Source: Longimicrobiales bacterium
Lineage (GTDB): Bacteria; Gemmatimonadota; Gemmatimonadetes; Longimicrobiales; Gaopeijiaceae
Direction of reading: 5' to 3'
NCBI GenBank assembly: GCA_029245345.1
Contig: JAQWPM010000016.1
Location: 1-39,671 of the forward strand
DNA: 39,671 nucleotides
In this document: positions 1-39,671 of the stretch, in pieces
Numbering within the stretch: the stretch's first letter is position 1
Layout: each line of letters opens with the position of its first letter
Program-made: the position numbers and the translations under genes
The notes under the pieces: model-generated
What the model was told of the DNA's origin: nothing
Database searches by the model: none
Seen by the model: only the letters and a program-made list of their open reading frames with translations

Positions 1-575
1 TGAACGTTGTCCACGAAGTACCCCCGGGCACCCAGAGACGTCCCCCAAACTCCGACGACCAGGTAGATGTGCCCTTCTTCATCCGCTGTAGCGCGAAGAG
101 TGTAGTTCTTCTGTACGAAGGTCACGCCGGAGCCCGCCCCGCTGGACGTCGGGTCTTGGATGGCTAGGTCGGCGGCTTCTGTCGGTGGGGTTGTGTGTGC
201 CCCTGCGAGCACTCGCCACGGCTCGGTCCCACTGTGATCTGATGTCCCCAGGTCGAACGAGAGCTGGATGTCATAGGCACGCTCCGGCTGGACGTCGAAT
301 TCACGCTCCAGCCACACCTTTGCCGCACCTGAGGCGTTGTCCAGCGTGAGGGCTGCGGAAGCGCTGCCGAGCGACGAGTGTTCACTGGAGCGGGTCATTG
401 ACCACTCCACGGCGGGAGTTCCCAAGTCTACTCCTGACCCGTACCAGCCCTCGAGATCATTCTCGAACGAATACGCGAAGTCGAACTCGGGCACGATCAC
501 GATCTCGCCCACCCGGTCGCAGGCCGCTGAGAGCAGGGCGATCAAAACGAGGGTGTAGAGACGGTATCGTAGCAG
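1..575 (-). CDS. Secreted lipoprotein, beta-sandwich-like, 3' part cut by window edge
   Basis: Reading leftwards from about 575, one frame stays open to the window edge. It begins with a lipoprotein signal: basic LRYR, a hydrophobic run, then the lipobox LSAAC, so the mature protein should be lipid-anchored at Cys19 or so. A segment reading YSFENDLEGWYGSG follows, then alternating strands ending near GARGYFVDNV. This pattern is typical of extracellular beta-sandwich (carbohydrate-binding-like) domains, but I do not recognise a family and assign no function. There is no ATG, GTG or TTG before the hydrophobic core. The likeliest start is CTG at 575, preceded by GGGAGG at a 5-nt spacing. A non-standard start lowers certainty. 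The gene is divergent from trmH, with a 60-nt gap. Confidence 0.6.
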   Translation of the reverse strand, partial: MLRYRLYTLVLIALLSAACDRVGEIVIVPEFDFAYSFENDLEGWYGSGVDLGTPAVEWSMTRSSEHSSLGSASAALTLDNASGAAKVWLEREFDVQPERAYDIQLSFDLGTSDHSGTEPWRVLAGAHTTPPTEAADLAIQDPTSSGAGSGVTFVQKNYTLRATADEEGHIYLVVGVWGTSLGARGYFVDNV

Positions 576-635
576 GGTGTCCTCCCGGTCGAGTGAGGTA
601 TGGCGTTCCAAGCGAAGTCGGCGAGAATATACCGT

Positions 636-1289
636 ATGACACCAGAACGATTCCATCGTCTACGTGACGTACTCCTTCGCCGCCAGCTCGATTTAACGGT
701 CCTTTTGGATGGCGTGAACAAATCGCACAACTTCTCAGCGCTCCTTAGGAACTGTGACGCGGTCGGAGTTTTGGCCGTCCACGTGGTGCCGCCGGCGCAT
801 GGGCTCGGTCTCCACCATGGAACGTCCGCTGGCACGAAGAAGTGGGTGAACGTCCATCGCCACGATGGGGCGGCGTCTGCCATAAGCCACCTACATGAGA
901 GAGGCTTCACGGTGATTGCAGCACATCCCTCCCCCGACGCACAGGACTATCGCGACATCGACTACACTCGCCCGGTGGCGATTACGATGGGGGCAGAGTT
1001 GGACGGGGTCTCGGAGGCAGGTCTGCGTTTGGCAGACCAACACGTCGTCGTACCGATGCTCGGGATGGTGCACTCCCTCAACGTCTCGGTCGCGACCTCG
1101 ATCCTCTTGTTCGAGGCGCTCCGCCAGCGGCAGGCAGCGGGCATGTACGACGAATCCCAAATGCCCAAGGAGGACTTCGATCGGACCCTATTCGAATGGG
1201 CGTACCCTTCCATCGCCGACAAAAGGCGGCGCGCGGGTCGCCCCTACCCCGCGCTCAGCTCGGACGGAGAGCTCCTTCTCGACAGCTAG
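636..1289 (+). CDS. trmH: tRNA (guanosine-18-2'-O)-methyltransferase TrmH
   Basis: This SPOUT-class methyltransferase methylates the 2'-O of G18 in the D-loop of tRNAs, using S-adenosylmethionine. The 217-aa product has the TrmH N-terminus (MTPERFHRLRDVLLRRQ), the NxxxLLRNCDAVGV motif of the first conserved block, GAELDGVSE in the second, and MVHSLNVSVATSILLFEAL in the third, which forms the knotted AdoMet site. Length and the C-terminal basic extension (DKRRRAGRPYP) match the bacterial family. The frame is open upstream to an ATG at 600, but homologues begin at MTPER or MNPxR, so 636 is chosen. No strong ribosome-binding site is visible. It is divergent from the lipoprotein gene and converges with the epimerase gene, with only 4 nt between their stops. 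Confidence 0.92.
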   Translation: MTPERFHRLRDVLLRRQLDLTVLLDGVNKSHNFSALLRNCDAVGVLAVHVVPPAHGLGLHHGTSAGTKKWVNVHRHDGAASAISHLHERGFTVIAAHPSPDAQDYRDIDYTRPVAITMGAELDGVSEAGLRLADQHVVVPMLGMVHSLNVSVATSILLFEALRQRQAAGMYDESQMPKEDFDRTLFEWAYPSIADKRRRAGRPYPALSSDGELLLDS

Positions 1290-1293
1290 CGGG

Positions 1294-2673
1294 TCAGTCC
1301 GTCCGACCGAGCTGGAACCGCATGGAATCTTCCACTCCCTCGTAGAAGAACTGAAATCCTGATTCCGTGAGTTTGCTTGGCACCACACGTTGGCCCCACA
1401 ACAGGGCCTCCTGACCGAGTTCTCCAAATACGGCCTTAACGGCTATCGCTGGTACCGGGATGAACGTGGGGCGACCGAGAACTCGTCCTAGTGAAGATGT
1501 GAACGTGGAGTTCGTCACAGGATGTGGCGCCGTGGCGTTGATGGGTCCGCTGAGATCGTCGGTCATCAAGATGTGGTGGATCGCAGCCACCAGGTCGTCG
1601 GTATCGATCCAGCTCAAATACTGGTCACCGGAACCGAGTCGGCCTCCGGCTCCCATCTTGAACGGAAGCAGCATCTGCCCCAATGCACCTCCAGCTGGAG
1701 AAAGGGCGACCCCGGTGCGCAGAAGCGCGACACGGACGCCCGCCCGCTCCGCCGGCTTGACTGCTCCTTCCCAGGCACGGCAGACCTCTGCGAGGAAGCC
1801 CTTACCGGCTAGGGCGCTTTCTTCGAGGCGCTCACTTCCACGGTCGCCGTAGAATCCGGTCGCCGAAGCGGATACCAGAATCCGCGGCCCGTTCTTCATC
1901 GTAGCCAGGGTCCGGGCGATGAGTTCAGTACCCTTCACGCGACTCGTCATGATGGCCTTTTTGCGTTCGGACGTCCAACGGCCGTTCGCGATCGATGTGC
2001 CACCGAGATGCACTACTGCGTCTACGCCTTCGAGAGCCGCTCGATCAAGCTCACCCGCTGACGGATTCCAGTAGATAGAGTCGTCCCCGACGGACCGACT
2101 GTCGCGAACCAAGCGGATGACATGATGGCCACCGGTGGTCAGGAAATCGGCGAGGTTGCTCCCTATGAGCCCACTTGCACCCGTGATGGCGATGCGCATC
2201 CGGGGCCGGGCTGCGAATTTGGCGTGTTGGGCTAGGTCCGTGAACAGGCGGCGATACCTGAAGCGGAAGAGCCGCCCGAGTTCTGTCTTTACGAGTGCCG
2301 GACCAATCGCGGCACCTGCCGCTCCGAGCGGTGCTTCGACGTCGATCTGGTCCTGCATAGACGTACCGCCCCCGTCGAGTGGCTCGAATGTGTGCGTGTG
2401 AACCCAGGACTTCAGCGGCCCCGAGACTTGCTCGTCTCGAAACTGGCGGTTGGGAATGAAATCTTTGTGGCGCAACGCCCACTTGAAACGGGTCGGTCCC
2501 CGATGGACTCGGAGCACGACACGGGCACCATCGCGAATGCCCCCCTCCTTCTCCAAAACGTCAACGTGAGCCCAGGGCGGCGTCAGTCTCTCTAGAGCTC
2601 CCGGGCGTTCATGCCAGGCGAACACCGTTTCGGGGGAGTGGTCCGTGAGTGTCGACTTATATGTAAGGCGCAT
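1294..2673 (-). CDS. SRPBCC domain fused to TIGR01777-type NAD(P)-dependent epimerase (YfcH-like)
   Basis: The 459-aa protein has two parts. Residues 1-150 form an SRPBCC/START-like ligand-binding domain (YKSTLTDHSPETVFAWHERPG, LTPPW). Residues from about 158 form a short-chain extended NAD(P)-binding epimerase with the Rossmann motif ITGASGLIGSNLADFL, the SASATGFYGDRG segment with the Tyr of the catalytic dyad, and a C-terminal DUF1731-like end (GQRVVPSKLTESGFQFFYEG). This fusion is well known in the TIGR01777 family. The substrate is unknown, and cell-division-inhibitor labels in databases are not supported by anything here. TTG at 2676 precedes ATG at 2673, and the ATG is preferred. It lies downstream of rpe on the same strand, separated by the receiver remnant. 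Confidence 0.85.
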   Translation of the reverse strand: MRLTYKSTLTDHSPETVFAWHERPGALERLTPPWAHVDVLEKEGGIRDGARVVLRVHRGPTRFKWALRHKDFIPNRQFRDEQVSGPLKSWVHTHTFEPLDGGGTSMQDQIDVEAPLGAAGAAIGPALVKTELGRLFRFRYRRLFTDLAQHAKFAARPRMRIAITGASGLIGSNLADFLTTGGHHVIRLVRDSRSVGDDSIYWNPSAGELDRAALEGVDAVVHLGGTSIANGRWTSERKKAIMTSRVKGTELIARTLATMKNGPRILVSASATGFYGDRGSERLEESALAGKGFLAEVCRAWEGAVKPAERAGVRVALLRTGVALSPAGGALGQMLLPFKMGAGGRLGSGDQYLSWIDTDDLVAAIHHILMTDDLSGPINATAPHPVTNSTFTSSLGRVLGRPTFIPVPAIAVKAVFGELGQEALLWGQRVVPSKLTESGFQFFYEGVEDSMRFQLGRTD

Positions 2674-2769
2674 CAAGGCGTGACGGCTGAGGGGTCGGAA
2701 ATCTTGCTCGACTGGACTACCCCAGGTATGCCCCAGAGTGTCCGCATAGGCCTACTCCGCGGCAGGTTC

Positions 2770-2990
2770 GGTCGCGGGCTCGCGAAGCTGGTGCGCATGT
2801 CCCCCTCATCGTCCACAACCAGTACGGGTGCGGCTAGGGTTGCGGACGAGCTTTCGCCATAACACGCGCAGAACGTCGTCACGCTCAAAGGGCTCGGTTA
2901 CGAGGTCGACGGTGCCCAGCAGGCCGCCTCTTCCCTGACGAGCACTTTGAAATCGGATATCGCCACGGATGGCGTGACGTCCTTGCCTTT
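2770..2990 (-). pseudogene. Decayed receiver-domain (response regulator) remnant
   Basis: Immediately after the rpe stop, two frames on the minus strand carry pieces of CheY-like receiver domains. One frame has TPSVAISDFKVLVREEA, like beta4-alpha4. The next frame has VDLVTEPFERDDVLRVLWRKL at about 2910-2840, matching the end of a receiver where KPF is usual (here EPF). Back in the first frame, APVLVVDDEGDMRTSF at about 2828-2780 matches the start of another receiver with its acidic pair. Read in order, this is the tail of one receiver followed by the head of a second, as in multi-receiver hybrids, broken by at least two frameshifts and stops. No intact gene can be built. The homology is my reading and has not been tested by alignment. 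Confidence 0.42.
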
Positions 2991-2995
2991 CGTCG

Positions 2996-3655
2996 CTACC
3001 CTGTGGAGGCCGCGCTTCGCAGGGCTGAGACGCCCGCCGTTGCTCCTTCCGGATACCCGTAAACCGCTGATCCAGCAACAATTACGGAAGCTCCCGTCGC
3101 TGCCACTTCGGCAATGTTCGACAAACCGACCCCACCGTCGACTTGGAGTTCGGCCGAACTCCCAGCCGCGTCGAGCATGGCCCGGGCCCGCCGTAGCTTG
3201 TCGGAGCTCCGCGGAATGTAGGACTGCCCACCGAACCCTGGGTTTACGGACATAATCAGGAGGAGGTCGAGATGCTCCACGACGTCCTCGATCGCGGAAA
3301 GAGGAGTGGCCGGGTTGAGGGCCACTCCGGCCTTGGCACCGAGCTCTCCGATCCTGGCCAACGTCCGGTGGAGGTGCGTGCATGCTTCCGCGTGTACGGT
3401 CACCCAATCCGCGCCTGCTTTCACGAAATCATCGACGTAGTCGTCAGGATTCGAAATCATCAGGTGGACGTCGAGTGGCAGGTCAGTGGCTCGGCGCGCG
3501 CCCGCGGTTACCACCGGACCGATGGTGATATTGGGAACGAAGTGGCCGTCCATAACGTCCACATGGATCCAGTCCGCACCCCCCGCTTCCACTGCCTGGA
3601 TCTCTTCACCCAAACGGGAGAAGTCTGCAGAGAGGATGGAAGGAGCGATCTTCAT
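2996..3655 (-). CDS. rpe: Ribulose-phosphate 3-epimerase
   Basis: Rpe interconverts D-ribulose 5-phosphate and D-xylulose 5-phosphate in the pentose phosphate pathway. The 219-aa TIM barrel shows the family signature: MKIAPSILSADFSRLGEEI at the start, HVDVMDGHFVPNITIGP with the metal-binding His and catalytic Asp, LDVHLMI, MSVNPGFGGQSYIP and VDGGV with the second catalytic Asp. The frame opens further upstream (MGGAE), but MKIAPS is the conserved start. It also places the ATG over the rpiA stop (ATGA at 3655-3652), implying translational coupling with rpiA. The two enzymes act on the same substrate, ribulose 5-phosphate, which fits co-expression. Confidence 0.95.
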   Translation of the reverse strand: MKIAPSILSADFSRLGEEIQAVEAGGADWIHVDVMDGHFVPNITIGPVVTAGARRATDLPLDVHLMISNPDDYVDDFVKAGADWVTVHAEACTHLHRTLARIGELGAKAGVALNPATPLSAIEDVVEHLDLLLIMSVNPGFGGQSYIPRSSDKLRRARAMLDAAGSSAELQVDGGVGLSNIAEVAATGASVIVAGSAVYGYPEGATAGVSALRSAASTG

Positions 3656-4356
3656 TTCGGCGCCTCCCAAACTTCGATGCCAGTCTCTCCGGCGATCACG
3701 GCGACGTCTGCGAGGCCGAGGAAGAGCCCCGTTTCAACGATTCCAGCCCGAGCGTGGAGCTCGACGTCAAGAAGTTGGGGGTCGTCTATCCCGCCTGCGA
3801 ACGTGCAATCCAGCAGCAAGTTTCCGTTGTCACTCATCTGCGGAGAGCCATCTTCTTGCATACGCATGGCGACTTCTGCGCCGATTGATTCGAGGAATCG
3901 CACATGCGAGCCCTGCCCCCAGCTTACGACCTCGATCGGAAGCGGACATTTCGTACCGATCTTGTCGACTGTTTTTCCGGCATCCGCGATGATCACGAGA
4001 CGGTCTGAAGACTGAGCGACCATCTTCTCACGGAGAAGTGCGCCGCCTAGGCCTTTAATGAGGTCGAGCTGGGGTGTCACCTCATCGGTGCCATCGATCG
4101 TAAGATCGATATGATCCCGGTCTACGAGATCGACCAGCTCGATTCCCGCTTGGCGCCCCTCCTTAACGGTCCGGACTGAGGTTGGGATTCCAACGATGTC
4201 CTTAAGTTCTCCGTCGCGGATCTTCTGCCCGAGAAGGTCCAGGAGATGCGCGACCGTGGACCCGGTTCCCAGCCCCAGGATCATTCCACTTTCGACGTAC
4301 TCGAGGGCTCGAGCGGCAGCTCTTCGTTTCAGTGCCTCGGAAGGACTGAGTTCCAT
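3652..4356 (-). CDS. rpiA: Ribose-5-phosphate isomerase A
   Basis: RpiA interconverts ribose 5-phosphate and ribulose 5-phosphate. The 234-aa product has the family motifs in order: AAARALEYVESGMILGLGTGSTV (phosphate loop), GIPTSVRT, DLTIDGTDEVTPQLDLIKGLGGALLREKMVA with the catalytic acids and Lys, ADAGKTVDKIG and LPIEVV. The frame continues to 4464, but that extension (MSTLAGCFWKRS...) has no family resemblance. ATG at 4356 has GGAG 8 nt upstream and gives the normal length. It forms an ATGA-overlapped pair with rpe. Its 5' region is shared with the divergent aroF leader. Confidence 0.95.
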   Translation of the reverse strand: MELSPSEALKRRAAARALEYVESGMILGLGTGSTVAHLLDLLGQKIRDGELKDIVGIPTSVRTVKEGRQAGIELVDLVDRDHIDLTIDGTDEVTPQLDLIKGLGGALLREKMVAQSSDRLVIIADAGKTVDKIGTKCPLPIEVVSWGQGSHVRFLESIGAEVAMRMQEDGSPQMSDNGNLLLDCTFAGGIDDPQLLDVELHARAGIVETGLFLGLADVAVIAGETGIEVWEAPK

Positions 4357-4457
4357 TGAGGACATCTCCGTGGTGGCACACATTCGCGGTGACGTGGGAT
4401 GTGATGGTCGGAATGTACTCGCGGTTCCGCTGCGTTTCCAGAAGCATCCGGCTAACG

Positions 4458-4486
4458 TTGACACTCAACGGCTGTAGACCGAACCT
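4458..4486 (+). promoter_or_regulatory. Candidate promoter for the aroF leader
   Basis: A perfect TTGACA lies at 4458-4463. With a 17-bp spacer the -10 hexamer would be GAACCT (4481-4486), which keeps only the key A2 and T6 of the consensus, so the assignment is weak. If used, transcription would begin near 4493, just ahead of the hairpin at 4515-4538. Confidence 0.3.
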
Positions 4487-4514
4487 TCCCGCCGTGGACA
4501 ATCGAGGGCTTCGA

Positions 4515-4550
4515 GGCTCCCGGCACCCGCCGGGGGCCTTTCTTATTTTT
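4515..4550 (+). terminator. Intrinsic-terminator-like hairpin in the aroF leader (candidate attenuator)
   Basis: GGCTCCCGGC (4515-4524) pairs with GCCGGGGGCC (4529-4538) across a 4-nt ACCC loop. This gives a 10-bp stem with a single T-G wobble. The tract TTTCTTATTTTT follows at 4539-4550. It is the best intrinsic terminator seen in the window. It works only in the plus direction, yet the gene to its left (rpiA) runs the other way, so it has no upstream gene to terminate. It ends 14 nt before the aroF start codon, where it would decide whether transcription enters aroF. An unannotated small RNA ending here is the alternative. Confidence 0.7.
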
Positions 4551-4564
4551 CAGCGCGGCACACC

Positions 4565-5599
4565 ATGATCATCGTTACCCATAAAGGCGTAACCCAAGAC
4601 GAAATCGACCACATCCGTGAACGGGTCGAGTCCATGGGTCTCCGTACGCACATTTCAATCGGCGAGCACCGCACGATCATCGGGTGTGTGGGAGACGAGG
4701 CACTTCTCCACCACGTCCCGCTCTTGAGCATTCCTGGCGTCGACGCCGTCCACGAGGTCCTGAAGCCCTACAAGTTGGCTTCGAATGACTTTGCGGCGGC
4801 CCCAACCGAAGTGCCGATCGGAGACGCACGGATGGGTGGCCCGGAGGTCATCGTGATCGCCGGACCCTGTTCAGTCGAAAGCGGCGACATGTTGGGCACC
4901 ACCGCCAAGCATGTGCGCGCGGCCGGTGCGCGGGCTTTACGCGGGGGTGCCTTCAAGCCTCGGTCTTCCCCCTACTCGTTCCAGGGCATGGGAGAGGAAG
5001 GCCTGGCCATGCTCGCCGAAATACGCGCGCAGACCGGATTGCCGATCGTCACTGAGGTCATGGATACCCGGCAAGTAGAACTCGTAGCTTCGTACGCGGA
5101 TGTGCTTCAGATCGGTGCACGGAACATGCAGAACTTCTCTCTCCTCACCGAGGTGGGTCGCCTGAGGCGTCCCGTGCTTCTCAAGCGTGGGATGTCGGCC
5201 ACCGTGAAGGACCTGCTCTTGGCGGCTGAGTACGTCATGAGCCAAGGCAACACGGATGTGATCCTGTGCGAGAGAGGCATCCGGACCTTCACGACCGCCA
5301 CACGGAACACATTCGACTTGGCGGCCATCCCGGTCCTCAAACGTGAGACCCACCTCCCAGTTATTGCCGACCCATCCCATGCTGGAGGTCGGCGGCATCT
5401 CGTGGCACCCCTGTCTTACGCGGCAGTCGCTGCTGGGGCCGATGGGCTCATGATCGAGGTCCACCCGGACCCGGAAACGGCTACGTCAGACGGAGAACAG
5501 TCGCTCGACTTCCCCGAGTTTGACGCGCTCATGTCGTCGCTTCGGCCATTTGTCGAGGCAGCCGGTCGCTCAATGGCAGGATCCGAGCCGTCGGCCTAG
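4565..5599 (+). CDS. aroF: 3-deoxy-7-phosphoheptulonate (DAHP) synthase, type I-beta with regulatory N-domain
   Basis: It condenses phosphoenolpyruvate with erythrose 4-phosphate, the first step of the shikimate pathway. Residues 1-70 ([21 protein letters not shown]) form the ferredoxin-like regulatory domain seen in Thermotoga-type enzymes, which mediates feedback inhibition by aromatic amino acids. The catalytic barrel shows AGPCSVES (about 99-106), [22 protein letters not shown], the metal-ligand Cys in [15 protein letters not shown] and MIEVHPDP. The 344-aa length fits the family. The erythrose 4-phosphate it consumes comes from the pathway served by the divergent rpiA-rpe. The start codon follows a terminator-like hairpin by 14 nt and has no clear Shine-Dalgarno sequence, so expression control in the leader is likely. 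It converges with argH, with 10 nt between stops. Confidence 0.95.
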
Positions 5600-5609
5600 C
5601 GGTGCGGGC

Positions 5610-7016
5610 CTAGGTCAGCCCCGCGATTCTGGCCGCGACTTCATCCAACTGTTCGCGCACGGCGCGGAGCGACGTGCCTCCGTCGCTGTCGCGTGAGTCC
5701 GCAGATCTAACCCAATCGAACACTTCGGAGACGTCTGCCTCGAAAGATTCGTGTTCGGCTTGAAGTGACTCGATCGGCAGCTCAGAGAGGGACACGCCCG
5801 TCGTCTCAGCCTTTCGGACCAAGTGCCCCACCACTTCGTGGGTCGTCCTGAACGGAACACCTTTTCGAACGAGATAGTCGGCGAGATCCGTCGCGAGGAG
5901 TTGGGCGTCCATGGCGGTCCTCATCCGTTCCGGCACGAAGGCGGCAGTCTCCAGCGCCCCCGCGACCGCAGGGAGCGTGAGGTCCAACGTGTCTACGGTG
6001 TCGAATAGCGCCTCTTTGTCTTCCTGTAGATCGCGGTTGTACCCCGTAGGAAGGCCTTTCAAGAGCGTCAACATTGTGGAGAGGTTTCCCACGAGCCTGC
6101 CCGACTTCCCGCGGGCCAACTCGGCCACGTCCGGATTCCTCTTCTGAGGCATGAGGCTCGAGCCCGTGCTGTACCCGTCCGACAGTCTGACAAAGCCGAA
6201 TTCAGTGCTGGAGAACAGCACGAGGTCTTCGGAGAGCCGAGAAAGGTGCACGCCGATCATGGCGCCGGCGTAGGTCAGGTCACAGACCCAATCGCGGTCA
6301 GCCACCGCGTCCACCGAGTTCTCGCTCACCCGGTCGAATCCCAACTCCGTACGCAGGCCCTCCCGGTCGATCGGGAAGGGGCAACCCGCGATAGCGCCTG
6401 AACCCAAGGTCATCACAGAAGCCGACCGCCGAGCTGCTTGGATCCGATCAACGTCGCGTAGAAATGCGAAGAGATGACTGAGCGCCCAATGCGCTGCTCG
6501 AATCGGCTGAGCCTGCTGCATGTGTGTATAGCCGGGCATGACCACGTCGATTCCTCGGGCTGCCAAGTCCTGCAGTGCCCGGCACACAGCGATCAGGTGG
6601 GCTTCGATCCGGTCACAGGCGGCCATACCGTAAAGGCGGACGCCTGTCGCGCTCTGATCGTTCCGAGAACGTCCAGTATGGAGCTTCCCGGCCACCTCCC
6701 CGGCGGCCTCGCCCAACATTCGTTCAACGACCGAGTGGATGTCCTCTTCAGCGGCACCATCGAAGCCCTCGGCTTCGATTCGTACACCCACCGCGGCTAG
6801 GCCGTCAATGATGGACCCTACTTCGTCCTCGGTCAGGACGGCCGCCTTCCCGAGCGCCCTAGCCCAGGCGGCGCTGCCCGTGAGGTCCTCGCGCCACAGG
6901 CGCTGGTCGATGCCGAGGCTGAGGTTGAGTGGTACCATTTCTGGCGCCATGCCGCCTTCGAAGCGCCCTCCCCAAAGTGCGGCGGGTCCGTCCGGATCAG
7001 TCGTTGAATCGCTCAT
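5610..7016 (-). CDS. argH: Argininosuccinate lyase
   Basis: ArgH cleaves argininosuccinate to arginine and fumarate, the last step of arginine synthesis. The 468-aa protein is a member of the fumarase/aspartase superfamily. Landmarks are LWGGRFEGGM near the N-terminus, the HTGRSRNDQ segment, PGYTHMQQAQPI with the catalytic His region, and the superfamily signature GSSLMPQKRNPD containing the mobile-loop catalytic Ser. Length is normal. It follows argG by 63 nt on the same strand with no terminator in between, so the two are probably one transcript under the ARG-box region upstream of argG. Confidence 0.97.
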   Translation of the reverse strand: MSDSTTDPDGPAALWGGRFEGGMAPEMVPLNLSLGIDQRLWREDLTGSAAWARALGKAAVLTEDEVGSIIDGLAAVGVRIEAEGFDGAAEEDIHSVVERMLGEAAGEVAGKLHTGRSRNDQSATGVRLYGMAACDRIEAHLIAVCRALQDLAARGIDVVMPGYTHMQQAQPIRAAHWALSHLFAFLRDVDRIQAARRSASVMTLGSGAIAGCPFPIDREGLRTELGFDRVSENSVDAVADRDWVCDLTYAGAMIGVHLSRLSEDLVLFSSTEFGFVRLSDGYSTGSSLMPQKRNPDVAELARGKSGRLVGNLSTMLTLLKGLPTGYNRDLQEDKEALFDTVDTLDLTLPAVAGALETAAFVPERMRTAMDAQLLATDLADYLVRKGVPFRTTHEVVGHLVRKAETTGVSLSELPIESLQAEHESFEADVSEVFDWVRSADSRDSDGGTSLRAVREQLDEVAARIAGLT

Positions 7017-7079
7017 GACGGGACGTTAGCGCGCCCGCCGCCAATTGGGCAGTGGGTCAAGCGCTGTCGTCGGACGGTC

Positions 7080-8336
7080 TTAAACCGCGCCGGCCGCGAT
7101 GACTTCGTCAATGATGTGCGAGACCTCAGGGTCTGCCTGCTTCTTGAATGCTTCCAATCCAGCTGCTGCACGGATCGGGAGCCCGAAGAGGCGAATGAAG
7201 CCTTCGGCGTCCGAATGGTCGTATGTCGCCGCATGCCCGAAGCTCGCGAGGTCCTCACGGTACAGAGAGACCGGGCTTTTTCTGGACGCGACCCAGCACG
7301 ATCCCTTGAAGAGCTTCATCTTCACGGAGCCTGTCACGTTCTTGGACAGCACGTCCGCCATCGCTTGAAGAGCCTCACGCTCCGTGGTCCACCAGCGACC
7401 CTCGTAGAGCATGTCCGACCACCGCTGGGCCATCTCATCCTTCATGCCCTCTGCGCGCCGATCGATCGTGATGGATTCGAGATCCTTGATGGCCGAGTAG
7501 AGGATGGTGCCACCCGGCGTCTCATAGACGCCCCGTGACTTCATGCCTACGAGCCGGTTCTCCACGATGTCTGCTCTGCCCACGCCATGGCGCGAACCGA
7601 TCTCATTCAGCGTGGACAACAACTCGACAGCGCCCATGACCTCACCGTTGACCGAGACGGGCACGCCTGCATCGAATCCGATCTCCACGTATTCCGGTGT
7701 GTCCGGAGCCAATTCGGGCGACAGAGTCCACAGGAACATGGACTCCTCTGGCTCGAAGGCCGGATCCTCGAGTGGACCACCTTCATGTGAGATGTGCCAG
7801 AGATTTTCGTCTCGGCTGAACAACTTGGTCTCATCGACTCCCTCGAGCGGGATCTTCCGCTTGTGGGCGTAGGCCAAGGCTTCCTCACGGGAGGTTATGT
7901 CCCATTCCCTCCACGGCGCGATCACTTTCATTTGGGGAGCAAGGGCCGCATATGCCAACTCGAAGCGGACCTGGTCATTCCCCTTGCCTGTGCAACCGTG
8001 TGACAGTGCTTGGGCGCCTTCCTGAAGCGCGACCTCAGCCTGACGTTTTCCGAGAAGCGGACGGGCCATCGCTGTGCCCAGCAAGTACTTACGGCCGTAG
8101 ACCGCCCCGATCTTGAGCGTCGGGAATACGTAGTCTTCGACGAACTCTTGGCGGAGGTCCTCACCGTAGAAGCCGCTGGCGCCGGTGGCGTAGGCCTTTG
8201 CTTCGAGGCCATCCAGGCCGCCCTGCTGACCCACGTTTCCGGCCATGCAGATCACTTCGGCGTTATAGGTCTCTTTGAGCCATGGCACGATAACTGAGGT
8301 GTCGAGCCCACCTGAGTAACCAAGAACGACCTTCAT
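7080..8336 (-). CDS. argG: Argininosuccinate synthase
   Basis: ArgG joins citrulline and aspartate at the expense of ATP to give argininosuccinate. The 418-aa product begins with the PP-loop ATP-binding motif VVLGYSGGLDTSV. It has the SHGCTGKGNDQVRFE segment that binds ATP and citrulline, and GSRHGVGRADIVENR, typical of the family. GAGGAAAG lies 4 nt before the ATG at 8336. A 200-nt region separates it from argR upstream and holds paired ARG-box-like palindromes and a possible -10 (GATAAT at 8476-8481, minus strand). This fits repression by the adjacent regulator when arginine is plentiful. Confidence 0.97.
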   Translation of the reverse strand: MKVVLGYSGGLDTSVIVPWLKETYNAEVICMAGNVGQQGGLDGLEAKAYATGASGFYGEDLRQEFVEDYVFPTLKIGAVYGRKYLLGTAMARPLLGKRQAEVALQEGAQALSHGCTGKGNDQVRFELAYAALAPQMKVIAPWREWDITSREEALAYAHKRKIPLEGVDETKLFSRDENLWHISHEGGPLEDPAFEPEESMFLWTLSPELAPDTPEYVEIGFDAGVPVSVNGEVMGAVELLSTLNEIGSRHGVGRADIVENRLVGMKSRGVYETPGGTILYSAIKDLESITIDRRAEGMKDEMAQRWSDMLYEGRWWTTEREALQAMADVLSKNVTGSVKMKLFKGSCWVASRKSPVSLYREDLASFGHAATYDHSDAEGFIRLFGLPIRAAAGLEAFKKQADPEVSHIIDEVIAAGAV

Positions 8337-8505
8337 GAGACTTTCCTCGGGTGCTCGATTGAGCGCCGGTGTTTAGAAAATCAGGGCCGGGGGACGAAAG
8401 ACCAACTACCTCCCGCCAAGGAGTCAGGGGGCACAATGCCCCGAGCTTCCGCCCCCGGTCCCATCAAACAATTCGATTATCAAGGTGGCATAAGAGTCAG
8501 CCACG

Positions 8506-8532
8506 AAGCATAAATATGCATCCGCGATGCAT
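8506..8532 (-). promoter_or_regulatory. Paired ARG-box-like operator upstream of argG
   Basis: Two overlapping palindromes are built from GCAT/ATGC half-sites. The first is GCATA-AA-TATGC (8508-8519). The second is ATGCATC-CGC-GATGCAT (8516-8532), with perfect 7-bp arms. Half-sites of the GCAT-N4-ATGC type are known for ArgR boxes in actinobacteria and other high-GC groups, and ArgR hexamers usually bind paired boxes. The site lies just past the argR stop and about 170 nt before argG. The biological assignment is inferred from the pattern plus context. Confidence 0.6.
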
Positions 8533-8536
8533 GATG

Positions 8537-8992
8537 TCAACCCGAGCGGGATGCCATCTTCTCAATTCGCGCCTTGGTACTTTCGAGCGATTTATGGGAC
8601 CGCAGGATGATGAGGACCGTGTCGTCACCCGCCAGGGTGCCGAGGACCTCAGGCCACTCTTCCCAGTCGATGCCGGCGGCAACGGTCTGGGCCGCTCCCT
8701 TCATTGTACGGATCACCAGAAGGTGATCTACGCCATCTGCAGACTGAAACAGAGTCGGCAGGAGTGAACGGAGCGAGGGCGTGCTCTCCCATTCGTCCGG
8801 CATGGAATAGTGGGATGTGCCATCGGCTCCGGGAACTTTCACAAGTCTGAGCTCTCGGATATCCCGCGACACCGTGGCTTGCGTCACATCGGTGCCTTCC
8901 GCGTGCAGGATCTCACAGAGCGCCTCTTGGCTCGTGACCCGATGCTGCTTGATTGCGTCGAGGATCTGGTCGTGCCGGATCTTCTTGTTCAT
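8537..8992 (-). CDS. argR: Arginine repressor ArgR
   Basis: ArgR is a hexameric arginine-responsive transcription regulator. In the 151-aa product, residues 1-70 form the winged-helix DNA-binding domain (KIRHDQILDAIKQHRVTSQEAL, then VTQATVSRDIRELRLVKV, a textbook ArgR recognition helix). Residues 80-151 form the oligomerisation and arginine-binding domain, including GTLAGDDTVLIILRS with the Asp pair that contacts arginine. The start ATG overlaps the trxC stop (ATGA, 8992-8989), so it is probably translated from a trxC-argR transcript. argG and argH follow on the same strand, with an ARG-box-like site directly behind the argR stop. Confidence 0.96.
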   Translation of the reverse strand: MNKKIRHDQILDAIKQHRVTSQEALCEILHAEGTDVTQATVSRDIRELRLVKVPGADGTSHYSMPDEWESTPSLRSLLPTLFQSADGVDHLLVIRTMKGAAQTVAAGIDWEEWPEVLGTLAGDDTVLIILRSHKSLESTKARIEKMASRSG

Positions 8993-9438
8993 GCCACGGC
9001 CTTTGCAGCGAAATCTCTAACGCGTTCCGGCTCGAACCCGGCGCTCCGTTCCATTTCTTCACCCTCTTGGAAGAGGATCACGGTCGGGATGCTGCGGATA
9101 CCGTAGCGCTCAGCTACTAAAGGAGCTTTGTCCGTATCCACTTTGACTACGAGCATCTTTCCCGATTGGGCCTGTGCGATCTCATCCATGAGCGGAGCCA
9201 CCATCTTGCAGGGCCCGCACCAGTCGGCGTAGAAGTCCACCAGGACAGGAACGGAAGCGCCGAGAACCGTGGCATCGAAGTCGTCTTGAGTCACAGTCAC
9301 GGGACGATCCAGGAGCATTGGCTTGCTACACCCGCCACAGGCCGGACGATGTGCTGCTCTGGACATATCGACGCGGTTCTTGGTATCGCAGAAGCTGCAA
9401 CGCAGGGTAACCGGGTGAACGACTTCGGCAGACGACAT
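8989..9438 (-). CDS. trxC: Thioredoxin 2 (zinc-ribbon thioredoxin)
   Basis: This is a cytosolic thiol-disulfide reductant. The 149-aa protein has the TrxC layout. An N-terminal extension carries two Cys pairs (CSFCDTKN and CGGCSKP), which bind zinc in the E. coli homologue. A thioredoxin fold follows, with the active site YADWCGPCKM near residue 75 and the cis-proline segment IRSIPTVILF. AGGAG stands shortly upstream of the ATG. A good sigma-70-type promoter lies at 9468-9496. The gene shares an ATGA overlap with argR, an unusual partnering of a redox gene with an amino-acid regulator. Confidence 0.95.
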   Translation of the reverse strand: MSSAEVVHPVTLRCSFCDTKNRVDMSRAAHRPACGGCSKPMLLDRPVTVTQDDFDATVLGASVPVLVDFYADWCGPCKMVAPLMDEIAQAQSGKMLVVKVDTDKAPLVAERYGIRSIPTVILFQEGEEMERSAGFEPERVRDFAAKAVA

Positions 9439-9467
9439 CGACGCTCCTGGGGTGGGACTCGCGCGGT

Positions 9468-9496
9468 ACTATACCCGTATCAGCGTATCTGGCCAA
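9468..9496 (-). promoter_or_regulatory. Sigma-70-type promoter for trxC-argR
   Basis: On the minus strand TTGGCC (complement of 9491-9496) and TATAGT (complement of 9468-9473) are separated by exactly 17 bp. They match the -35 and -10 consensus at 4 of 6 and 5 of 6 positions. Transcription would begin near 9461, giving a leader of roughly 20 nt with AGGAG before the trxC ATG. Confidence 0.6.
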
Positions 9497-9590
9497 CGCT
9501 TCGGACCGCTACTCGGAGTGAGATATCCGCACACAGGTTCAAGCGCCCATGGGGTAGCGGGTCCTGCGAGGCCACGTCATCATCCCAGCG

Positions 9591-10562
9591 ATGACTACCC
9601 TACGCTTCCCACTGGAGCGCCTCGAAGAGGCGCGGGCACGAATTGCATCGTCCGTCCATCGGACGCCGCTTCTTCCATCACGCACCCTCTCGGATCGCAT
9701 CGGCGCGCCCGTGTACCTGAAGTGCGAGAATCTCCAGAAAACGGGCGCATTTAAGGTGAGGGGCGCCCTGCACCGCTTGTTGATGCTGTCGGACGAGGAG
9801 CGGGCGAGAGGCGTTGCCACGATCTCTGCAGGTAACCACGCCCAGGCGGTCGCGTGGGCTTCGAGCGCCGCTGGCGTGAGCAGCCTCGTCGTGATGCCCG
9901 AAAACGCCTCGCCTACAAAAGTGCGAGCGAGTCGCGAGTACGGAGCCGAGGTCGTGCTCCATGGTGATGCCCGAGCAGCCTTCGCCCATGTCCTGGAGAT
10001 CGCGGACGAGAGGGGACTGACATTCGTGCATCCGTTCGACGATGAAGAGGTGGTCGCGGGACATGCGAGTTGCGGGCTGGAAATCGTAGAAGATTTGCCG
10101 GATGTGGCGGCCATTGTGGTTCCCGTGGGTGGCGGCGGACTGTCGTCGTCGATCGCCGCAGCCGTGGCGGCCACCCGCCCTGGGATCGCGGTTTGGGGCG
10201 TCGAGCCAGAGGGGGCACCGGGAATGCACAGGAGCCTGGCTGCGGGAGAGGCTATTCATCTCGACTCCGTGGAGACGATCGCGGACGGCCTCGCCGCCCC
10301 AATGGCCGGGGTGCTGAACCACGCCTTGCTCGAGGAGCATTCCCGGGGCGTGATGCTCGTGAGCGACGCAGAGATCGTCACCGGACTCCGGGTATTACTC
10401 GAGCGTACGAAGCTGCTGGCCGAGCCAGCGGGTGCCGCAGGGATAGCGGCACTTTTGGCGGGCAAGATCCCGCTTGATCCGAACGGTCCGGTCGTTGTGG
10501 TGATCAGTGGCGGTAATGCTGACCTCGATGGGTTGGGTGGTCTGCTGCGGGAGGGTAGATGA
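9591..10562 (+). CDS. PLP-dependent threonine/serine dehydratase-like protein
   Basis: This fold-type II PLP enzyme resembles threonine ammonia-lyase (TdcB or short IlvA type), which turns threonine into 2-oxobutanoate. The 323-aa product has KCENLQKTGAFKVRGA with the Schiff-base Lys at residue 55, SAGNHAQAVAW, and the phosphate-binding glycine loop VGGGGLSSS. The C-terminal part ends in VVISGGNADL, without the ACT regulatory domain of biosynthetic IlvA. So it is catabolic-like, or it is a serine/threonine racemase or dehydratase relative; sequence alone does not settle the substrate. It is divergent from trxC (150-nt gap) and faces the egtB remnant. Confidence 0.85.
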   Translation: MTTLRFPLERLEEARARIASSVHRTPLLPSRTLSDRIGAPVYLKCENLQKTGAFKVRGALHRLLMLSDEERARGVATISAGNHAQAVAWASSAAGVSSLVVMPENASPTKVRASREYGAEVVLHGDARAAFAHVLEIADERGLTFVHPFDDEEVVAGHASCGLEIVEDLPDVAAIVVPVGGGGLSSSIAAAVAATRPGIAVWGVEPEGAPGMHRSLAAGEAIHLDSVETIADGLAAPMAGVLNHALLEEHSRGVMLVSDAEIVTGLRVLLERTKLLAEPAGAAGIAALLAGKIPLDPNGPVVVVISGGNADLDGLGGLLREGR

Positions 10563-10638
10563 GCATGTGTAGGCCCGTTGCAGACACAGGCGGTCCGGTT
10601 TCACCCGCCGGCCTCGTCTTCGGTGGTGCACACTCCCT

Positions 10639-11288
10639 TTATGAGCAGAGTTGGGCCCCCAGGAGCTGCTGAGTGGGTCTGTGAACGTTCAGGTTCACGC
10701 GGGGCGCCGGGCGTTCGTTATCGTAGGTGGCTGACCAATCATCGGTGCCGACGACCACGGAGCCACCCGAAAACGAACCCTGGTCCCAGGCGGTGGAGAG
10801 CTTTGGCTCGCCTGAGGCGCCACCAACTGACGAGGTGCTTCGTAAGCGCTGCCCTGCTTGAGTTGAAGCGTCTGCAGGATCGTAAAGACGAACCCGTCGT
10901 CCAGCAGCGGGGTGCTCACGCGTAGGTCCATTTCTCCTACGCTGTCCAACACGATACGGCAGACGGCTGCACGGCAGTCCCAACATTCGCTGAGCTTAGG
11001 GAGTGGGAGCGAATCTCTAACAGCGCGCGGGTTTTCGAAGGGGTTCTAGATGCCCCGTAGCCCTTCAGACCCGGTGTCACCACTCTCGAGGTTCGCCCCG
11101 AGCCAGACTTCCTCATAATGGCCGCTGTGGCCCAAGTCCCAGACGATGGGGCTCATGAGTGGGTCGTGCTGGAGTCGAAGATCTTCTTGGGCGAGCTTCG
11201 CCGCGATCAGCATGGTCCTGCTTCTGGCTTCGGTCAGCAGAAACGAGATATCAGTTGCGGACAGCCGGCGGCCAAGTTTGAGATCCAC
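10639..11288 (-). pseudogene. egtB: Decayed egtB (hercynine sulfoxide synthase / EgtB-SUMF1 family)
   Basis: An 80-codon piece (GTG start at 11288) carries the EgtB DinB-like N-terminus, including SPIVWDLGHSGHYEEVWL. It ends at a TAG (11048-11046). Past this stop the same frame continues as NPFENPRAVRDSLPLPKLSECW, then LLDDGFVFTILQTLQLKQGSAYEAPR. This follows EgtB except that the iron-binding HExQHxETM segment expected between ILQ and TLQL is absent. A frameshift near 10815 leads into GGSVVVGTDDWSATYDNERPAPRV, the start of the formylglycine-enzyme-like domain, which stops at 10639. One nonsense codon, one in-frame loss, one frameshift and a missing C-terminal half make it non-functional. No egtD is next to it. 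It sits 3 nt behind the ybdG stop. Confidence 0.78.
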
Positions 11289-11291
11289 GGC

Positions 11292-12551
11292 TTAGCGGCT
11301 TCCACCTGCCCCGGCGAAGTCATCCCCCGTCGGCTCCTGAAATGCCTTCAAGCCAAACTCGGGGAGAATCGCGATCAAGTGGTCGAAGATGTCTGCTTGG
11401 AATGCCTCGTAGCTCCCCCACTCGGTATCGTTCGAGAAGCAGTAGATCTCGATGGGAATGCCCTGGGGTCCCGACGCCAGTTGGCGAACGAGTAGTGTCA
11501 TGTCGCGGTGTGTCTGTGGGTGGACCCTCAAGTAGTTCACGACGTAGGCTCGGAACGTCCCGAGGTTCGTGAGCCGCCGCTGTTCGGGAATCACCTCCGG
11601 GTCTGCAGGGGCATGCTCCGCGTGATAGCTGTCCAGCTCGGAGCGCTTGGAGCCCATGTACTCGCGGAGCACCTCATACCGTGACAGACGTTCGACTTCA
11701 CTGTCTTCGAGGAAGTGCACCGACCCCATATCGATATGGATGGCCCGTTTGATCCGACGTCCGCCGGACTCCGACATGCCGCGCCAGTTCTTGAAGGACT
11801 CGCCTATGAAGCTGTGCGTTGGGACGGCGGAAATCGTCTTGTCCCAGTTTTGGACCTTGACCGTGTGCAGTGCGATGTCGATCACGTCACCGTCTGCGTT
11901 GGCCTGGGGCATCTCGACCCAGTCGCCGATCCGGATGATGTCGTTCGACATGATCTGAATACTGGCAACGAGAGACAGGATCGTGTCTCTGAAGACCAAC
12001 ATGAGGACGGCGGTAAGCGCGCCGAGCCCGGACAGGAAGACAGTGGGATTCCGGTCGGCAAGGATCGAGACGATCACGATGCTCGCAGCGAGATATGCGA
12101 CCAGGCTGATCACCTGCAGGTAGCCTTTGATGGGCCGGCTGTTCGACTCCGAGTACGCCTCGGTGTAAATGTCGTTGGCCGCGTCGAGCAGTGAACTGAG
12201 GGCCATCGTCGCGGTGAGCACGATGAACGCGGCGCTCACACGCCGAATGAGCGTCCAAGAGAGCAGGACAATGTCCGGGTCGGTTGCAGCAGCTGCCTCG
12301 ACAGGTGTTACCCCAAGGGCCGGACCGACGCCGAAGTACATGATCGCGGCCGGTACCACGTGGGCGATACGCGCGATGACGTTTCGTTCGATGACCCGGT
12401 CATCCCAAGTCGACTTGGTTCGGCCGGCCACCCTCCGGGCGACTCCACGAAAGACGCGGGTCGTGGCGAGATCACCGAGCCACGAGGCCACGACCAAGAT
12501 GGCCAGGAGCCCAATGAGGGTGATCCAGTTTTCTGGTAGAGATTGAATCAT
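11292..12551 (-). CDS. ybdG: YbdG-type mechanosensitive ion channel (MscS superfamily)
   Basis: This is an inner-membrane channel that relieves hypo-osmotic pressure (MscM-like). The 419-aa protein has an N-terminal membrane segment (ITLIGLLAILVVASWLGDL), further helices around residues 60-80, 100-125 and 145-165, and the pore-lining helix (FLSGLGALTAVLMLVFRDTILSLVASI). The beta domain follows, with the YbdG hallmark FKNWRGMSESGGRRIKRAI, also found in the E. coli protein. The long C-terminal region (MGSKRSELDSYHAEHAP...) is also YbdG-like, and the length matches E. coli YbdG. It lies 27 nt behind the serine hydrolase, so it may be the third gene of that transcript. Confidence 0.93.
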   Translation of the reverse strand: MIQSLPENWITLIGLLAILVVASWLGDLATTRVFRGVARRVAGRTKSTWDDRVIERNVIARIAHVVPAAIMYFGVGPALGVTPVEAAAATDPDIVLLSWTLIRRVSAAFIVLTATMALSSLLDAANDIYTEAYSESNSRPIKGYLQVISLVAYLAASIVIVSILADRNPTVFLSGLGALTAVLMLVFRDTILSLVASIQIMSNDIIRIGDWVEMPQANADGDVIDIALHTVKVQNWDKTISAVPTHSFIGESFKNWRGMSESGGRRIKRAIHIDMGSVHFLEDSEVERLSRYEVLREYMGSKRSELDSYHAEHAPADPEVIPEQRRLTNLGTFRAYVVNYLRVHPQTHRDMTLLVRQLASGPQGIPIEIYCFSNDTEWGSYEAFQADIFDHLIAILPEFGLKAFQEPTGDDFAGAGGSR

Positions 12552-12578
12552 GGTTTTCTCGTGGACCGCGTCAGCAGT

Positions 12579-13769
12579 CTAGCGAGACTCTCCCATCTCT
12601 TCTGCGAGCAGATCGAGAGCCAAAGTCGTCAAACGAACGAGGTGTACATGAGCCGCGTTTCCGTTGGTGAGGAAGGCAACCCCGAATCCACGCGTCTTGT
12701 TTCCAGACGCGAAGGCTGTGTAGCCGGGCAGGCTCCCCGAGTGGGCGAAGAAGCGCTCGCCTGCTCGGGTGGATGTCCACCAGGTGAGGCCGTACCCCGG
12801 ATTTTCGTAGCCCCACCCACCGCCCAGCCCCTGGCCGATGAACTGTTCGTACTGCAGCGTGTGCATCTGGTCCAGCGTGGACTCCTGAAGCACAGAGCGG
12901 CCGTTCCAACTTCCGTCTCCCAAGTTGAAGCGGACCCAGTTCGCCTGGTTGTGAACCGTCCCGTACACGATGCCCGCCGGCCATACGTTGGCCTTCAGGC
13001 GCGCCGTGGCGGTGTTCCGCCCGGTGTTCTGGTCAGGCGCGTAGGGTACCGAGATCCGTTCCTCCATCTCAGGCGGGAGATCGAACACGGTGTGATCCAT
13101 GTCGAGAGCGCCCCACACGTTCTCCCGGATGTACTGCTTGTAGGGCACGCCTGAGAATTTCTCGACCAGGTGTGCCACGAGCGAGTACGCCATGTTCGAG
13201 TAGACCACCGCTTGCTGAGGCGGCGTTGCTAGACGTAGCGAGTCCGTGAGGTACTCGGTCAGCGCGAGTGGAGAGGTTTCGCCCCAGACGAGGTGCGGAC
13301 CGAAATCGCCGGGCATACCCGAGGTGTGAGTCAGCATGTGGCGGAAGGTCACGGGGTTGTCAGGGTCCTCGCCCCGCAAGGTGAGTCCCTCCAGGTAGTC
13401 GCTCACCTTGTCGTCAAGGAAAAACTTCCCCTGCTCCATCTGCTGGAGGAGCGCCACGGTCGACTGTGCTTTGAATGTGGACCCGATGAGGTAGACCGTG
13501 TTGGTGGATGCCGGAGTGCGCGCCCACAGGTTCGACTGACCATATGCCGCGCTCCACAGCTCGCCCTCCCGGTCGGTCAGCGCGATCACCATCGATGGGA
13601 TGTTCCCCTCGAGCATCGCTCGCCTGATCTCCGGCTCCAGCCGTGCAGCGACCCTGACGATCCCTTCCCTTGGCGGCGGCGCGATTTGGGCGCTGGCCTC
13701 CACAGCCATAGTCATCGCCGCGCCGACGACTACTGCAGAAACGATGTTTGTCAGCATGGTGCACTTCAT
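12579..13769 (-). CDS. Secreted serine hydrolase, class C beta-lactamase / D-peptidase family
   Basis: This is an exported penicillin-binding-like hydrolase. The 396-aa protein begins with a signal peptide (MKCTMLTNIVSAVVVGAAMTMAVEASAQ). The active-site tetrad STFK lies at residues 97-100, with Lys three residues after the nucleophile. YSN follows in VVYSNMAYSLV as the second motif, and HSG in FAHSGSLPGY as the third. This set is shared by AmpC, esterase EstB and D-aminopeptidases, so substrate cannot be called. The frame extends to 14012, but ATG at 13769 has AGGAAG 6 nt before it and gives the signal peptide. That ATG overlaps the deacylase stop (ATGA), linking it to a D-amino-acid enzyme and hinting at D-peptide or esterase activity. 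Confidence 0.88.
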   Translation of the reverse strand: MKCTMLTNIVSAVVVGAAMTMAVEASAQIAPPPREGIVRVAARLEPEIRRAMLEGNIPSMVIALTDREGELWSAAYGQSNLWARTPASTNTVYLIGSTFKAQSTVALLQQMEQGKFFLDDKVSDYLEGLTLRGEDPDNPVTFRHMLTHTSGMPGDFGPHLVWGETSPLALTEYLTDSLRLATPPQQAVVYSNMAYSLVAHLVEKFSGVPYKQYIRENVWGALDMDHTVFDLPPEMEERISVPYAPDQNTGRNTATARLKANVWPAGIVYGTVHNQANWVRFNLGDGSWNGRSVLQESTLDQMHTLQYEQFIGQGLGGGWGYENPGYGLTWWTSTRAGERFFAHSGSLPGYTAFASGNKTRGFGVAFLTNGNAAHVHLVRLTTLALDLLAEEMGESR

Positions 13770-15403
13770 CGATTGCTTCCTTTCCCAGGTCCATAGAGAA
13801 CGTGTCCAGGACGAGCCCCGGTGTGCGTGCCTCCGTCCTCGATTACAACCTCTCCGTTTACCAACACGTACTCGATCCCGACCGGAAACAGTACCGGTTC
13901 GTCGTACGTCGCCTGATCGGATACTCGATCGAGGTCGAAGATCGTGATGTCCGCCCAGGCGCCCTCGCGGATGACACCGCGTCGGTCCAAGCGCATTCGA
14001 GTGGCTGGCCAAGAAGTCATCTTGCGCACTGCTTCCGCCAACGTCAGGACCTGTTCGTCCCGCACGTACTTTCCGAGCACGCGCGGGAAGGTACCGTAGC
14101 TCCGGGGGTGTGGAAGACCCAGGACGTCGGCGCTTCCGGGAGTAAGGGCCGCACCCGCGTCACTCCCGATGCTCGTCCAAGGGCGTTGGAGTGCCCACTT
14201 CACGTCTTCTTCGCTCATCATGTGGTAGATGGCCATCACCCGCCCCTGGCCGGCGGCTACCAAATCCCATGCGGCGTCAGCAGGGTCCTTTCCCCATTCC
14301 TGGGCGATCTGCGTGATGCTCTTCCCCTCGAAGTGGGCGTTTTCGTCGTTGCGCGCGTTGACCAGGACGACACCGTCCCAGCCACCCGCAGCTTCGACGA
14401 TGTTCCACCAACCCTCGTATCCGGTGACCAACTCACCCTTCATGCGGTCACGGACGTCGTCGCGGCCGATCCGGGCCCGCACAGAGTCCATACCTCCGTC
14501 GAAGGCCCACGAAGGGATCGTCGCCTCGAGCCCCGAGCCGCCCGCGGTATAGGGGTACATGTCCGCCGCGACATCCACCCCTCGGCTCCGCGCGGCCTCG
14601 ATCTCGACCGCAGCCTCTTTGATCACGGTGCCCCACCCGGGCTCGTAGGCGCCCTTGTAGTGGAAGATCTCAACGGGCAGGCCGCCTCGCTCACCGACCT
14701 CAATCGCCTCCTGCACCGCACCTACCAGGCCCCGGCCCTCGTCGCGAATGTGACTGGCATAGATGCCGCCGTAGTCCGCAGCGACTTTCGCGATCTCGAC
14801 GAGCTCATCTGTCGAGGCGAAGGACGAAGGCGGGTATATGAGTGCAGTGGTCATACCCATCACCCCCTGCTGCATGGCGCTTGCCATGATGCCCCGCATC
14901 TCGTCGAGCTCCGCCGCAGTAGGCGCCCTATTCTCGTTGCCAAGGACGGCTACCCTCGCCTGGGTCTCAGAAAAGTAGGAGCCGAAGTTCATCGAAATGC
15001 CCTGCTCTTCCAGGTTCCGGAAGTATCCTTCGATGCCGTCCACTCCGACCGGTGTCCCGCCCTCGCCCCCGATCGCTGATGTCACACCCATGCGGAGCTT
15101 GTTCTCAGCCAGCCCGTTCCGCAGGAGAACACTACCCGACTGGTCCATCATGTCGATGAAGCCCGGTGACACGTAGAGCCCGGTCGCATCGATCTCGCGG
15201 CGACCGGTTCCTTCGATATGACCGATCCGGACGATGCGGCCTGTCTGGATGGCGACGTCAGCGGCGATCCAAGGATTCCCGGATCCATCGAGGACACGTC
15301 CATCTCGGATGACGATGTCGTACAAGGGTGCTGTTCCTTGGCCGGACACCTCTCCCGAGAAGGAGGAGAGCGCGAGCATGCAGATCAGAGCAGTCTTACG
15401 CAT
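13766..15403 (-). CDS. Exported N-acyl-D-amino-acid deacylase-like amidohydrolase
   Basis: This amidohydrolase-superfamily protein of 545 aa has a signal peptide (MRKTALICMLALSSFSGEVSGQG). The composite domain LYDIVIRDGRVLDGSGNPWI is typical of D-aminoacylases, which release D-amino acids from N-acyl derivatives. Conserved positions include YASHIRDEG, EIFHYKGA and TSIGSDAG. However, the N-terminal HxH motif is replaced by DMMDQSG (residues 84-90), and the zinc-bridging Cys loop reads GGEGG, with Glu114 where Cys is usual. From memory a large subfamily in environmental phyla has this form, so it need not be inactive. ATG at 15403 is chosen for the signal peptide. The stop overlaps the serine hydrolase start. 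It is divergent from the YkvI-family gene. Confidence 0.85.
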   Translation of the reverse strand: MRKTALICMLALSSFSGEVSGQGTAPLYDIVIRDGRVLDGSGNPWIAADVAIQTGRIVRIGHIEGTGRREIDATGLYVSPGFIDMMDQSGSVLLRNGLAENKLRMGVTSAIGGEGGTPVGVDGIEGYFRNLEEQGISMNFGSYFSETQARVAVLGNENRAPTAAELDEMRGIMASAMQQGVMGMTTALIYPPSSFASTDELVEIAKVAADYGGIYASHIRDEGRGLVGAVQEAIEVGERGGLPVEIFHYKGAYEPGWGTVIKEAAVEIEAARSRGVDVAADMYPYTAGGSGLEATIPSWAFDGGMDSVRARIGRDDVRDRMKGELVTGYEGWWNIVEAAGGWDGVVLVNARNDENAHFEGKSITQIAQEWGKDPADAAWDLVAAGQGRVMAIYHMMSEEDVKWALQRPWTSIGSDAGAALTPGSADVLGLPHPRSYGTFPRVLGKYVRDEQVLTLAEAVRKMTSWPATRMRLDRRGVIREGAWADITIFDLDRVSDQATYDEPVLFPVGIEYVLVNGEVVIEDGGTHTGARPGHVLYGPGKGSNR

Positions 15404-15502
15404 GGAGTAGCCATCCGAATGGGGTGCAAAGGTCAGCTGCGACAATCTTCTGCCACGGGGCGCGGGTCAAGGTGTGATTGCTGTGTGTACCTGGGAGGGC
15501 GT

Positions 15503-16612
15503 ATGATCGCGGTCATGGACATATCCTCTGCCTTCCGTCGCTACCTCCTGCCAGGTTTCATCTTCCAGTCGGTCATCATCGCTGGCGGTTATGGTACCGG
15601 ACGGGAACTCGTCGAGTTCTTTCTCTCCCAAGGCCCCATGGGCGGCCTGCTCGGGATCATCGTCGCGACGCTGATTTTCAGCGCAGTGTCCATGGCTACG
15701 TTCGAACTTGCTCGTATGTGGGGCGCGTACGACTACCGACGGTTCTTTCAGAAATTGCTGGGCCGTGGCTGGTGGGTTTTCGAGGTCTGTTACGTGGGGC
15801 TGCTACTGATCGTGCTCGCCGTGGTGGCTGCCGCGTCTGGTTCGATCATGGAGGAGACGTTCGGTCTCAACTACTGGGTTGGCGTGGGCGCGGTGATGAT
15901 CGCGGTCGGCGCGCTGGTCTTCGGCGGGAATGAGACGATCGAGAAGTTCTTTACGGCGTGGTCGTTCGCGCTCTACGCCGTGTACATGATCTTCTTCATC
16001 TGGTGCTTTCAGAGCTTCGGTGGTGCCATTACCTCCAACCTCACGGCTACGCCGGCCGGTACGGGTTGGATATGGGCTGGGCTGAGTTACGCCGGATACA
16101 ACTTGGCCGTGATCCCCCCGGTCCTCGCTGCCCTTCGGCTTCACGAGACGCGCAGAGAGACGTTCATCGCCGGGGCACTCACCGGCCCCATCGCGATGAT
16201 CCCCGGGCTCTTGTTCTTCCTGGCCACAGTCGGCCAGTACCCCGCGATTATGGACGCTACCGTGCCCGCGAACGTTCTCCTTGAAGTGCTCGGCTCCCGC
16301 AGCTTCCAAGTGGCGTTTCAGCTGATCCTGTTCGGGACCTTGGTCGAAACCGGTGCTGGCTTGATCCACGCCTTCAACGAACGGATCTCAGGCCTTCAGG
16401 CAGACCGTGCAGGAGACCTGGCGCGTTGGGTGCGCCCGGCTGTGGCGATTGGGCTTCTCGGGCTGGGCACCGTGATCAGCCGATTCGGGCTCATCGACCT
16501 CATTGCCAAGGGCTACGGCACGCTCACGATCGGGTTTATCGTCGTGTACGTCATCCCAGTGCTGACGTTGGGCGTAATGAAGATCAGAGCGCACCGGAGC
16601 GAAGCGGCCTAG
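15503..16612 (+). CDS. YkvI-family membrane transporter-like protein
   Basis: The 369-aa integral membrane protein has about ten hydrophobic segments, starting with YLLPGFIFQSVIIAGGYGTGRELVEFF. This N-terminal glycine-rich break is typical of the YkvI family, distant relatives of amino-acid/cation symporters. The substrate is unknown. The frame is open further left, but ATG at 15503 has GGGAGG 4 nt before it and starts just ahead of the first helix; a second ATG lies at 15515. It is divergent from the D-aminoacylase-like gene, which suggests it may import a product of that enzyme (inference). Its TAG (16610-16612) overlaps the stop codon of the opposing creatininase-like gene. Confidence 0.82.
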   Translation: MIAVMDISSAFRRYLLPGFIFQSVIIAGGYGTGRELVEFFLSQGPMGGLLGIIVATLIFSAVSMATFELARMWGAYDYRRFFQKLLGRGWWVFEVCYVGLLLIVLAVVAAASGSIMEETFGLNYWVGVGAVMIAVGALVFGGNETIEKFFTAWSFALYAVYMIFFIWCFQSFGGAITSNLTATPAGTGWIWAGLSYAGYNLAVIPPVLAALRLHETRRETFIAGALTGPIAMIPGLLFFLATVGQYPAIMDATVPANVLLEVLGSRSFQVAFQLILFGTLVETGAGLIHAFNERISGLQADRAGDLARWVRPAVAIGLLGLGTVISRFGLIDLIAKGYGTLTIGFIVVYVIPVLTLGVMKIRAHRSEAA

Positions 16613-17375
16613 AGACGGGCGTAGAGGTTGTTCGGGTCGGCGCCTGCCAACTCCGTGAGGTACCCAGCGATCTTCTCTGTCACGAGCTGAAAGAAGACCA
16701 CACCCTTTTCTGGCGTCGCCAGGGCCGGGTTACACCGGTGTCGTCCGTGACCTCGGACCAGCGGCGCGGGGCCCATGCCCACCCTTCGTTGATGGCCTCC
16801 AGCGTCCACTCGCGAGCGCGGCCTGGCCCTGCCTGATCCAACGACAGAACCAGATCTGGATTGGTGTGCATCATCAGGCTGGTTTCCATTTCCCCGGCGT
16901 GGTTGTCCACGGCGTCGAAGTGGTCTTGGGTGTCGGGTAAGCGGAACCACGAAAGTGTGCTTAGAAAGACCGGGGTGGACACTTGAGCTTCGCGGACCAT
17001 CTGCTTGAAGTCGTTCCCTCCGTGACCGTTGAGAATCAAGAGCTTGTCGAAGCCCTGTACTTCAAGGCTCTCGATCACATCCAAAAGGACCGCCATCTGC
17101 GTCGATGGGTGCATGTTGATGGTGCCGGGGATGTCCAGCTGCTGCGCATTTGCTCCGAAGGGCACAGTTGGCAGCACCAGGGGGCGGGCGCCCCGCTCCC
17201 ACGCCAAGCGCGCCGCCTCCGCGGCGACGGCGTCACTCTCGTAGACATCCGTGCCGTACGGCAGGTGGAGGTTGTGCGCCTCAGTCGCGCCCCATGGGAG
17301 GATCGCGACGTCGTACTGTGACTCGCGCACAACGCTCCAAGTCGTCTCGGAGAGAACCCACGGGCGACCGGCCAC
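16609..17375 (-). pseudogene. Creatininase-family amidohydrolase, frameshifted near its C-terminus
   Basis: Creatininase-family enzymes are metal-dependent cyclic-amide hydrolases (creatininase, mycofactocin MftE and others). The first 217 or so residues are intact: WGATEAHNLHLPYGTD with metal-binding Glu, His and Asp, ILNGHGGND, HAGEMETSLM, and RWSEVTDDTGV. At about 16730 the frame slips. The original frame reads TRPWRRQKRVWSSFSS and stops at 16680. The neighbouring frame continues the expected family ending NPALATPEKGVVFFQLVTEK and stops at 16609. One extra base between GT and AAC would restore a normal protein. This is either a real one-base deletion or a sequencing error. GTG at 17375 is the start, 2 nt after the symporter stop. 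Confidence 0.8.
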
Positions 17376-17377
17376 GG

Positions 17378-18637
17378 TCAGGCAGTAGCCTGAGAGTCGG
17401 GCTCAGTCTCGCCGCTCTCCCCAGCGTCGACTTCGCCGCCACCCGCCCACTTATCCACGAGTACAGCTGAGGCAGTCTGGCTCCACAGGTTGATCGTGGT
17501 GCGGAACATGTCGGGAATCCGGTCGACGCCCAAAAGAATAGCGAGCCCCGCTATCGGGATACCGACGGCATCCAACGCCGGGGCGAGTGTGACCACGCTG
17601 GAAGACGGCACGGGGGCCACAGTCAGAGATACCAGGAACGTGGCGAGGAGCGCTCCGCTCATCGCGGCCAACGGGAACGGCACTTCGAACAGGTGGGCCA
17701 AGAATACGATGGCAGAGCCCTGGAAGAGCGCACTGCCGGGCCGGTACATCGAGGCTCCAAGGGGGAGCACGAGGTCGGCTACAGTCTCCGAGACGCCCAA
17801 ATTGTTTCGGGCTTCCTCGAGGGTTACCGGGAGCGCGGCGACGGTGCTCGTGGTGGAGAACCCGATTGATGTCGCTCCAAACATCCCCTTCATGAAGCGC
17901 CCGAGTCCGATGCCAGCAACGATCTTGAGGAGCGGAACCATTAACAGGCCGAAGTACAGTGCCAACGCGATCACCACGCTCGCGATGAAGATCGCCAGGC
18001 TCTGGATGAGACCCCACCCGAGCTGCGCAGTCACCGGAGCGGCGAGTCCGAATACACCGATCGGAGCCGTCCAGAGGATCCACCAGACCAATTTGATGAG
18101 CGCCTCGCTCGTGGCCTCAGCGAACTCGATCAGCGTGTCCCTATGCTTCGCCTCTAGCGCACCCGTAGCGGCCGCGAGGAGCGCTGTGAACACGATGAGC
18201 GGTAAGAGCTGCCCCGAACTCGCCGCCGCGAACGGATTGCTCGGGACCAGACTCACCAGAAAGTCCACGATGCCAGGGAGCTCCGGCACCGACTGCACCG
18301 TGGTGGCGGGCACTGGGAGTGCAGGTGCGAACCGAAGCATAAACGCTGTGGTCGCCATACCGACGGCGATCGCCGGGATCAGTGACAACCAATAGAAGCC
18401 GAGCGTCAGGCCGCCCAGTTTCCCGAGCTTCCGAGGATCACCCAGCCCTGCTACGCCGGTGAAGATGACTGCCATCACCAGAGGAATCACCACCATTCGG
18501 ATGGCGTTCATGAACACAGTGCCCAAGGGCGCCGACCCCGTGGCGATCGCCATGAGGAAGTCCGATCCGGTTGCGGCGGCCAACAGCCCCGTTCCGAGCC
18601 CAAGTACGAGGCCGAGTGCGATGAGGAGATGCAGCAT
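17378..18637 (-). CDS. Dicarboxylate/amino acid:cation symporter (DAACS, SLC1-like)
   Basis: This is an inner-membrane sodium- or proton-coupled carrier for glutamate, aspartate or C4-dicarboxylates. The 419-aa protein has the family order of helices, MNAIRMVVIPLVMAVIFTGV in TM2-3, the serine-rich re-entrant loop STTSTVAALPV, and the C-terminal substrate-site helix GVDRIPDMFRTTINLWSQ. This last differs from the NMDG-type signature elsewhere in the family, so the exact substrate is open. The acidic C-terminal tail (GGEVDAGESGETEPD) is cytosolic. It lies 3 nt behind copD and 2 nt ahead of the creatininase-like gene, suggesting a single transcript. Confidence 0.9.
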   Translation of the reverse strand: MLHLLIALGLVLGLGTGLLAAATGSDFLMAIATGSAPLGTVFMNAIRMVVIPLVMAVIFTGVAGLGDPRKLGKLGGLTLGFYWLSLIPAIAVGMATTAFMLRFAPALPVPATTVQSVPELPGIVDFLVSLVPSNPFAAASSGQLLPLIVFTALLAAATGALEAKHRDTLIEFAEATSEALIKLVWWILWTAPIGVFGLAAPVTAQLGWGLIQSLAIFIASVVIALALYFGLLMVPLLKIVAGIGLGRFMKGMFGATSIGFSTTSTVAALPVTLEEARNNLGVSETVADLVLPLGASMYRPGSALFQGSAIVFLAHLFEVPFPLAAMSGALLATFLVSLTVAPVPSSSVVTLAPALDAVGIPIAGLAILLGVDRIPDMFRTTINLWSQTASAVLVDKWAGGGEVDAGESGETEPDSQATA

Positions 18638-18640
18638 TCT

Positions 18641-19513
18641 TTAGTGACCTATGTTGGACCAGGACCAGTCGTGTAGCGGCGAGGTGCGCACGAGCAGAGC
18701 GGTGATCAGGATGACGACATGTGCGAGCAAGAGTTCGAATGTCGCAGCTCGCCGAAGTTCGGCGGGACCGCCTGCTTCTCGCAAGCGGGGCGTGAGCTTC
18801 TTCCAGTTGATCGCTCCCAGCGCCAAGACCCCGAGTACGAGTCCGATCTTCAGCAGGAGGAGGCGGCCGTACGAGGTGGACCCGAGTGCTGCGAGCGAGT
18901 CGAGGTGAAGCCAGGAGCCAATGGTCCCGGTGACGATCAACGCCGCCACCGACGCGAGTGCGATCGGAGAGAAAAGAGGGACGAGTGTGGGAAGCAACGC
19001 ACGCTCGGCCAGAATCACGAACAGGAGCCCCCCGACCCAACTCCCGGCGGCCAGCACATGGATGACATCCGCCGGGAGAGACAACACCCGCAGGGTATCA
19101 GTTCCCGCCGCGTGTCCACTGTATGCTGGAAAAGCGCACATCAGGAGGACGACGATCGCCGTGGGCCACCAAGCGGCCCGGCGCAGGGCGCTGGAGGATG
19201 TACCGGTCGCTGATGCGAGGAAGAGCACGGGAGTCGCCAACGATCCGGCCACCCCCCACAACCATAGCTGTCCCCAGGCGGTCTGGCGGACCAACAGGTT
19301 CGCGTCCTCGGTCCACGTAGCGAAGGGATCCCGGAACTCGATCAACTGTCGGTAGAAGACGAGGCCCATCGCAACAGGCAGCAACAACGCCGCGGTCGAG
19401 CCCATTCGGCGAGCGACTGCGGTGAGATGGTCGCGAGACTCCACGGGTGCCCGTGGCACCACGAAGAAGCGGCCCGTGATCGCCCCCCAAGAGGCGATCA
19501 GGGCCGCGAACAA
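18641..19513 (-). CDS. CopD-family copper resistance membrane protein
   Basis: The 290-aa polytopic membrane protein has about eight helices and CopD-like motifs (AFPAYSGHAAG, DVIHVLAAGSWVGGLLFVILAERAL). CopD proteins are linked to copper uptake or handling across the inner membrane. The start is uncertain. The frame looks coding upstream of the TTG at 19513 (reading PIVNAVTGWLLFAAL), but no ATG, GTG or TTG precedes it there. A different frame just upstream encodes a short signal-like peptide (MRRASFLLLVF...) that ends at a TAG near 19540. A small frameshift may have separated the N-terminus from the body. It lies between the MFS and DAACS genes on the same strand. Confidence 0.75.
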   Translation of the reverse strand: MFAALIASWGAITGRFFVVPRAPVESRDHLTAVARRMGSTAALLLPVAMGLVFYRQLIEFRDPFATWTEDANLLVRQTAWGQLWLWGVAGSLATPVLFLASATGTSSSALRRAAWWPTAIVVLLMCAFPAYSGHAAGTDTLRVLSLPADVIHVLAAGSWVGGLLFVILAERALLPTLVPLFSPIALASVAALIVTGTIGSWLHLDSLAALGSTSYGRLLLLKIGLVLGVLALGAINWKKLTPRLREAGGPAELRRAATFELLLAHVVILITALLVRTSPLHDWSWSNIGH

Positions 19514-19624
19514 AAGCCAGCCCGTGACGGCGTTGACTATGGGATCTCTAGGGGTGTCGCACCCGCAAAGGTGTCGAACACGAGCAGAAGAAAAGACGCG
19601 CGCCGCATATGGGCCTCAGTTGAA

Positions 19625-20863
19625 TCACGTTTTGACAGAAGTCGAATCTAGAGAATGAACCCGGGCCAGGCGAACGATGCTGGCAATGCCCGCGACGGGC
19701 CCGAGCGCCAAGAAGGCGAAGGCCCACCGCCATTGCACCGCCTCGGCCAATATCGGAACGGCTTGCATGGTGACCATGGTCAACAGGAAGCCCAGCGACG
19801 TTTGCAGCATGAGGGCGGTCCCCACGGATTCGGGCGGAGCCACTTCTGTCACCATCGCACTGAATTGCGCCGAGTCTGCCACGACGAAAAAGCCCCACAC
19901 CCAGGTTAAGGCAACCAGGACGGGGAACGGTGCCGAAAAGGCGAACCCGACGGCGACACAACACACACCACTGATCGTCATGGCCAGGTTCACGACCTTG
20001 TGGCGCCCGATCCGATCTGCCGCCATTCCACCCCACACGCACCCGAGTCCCCCAAAAGCGATCGCACCGAATGAGGCCAGCTCAACCCATACGTGGTTGA
20101 CCTGGTCGGTGGCCGCTACCGCGAGAAATACGGAGATCCATGTCCACATGGCATACAGCTCCCACATATGCCCCAAGTAGCCACCGGTGGCGAGCATGGT
20201 CTCTCTGTGCCTCAGGAGGCGCAGTACACGGCTCCACTCAAAGGCTCGGACCGGAAACGGATAAGGCCCCTCACGGTAGCCGACGCCGATGATCAAGGCC
20301 GCGAGCAGTCCAGCGAGGGACGCGCCCCCGACAACCGCCTCCACACTCGGGCCGCCGATGGCTTTCAAGAGATACGGCGTAGCCTTCCCCACCGTGAGCG
20401 CACCCACGACCGTCCCGATCGCGAAGCCACGGGCAGACCGGAACCAGGTGGAGATCATTTTCATGCCTGGTGGATATACACCGGCCAGGAAGATCCCTGT
20501 GGCGAACCTGGCGGCCAGCGCAGCTTCGTAGGATGGAACGACCAACAAAGCGGCATTAGCCGAGGCCGCGAGTGCTGCGGATATTGTGAAATAGGCCCGA
20601 TTCGAAACAATGTCCGCGAGGTTGAAGAGCGCCCCTGCGGCCGTTCCGATCACAAAGCCGAGCTGGACCACCGTAGTGAGCCACCCCACCTGAGTGGACG
20701 ACAAACCCCAACGCAGCTGAAGCTCTGGGCCCACAGCTGTGGCGGTCATCCAGGCAGATAGAGACAGGAGCATGCCAGCCGAGACGAGGCCGAGCATGCG
20801 CCATCGCTTCGGATCGTCGTCGACGAGGCCCGGCGGGTTTCCGGAGGCCTCTGTAGGGGTCAC
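19625..20863 (-). CDS. Major facilitator superfamily transporter
   Basis: The 412-aa, 12-helix carrier begins with a cytosolic N-tail (VTPTEASGNPPGLVDDDPKRWR) before TM1 (MLGLVSAGMLLSLSAW). The MFS loop 2-3 region and the central loop are recognisable, as is GMAADRIGRHKVVN between TM8 and TM9, a typical MFS GxxxDRxGR signature. The substrate is unknown. The frame extends to 20932, but that would overlap the proline dehydrogenase gene by 70 nt. GTG at 20863 overlaps its TAG (TAGTG), which fits the tight spacing elsewhere in this run. An internal ATG ahead of TM1 is also possible. Being directly coupled to proline dehydrogenase, it might import proline or another amino acid (inference only). 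Confidence 0.82.
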   Translation of the reverse strand: MTPTEASGNPPGLVDDDPKRWRMLGLVSAGMLLSLSAWMTATAVGPELQLRWGLSSTQVGWLTTVVQLGFVIGTAAGALFNLADIVSNRAYFTISAALAASANAALLVVPSYEAALAARFATGIFLAGVYPPGMKMISTWFRSARGFAIGTVVGALTVGKATPYLLKAIGGPSVEAVVGGASLAGLLAALIIGVGYREGPYPFPVRAFEWSRVLRLLRHRETMLATGGYLGHMWELYAMWTWISVFLAVAATDQVNHVWVELASFGAIAFGGLGCVWGGMAADRIGRHKVVNLAMTISGVCCVAVGFAFSAPFPVLVALTWVWGFFVVADSAQFSAMVTEVAPPESVGTALMLQTSLGFLLTMVTMQAVPILAEAVQWRWAFAFLALGPVAGIASIVRLARVHSLDSTSVKT

Positions 20864-21777
20864 TACCGGACGAGCTGCTTCATCACGAACCAGACGTTCG
20901 CTGGTCGTTCCGCGAGGCGTCGCATGTACCAAGGGAACCAGGCCGACCCGTAGCTGATGAGGACGCGGAGTGCGCGCCCGTCCCGCACCAAGCGCTCCTG
21001 TTCTCCTCGCGTGATGCCGTACAGCATGGCGAACTCGTGTGCGTCCTTCTCCAGATCCAGCTCATACGCCATTCGGTTGGCCTCGCCGATCATTCTGGGG
21101 TCGTGGGTGCCCAACACCGGTCTCCCCCTCCCCCCGTTGGCTTTTGCCCGCAAAAGCATACTGGTCAACCGAATGAAATTTTGATCCACATCGGTCTTCC
21201 GAGGGAACGCGACACTCTCCGGTTCGTTGTACGCACCCTTTACCAGTCGGATCGACGGATCGAGTGGGAGCAGTTCTTCCAGGTCTCCCTTTGTGCGGTG
21301 CAGGTACGATTGGATGCATAGACCCACGTTCTCGTGTTTCGCGCGAGAGGCCTTGAACATGTCGAGGGTCGCATCGACGTAGTCAGAGCCCTCCATGTCG
21401 ATCCAGACCAACGAATCCGTGGCGCTGATCAGCGTATCCAGGCGCTCCTGAGCCCCGTTGGCCCCGAAATCTAGGCCGAGCTGGGTCGGCTTGATGGAGA
21501 CCTCCGTGCTGAGCTTCTTCGACTTGATCTCGCCCAGTACGTCGAGGTAGTGCTCGACGACTCCGTCTGCTTCGTCCACGGATGCGAGGTTCTCGCCGAG
21601 AAGCGTGACGGTGGTATTTGCCCCTGTCGCTTCAAGCGTGCTCGCCTCACCGAGGGCATCGTTCAAGCCTTCGCCTGGCATGAATCGTTCTGTGGCGCGC
21701 TTCACGAATCCGTATTGGGGGAGTCGCTCGGCGAGGAACGGGTTTGTGGAAGCCCACAACAGCGCGTTGCGCATCAT
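20863..21777 (-). CDS. Proline dehydrogenase (monofunctional)
   Basis: This FAD enzyme oxidises proline to pyrroline-5-carboxylate and feeds electrons to quinone. The 304-aa protein matches the short Thermus/Bacillus type rather than the long PutA. It has SIKPTQLGLDF, WIDMEGSDYVDATLDMF, GLCIQSYLHRT, IRLVKGAYNEP with the conserved Lys, GTHDPRMI and the C-terminal SYGSAWFPWYMRRLAERP, in which the paired Arg residues bind the proline carboxylate. No P5C dehydrogenase is in the window, so the second step must be encoded elsewhere. It lies 24 nt behind the M55 peptidase gene and overlaps the MFS gene start. Proline released from peptides by neighbouring hydrolases could be its source. Confidence 0.93.
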   Translation of the reverse strand: MMRNALLWASTNPFLAERLPQYGFVKRATERFMPGEGLNDALGEASTLEATGANTTVTLLGENLASVDEADGVVEHYLDVLGEIKSKKLSTEVSIKPTQLGLDFGANGAQERLDTLISATDSLVWIDMEGSDYVDATLDMFKASRAKHENVGLCIQSYLHRTKGDLEELLPLDPSIRLVKGAYNEPESVAFPRKTDVDQNFIRLTSMLLRAKANGGRGRPVLGTHDPRMIGEANRMAYELDLEKDAHEFAMLYGITRGEQERLVRDGRALRVLISYGSAWFPWYMRRLAERPANVWFVMKQLVR

Positions 21778-21801
21778 GACGAAGGCGGCCTTTCGGTTGG
21801 G

Positions 21802-22701
21802 TTAGACACTGACGAAGCGATACATGAGGCGGATCAGACGGTACGCTTCGCTTGCGCTGCGAGCGGAGTACTCGATGGTATACCCGTCCAGCTTCTTTAC
21901 CCCAGGAATCGACTGGAGCACGTCCACATGCAGCGTGGATGTGAACCGCATGCGGAGGACCACAGGGTCGCCCACGTCGAATACTTCATAGCCGTCGTTG
22001 TCGAGACGTTCGAGGGCAGTCTTCACCCCTTCGCGAAGGCGTTCCCTCACAACCTCCGGGTGGATGAGTCGAGCGGACGCCGGTGTCTCGGCAGTCTTCG
22101 TCGTAACAGTCTCTGCTCCGAGCAGCGCACTCAGTTCAGCCGCAGCAGCGGAATCGCCTGACGCGAGGAGGACGGGCACTCCGTGACTCCCAGCGAAAGC
22201 GGCATTCATCCCACCCTCGCCGACCTCGATGTCGTTCAGCCACAGGCCTTTCACGGATCCTGTTCCCGTGTGGGCGAGGAATCCGTCTGGGTCACCTGCC
22301 TTCGCGTGATATCCGATGAAGATGGCCCCGTCGAACGATGCATCGAGGCCTTGGACCATTCCGAGCGGCTTGATCGACCCCTGGATGTACGTCACCCGTG
22401 GATCGAGTTGGGTGTGAAGCAGGTTCTGCATGTCACCGTGTGAGTCGTTGACCAAGATTTCCGCACCTGGGTCCCGCGCGAAGATCTCCTCAATGACCGT
22501 GTTGACCTCAGCGGTCATGAGTTGCCGGCCGGTCGCGTAGTCCTTCCCGCCCGAGGACGCCATCGCACCGGTACCGATTCCACCGATGCCTTCCATGTCG
22601 ACCGAGATAAAAATCTTCACCTGCTCCTGCGCTGCGCCTACACACGGCGCCAAGACCGCCGCAATCGCCACAAGCAGGATCCTCAAGACCCGGGCGGTCA
22701 T
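21802..22701 (-). CDS. Exported M55-family D-aminopeptidase (DppA-like)
   Basis: This is a zinc aminopeptidase for D-amino-acid-containing peptides by family. The 299-aa protein has a signal peptide (MTARVLRILLVAIAAVLAPCVGAAQ). It then has ISVDMEGIGGI with the metal-binding Asp and Glu of M55 enzymes, VNDSHGDM with a metal-ligand His, IGYHAKAG, and VPVLLASGDSAA. Export is unusual compared with cytosolic Bacillus DppA, but fits an enzyme working on wall or external peptides. ATG at 22701 is chosen because it yields the signal peptide and overlaps the upstream stop (ATGA with the sortilin-like gene). It is followed by proline dehydrogenase. Confidence 0.9.
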   Translation of the reverse strand: MTARVLRILLVAIAAVLAPCVGAAQEQVKIFISVDMEGIGGIGTGAMASSGGKDYATGRQLMTAEVNTVIEEIFARDPGAEILVNDSHGDMQNLLHTQLDPRVTYIQGSIKPLGMVQGLDASFDGAIFIGYHAKAGDPDGFLAHTGTGSVKGLWLNDIEVGEGGMNAAFAGSHGVPVLLASGDSAAAAELSALLGAETVTTKTAETPASARLIHPEVVRERLREGVKTALERLDNDGYEVFDVGDPVVLRMRFTSTLHVDVLQSIPGVKKLDGYTIEYSARSASEAYRLIRLMYRFVSV

Positions 22702-25700
22702 CGGCCGCTCCCGAACGGGGTGTATCCGGCCGCTTGTAGCTCCGCTCGGTAGTCGGCTATCCCACCCGCCATGATGCTGGCCAATTCGCGCTCGATGGTG
22801 TCTGCGGCTTCTCTCGCCCGGTCCATCATATGGCGCGTGTTCTCTGACGGTGCTCCATCCCCGCCCATGATCCGGCCAATCGGGCTGCCAACGGCTGCTG
22901 CGACCGTGGCTCCGCGTGGACACATGCCCTGGCATTCCGGGCCGGTGAAGAGCCGCTGATTGAGACTCATGAGTGCGTCCTGCAATTCTCGACCCTGGTC
23001 CATCAGGTCATCTGCGTCGTCCTCTAGGGTCTCGAGTACGGTGGCGACCCGCTGGATCACCTGGCTCAACTCCAGCCTGGCATCGTTCACCCGCGCCCCA
23101 ACCGCGTTCATGTCGATCAGGGCATCGCGCTTGGCGACCAGATCCGCCGTTGCAGGTGGGTCACGAGGATCACTGCGTACTTCCAACATCGTGGAGGAAG
23201 TGAGGCCGTCCATGCTCACCGCGACCTCATAGGTGCCTGGAAAGACGGTCATTTGGCGTGGGAACATGCTCTCGTCGGCATCTCCGCCTGGGCGGAGGTT
23301 CCAAACCCAGCGATTGGTGCCCTCGTCCGCAGGAACGGAACGGGAGAACACGAGTGCTCCGTCTCCGTCTGTGATCTCTACGGAAGCCCTTCCTGCATCT
23401 GCTGCCCAGAACGTGAGGATGGCCCCGTTAGGCCTGGTTTCGGCCTGCTGCATGGCGTGGCCGGTGGATCTGTATCCGATCGCCTCCGCGATGGTTACGT
23501 CGTACGCGGGCGGCGGAGCGAAGGCGTGCACTGCCGTCGAACGAATCGACGGGTCCTCGGACAACTCCCGTAGGGGCCGGATGTCATCCAGGACGATCAA
23601 CGCCCGCCCGTGGGTTCCTAGCACTAAGTCTGCATCGCGCGGGTGCACCACGAGGTCCCGAATGGGGACTGCCGGGACGCCCGAAGTATAACTCTCCCAA
23701 CTACTTCCGCGGTCTAAGCTCATGCGCAGCCCGAACTCGGTTCCGAGGAAAAGCAGGTTCGGATTCTCGGGATCCTCTTCGATGGCATGCACGAAGGCAT
23801 CGATATCGGGGCTGCCCAGTGACGTCCACGTCGCACCGTAGTCTTCAGTCACATAGACACGGGGGGTCCAGTCCCCGCGTCGGTGATCTTCTGCGACAAG
23901 ATAGGCCCTGCCCTCCACATGCTTCGAGGGCTGCACGTCGGGAACCCAGATCCCGTGAGGAAGCCCGACCACGTTATCTCGGACGTTGGTCCAGGTGGCC
24001 CCGCCGTCACGCGTGATCTGCACGTTTCCGTCGTCCGTCCCGACCCAGATGACACCCGATTCGAGGTGACTGGGTGCGATGGAGATGATCGTGGTGTGCA
24101 TTTCTGCACCCGACGCGTCCGTGGTAAGTCCGCCACTCTCGTAGGCCCGCTGCTTGGCCGGGTCATCCGTGGTCAGGTCGGGTGAGATGATCTCCCAACT
24201 CCGTCCTTGATCCGCGCTACGGTGGAGGAACTGACTGCCCAGGTAAATCACGCTCAAATTCTGCGGATCGTACGTGAGGCCAGCGTTCCAGTTGAAGCGC
24301 AAGTCAGCCCCGTCCGGATGCACTGGTTGGATGCTGCGCCGGGCCCCGGTGTTCTTGTCGAAGTGGGAGAGGTTCCCGCCCTGAGACATCGAGTATCCGA
24401 AGTTGTCCGGGTCGGACCAATCCGTCATCACGCTGAACCCGTCACCGCCTCCTACGCGGCGCCAGTGAGCGTTCAGGATGCCCTTGTTCTCCCAGACGGT
24501 GCTCGGCCCGTACCACGAGCCGTTGTCCTGGAGCCCGCCGTAGATGTTGAACGGCGTGTCGTTATCGACGCTGATATGGTAGAACTGCGCCAAACCGAGG
24601 TTTTCCACGAAGCGCCAGTGCTCGCCGCGGTCGTAGGTGAACGCGATGCCGCCGTCCTCTCCCAGGATCATGCGGCGCGAATCTGCCGGATCGATCCATA
24701 ACTCGTGCACATCCCCGTGGATGATCCCGCTCGGAACCACCGTTTTCCAGTTGCGGCCCTGGTCTTCACTGACCTCGATCGCTGACTGCAACCGATACAG
24801 CCGGTTTTCGTTGGTAGGGTCAATGCGCAGGTCAGAGTAGTAGAACGGGCGCGGGTTCACTCCGGGTTGGTCGGAGATCGTATTCCAAGTGACCCCACCA
24901 TCGTCCGAGCGGACGAGCGCCGACTTCTCCGCCTCGATGAGTGCATAAACGACGTTCGGATTGGACGGTGCAATCGCCAGACCAATACGCCCGAGGTCCC
25001 CCGAGGGGATCCCGTCGTCGGCGGAGACCTGGCGCCACGTGTCCCCACCATTATGGGTCACGAAGAGGCCGGAGCCTTCACCACCCGAGGTCAGGAACCA
25101 TGGATCGCGCCTGAAGTCCCACATGGCCGCGAAGATCTTGTCGGGATTCGACGGGTCCATGACCATCTCGGACACGCCCGTACGCTGGTTCTGCCAGAGG
25201 ACGCGATCCCACGAGCGCCCGCCGTCACGTGTGCGGTAAACACCGCGCTCCTGGCCGTCAGACCAGGCGGGGCCCAGAACGCCCACGTAGACGACGTCCG
25301 GGTCGGTGGGGTGTGTCAGGATCCGATGGATGCGCTCGGAGCGCTCCAGTCCCATCGATTTCCAGTTCCGTCCCCCATCGATCGACTTGAAGAGGCCCCG
25401 CCCTACACCCGCACTATTGCGTGGGTTGCCTTCCCCGGTTCCCGCCCAAACGATATCCGGATTCGGCTGGAACACAGCAACGGAGCCGATTCCGAGCGTA
25501 TTCTGCTCGTCGAAGATCGGGTCCCAGGTGATGCCCCCGTCCACGGACTTGAAGAGCCCGCCGGTCGAGCCCCCGACATACACGATGTTGGGGTCCGAGA
25601 GGACCACCTCGACGTCCGATACACGCCCGCTCATTCCTGCGGGGCCAATCTCACGGGCCTGCATTGAGGCGAATGCGTCGGTGGACTGGCCAGAGAGTGG

Positions 25701-25751
25701 GGCGGCCACTGCGACCAGCGAAAAGAAGACGAGTAAACGACCGGTCCTCAT
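22698..25751 (-). CDS. Secreted sortilin/VPS10-like BNR-repeat beta-propeller protein
   Basis: The 1017-aa exported protein has the signal peptide MRTGRLLVFFSLVAVAAPLSGQ. At least eleven Asp-box-type motifs (SxDxGxxW) are spread over residues 50-700: SVDGGITW, SIDGGRNW, TRDGGRSW, THNGGDTW, SDDGGVTW, SEDQGRNW, TYDRGEHW, SADQGRSW, TRDGGATW, TEDYGATW and SLDRGSSW. Such repeats build sortilin-like or xyloglucanase-like propellers. A beta-sandwich region (about 780-880) and a helical C-terminus follow. Proteins of this architecture are annotated as glycosyl hydrolases, but catalysis is unproved, and peptide binding as in sortilin is equally possible. AGGAG precedes ATG 25751 by 6 nt. It heads the seven-gene run and overlaps the M55 gene. 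A 7-bp-arm hairpin (25786-25805) lies in its leader. Confidence 0.88.
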   Translation of the reverse strand: MRTGRLLVFFSLVAVAAPLSGQSTDAFASMQAREIGPAGMSGRVSDVEVVLSDPNIVYVGGSTGGLFKSVDGGITWDPIFDEQNTLGIGSVAVFQPNPDIVWAGTGEGNPRNSAGVGRGLFKSIDGGRNWKSMGLERSERIHRILTHPTDPDVVYVGVLGPAWSDGQERGVYRTRDGGRSWDRVLWQNQRTGVSEMVMDPSNPDKIFAAMWDFRRDPWFLTSGGEGSGLFVTHNGGDTWRQVSADDGIPSGDLGRIGLAIAPSNPNVVYALIEAEKSALVRSDDGGVTWNTISDQPGVNPRPFYYSDLRIDPTNENRLYRLQSAIEVSEDQGRNWKTVVPSGIIHGDVHELWIDPADSRRMILGEDGGIAFTYDRGEHWRFVENLGLAQFYHISVDNDTPFNIYGGLQDNGSWYGPSTVWENKGILNAHWRRVGGGDGFSVMTDWSDPDNFGYSMSQGGNLSHFDKNTGARRSIQPVHPDGADLRFNWNAGLTYDPQNLSVIYLGSQFLHRSADQGRSWEIISPDLTTDDPAKQRAYESGGLTTDASGAEMHTTIISIAPSHLESGVIWVGTDDGNVQITRDGGATWTNVRDNVVGLPHGIWVPDVQPSKHVEGRAYLVAEDHRRGDWTPRVYVTEDYGATWTSLGSPDIDAFVHAIEEDPENPNLLFLGTEFGLRMSLDRGSSWESYTSGVPAVPIRDLVVHPRDADLVLGTHGRALIVLDDIRPLRELSEDPSIRSTAVHAFAPPPAYDVTIAEAIGYRSTGHAMQQAETRPNGAILTFWAADAGRASVEITDGDGALVFSRSVPADEGTNRWVWNLRPGGDADESMFPRQMTVFPGTYEVAVSMDGLTSSTMLEVRSDPRDPPATADLVAKRDALIDMNAVGARVNDARLELSQVIQRVATVLETLEDDADDLMDQGRELQDALMSLNQRLFTGPECQGMCPRGATVAAAVGSPIGRIMGGDGAPSENTRHMMDRAREAADTIERELASIMAGGIADYRAELQAAGYTPFGSGR

Positions 25752-25929
25752 GAATTGCTCCTGACTGGAAAAACGTACGCCGAGCCTGGTGGCTGGGCCC
25801 ACCAGATTAGGCCCGAACGAAGGAGCGGGCTACCCAAGCCCAAAAGGAAATCGGCCCCCGCGCCGGGAAAGCACGAGGGCGGATTCGAAGTCGATCTCTT
25901 TCGGGGCGGGCTCCGTTAGGATCTAGCTC

Positions 25930-26412
25930 TTAGCGGACCTGGAAGGTGATGGGAAAACTCACCCCTACAGGCACCGCTTGGTTACGGTTCTTCGCCGGAG
26001 TGAAGCGGTAGACATCCGCGATCGAAAGAGCTGCTCGATCCAGAGCCTGGTTCGTACTTGATCTCCGCGGTGAAGATCTCCGGGCGTCCTGGGGATACCA
26101 CCGGAACAGGCGGCGCCGAGATTTGCTCTTGGCTCCGCTCGAGGCCCGCCGTTGGAGTCGGGACTGACAGCACCGCTGCTGGCTCTTGGTCGTCCGTGTC
26201 GACCACACTCACGTGTTCTACTCCCCGACTAGGCGAGACAGGTCGGCGGCGAACGCGGTTTCCCTGAGATCCTGGCTTCGGTGCCAGTCTCGGCCACGGA
26301 GGGGGGTGAGTCCGGCCTCCTGGGGCTCGATGTCCATCGGCTCGGCTTCCGGCGGTATTTCTTCAAGTGAGGTGACCGAACCGCTGCGTATTAGCAAGGA
26401 AATCAGTCGATT
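25930..26412 (-). pseudogene. Decayed TonB-family energy transducer
   Basis: Three pieces on the minus strand resemble a TonB protein. At about 26400-26310, MHRNRLISLLIRSGSVTSLEEIPPEAEP recalls the start and Pro/Glu linker. At 26210-26040, a frame reads PTAGLERSQEQISAPPVPVVSPGRPEI. In the adjoining frame at about 26040-25930, ALSIADVYRFTPAKNRNQAV then PVGVSFPITFQVR is a clear TonB C-terminal domain (FxPAxxxGxPVxVxxxxPIxF). Stops and a frameshift separate the pieces, and part of the C-terminal domain is missing. A complete reading frame cannot be built. The C-terminal match is strong; the N-terminal one is weak. It lies between the sortilin-like gene and the GGDEF gene, partly antisense to the latter's first codons. 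Confidence 0.65.
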
Positions 26413-26460
26413 TCGGTGCATGACAGACCGCTGGGCGAGGTAGAGGGTAGGCTTCGCTCG

Positions 26461-28581
26461 ATGCCTACCGGCTCGGTCGCTGTGGGACGAAGTGGAACGG
26501 TGCTGTTGACCCTCGCTGGCAAGCGCCTGCACTTTCCAGTGATGGCACTCGATCTTCATGGCCGGACCGTCCCCCCCGGCGCCCTCGTTCTTTCAACAGC
26601 TGCTCTGGCCGTCCCGGTCCTAGGCGCACTCCAATTCCCGGAACAACTCGGGGAACACGGAGCGCTCTTATGGCTTACGGCCCTGCTGCCCGCGTTCGTA
26701 CTCGGGTACTATCGGGCGTGGAGGGGCATTGCTACTGCACTCGCGTTGGGCGTGGCGACATTGTCCGTCACGCAAGCTGCGGCCCTGTTCATGGGGCGCA
26801 CCGTACCAGACATGCTGCTCGGCGTCGTTGTGGCGTATGTCGTGATCGCGCTGGGAATTGGGTGGCTCGCTGAGAATTTCCACCAGGACCACGCTGAAGT
26901 TGAGGACATGGCTTTCACAGACATCCTCACTCGCCTGCCCAATCGGCGTCACGCGCGTCTTTTCTTAGAAAATGAATTCGCAGCTGCGGAACGTGGTCGC
27001 CAGTTGTCACTCGTGCTCCTCGACCTGGATAACTTCAAGGAGTACAACGACACCTACGGCCATCCGATGGGCGATTCGGCACTGACGGCGTTTGGTGAGA
27101 TTCTTGAAGTCCTGACGCGCCGGATGGACCTCTCCGCCCGTTTCGGCGGTGAGGAGTTCGTCTCGGTCCTGACTTCGACCGATACCGAAGGTGCGTTGAT
27201 TTTTGCCGACCGCATACGCTCGGTGCTGGCAAAGAAAAATATGGATGGAGGTGGCCGACTGACTGTGAGTGCTGGCGTTGCCACGTACCACCCGAGCATG
27301 CGTTCGTCTGACGAGTTGCTCGCCGCCGCGGACCATGCGCTCTATCAGGCGAAACACGACGGCCGGAACTGTGTGCGTGTCTTCGGAAAGGCGATGATGG
27401 GCGTGGTGCAACCCTCCCCGGACGCACTGCAAGGGGTGCTGGAGGCACTAGGAGCGGAACCACAGGACTACCCGCGGGCTGGGCAGGACATGGGGAAGTC
27501 CAGACCACCTCTGACTCTGCTGCCGCATCAGATCACCGGCTTCGGACAGGACAGACGGGTGCTCGTTGTGGAAGACGATGATCAGGTCCGCAGCCTCATC
27601 ACCAACTATCTGGAGCGTGAGGGCTTTTATGTAGATGAAGCGGTCGATGTCGTCACCGGCCTCGATCAGCTCGTGACCGAATACGATGTAGTCATCACGG
27701 ACCTTCGTCTTCCGGGTCAATCCGGGATCGAATTGGTCGCGGCTGCAAAGTCGCGCTGGCCCCAGACGCAGATCGTGGTGATCACCGGCCTGCACGATGC
27801 GACGGTTGCTGCAGAAGCGCTCAGCGCAGGAGCGGATTGTTATCTGTTCAAGCCGTTCGGCATGCCGGAGCTCCGGCAGCACTTGATGGACTCTCTCGCT
27901 CGGCGCGCCCGAATCCTTGAACGTCGCGGGTCTTCCGCCGATCTGTCCAAGGAAGCGCGCGCCCGAGATTCTGAGGCACGCCAGGCTGTATTGGAGGGCG
28001 CCGCTTCTTTGGTACGTGCAGCCGAGGCACGCGACCCGTTCACCGAAAATCACTCAGCGAGGGTCGGGACGCTCGCTCTCCGCTTGGCGGAAGAGTTGGA
28101 TCCGGAGGGGACGGAAATCGACCGGGCCGGGCTCGAATTAGGGTGTCGCCTCAAGGACATTGGAAAGCTCGGCCTCGCGGATCGCATCCTGAACAAACCA
28201 GATGCGCTTGCTTTGCATGAGCGCGAGTCCATCGAGCGCCACCCGACGATCGGCCGACAGGTGCTCCAGCCGCTCATCGACGCCGAAGTCGCGCTCAGTG
28301 TTGTGGGTTGGCACCACGAACGTTGGGACGGGCGTGGCTACCCGGACGGACTCGCGGGCCACACCATCCCTGTGGCGGCTCGCATTGCCGCAGTGTGCGA
28401 TGCATTGGACGCCATGATTCACCCACGCGCCCATCGCGCGGCCCACCCATGGGACGTTGCCGTGCGGTCTATTCAGGACGACTCAGGAGAAGCATTCGAT
28501 CCTGACATCGTCGAAGCGATGGGTCGTTGTCTTGACGACCTCAAAACCATAGCGACCCAAGCTGAGCAGCCTGCCTTATGA
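26461..28581 (+). CDS. Membrane GGDEF-REC-HD-GYP hybrid c-di-GMP protein, HD motif altered
   Basis: The domains are given in numbering from an ATG at 26416; subtract 15 for this start. Four hydrophobic segments lie at 55-75, 84-99, 105-127 and 131-152. A diguanylate cyclase follows, with the intact active site GGEEF at 244-248 and an inhibitory RxxD site at 235-238. A receiver domain has phosphoacceptor Asp429 and Lys479. An HD-GYP domain covers 520-710. That domain keeps His546, HHERWDGRGYP (633-643) and Asp662, but the catalytic HD pair reads Lys580-Asp581 (CRLKDIGK instead of xLLHDIGK). It should therefore make c-di-GMP but probably not hydrolyse it. The start is uncertain: ATGs occur at 26416, 26461 (AGG 9 nt before) and 26542. 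The stop overlaps the aminotransferase ATG. Confidence 0.88.
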   Translation: MPTGSVAVGRSGTVLLTLAGKRLHFPVMALDLHGRTVPPGALVLSTAALAVPVLGALQFPEQLGEHGALLWLTALLPAFVLGYYRAWRGIATALALGVATLSVTQAAALFMGRTVPDMLLGVVVAYVVIALGIGWLAENFHQDHAEVEDMAFTDILTRLPNRRHARLFLENEFAAAERGRQLSLVLLDLDNFKEYNDTYGHPMGDSALTAFGEILEVLTRRMDLSARFGGEEFVSVLTSTDTEGALIFADRIRSVLAKKNMDGGGRLTVSAGVATYHPSMRSSDELLAAADHALYQAKHDGRNCVRVFGKAMMGVVQPSPDALQGVLEALGAEPQDYPRAGQDMGKSRPPLTLLPHQITGFGQDRRVLVVEDDDQVRSLITNYLEREGFYVDEAVDVVTGLDQLVTEYDVVITDLRLPGQSGIELVAAAKSRWPQTQIVVITGLHDATVAAEALSAGADCYLFKPFGMPELRQHLMDSLARRARILERRGSSADLSKEARARDSEARQAVLEGAASLVRAAEARDPFTENHSARVGTLALRLAEELDPEGTEIDRAGLELGCRLKDIGKLGLADRILNKPDALALHERESIERHPTIGRQVLQPLIDAEVALSVVGWHHERWDGRGYPDGLAGHTIPVAARIAAVCDALDAMIHPRAHRAAHPWDVAVRSIQDDSGEAFDPDIVEAMGRCLDDLKTIATQAEQPAL

Positions 28582-29753
28582 CGTCGTCCAGCATCCGCAC
28601 CGCTACGCGCACGCACTCGTTCACAGAGTCCGTGATCCGTGAGATGACGCGAGTGGCGCGCGAGCATGATTCGATCAATCTCGCACAGGGGTTTCCAGAT
28701 TTTCCCGCTCCGGAGCTCATCAAAGAAGCTGCCTGTGCCGCGATCCGTGCTGATGTGAACCAATACGCCATCACATGGGGCACCTCCAATTTGCGTCACG
28801 CCTTGGCGGAGAAATATGGGGCATTCTACGGGATGGATGTCGATACGGAGCGGGAGATTACCGTGACGTGCGGGGCTACCGAGGCCATGGCTGCGGTCAT
28901 GCTCGCGACGGTAAATCCAGGGGACGAAGTCATCGTGCTGGAGCCCTTCTACGAGAACTACGGTCCGGACGCCGTGCTCAGTCAGGCCAAGCCGGTCTTC
29001 CTGCCACTGGAGGCTCCCGAGTACCGCCTCGATCGTGCTCATCTCGAAAGTGTTGTGACCGAAAAGACACGTGCCATAGTGCTGAACACACCGAACAACC
29101 CCACCGGGCGTGTCTTCGATCGAGAAGAACTCCAGGCGGTTGCTGATGTCTGCCGAGAGCACGACATACTGGCCATCACTGACGAGATCTATGAGCACAT
29201 CCTGTACGAGGGAGAACATCACGTGCTCGCCACGTTCGAGGGGATGCGGGAGCGCACCATCGTGATCAGCGGGCTGTCCAAGACCTTCAGTGTCACGGGG
29301 TGGCGCGTCGGAACGATCATCGCACCGCCTGACCTGTCGGTCGCAATCCGGAAGGTCCACGACTTCTTGACCGTGGGCGCCCCGGCTCCGTTGCAAGAAG
29401 CCTGTGCCGTCGGCATCCGAGAGTTGGGGCCCGAATACTACGAAGGCATGGTCGAAGGATACCGAGCCCGTCGAAGTGTCCTGGTTGACGCACTCCGTGA
29501 GGCCGGCTTCAAGTGTGCCCCTCCACAAGGGGCCTACTATGTGCTCGCGGACTTCAGTGACCTCTCCGATGAAGACGATGTCGTCTTCTCGAAACGTCTG
29601 GCCAGCGAGGGAGGTGTAGCGCCGGTACCTGGCTCCAGCTTCTTCAGCCAGCCGGAGCGCGGCCGCCGTTTCGTGCGCTTCGTCTTCTGCAAACAGATCG
29701 AGACCCTGCAAGCGGCCGGAGCCAAACTGAAAGAGTTTGCTGCCGACCTCTAG
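28578..29753 (+). CDS. Class I/II PLP-dependent aminotransferase (aspartate/aromatic type)
   Basis: The 391-aa fold-type I aminotransferase has an N-terminal INLAQGFPDFPAPELI segment, NQYAITWGTSNLRHALAEKY, TCGATEAM, the LNTPNNPTGRVF loop with the conserved Asn, TDEIYEHILYEG, the Schiff-base motif SGLSKTFSVTGWRVG, and a C-terminal Arg (FVRFVFCK) that binds the substrate carboxylate. It resembles the methionine/kynurenine/aspartate aminotransferase group; exact specificity is open. The ATG overlaps the stop of the GGDEF hybrid (ATGA at 28578-28581), so the two are co-translated although their roles seem unrelated. Its stop overlaps by 4 nt the end of the opposing truncated helical-repeat gene. 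Confidence 0.92.
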   Translation: MTSSSIRTATRTHSFTESVIREMTRVAREHDSINLAQGFPDFPAPELIKEAACAAIRADVNQYAITWGTSNLRHALAEKYGAFYGMDVDTEREITVTCGATEAMAAVMLATVNPGDEVIVLEPFYENYGPDAVLSQAKPVFLPLEAPEYRLDRAHLESVVTEKTRAIVLNTPNNPTGRVFDREELQAVADVCREHDILAITDEIYEHILYEGEHHVLATFEGMRERTIVISGLSKTFSVTGWRVGTIIAPPDLSVAIRKVHDFLTVGAPAPLQEACAVGIRELGPEYYEGMVEGYRARRSVLVDALREAGFKCAPPQGAYYVLADFSDLSDEDDVVFSKRLASEGGVAPVPGSSFFSQPERGRRFVRFVFCKQIETLQAAGAKLKEFAADL

Positions 29754-30019
29754 CCTGACTCACTCGGGGTGCTACGCTCGTCACCGTCCTCGGCAAAGTG
29801 GAGTCGCGTGGCCAGGTCGGAGAGCACCGGGTGGTCCTGGTCCGTGATCATGCGCTCGATCACGCGTTGTTTTGCGGCGACTCCAATAGGGAGCCTACGC
29901 CGCTCACCCAGGAGCACGGCTAAGCGGGCGATGACGCTCCCCACCACTGGATCCAGCGACGGGTGTCCCGGAGGGTACATCGCATATCGATGCACCCCGA
30001 TCGAAAGTTCGATCAGGAA
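29750..30019 (-). pseudogene. N-terminal fragment of a helical-repeat-type protein
   Basis: One minus-strand frame reads FLIELSIGVHRYAMYPPGHPSL, then DPVVGSVIARLAVLLGERRRLP, IGVAAKQRVIERMI and HPVLSDLATRLHFAEDG, and stops at 29750. The codons have GC-rich third positions like real genes here. The pattern (YPPGHPSL, an Ala/Leu helix, IGVA, a DxxHPVLxxLAxRLH turn) recalls from memory the first 90 residues of a longer HEAT-like protein found in this type of bacterium. Here it has no normal start (an in-frame TAG precedes FLIE), and it ends where the aminotransferase gene ends. I therefore read it as a truncated relic. A genuine 81-aa gene starting at GTG 29995 is the alternative. Confidence 0.45.
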
Positions 30020-30100
30020 CTAGGAGAGGTCCCGAGAAAGGGTTGCCGACCCGGGAGCGATCTGGGTCGCGGTCTCAGTCACCTGGGGGGTGCAAACGGG

Positions 30101-30129
30101 TTCAAGAACATGACCCCGCAAGATATATT
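30101..30129 (+). promoter_or_regulatory. Candidate promoter for the zinc-ribbon membrane protein
   Basis: TATATT (30124-30129) matches the -10 consensus at five of six positions. It is 17 bp downstream of TTCAAG (30101-30106), a weak -35. Transcription would start near 30136, about 22 nt before the proposed ATG. Confidence 0.4.
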
Positions 30130-30157
30130 TCGGCCCGACTTCCCGCGACGTACCCGA

Positions 30158-30589
30158 ATGCCAGTGATTGACTCGCGCACCCCTGCCCCAAAATCAGATA
30201 CGCTCGAAGTGGCGGCGCGTCTGGTCCTGTTCGGCTTTCCGCCCGATGAGATCACGGTTCGGATCAAGCCGCGCTCCAAACAGTGGAGAGTAAGAGGAGC
30301 CGTCCAAATCATGGGTGTCTCCCTTGTCGTTGCACCGGTCGTGGCCATACTGCCACCCCATGCCCCGTGGCCCATCGGGGCCCTCGTGGTGGGAGGCATT
30401 CTCGCCCGCCGCAGATTCTCTGAGGATTGCACGCTGGTGTCACTCGAAGGTGCGGAGTGTCCCAAATGTGGCAGTCCAATGACGTCCAAGCAGACCCGAC
30501 TGCGCGCGCCGCATGCGATCATTTGTGAAGCGTGCCATCATCAGTCGACGCTCAAGGTGCCAAAAGAGAGTCTGACTTCCTCCACTTGA
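30158..30589 (+). CDS. Small membrane protein with C-terminal zinc ribbon
   Basis: This hypothetical protein has 143 aa. Residues 1-50 are soluble (LEVAARLVLFGFPPDEITVRIKP). A hydrophobic hairpin covers about 50-85 (VQIMGVSLVVAPVVAIL, WPIGALVVGGILA). The C-terminus has two Cys pairs (CPKCGSPM and CEACHHQ) that should form a zinc ribbon. No family or function is recognised. The frame is open from 29963, but the extension is not protein-like and a -10-like TATATT sits at 30124. ATG at 30158 is therefore preferred, with ATG 30110 as an alternative. No clear Shine-Dalgarno sequence is seen. It converges with the ybbP-like gene, with 11 nt between stops. Confidence 0.62.
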   Translation: MPVIDSRTPAPKSDTLEVAARLVLFGFPPDEITVRIKPRSKQWRVRGAVQIMGVSLVVAPVVAILPPHAPWPIGALVVGGILARRRFSEDCTLVSLEGAECPKCGSPMTSKQTRLRAPHAIICEACHHQSTLKVPKESLTSST

Positions 30590-30600
30590 CGTGTCCAATC

Positions 30601-33183
30601 CTATTCGGGCGCGTCACGGAGCACCGCGAGTGGTGGCCTGCCCAGTAGGTTTCGTGATCCGAGCAGCCCTACCACCACAGTGAGCCCCGTCACCGCGAGC
30701 CAAATTCCGCTCAGTGCGACGAATCGAGGGCTGTAATCGATCTCGAAGACGAGCGGCATCACAATCGCGGCACTCACAGCGGCGAGAAGCAGCCCGCTCG
30801 CCGTCGCCAGGGTCCCCAACGCGAGATACTCGGAGAAGAGCACCGTCAGCACTTGGCGTTTGCTCGCACCTAGTGTCTTGAGCAGCGCCCCCTCTCGAAG
30901 GCGTTGCGCCCGTGACGAGGCCAACGCCCCCACGAGCACGACCATACCGGCGATGGCGGAGAAGAGACCAAGGAACGCTACGGCCTGCCGAACCTTGGAC
31001 AGAACCGAGTCGATGGCTTCCTGAACTCTCGAGAAGTCGAGAGCCGACACATTTGGAAAGGCCGTCACTAGGTCTCGCTGCACCGAGGCTCGTGCCTCTG
31101 GGTCGGGGAGGCGCGCCACCATGATCGCCGTTTGTGGTGCGTCTTCCAGCCCACCGGGCTCGAAGATGGCATAGAAGTTCGGCTCCATCTGGCCCCAATC
31201 GACGGTGCGGATGCTCGTGACCACGGCGGAGATCGGGACGCCGGACACCTCCCACTGAATGGTGTCTCCAAGTCCAACCTTGAGACCTTCGGCCACTTCG
31301 GACTCGAGCGACACACGCGTGAGATCTCCCGCGTCCACACGTGTGCCGTCTTCACTTCCGGGCGTGCCGTCCCACCAGCGCCCGGAGATCAACTCCTCTG
31401 CTCGTCCGAGTCGCTCTCGATACGTGTTCCGATACTGTCTGCGCAGAGCCCAAGCGTCCGGCCGATCCTCACGGACTGAATCCGCACGTAACTCGTCATT
31501 CGTCTGCCCGTTGATGCCCACGATTCTGGCGGACACCAGAGGGGCCACGTCGGCTCCCGCGCGAGCATCTTCCGGCAAAAGGTTCACGATACCCTCGACC
31601 TGGTCCTTCTGGATATCGAAGAAGAGCAGGTTCGGTTGTCCCCCTCCGAAAGACAGGGTGAGGTCTTTACGCAGATTCCCCTCCACTTCGACCACGGTCC
31701 CAATCACGAATGCTCCGAAGCCGAGCGCGAGGGTAACGGCGATCGTTTGATTCTGGGGCCGGAATAGATTGGAGACGCCCTGGCGCACGGGGTACGACGC
31801 CCGGCGTGGGAAGAAGCGCCGAGTGGCTCGCATCATGACCCATCCGACTCCAGTGAGGAGTCCGACGACCGCCGTGAGGGCCCCCGCGAATCCGAGACCG
31901 AGCGCGGGCTCGGGTGCCTCCAGAACGCACAACGCCACAACGCTGGCAGCCAGGAAGCCGTAGGCCGCGAGTGTGAAGGGGTCCAGACGATTCCGCTCCG
32001 GCTCGAAATCTTGTCGGATCGCCTGGAGCGGCGGGACGTTCCTGATCTGGAGCAGCGGGATGACGGCGAAGATGAAGGCCACCCACACGCCGATTCCCAG
32101 CCCGGCAGCAGCGGATGTGAACGAGAAGCGCGTGGTCACATCGACGGGCAGGACATCACCGAGGACGAACGGGAGTACCTGCTGTACGGCGACCCCCACC
32201 ACTACGCCCCCGAAAGCCCCGAGCAGGCCCAAGGCGGAAGCCTGGATCAAATAAGCGATGAAGGCGGTCCATTGCCCGACCCCAATGCAACGCAGCACCG
32301 CCGCCTCGGTCCGTTTGTCCCGAGCAAAGACGTGGATCGCACTCGCTACGCCGATTCCGCCAAGCAACAAAGCTGCGAGCCCGACGAGGGCTAAAAAGCG
32401 GCCCAAGAAGCGAATCCCGTTCGATAGTGACTGTGCTTGTTCCTCAGCCAAGAAGAAGCGGACCTTGGTCGCCTCTAATACCTCCTCGTAACGCGTTCGA
32501 AAAGTCTCACGAGCCTCGCGGTCCGGCATGCGCAAGTAGGTCTCATACTCTGCCAAGCTTCCGAAGCCCAAGAGTTCGGCGCGGGTCAGTGCCTCTTGGG
32601 AGATATAGACACGCGGGCCAATGGCGGTCTGGAATCCCAAACTCGTGGGCAGATCTTCCACCGTGGCACTGATCGCGAGGCGGGCGCGTCCCACGACCAG
32701 CGTGTCGCCGACCACGACGTCCAACTGGGTGAGCACGGCCGGGTCCACCAGAATTTCTTCGGGTGAGAGCGACCCCGTCCATCGGCCCTCCGGGCGCGTG
32801 GTTACCGTCCCATAGAAGGGGTACCCACCCTCGACAGCTCGTACTTGCAGAAGACGCACGGTGTTCGAGGATGGCGCGAGAACCATTGAACTGGCTGTGG
32901 TGACCCTGGACGTCTCGACGCCTTCCGCACGAAGGGAGTCCAGGAGTCGAGCTACCGAGTCCGGGTACACTCTCCCTGAGGCGAGCCGAGCGTTGGCGCC
33001 CATGAGTACATCCGCCTCTTCCTGGACGGATCTGGACACATCGTCGCGGAAGGAGTGAATGGCTACGAGCGCCCCAACTCCCAGTGTGATCGAGACCATG
33101 TATACCCCGACGCGGCGAAAGCTGTGGCGGCTTTCCCTCCACGCCATGCGTAACGCGAAGCCGATCCGAAGTGGGCTCTTCAA
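30601..33183 (-). CDS. ybbP: FtsX/MacB-type ABC transporter permease (YbbP-like)
   Basis: The 860-aa inner-membrane permease has a first helix near the N-terminus (VGVYMVSITLGVGALVAIHSF), a large periplasmic domain (about 45-255), a three-helix FtsX domain (255-380, with VFARDKRTEAAVLRCIGVG), and two further helices. A second periplasmic domain (about 490-720) and a second FtsX domain (LREGALLKTLGASKRQVLTV) follow. This two-FtsX layout matches E. coli YbbP. It begins with TTG at 33183, overlapping the ybbA stop (TTGA), so pairing with that ATPase is firm. Its role is probably lipoprotein, lipid or peptide extrusion from the inner membrane; the substrate is unproved. The adjacent divergent tesA-like gene repeats the E. 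coli arrangement. Confidence 0.92.
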   Translation of the reverse strand: MKSPLRIGFALRMAWRESRHSFRRVGVYMVSITLGVGALVAIHSFRDDVSRSVQEEADVLMGANARLASGRVYPDSVARLLDSLRAEGVETSRVTTASSMVLAPSSNTVRLLQVRAVEGGYPFYGTVTTRPEGRWTGSLSPEEILVDPAVLTQLDVVVGDTLVVGRARLAISATVEDLPTSLGFQTAIGPRVYISQEALTRAELLGFGSLAEYETYLRMPDREARETFRTRYEEVLEATKVRFFLAEEQAQSLSNGIRFLGRFLALVGLAALLLGGIGVASAIHVFARDKRTEAAVLRCIGVGQWTAFIAYLIQASALGLLGAFGGVVVGVAVQQVLPFVLGDVLPVDVTTRFSFTSAAAGLGIGVWVAFIFAVIPLLQIRNVPPLQAIRQDFEPERNRLDPFTLAAYGFLAASVVALCVLEAPEPALGLGFAGALTAVVGLLTGVGWVMMRATRRFFPRRASYPVRQGVSNLFRPQNQTIAVTLALGFGAFVIGTVVEVEGNLRKDLTLSFGGGQPNLLFFDIQKDQVEGIVNLLPEDARAGADVAPLVSARIVGINGQTNDELRADSVREDRPDAWALRRQYRNTYRERLGRAEELISGRWWDGTPGSEDGTRVDAGDLTRVSLESEVAEGLKVGLGDTIQWEVSGVPISAVVTSIRTVDWGQMEPNFYAIFEPGGLEDAPQTAIMVARLPDPEARASVQRDLVTAFPNVSALDFSRVQEAIDSVLSKVRQAVAFLGLFSAIAGMVVLVGALASSRAQRLREGALLKTLGASKRQVLTVLFSEYLALGTLATASGLLLAAVSAAIVMPLVFEIDYSPRFVALSGIWLAVTGLTVVVGLLGSRNLLGRPPLAVLRDAPE

Positions 33184-33887
33184 GAGGCGCTGGGTCGAGA
33201 GCCAGCGTTCGTGCCGGGCCGATCCGCGACGACGCGCCCCCCGGACAAGGACACCACTCGGTGCGCTCGTTCCGCCAGGATGAGGTCATGCGTCACCATA
33301 ACGAGTGTCGTGCGGGAGTCTTGGTTCAATTCCTCCAAAATCTCGACGATCCCCGCCCCCGTTTCGCTGTCGAGATTCCCGGTGGGTTCATCAGCGAACA
33401 GAATCTTCGGCCGATTCGCAAATGCACGAGCCAGCGCCACCCGCTGCTGCTCACCACCCGACAGTTGTGCCGGGTAGTGATCCAAGCGGCCCCCAAGTCC
33501 GACCCGTTCCAAGAGCGTCTCCGCGTCTGCCCGCGCTCCGGCCGTGAGTCCGCGCAGTTCCAACGGAACTAGGACGTTTTCGATGGCTGTCAGCGTCGGC
33601 AGCAGATGGAAGGTCTGAAAGACGAATCCGATGTTCTGGGCTCGAAATTCGGAACGTCCGTCCTCCGTGAGGGTGAAGATATCTTGACCATTCAGCACCA
33701 CGGATCCGCCGGACGGTTCGTCCAGCCCGGCCAGTAGGCCCAACAACGTCGTCTTGCCGCTTCCGGATGGCCCCACGACGGCGAGGAAGGACTCGTCTTC
33801 CACAGAGAGATCAACCGCGTCCAGTACCTTCAGAGGGCGACCCCCACTGGTGTAGGTTTTCTCCAGCCCCTCCGCCACGATCATCAT
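33180..33887 (-). CDS. ybbA: ABC transporter ATP-binding protein (YbbA/LolD-like)
   Basis: The 235-aa ATPase subunit has Walker A GPSGSGKTT (about 39-47), the Q-loop in FVFQTFHLL, the signature LSGGEQQRVALARA, Walker B KILFADEPTGNLD, and the switch His in VMVTHD. It belongs to the MacB/LolD/YbbA branch that powers FtsX-type permeases, and it overlaps the ybbP-like gene by TTGA. Its ATG (33887) directly abuts the ATG of the divergent tesA-like gene (33888), leaving no intergenic DNA. A second ATG follows at 33884. The promoter must therefore lie inside the tesA-like coding region. Confidence 0.94.
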   Translation of the reverse strand: MMIVAEGLEKTYTSGGRPLKVLDAVDLSVEDESFLAVVGPSGSGKTTLLGLLAGLDEPSGGSVVLNGQDIFTLTEDGRSEFRAQNIGFVFQTFHLLPTLTAIENVLVPLELRGLTAGARADAETLLERVGLGGRLDHYPAQLSGGEQQRVALARAFANRPKILFADEPTGNLDSETGAGIVEILEELNQDSRTTLVMVTHDLILAERAHRVVSLSGGRVVADRPGTNAGSRPSAS

Positions 33888-34598
33888 ATGACCCGATTCC
33901 TTTTCGCATCTGTTGCAGTTGTACTTGTCGCCTGCTCCGCCGAGGAGGCGCCTGCACCCGTTGTACCGAGTGAGGAAGCTACCTCGCCGGTTGTCCCAAC
34001 CGTTGAGGCAGACGACGACGGGCGTCCGCGGGTGGTGTTTTTGGGCACGAGTCTCACTGCCGGGTTAGGCCTCGCGAGCGAGGAGGATAGTTATGTGGCG
34101 CAGATCGCAGCACTGGCGGACTCTGCTGGCACTCCCATACACGCCATCAATGCCGGTGTGTCGGGTGAAACCAGTGCCGGAGGACTACGCCGCCTGGATT
34201 GGGTACTCCGAGAGCCTCTGGACGTTCTCGTGCTGGAGTTAGGCGCGAACGATGGCCTGCGCGGTCACGATCCGCTCACGCTCGAAGCCAATCTGCGCGA
34301 GATCGTTGAGCGGACGCGTACCCGATACCCGGGGACACCCGTCGTGATCGCCGGAATGCAGGCTCCGCCCAACTTTGGGTTCATGTACACGACTCGCTTC
34401 GCGGCGGTCTTCCCGTTGGTGGCAGAAGAGACATCTTCCGCGCTCGTTCCATTCCTTCTGGACAGCGTTGCAGGGATCCCTGAATTGAACCAGGCCGACC
34501 AGATCCACCCTACGGTTGAAGGCCATGGCATCATGGCCCGTAACGTTTGGCGGGTGCTCAGCAACATCATCGACACGCTAGGAGCGCCAGGTGCATAG
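33888..34598 (+). CDS. tesA: TesA-like SGNH/GDSL esterase lipoprotein
   Basis: This SGNH-hydrolase relative of TesA (thioesterase I / arylesterase / lysophospholipase L1) has 236 aa. It starts with a lipoprotein signal (MTRFLFASVAVVLVACS, Cys16) and an Ala/Pro/Glu linker to about residue 45. The catalytic blocks are present: GTSLTAG (Ser55; the usual GDSL Asp is Thr here), AGVSGETSAGG, LELGANDGLRG, and DQIHPTVEGH with the Asp-His of the triad. It is probably anchored in a membrane, facing the periplasm. It is divergent from ybbA-ybbP with abutting start codons, the same neighbourhood as in E. coli. Its end overlaps the start of the SRPBCC gene by 8 nt. Confidence 0.9.
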   Translation: MTRFLFASVAVVLVACSAEEAPAPVVPSEEATSPVVPTVEADDDGRPRVVFLGTSLTAGLGLASEEDSYVAQIAALADSAGTPIHAINAGVSGETSAGGLRRLDWVLREPLDVLVLELGANDGLRGHDPLTLEANLREIVERTRTRYPGTPVVIAGMQAPPNFGFMYTTRFAAVFPLVAEETSSALVPFLLDSVAGIPELNQADQIHPTVEGHGIMARNVWRVLSNIIDTLGAPGA

Positions 34599-35184
34599 GA
34601 CGCCGTTCAGTTTGGGGACCATCATCCTTGGGGGTGGCGCCCTCTTCCTGATTTTTCTGATCCTGGTGGGTGTGGCTCTTCCTGCGAGTTGGGAAGCCGA
34701 AGCGACCCTCGTCGCGGAGGCGTCACCCGAGGAACTCTTCCAGCATTTGGATTCCCCAGAAGGATGGCGGGGCTGGACGTTTTGGCCGGACAGCGGCGTC
34801 GTTCGTTCGGGGCCAGAAACGGGAAGCGGAGCCACGCTCTCTTGGGACGACGAAGAGCTCGGATCGGGGTCCTTCACCATCGCCGAGTCAGACGCTCCGC
34901 GGTCGGTCCGGTATCAGGTGCAGGTCGGGCGGAGCATGCGGACGGAGGGCACTATAGAGCTGACCCCCAACGGAACCACCACGAGGATCGCATGGCATGA
35001 GTCCGGTGACCTGGGGAGGAATCCACTCATGGGTTATTGGGCCTTCTTCATGAACAAGGCCCAGACCCGCGAGTTGACCAAGGGACTGGGGAAGCTCGCC
35101 GCCCTTGGGGCCGAGACGACGGTGCTTGATTCAGAGCGAAACGAAGCGCCCGTCGACTCTGGGTCGACGGGCGCGTCTCGCTAG
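34591..35184 (+). CDS. Membrane-anchored SRPBCC (polyketide-cyclase-like) protein
   Basis: The 197-aa protein has one N-terminal transmembrane helix (SLGTIILGGGALFLIFLILVGVALP). An SRPBCC fold follows from residue 35: ATLVAEASPEELFQHLDSPEGW, GATLSWDDEELGSGSF, TRIAWHESGDLGRNPLMGYW, and a final amphipathic helix. Such domains bind hydrophobic ligands, and the ligand is unknown. It starts with GTG at 34591, inside the end of the tesA-like gene, so it is probably co-translated with it. The last codons contain a perfect 12-bp inverted repeat (35146-35174) that looks like the terminator of the opposing rho gene. Confidence 0.75.
   Translation: MHRTPFSLGTIILGGGALFLIFLILVGVALPASWEAEATLVAEASPEELFQHLDSPEGWRGWTFWPDSGVVRSGPETGSGATLSWDDEELGSGSFTIAESDAPRSVRYQVQVGRSMRTEGTIELTPNGTTTRIAWHESGDLGRNPLMGYWAFFMNKAQTRELTKGLGKLAALGAETTVLDSERNEAPVDSGSTGASR
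35146..35174 (-). terminator. Perfect 12-bp hairpin, probable rho terminator inside the SRPBCC coding end
   Basis: GCGCCCGTCGAC (35146-35157) and GTCGACGGGCGC (35163-35174) are exact inverted repeats with a 5-nt loop. Read on the minus strand, the stem is followed by TTCGTTTCGCTCT, a modest T-rich tail. It lies 27 nt past the rho stop codon. The plus-strand side lacks a T-tract. The hairpin sits in translated DNA of the convergent gene. Confidence 0.55.
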
Positions 35185-35200
35185 GGAGTCCCAAAGGACT

Positions 35201-36553
35201 CTACTGGTTCCGCGCCCAATTGATGAGCGCGCGGTTCGATTCGGTCTTCTTCATCGCACCTAATAGCTCCGTCATCGCATCCGTCGGGCCCTGACCACCG
35301 AGCTGACGACGCATGGCGTGTGACAGCCACAGCGCGTCTTCGTCCAGCAGAAGCTCTTCCTTCCGGGTCGAAGAACCCGCGATGTCGATCGCGGGATAAA
35401 CCCGCCGGTCGGCGATCTCACGTGACAGAACCAGCTCACTGTTACCGGTCCCCTTGAACTCCTCGAAGATCACCTGGTCCATACGCGATCCCGTGTCGAC
35501 GAGCGCAGTCGCGATAATCGTCAAAGAACCACCGCCCTGCGCCGGATCGATCTTCCGCGCCGACCCCAAGAAGCGTTTCGGCTTCTCGAGTGCGTTCGTG
35601 TCCAGGCCACCAGACAGCGTGCGCCCACTACCGCTGTGGGCCGTGTTGTAGGCGCGTGCCATGCGTGTGATGGAATCGAGGATGATGACCACATCCTCAC
35701 CCTGCTCCACCCGCCGTCTGGCTCGCTCGAGCGTGATCTCAGCGACCTGTACGTGGCGGTCTGCTTGCTGGTCGAACGTTGACGCGATGACCTCACCGAA
35801 CCCGCACTGCTCCATCTCGGTCACTTCCTCAGGACGCTCGTCCACGAGGAGGATCATGAGGTGGCATTCGGGATGGTTCTTTACCACGCCCTCGGCGACT
35901 GCCTGGAGAACCGTGGTCTTACCGGCTTTCGCCGGAGCCACGATCATCGCCCGCTGTCCCTTGCCAAGCGGACACAGCAGATCGATCACACGATTCGTGT
36001 AGTCGGGCTGACCCATCACTGTGCGGTCGCACTCCAAGACGAGCTGCTCGTCAGGGTGCATGGCGCTCAGGCGCTGGAAGTCCGGCCGCCGCATCGCGTC
36101 TTCGGGCGGTCGGTCGTTGATCCGTTGGATATGTGCGAGCGGCGGACTCTTGCCACTGCGGGGTGTACCCACGATTCCGACGAGTTCGTCACCGGTCCGG
36201 AGCCCATACTTCTGGATCATCCTGGAGCCGACGTAGATGTCGTCGTTGCTGGGCGTGTAGCCTGAGTCACGGCGCCGGACGAATCCGGATCCGCTACCGA
36301 GCACTTCCAATAGGCCTAGTGGCCTGGATTGCGCTTCGAGCTCTTCAGGAGTGTCTGGCAATTGCGACTGGAGTTCAGCCTCGCTTGGACCACCACCGTC
36401 GTTACCACCTTGGCCCCGGCCCTTACGGCGCCGGCGCCCACGACGACGGCTATTGTTGCCGCGTGGCTTGCCCTCTCCGTCGCCTTTTTGATTTCTTGGC
36501 GATTCGGGCACGTTATATAACCCATGTTGCGGAGCGCGGTACTGTCGTGGCAC
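35201..36553 (-). CDS. rho: Transcription termination factor Rho
   Basis: Rho is a hexameric RNA-dependent ATPase that ends transcription. Residues 1-60 of the 450-aa protein form a basic low-complexity extension ([20 protein letters not shown]). The RNA-binding OSB domain has [12 protein letters not shown] and [20 protein letters not shown]. The motor has Walker [11 protein letters not shown] (E. coli has PPKAGKT), [24 protein letters not shown], and the R-loop region [29 protein letters not shown]. The start is uncertain: GTG at 36553 opens the frame, and an internal GTG at 36511 follows a TATATAAC that could itself be a -10. The basic arm is typical of Rho in high-GC phyla. It converges with the SRPBCC gene. 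Confidence 0.95.
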
Positions 36554-36583
36554 TTCGGCACACGAGAGGCCGCAGAAAAGACC

Positions 36584-36596
36584 CCAAAATTTTTGG
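36584..36596. promoter_or_regulatory. AT-rich palindrome in the rho / aminotransferase divergent region
   Basis: CCAAAA-T-TTTTGG is a perfect odd-length palindrome, unusual in this GC-rich DNA. It lies 31 nt upstream of the furthest rho start. It could be an operator or simply a flexible AT-rich promoter element; nothing further identifies it. Confidence 0.25.
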
Positions 36597-36702
36597 AGCC
36601 TGTGGAGCTATCCTCTTCAGCCGACCAGGAGGCCGCGCTGGCGCCGATGAGTTACTGTCGGCCGGACACGAAAGAATCTTCTACTATTTTCGCTGATGAT
36701 CA

Positions 36703-36714
36703 AGACGTACGTCT
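36703..36714. promoter_or_regulatory. Perfect 12-bp palindrome before the Tat-aminotransferase gene
   Basis: AGACGTACGTCT is a perfect palindrome ending 24 nt before the ATG at 36739, in the position where a repressor would block transcription or initiation. The rest of the 36554-36738 gap holds no gene that I can see; it contains an AT-rich TACTATTTT stretch that could include a -10. Confidence 0.33.
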
Positions 36715-36738
36715 GATTCAGTTCAATTGAGGGTACGA

Positions 36739-38037
36739 ATGACTGATACGCAAACGAGCCGTCGAGGCTTTCTAAAGGTGTTAGGTGCTGGAGCCGTGGG
36801 CGGTGCCGTCTTGGGCCGGGCTACGGAGTTGAGCGCGGCGTTTGACCACTCCATCGACGGCCTGGGGTTCCGGGCTCACGACCCGGCAGCGGTCCGCCGC
36901 CTCCGGGACGAATACCTCCTCTCGCGAGACCTCATCTACTTGAACCATGCATCCATCGGGACAGCGCCCAAGGCGGTTGTCGACGCGCACGCCGGTTACT
37001 TGGGACTGTGTGAGTCCCATCCGTCGCTCTATGTATGGGGCTCAGTTTGGCGCGAGGTCGCAGAACGTGTGCGCAGTCAGTCGGCCGCACTCTTGAACTG
37101 CAACGCGGACGATCTCGCGATCACGCACAACACGACGGAAGGCTTCAACATCTTGGCTCACGGACTGCCGCTCGGGCCCGGGGACGAGATTCTTTTCAGT
37201 TCGATCAACCACTCCGGTGCGAGTGTCCCGTGGGACGTCCTGGCGGCGGATCGCGGCTTTACGGTTCGGCGCTTTCCTTTTCCGGTGGAACGCGGGGCGG
37301 AATTAACCGCCGAGGAAGTTGTTGCAGTGCACGTAGAAGCGATTCGGCCCGAAACGCGTGTGCTGGTCATCCCGCATGTCGACAACATGATCGGTCTGCG
37401 GCATCCCATGAAGGAGATCGCATCAGCGGCCCGTGCCCGTGGAGTCGAGTTCATCTTGGTCGATGGAGCGCAGTCGGTCGGCATGATCCCGGTCGACCTC
37501 TCCGACGCGGGTGTCGACGCCTACGCCATGAGCCCGCACAAGTGGCTTCAGTCTCCCAAGGGACTGGGACTCTTCTACGTCTCAGAGGCGGTACGTCCCC
37601 AATTGCCGCGCATGTGGCACAAGACGTCGGAACGCGGAATGGATGGCACTGCGCGTGATTATGAGGACTATTCGACGCGGGCATGGCCGGCCGTCGTGGC
37701 CTTCGGCGACGCGCTCGACTTCCAGGACGCTCTTGGGATGACGGAAAAGGCCCGTCGATATGAGGCTCTGTGGCATCGGGTCCGAGATCGAGTCGCGGCT
37801 GAGCCGACGCTCGAGTGGCACTCCCCCAATGATTGGGAACTTTCGTCCGTGATCATGGCCGTTTCGCGCACCGGGGTGGCGGCGCCCGAGATGGGTTCGG
37901 CCTTGTTCGGATCGATGGGGGGGGTCGTCCGCGCCTTTGGAGGCGGACTGAACTCGTTACGGATCTCTCCGAATCTTATGACGAGTGAAGACGAGCTGGA
38001 CGCCTTCCTCACAGGAATGGTGGCACACGGGCCCTAG
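36739..38037 (+). CDS. Tat-exported class V aminotransferase-like protein
   Basis: The 432-aa PLP fold-type I protein of the class V group (cysteine desulfurase / isopenicillin N epimerase-like) has a twin-arginine signal peptide (TSRRGFLKVLGAGAVGGAVLG). After it come LIYLNHASIGTAPKAVVD, AITHNTTEGFNILAHGL, EILFSSINHSGASVPWD, FILVDGAQSVGMIPVDL and the Schiff-base Lys in AYAMSPHKWLQSPKGLG. The active-site Cys loop of desulfurases is not apparent, so an epimerase, lyase or aminotransferase role is likelier. Tat export fits a PLP protein folded before secretion. GAGG stands 6 nt before ATG 36739; a TTG at 36727 is an inferior alternative. Confidence 0.87.
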   Translation: MTDTQTSRRGFLKVLGAGAVGGAVLGRATELSAAFDHSIDGLGFRAHDPAAVRRLRDEYLLSRDLIYLNHASIGTAPKAVVDAHAGYLGLCESHPSLYVWGSVWREVAERVRSQSAALLNCNADDLAITHNTTEGFNILAHGLPLGPGDEILFSSINHSGASVPWDVLAADRGFTVRRFPFPVERGAELTAEEVVAVHVEAIRPETRVLVIPHVDNMIGLRHPMKEIASAARARGVEFILVDGAQSVGMIPVDLSDAGVDAYAMSPHKWLQSPKGLGLFYVSEAVRPQLPRMWHKTSERGMDGTARDYEDYSTRAWPAVVAFGDALDFQDALGMTEKARRYEALWHRVRDRVAAEPTLEWHSPNDWELSSVIMAVSRTGVAAPEMGSALFGSMGGVVRAFGGGLNSLRISPNLMTSEDELDAFLTGMVAHGP

Positions 38038-38125
38038 GTGGGCCAGGTGTCCTTCAGGAGCGTCCCCTGTCCCTATATTTGGACATCGAACTGGGGTTGA
38101 AACAGGATGAGAGCATGTGCATAAG

Positions 38126-38142
38126 ATGTTGCGTTATAACAT
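38126..38142. promoter_or_regulatory. Inverted repeat upstream of the sigma-54-like promoter
   Basis: ATGTT-N7-AACAT (38126-38142) encloses the overlapping 8-bp palindrome GTTATAAC (38133-38140). It sits about 20-35 bp upstream of the -24 element. It may be an activator or repressor site. A TTGACA (38144-38149) also occurs here, without a convincing -10. Confidence 0.3.
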
Positions 38143-38162
38143 GTTGACACCTTAATGCGTGT

Positions 38163-38179
38163 TTGGCACAGACCGTGCA
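38163..38179 (+). promoter_or_regulatory. Sigma-54-type (-24/-12) promoter candidate
   Basis: TTGGCAC (38163-38169), five bases, then GTGCA (38175-38179) fits the consensus TTGGCACG-N4-TTGCA, with exact GG-to-GC spacing and one mismatch in each half. Transcription would start near 38190, some 25 nt before the Gly/Tyr-rich gene. A sigma-70 alternative is TTGAAA (about 38097) with CATAAG 17 bp further on. No rpoN or enhancer-binding activator is in the window. Confidence 0.45.
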
Positions 38180-38216
38180 CTTCTATGGGGCGGTGACCAC
38201 TATAAGGAGTATGACC

Positions 38217-39671
38217 GTGCGTATCCTGGCTCGAATTACATTGATCATCGCTGCGTTCTTCGCCCTTAGTTCGGCTGAAAGTCACGCGCAGGCCCACGCC
38301 TCGTTCTCCGTTGGCGTAGGCCCGCTCTTTGCCGGCGTCAGCGTCGGCATGGGTGGCGGCTACTACGATGATCGATCCCTCTTCGTTGGGACCGGTCTGG
38401 GAATGCGCCACTCTGCCCTGTACCAGGATCCGGCATATGAAATGTATTCCGAGCGTGGACGTTCCTGGGGTGGCGGCAGTTATTACGACGACTATTCGTG
38501 CTGGGACTACTACTGGGACAGCTTTTGGGATCCCTACGGAGACCCATACTACGATTGCCTGGCCTATAGCCCCTATGGGTACCGGAACTCATATCGGTCT
38601 CGTGGTGGGTTCAGCGGTGGCTGGGGTGGTTACTACGGCTCGCGCTCGGCATTCGTCTTCTGGTCAGACCCCGTCATGTCGCCCTGGGGTGGTTCGTACT
38701 GGGGATACGACCGGTATTGGGGTGGTTTCGCAGATGGCTACTACGCCGGGCGTAGTTACGGCGGATACTACGGCGCCTCTTACGGTGGCTACTACGGTGG
38801 CTACTACGGTGACTACTACAGTGGCTATGGTCGTACGCGGACGGTCTACGGAGGTGGACGCACGCGCGTGGCCATTGGCCGCCCGTCCCCCTTCGCTGGG
38901 TACGGTGTCGGCTACAAGGAGAGCCCAAGGACGGGAACCACACGCACCGCCGTACGGCGCCCGCAGGCTGGGAACGCCACGGGTGCGTCGAATGCTCCGG
39001 CTCGTGCGGGCTCTGATGGTCGGCGCACCGCGCGTCCTTCTGGGACGGACACACGCGCCGGGAACGGCAGTGCTCGTCCGACAACGGGCAGGCCTTCGGT
39101 AACGCCTCGTGTTGGACCACGTCCTTCCACCGGTCGGGGCACGCCGCCTTCTGCTCGTCCAACAACGGGTAGGACGGCCACTCCATCGGAGCGGCCCGGG
39201 ACGAGCCGGAATGGCCCGGCCGTGACTCCGCCTCGGACCCGGGCGGGCGCGAGCGCGCGTCCTGCTGACCGTGTCAGAACGGGTGGGCAGGCTTCCGGAA
39301 GTGCTCGGGTCCGCCCGGGCACCGTCCGCGCGCCGAACTCGGGCGCGCGGCCTTCGACCGGTGCGAGCCAGCCGTCCGGAAAGACCAGGGCGAGTGGAAC
39401 CCCCCGGCCCCGTCCTTCCAGTGTGCTCGGCACGCCACCCCGCACGCGGGCACCGGCAGGGGCGACGAACCGTACGCCGGCCACACGGCCCACTTCGAGT
39501 CGCACGCCCGGAACGAGAGTGGCACCGACTAGAGTTCCGGTGACACGGGCCAGGCCATCCGGCACATCGGGGCAAAAGCCAACACGGCAGGCAGTTCCGA
39601 GTCGAGGCACGTCAACGCGGTCCGCGCCGGCTCGCAGCACAACGACGCGGTCCGCACCTTCCCGGCCGGCC
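38217..39671 (+). CDS. Secreted Gly/Tyr-rich protein with long basic Arg/Pro/Thr/Ser tail, incomplete
   Basis: The reading frame stays open to the window end (at least 485 codons). A signal peptide comes first (VRILARITLIIAAFFALSSAESHAQ). A short conserved-looking part follows (FSVGVGPLFAGVSVGMGGGYYDD, HSALYQDPAYEMYSERGRSW). Residues 80-205 are rich in Gly, Tyr and Trp, with GGYYG repeats. From about 215 to the end the protein is low-complexity and strongly basic (RPTTGR, TPPRTR and SARP-like units), with almost no hydrophobic residues. No family is recognised. The likely start is GTG 38217, with AAGGAG 7 nt before it; ATG 38211 has the same sequence too close. It may be a surface, adhesive or scaffold protein (inference). 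The tail length is unknown. Confidence 0.75.
   Translation, partial: MRILARITLIIAAFFALSSAESHAQAHASFSVGVGPLFAGVSVGMGGGYYDDRSLFVGTGLGMRHSALYQDPAYEMYSERGRSWGGGSYYDDYSCWDYYWDSFWDPYGDPYYDCLAYSPYGYRNSYRSRGGFSGGWGGYYGSRSAFVFWSDPVMSPWGGSYWGYDRYWGGFADGYYAGRSYGGYYGASYGGYYGGYYGDYYSGYGRTRTVYGGGRTRVAIGRPSPFAGYGVGYKESPRTGTTRTAVRRPQAGNATGASNAPARAGSDGRRTARPSGTDTRAGNGSARPTTGRPSVTPRVGPRPSTGRGTPPSARPTTGRTATPSERPGTSRNGPAVTPPRTRAGASARPADRVRTGGQASGSARVRPGTVRAPNSGARPSTGASQPSGKTRASGTPRPRPSSVLGTPPRTRAPAGATNRTPATRPTSSRTPGTRVAPTRVPVTRARPSGTSGQKPTRQAVPSRGTSTRSAPARSTTTRSAPSRPA
38737..38831 (+). repeat. GGYYG tandem repeat block
   Basis: Repeated ggtggctactac-type units encode six spaced GYY or SYGG blocks within the secreted protein. 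The units are 9-12 nt and imperfect, so they could expand or contract by slippage. Later in the same gene, two near-identical runs encoding RPTTGR (near 39077 and 39158) recur. Confidence 0.7.

Follow-up and report, generated by a model that had tools for sequence, protein, structure and literature searches.

In this study, the gene that runs off the 3' edge of the window (the whole stretch of 39,671 nucleotides that was analysed) was investigated together with its relatives. We put at about one half the probability that it encodes a secreted envelope protein which is transcribed by RpoN within a GlrR/QseF-like envelope-homeostasis regulon and acts as a multivalent, polymer-binding glue. The regulatory part of this reading is well supported by comparison of predicted sites among genomes, and the biochemical mechanism is one that we infer. 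The product is likely to belong to the envelope and not to be a one-genome curiosity, since it is a member of a conserved family and lies behind a sigma-54 switch of the kind that serves envelope homeostasis in E. coli. In this way a curious low-complexity open reading frame becomes a testable system, with an unnamed family whose promoter and operator are defined and with what appears to be a phylum-wide regulon, in a group where next to no regulatory biology has been done.

The gene, its protein and the family

The first-pass annotation had described a secreted protein of two parts whose frame was still open at the edge, and this description stands: the signal peptide, the GGYYG array and the basic tail are all present in the sequence (Table 1), and the frame runs through 485 codons to the window end. 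The window comprises the entire contig C16, one of 30 in the draft genome, and the missing 3' end was located on contig C5, where positions 1-198 carry on the 19-residue repeat of the tail in the same frame (TTRSAPSRPATRSAPSRAP...) for 66 codons, followed by a stop and giving a C-terminus of RRAPPRRGGGN. The two contigs overlap by six bases only, within a 57-bp repeat. That they adjoin is deduced from synteny, as relatives keep the order rho, class-V aminotransferase, this gene and hutI-hutF-hutU-hutH, and in the own genome rho and the class-V aminotransferase (35201-38037) end C16 and hutI and hutF begin C5; the break is therefore taken as an assembly break inside the repeat. The protein has at least ~549 aa, a lower bound in which repeat copies between C16 and C5 are uncounted.

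Table 1. Features of the gene and of its upstream region (positions in the window, except for the continuation on contig C5)
Feature	Position	Strand	Basis or remark
Extra half-site GTGTCC	38047..38052	+	about two helical turns ahead of the main operator
Operator TGTC-N10-GACA, TGTCCCTATATTTGGACA	38068..38085	+	putative enhancer site for a GlrR/QseF-like bEBP
Third element AA-N19-TT, dyad-like, TAAGATGTTGCGTTATAACATGTTGA	38122..38147	+	between operator and sigma-54 box
Predicted sigma-54 (-24/-12) promoter TGGCAC-N6-TGC, TGGCACAGACCGTGC	38164..38178	+	conserved in homologues; rpoN in genome
Shine-Dalgarno AAGGAG	38204..38209	+	7 nt ahead of GTG 38217
CDS	38217..39671	+	GTG start, 485 codons, open at contig end
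Sec signal peptide VRILARITLIIAAFFALSSAESHAQA	38217..38294	+	sequence; pattern kept in homologues; cleavage after AQA, by eye
Gly/Tyr/Trp-rich domain, ~205 residues	38295..38912	+	alignments A1, A2
GGYYG tandem array	38736..38827	+	period 12 bp, 7.4 copies (TRF)
Junction motif SPxxG..YKExPR, domain/tail boundary	38889..38930	+	alignment A2, homologue motif table
Basic Arg/Ser/Thr/Pro/Ala/Gly tail	38931..39671	+	composition; 313 aa including the C5 piece
CDS continuation (L004)	C5:1-201		stop codon C5:199-201

The open reading frame is a real coding gene. Homologue start codons coincide with the position of GTG 38217 (V-R-T..), and for two congeneric species dN/dS comes to ~0.25 (0.145/0.59) in the N-domain and ~0.22 (0.184/0.85) in the tail, so the tail too is protein under constraint. 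The first-pass annotation had named a frame closing at once beyond the window without homologues, or codon statistics of a non-coding kind, as outcomes that would count against its reading; what was found is a frame continuing for 66 codons, a set of homologues and dN/dS of ~0.2. The high GC and the long antisense ORFs that overlap the gene could suggest that the frame is an artefact of GC-rich repeats and yields no protein, and this reading was rejected as scarcely credible in view of that selection, of the dedicated promoter, and of homologues that keep the domain, the start, the Shine-Dalgarno sequence and the C-terminus.

The Gly/Tyr/Trp-rich domain contains two conserved cysteines, residues 95 and 114, within CWDYYWDSFWDPYGDPYYDC, as well as the motif FVFWSDP..SPWGG..YW, and Gly and Tyr make up 29% and 22% of residues 121-215. 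At the junction the own protein reads YKESPR, with K234 conserved in at least 90% of alignment A2. From residue 216 the composition is Arg 17, Thr 16, Pro 15, Ala 13, Gly 13 and Ser 11%; the tail carries a net charge of +45 in its in-window part and, with the C5 piece included, consists of ~20% Arg+Lys and is nearly devoid of aromatics. A two-sequence AlphaFold model of the N-domain was uninformative on its fold (pLDDT 26).

Homologues were searched with two profiles, A1 from 13 relatives and A2 from 26 sequences including members first found via the promoter. Profile A1 matched in 27 of the 121 genomes of the same GTDB family (hereafter f1) and A2 in 46 f1 genomes when 395 genomes of the phylum were searched; outside f1 only two genomes gave A2 matches, both borderline (E 1.5e-4 and 5.8e-4), and many f1 genomes are without a detectable homologue. 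One of the relatives is Gemmatimonadetes bacterium SZUA-1190. The common plan consists of a signal peptide, a Gly/aromatic domain with two Cys, the YKE motif and a basic tail. C95 is invariant, and nearly all homologues have two Cys in the mature domain. Tail length, for which a comparison had been suggested along with the profile search, varies from 179 to 361 aa, with ~16-31% Arg+Lys and in many cases an RRxGG end; the genomes are mostly drafts, and several loci run out at contig edges, often within the tail repeats. No family had been recognised from the letters, and the databases agree: Pfam and NCBIfam gave no match for the window protein at E 1 and no family for the 26 homologues at E 0.1, and a PDB profile search gave chance matches only (E 0.21 or worse). 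As far as searched, the sequences point to an unnamed family restricted to one GTDB family of Gemmatimonadota.

The promoter, the operator and the regulon in relatives

The sequence TGGCACAGACCGTGC is the sole match to TGGCAY-N6-TGC in the window, and as a single match is what chance would give, the evidence rests on conservation across homologues. A sigma-54-like promoter had been surmised at first pass, and both the homologue comparison and a genome-scale pattern control bear it out, so that we regard the predicted promoter as strongly supported. The genome carries rpoN (PF04552, E=8.8e-63), and in the family the distance from the box to the start codon is 35-41 bp. The operator stands ~96 bp upstream of the box in the window; an exact TGTC-N10-GACA was detected 90-104 bp upstream of the box at 25 of 36 homologue loci and in none of the shuffles, and several of the remaining loci are contig-edge cases, show a TGGTAT variant of the box or have a degenerate site. 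An additional upstream GTGTCC similar to that of the window is visible in most homologues. The third element keeps a fixed position relative to the sigma-54 box, with AA at -56/-55 and TT at -35/-34 across 64 regulon promoters, one of its forms being TTGT-N4-ACAA; it gives no plain match to the IHF consensus, and it may have an IHF-like role. A stretch resembling this element, TAACTCGTTAT, is also present upstream of pilA in the own genome (L103).

The 121 f1 genomes were searched with a pattern of operator, 64-94 bp and sigma-54 box, and gave 64 matches against 4 for the reversed pattern that served as control; a stricter pattern gave 86 matches against 1 in the 395 genomes of the phylum. Among the f1 sites, most of which were read downstream, a considerable proportion stand ahead of genes of this protein family, including those of divergent members. 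Exported proteins (outer-membrane-barrel-like, lipoprotein-like, small basic and DUF4384 proteins) make up most of the other f1 targets, which also include one MscS channel and one ECF sigma factor. The 20 sites outside f1 precede genes for DUF4384 proteins, RpoE-like ECF sigma factors (three more loci), the peptidoglycan-synthase activator LpoB, lipoprotein-like proteins and small 'GMCRIWIDGVPA' proteins. Of the targets tested, Pfam confirmed ECF sigma (PF04542/PF08281), LpoB (PF13036), MscS (PF00924) and DUF4384. Among the targets read, none was recognised as a polysaccharide, pilus, pilin, secretion or holdfast gene. Judged by their sequences, the co-regulated genes (ECF sigma, LpoB, outer-membrane-like proteins and lipoproteins) point to cell-envelope homeostasis in general.

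Genes for RpoE-like ECF sigma factors stand behind the operator and sigma-54 promoter at four loci (L085, L166, L169 and L171) in relatives from several Gemmatimonadota families, with L085 assigned to ECF sigma by Pfam, and a cascade from sigma-54 to an ECF sigma factor is possible. In the own genome no second operator and promoter of this design was found, and the regulon is accordingly drawn from relatives. Two other exact TGTCC-N8-GGACA sites of the own genome fall inside rpsB and an asparagine-synthase-like gene, and were counted as chance.

Some further genes of relatives were observed behind the same type of promoter. Three loci (L167, L168 and L170) encode small exported proteins with PPGMCRIWIDGVPAxxQPAPTDC followed by a charged tail, and a fourth (L110) encodes a looser version; a Pfam scan of the L168 protein was without match. 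An outer-membrane-protein-like gene, FadL/PorV-like by eye, was found behind operator and promoter at L108 (G024:C38), in a genome that also carries a gene of the window family under the same operator and promoter.

The putative activator

In enterobacteria, the published enhancer consensus of GlrR/QseF is TGTC(N)10GACA (PMC4987338, PMC8745638). Two E. coli genes with regulatory roles in envelope homeostasis, glmY and rpoE, are activated by QseF together with sigma-54, with IHF aiding QseF at glmY; the paper on these genes gives the consensus in the form TGTN12ACA (PMC6075780). The system described here resembles this QseE-QseG-QseF system in its TGTC-N10-GACA upstream of a sigma-54 promoter, in its envelope theme and in the rpoE-type sigma among the targets, seen here in relatives; it differs in that it belongs to another phylum, has structural and secreted proteins as direct targets, and has this new protein as its best-conserved target in one family. 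From these sequence likenesses we infer a GlrR/QseF-like two-component bEBP that would answer an envelope signal. Should the activator prove GlrR-like, the control that sigma-54 exerts on rpoE in enterobacteria would be considerably more ancient or more widely distributed than the literature has it, with structural envelope proteins among its direct outputs.

Of the five bEBPs encoded in the own genome, each shares 38-42% identity with E. coli GlrR and none stands out. A histidine kinase, an AtoC/ZraR-like bEBP and a putative exported coiled-coil gene are consecutive at one locus (L091/L104; G000:C12, ~789500), a layout that recalls qseE-qseG-qseF, and the bEBP of L091 is a candidate activator. 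A different proposal is that PilR is the activator and the protein belongs to a type IV pilus regulon. PilR sites reportedly also contain TGTC, and a PilS-PilR-like pair is present (L092/L103) with the bEBP closest to E. coli GlrR; against this, TGTC-N10-GACA is absent from the 400 bp upstream of pilA and does not precede its putative sigma-54 box, and the targets read include no pilus gene, which leaves PilR a distinctly unlikely activator. In the PrsK/PrsR-RpoN regulon of PEP-CTERM proteins, a two-component bEBP and sigma-54 serve an exported protein involved in flocs (PMC9850573); the window protein is similar in having a sigma-54 promoter for an exported product and dissimilar in being without a PEP-CTERM tail. 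A PrsR-type activator was rejected, the best bEBP of the own genome scoring 404.9 bits against a TIGR02915 cut-off of 502.6.

Function and rival readings

In the mechanism that we propose, RpoN would transcribe the gene when the GlrR/QseF-like two-component bEBP senses an envelope signal, and the product would be exported by Sec and then probably form one disulfide in its Gly/aromatic domain. This domain may self-associate or pack on an envelope surface, and the tail, with a charge of about +60, may bind anionic polymers (outer-membrane glycolipid, exopolysaccharide, polyphosphate or DNA, for example), so that the protein would serve as a multivalent glue and strengthen or mend the envelope surface while the regulon is active. 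Its probable role is that of a multivalent scaffold which binds anionic envelope polymers.

The first-pass annotation had considered a matrix, a holdfast or a polyanion-binding scaffold. In the corresponding rival reading, that of an extracellular matrix, holdfast or adhesin protein, the Tyr-Gly blocks and the Arg-rich tail would undergo condensation through cation-pi contacts, and cells would thereby be stuck to surfaces or to one another. The source of this rival is the composition, which recalls Tyr/Arg systems of the FUS type (PMC5927716) and a glycine-rich cement protein of ticks (PMC11794139), and it is common for sigma-54 regulons to relate to the exterior of the bacterium (PMC3162934). 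Against it, genes for polysaccharide, pilus, secretion or holdfast were not recognised among the targets read, pilA of the own genome is without the operator, and no PEP-CTERM regulator scored above cut-off; we consider this reading rather improbable. We give similarly little credence to a periplasmic or outer-membrane stress effector or chaperone, whose basic tail would bind misfolded outer-membrane proteins or peptidoglycan without forming a matrix. The co-regulated LpoB, ECF sigma and outer-membrane-barrel-like proteins and the two conserved Cys would suit such a role, but no similarity to a known chaperone appeared in Pfam, NCBIfam or PDB sequences, and low-complexity tails of variable length are unusual among chaperones.

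The likeness to FUS and to the tick protein is one of composition only, an aromatic-Gly block beside an Arg-rich disordered segment; the window protein differs from them in being bacterial and Sec-exported, with two conserved Cys and a defined sequence profile, and homology is not expected. It is a natural test case for the question whether aromatic-cationic condensates are used by bacteria outside the cell. A bolder version of the envelope-glue reading, which we offer as speculative and doubtful, is that Gemmatimonadota possess an envelope regulon of the GlrR/QseF-RpoE kind, and that in one family this regulon chiefly yields a secreted, hitherto unnamed aromatic-cationic protein which forms condensates and seals or reinforces the outer surface under envelope stress, a structural and not an enzymatic response. 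In another family (f4) of the same taxonomic class, the operator chiefly targets DUF4384 proteins, and behind DUF4384 these have a conserved segment that is rich in Tyr and contains two Cys (YDYPRFLCYDCHTYVSY; L153-L158 and L161); they are perhaps the functional counterpart of the window protein.
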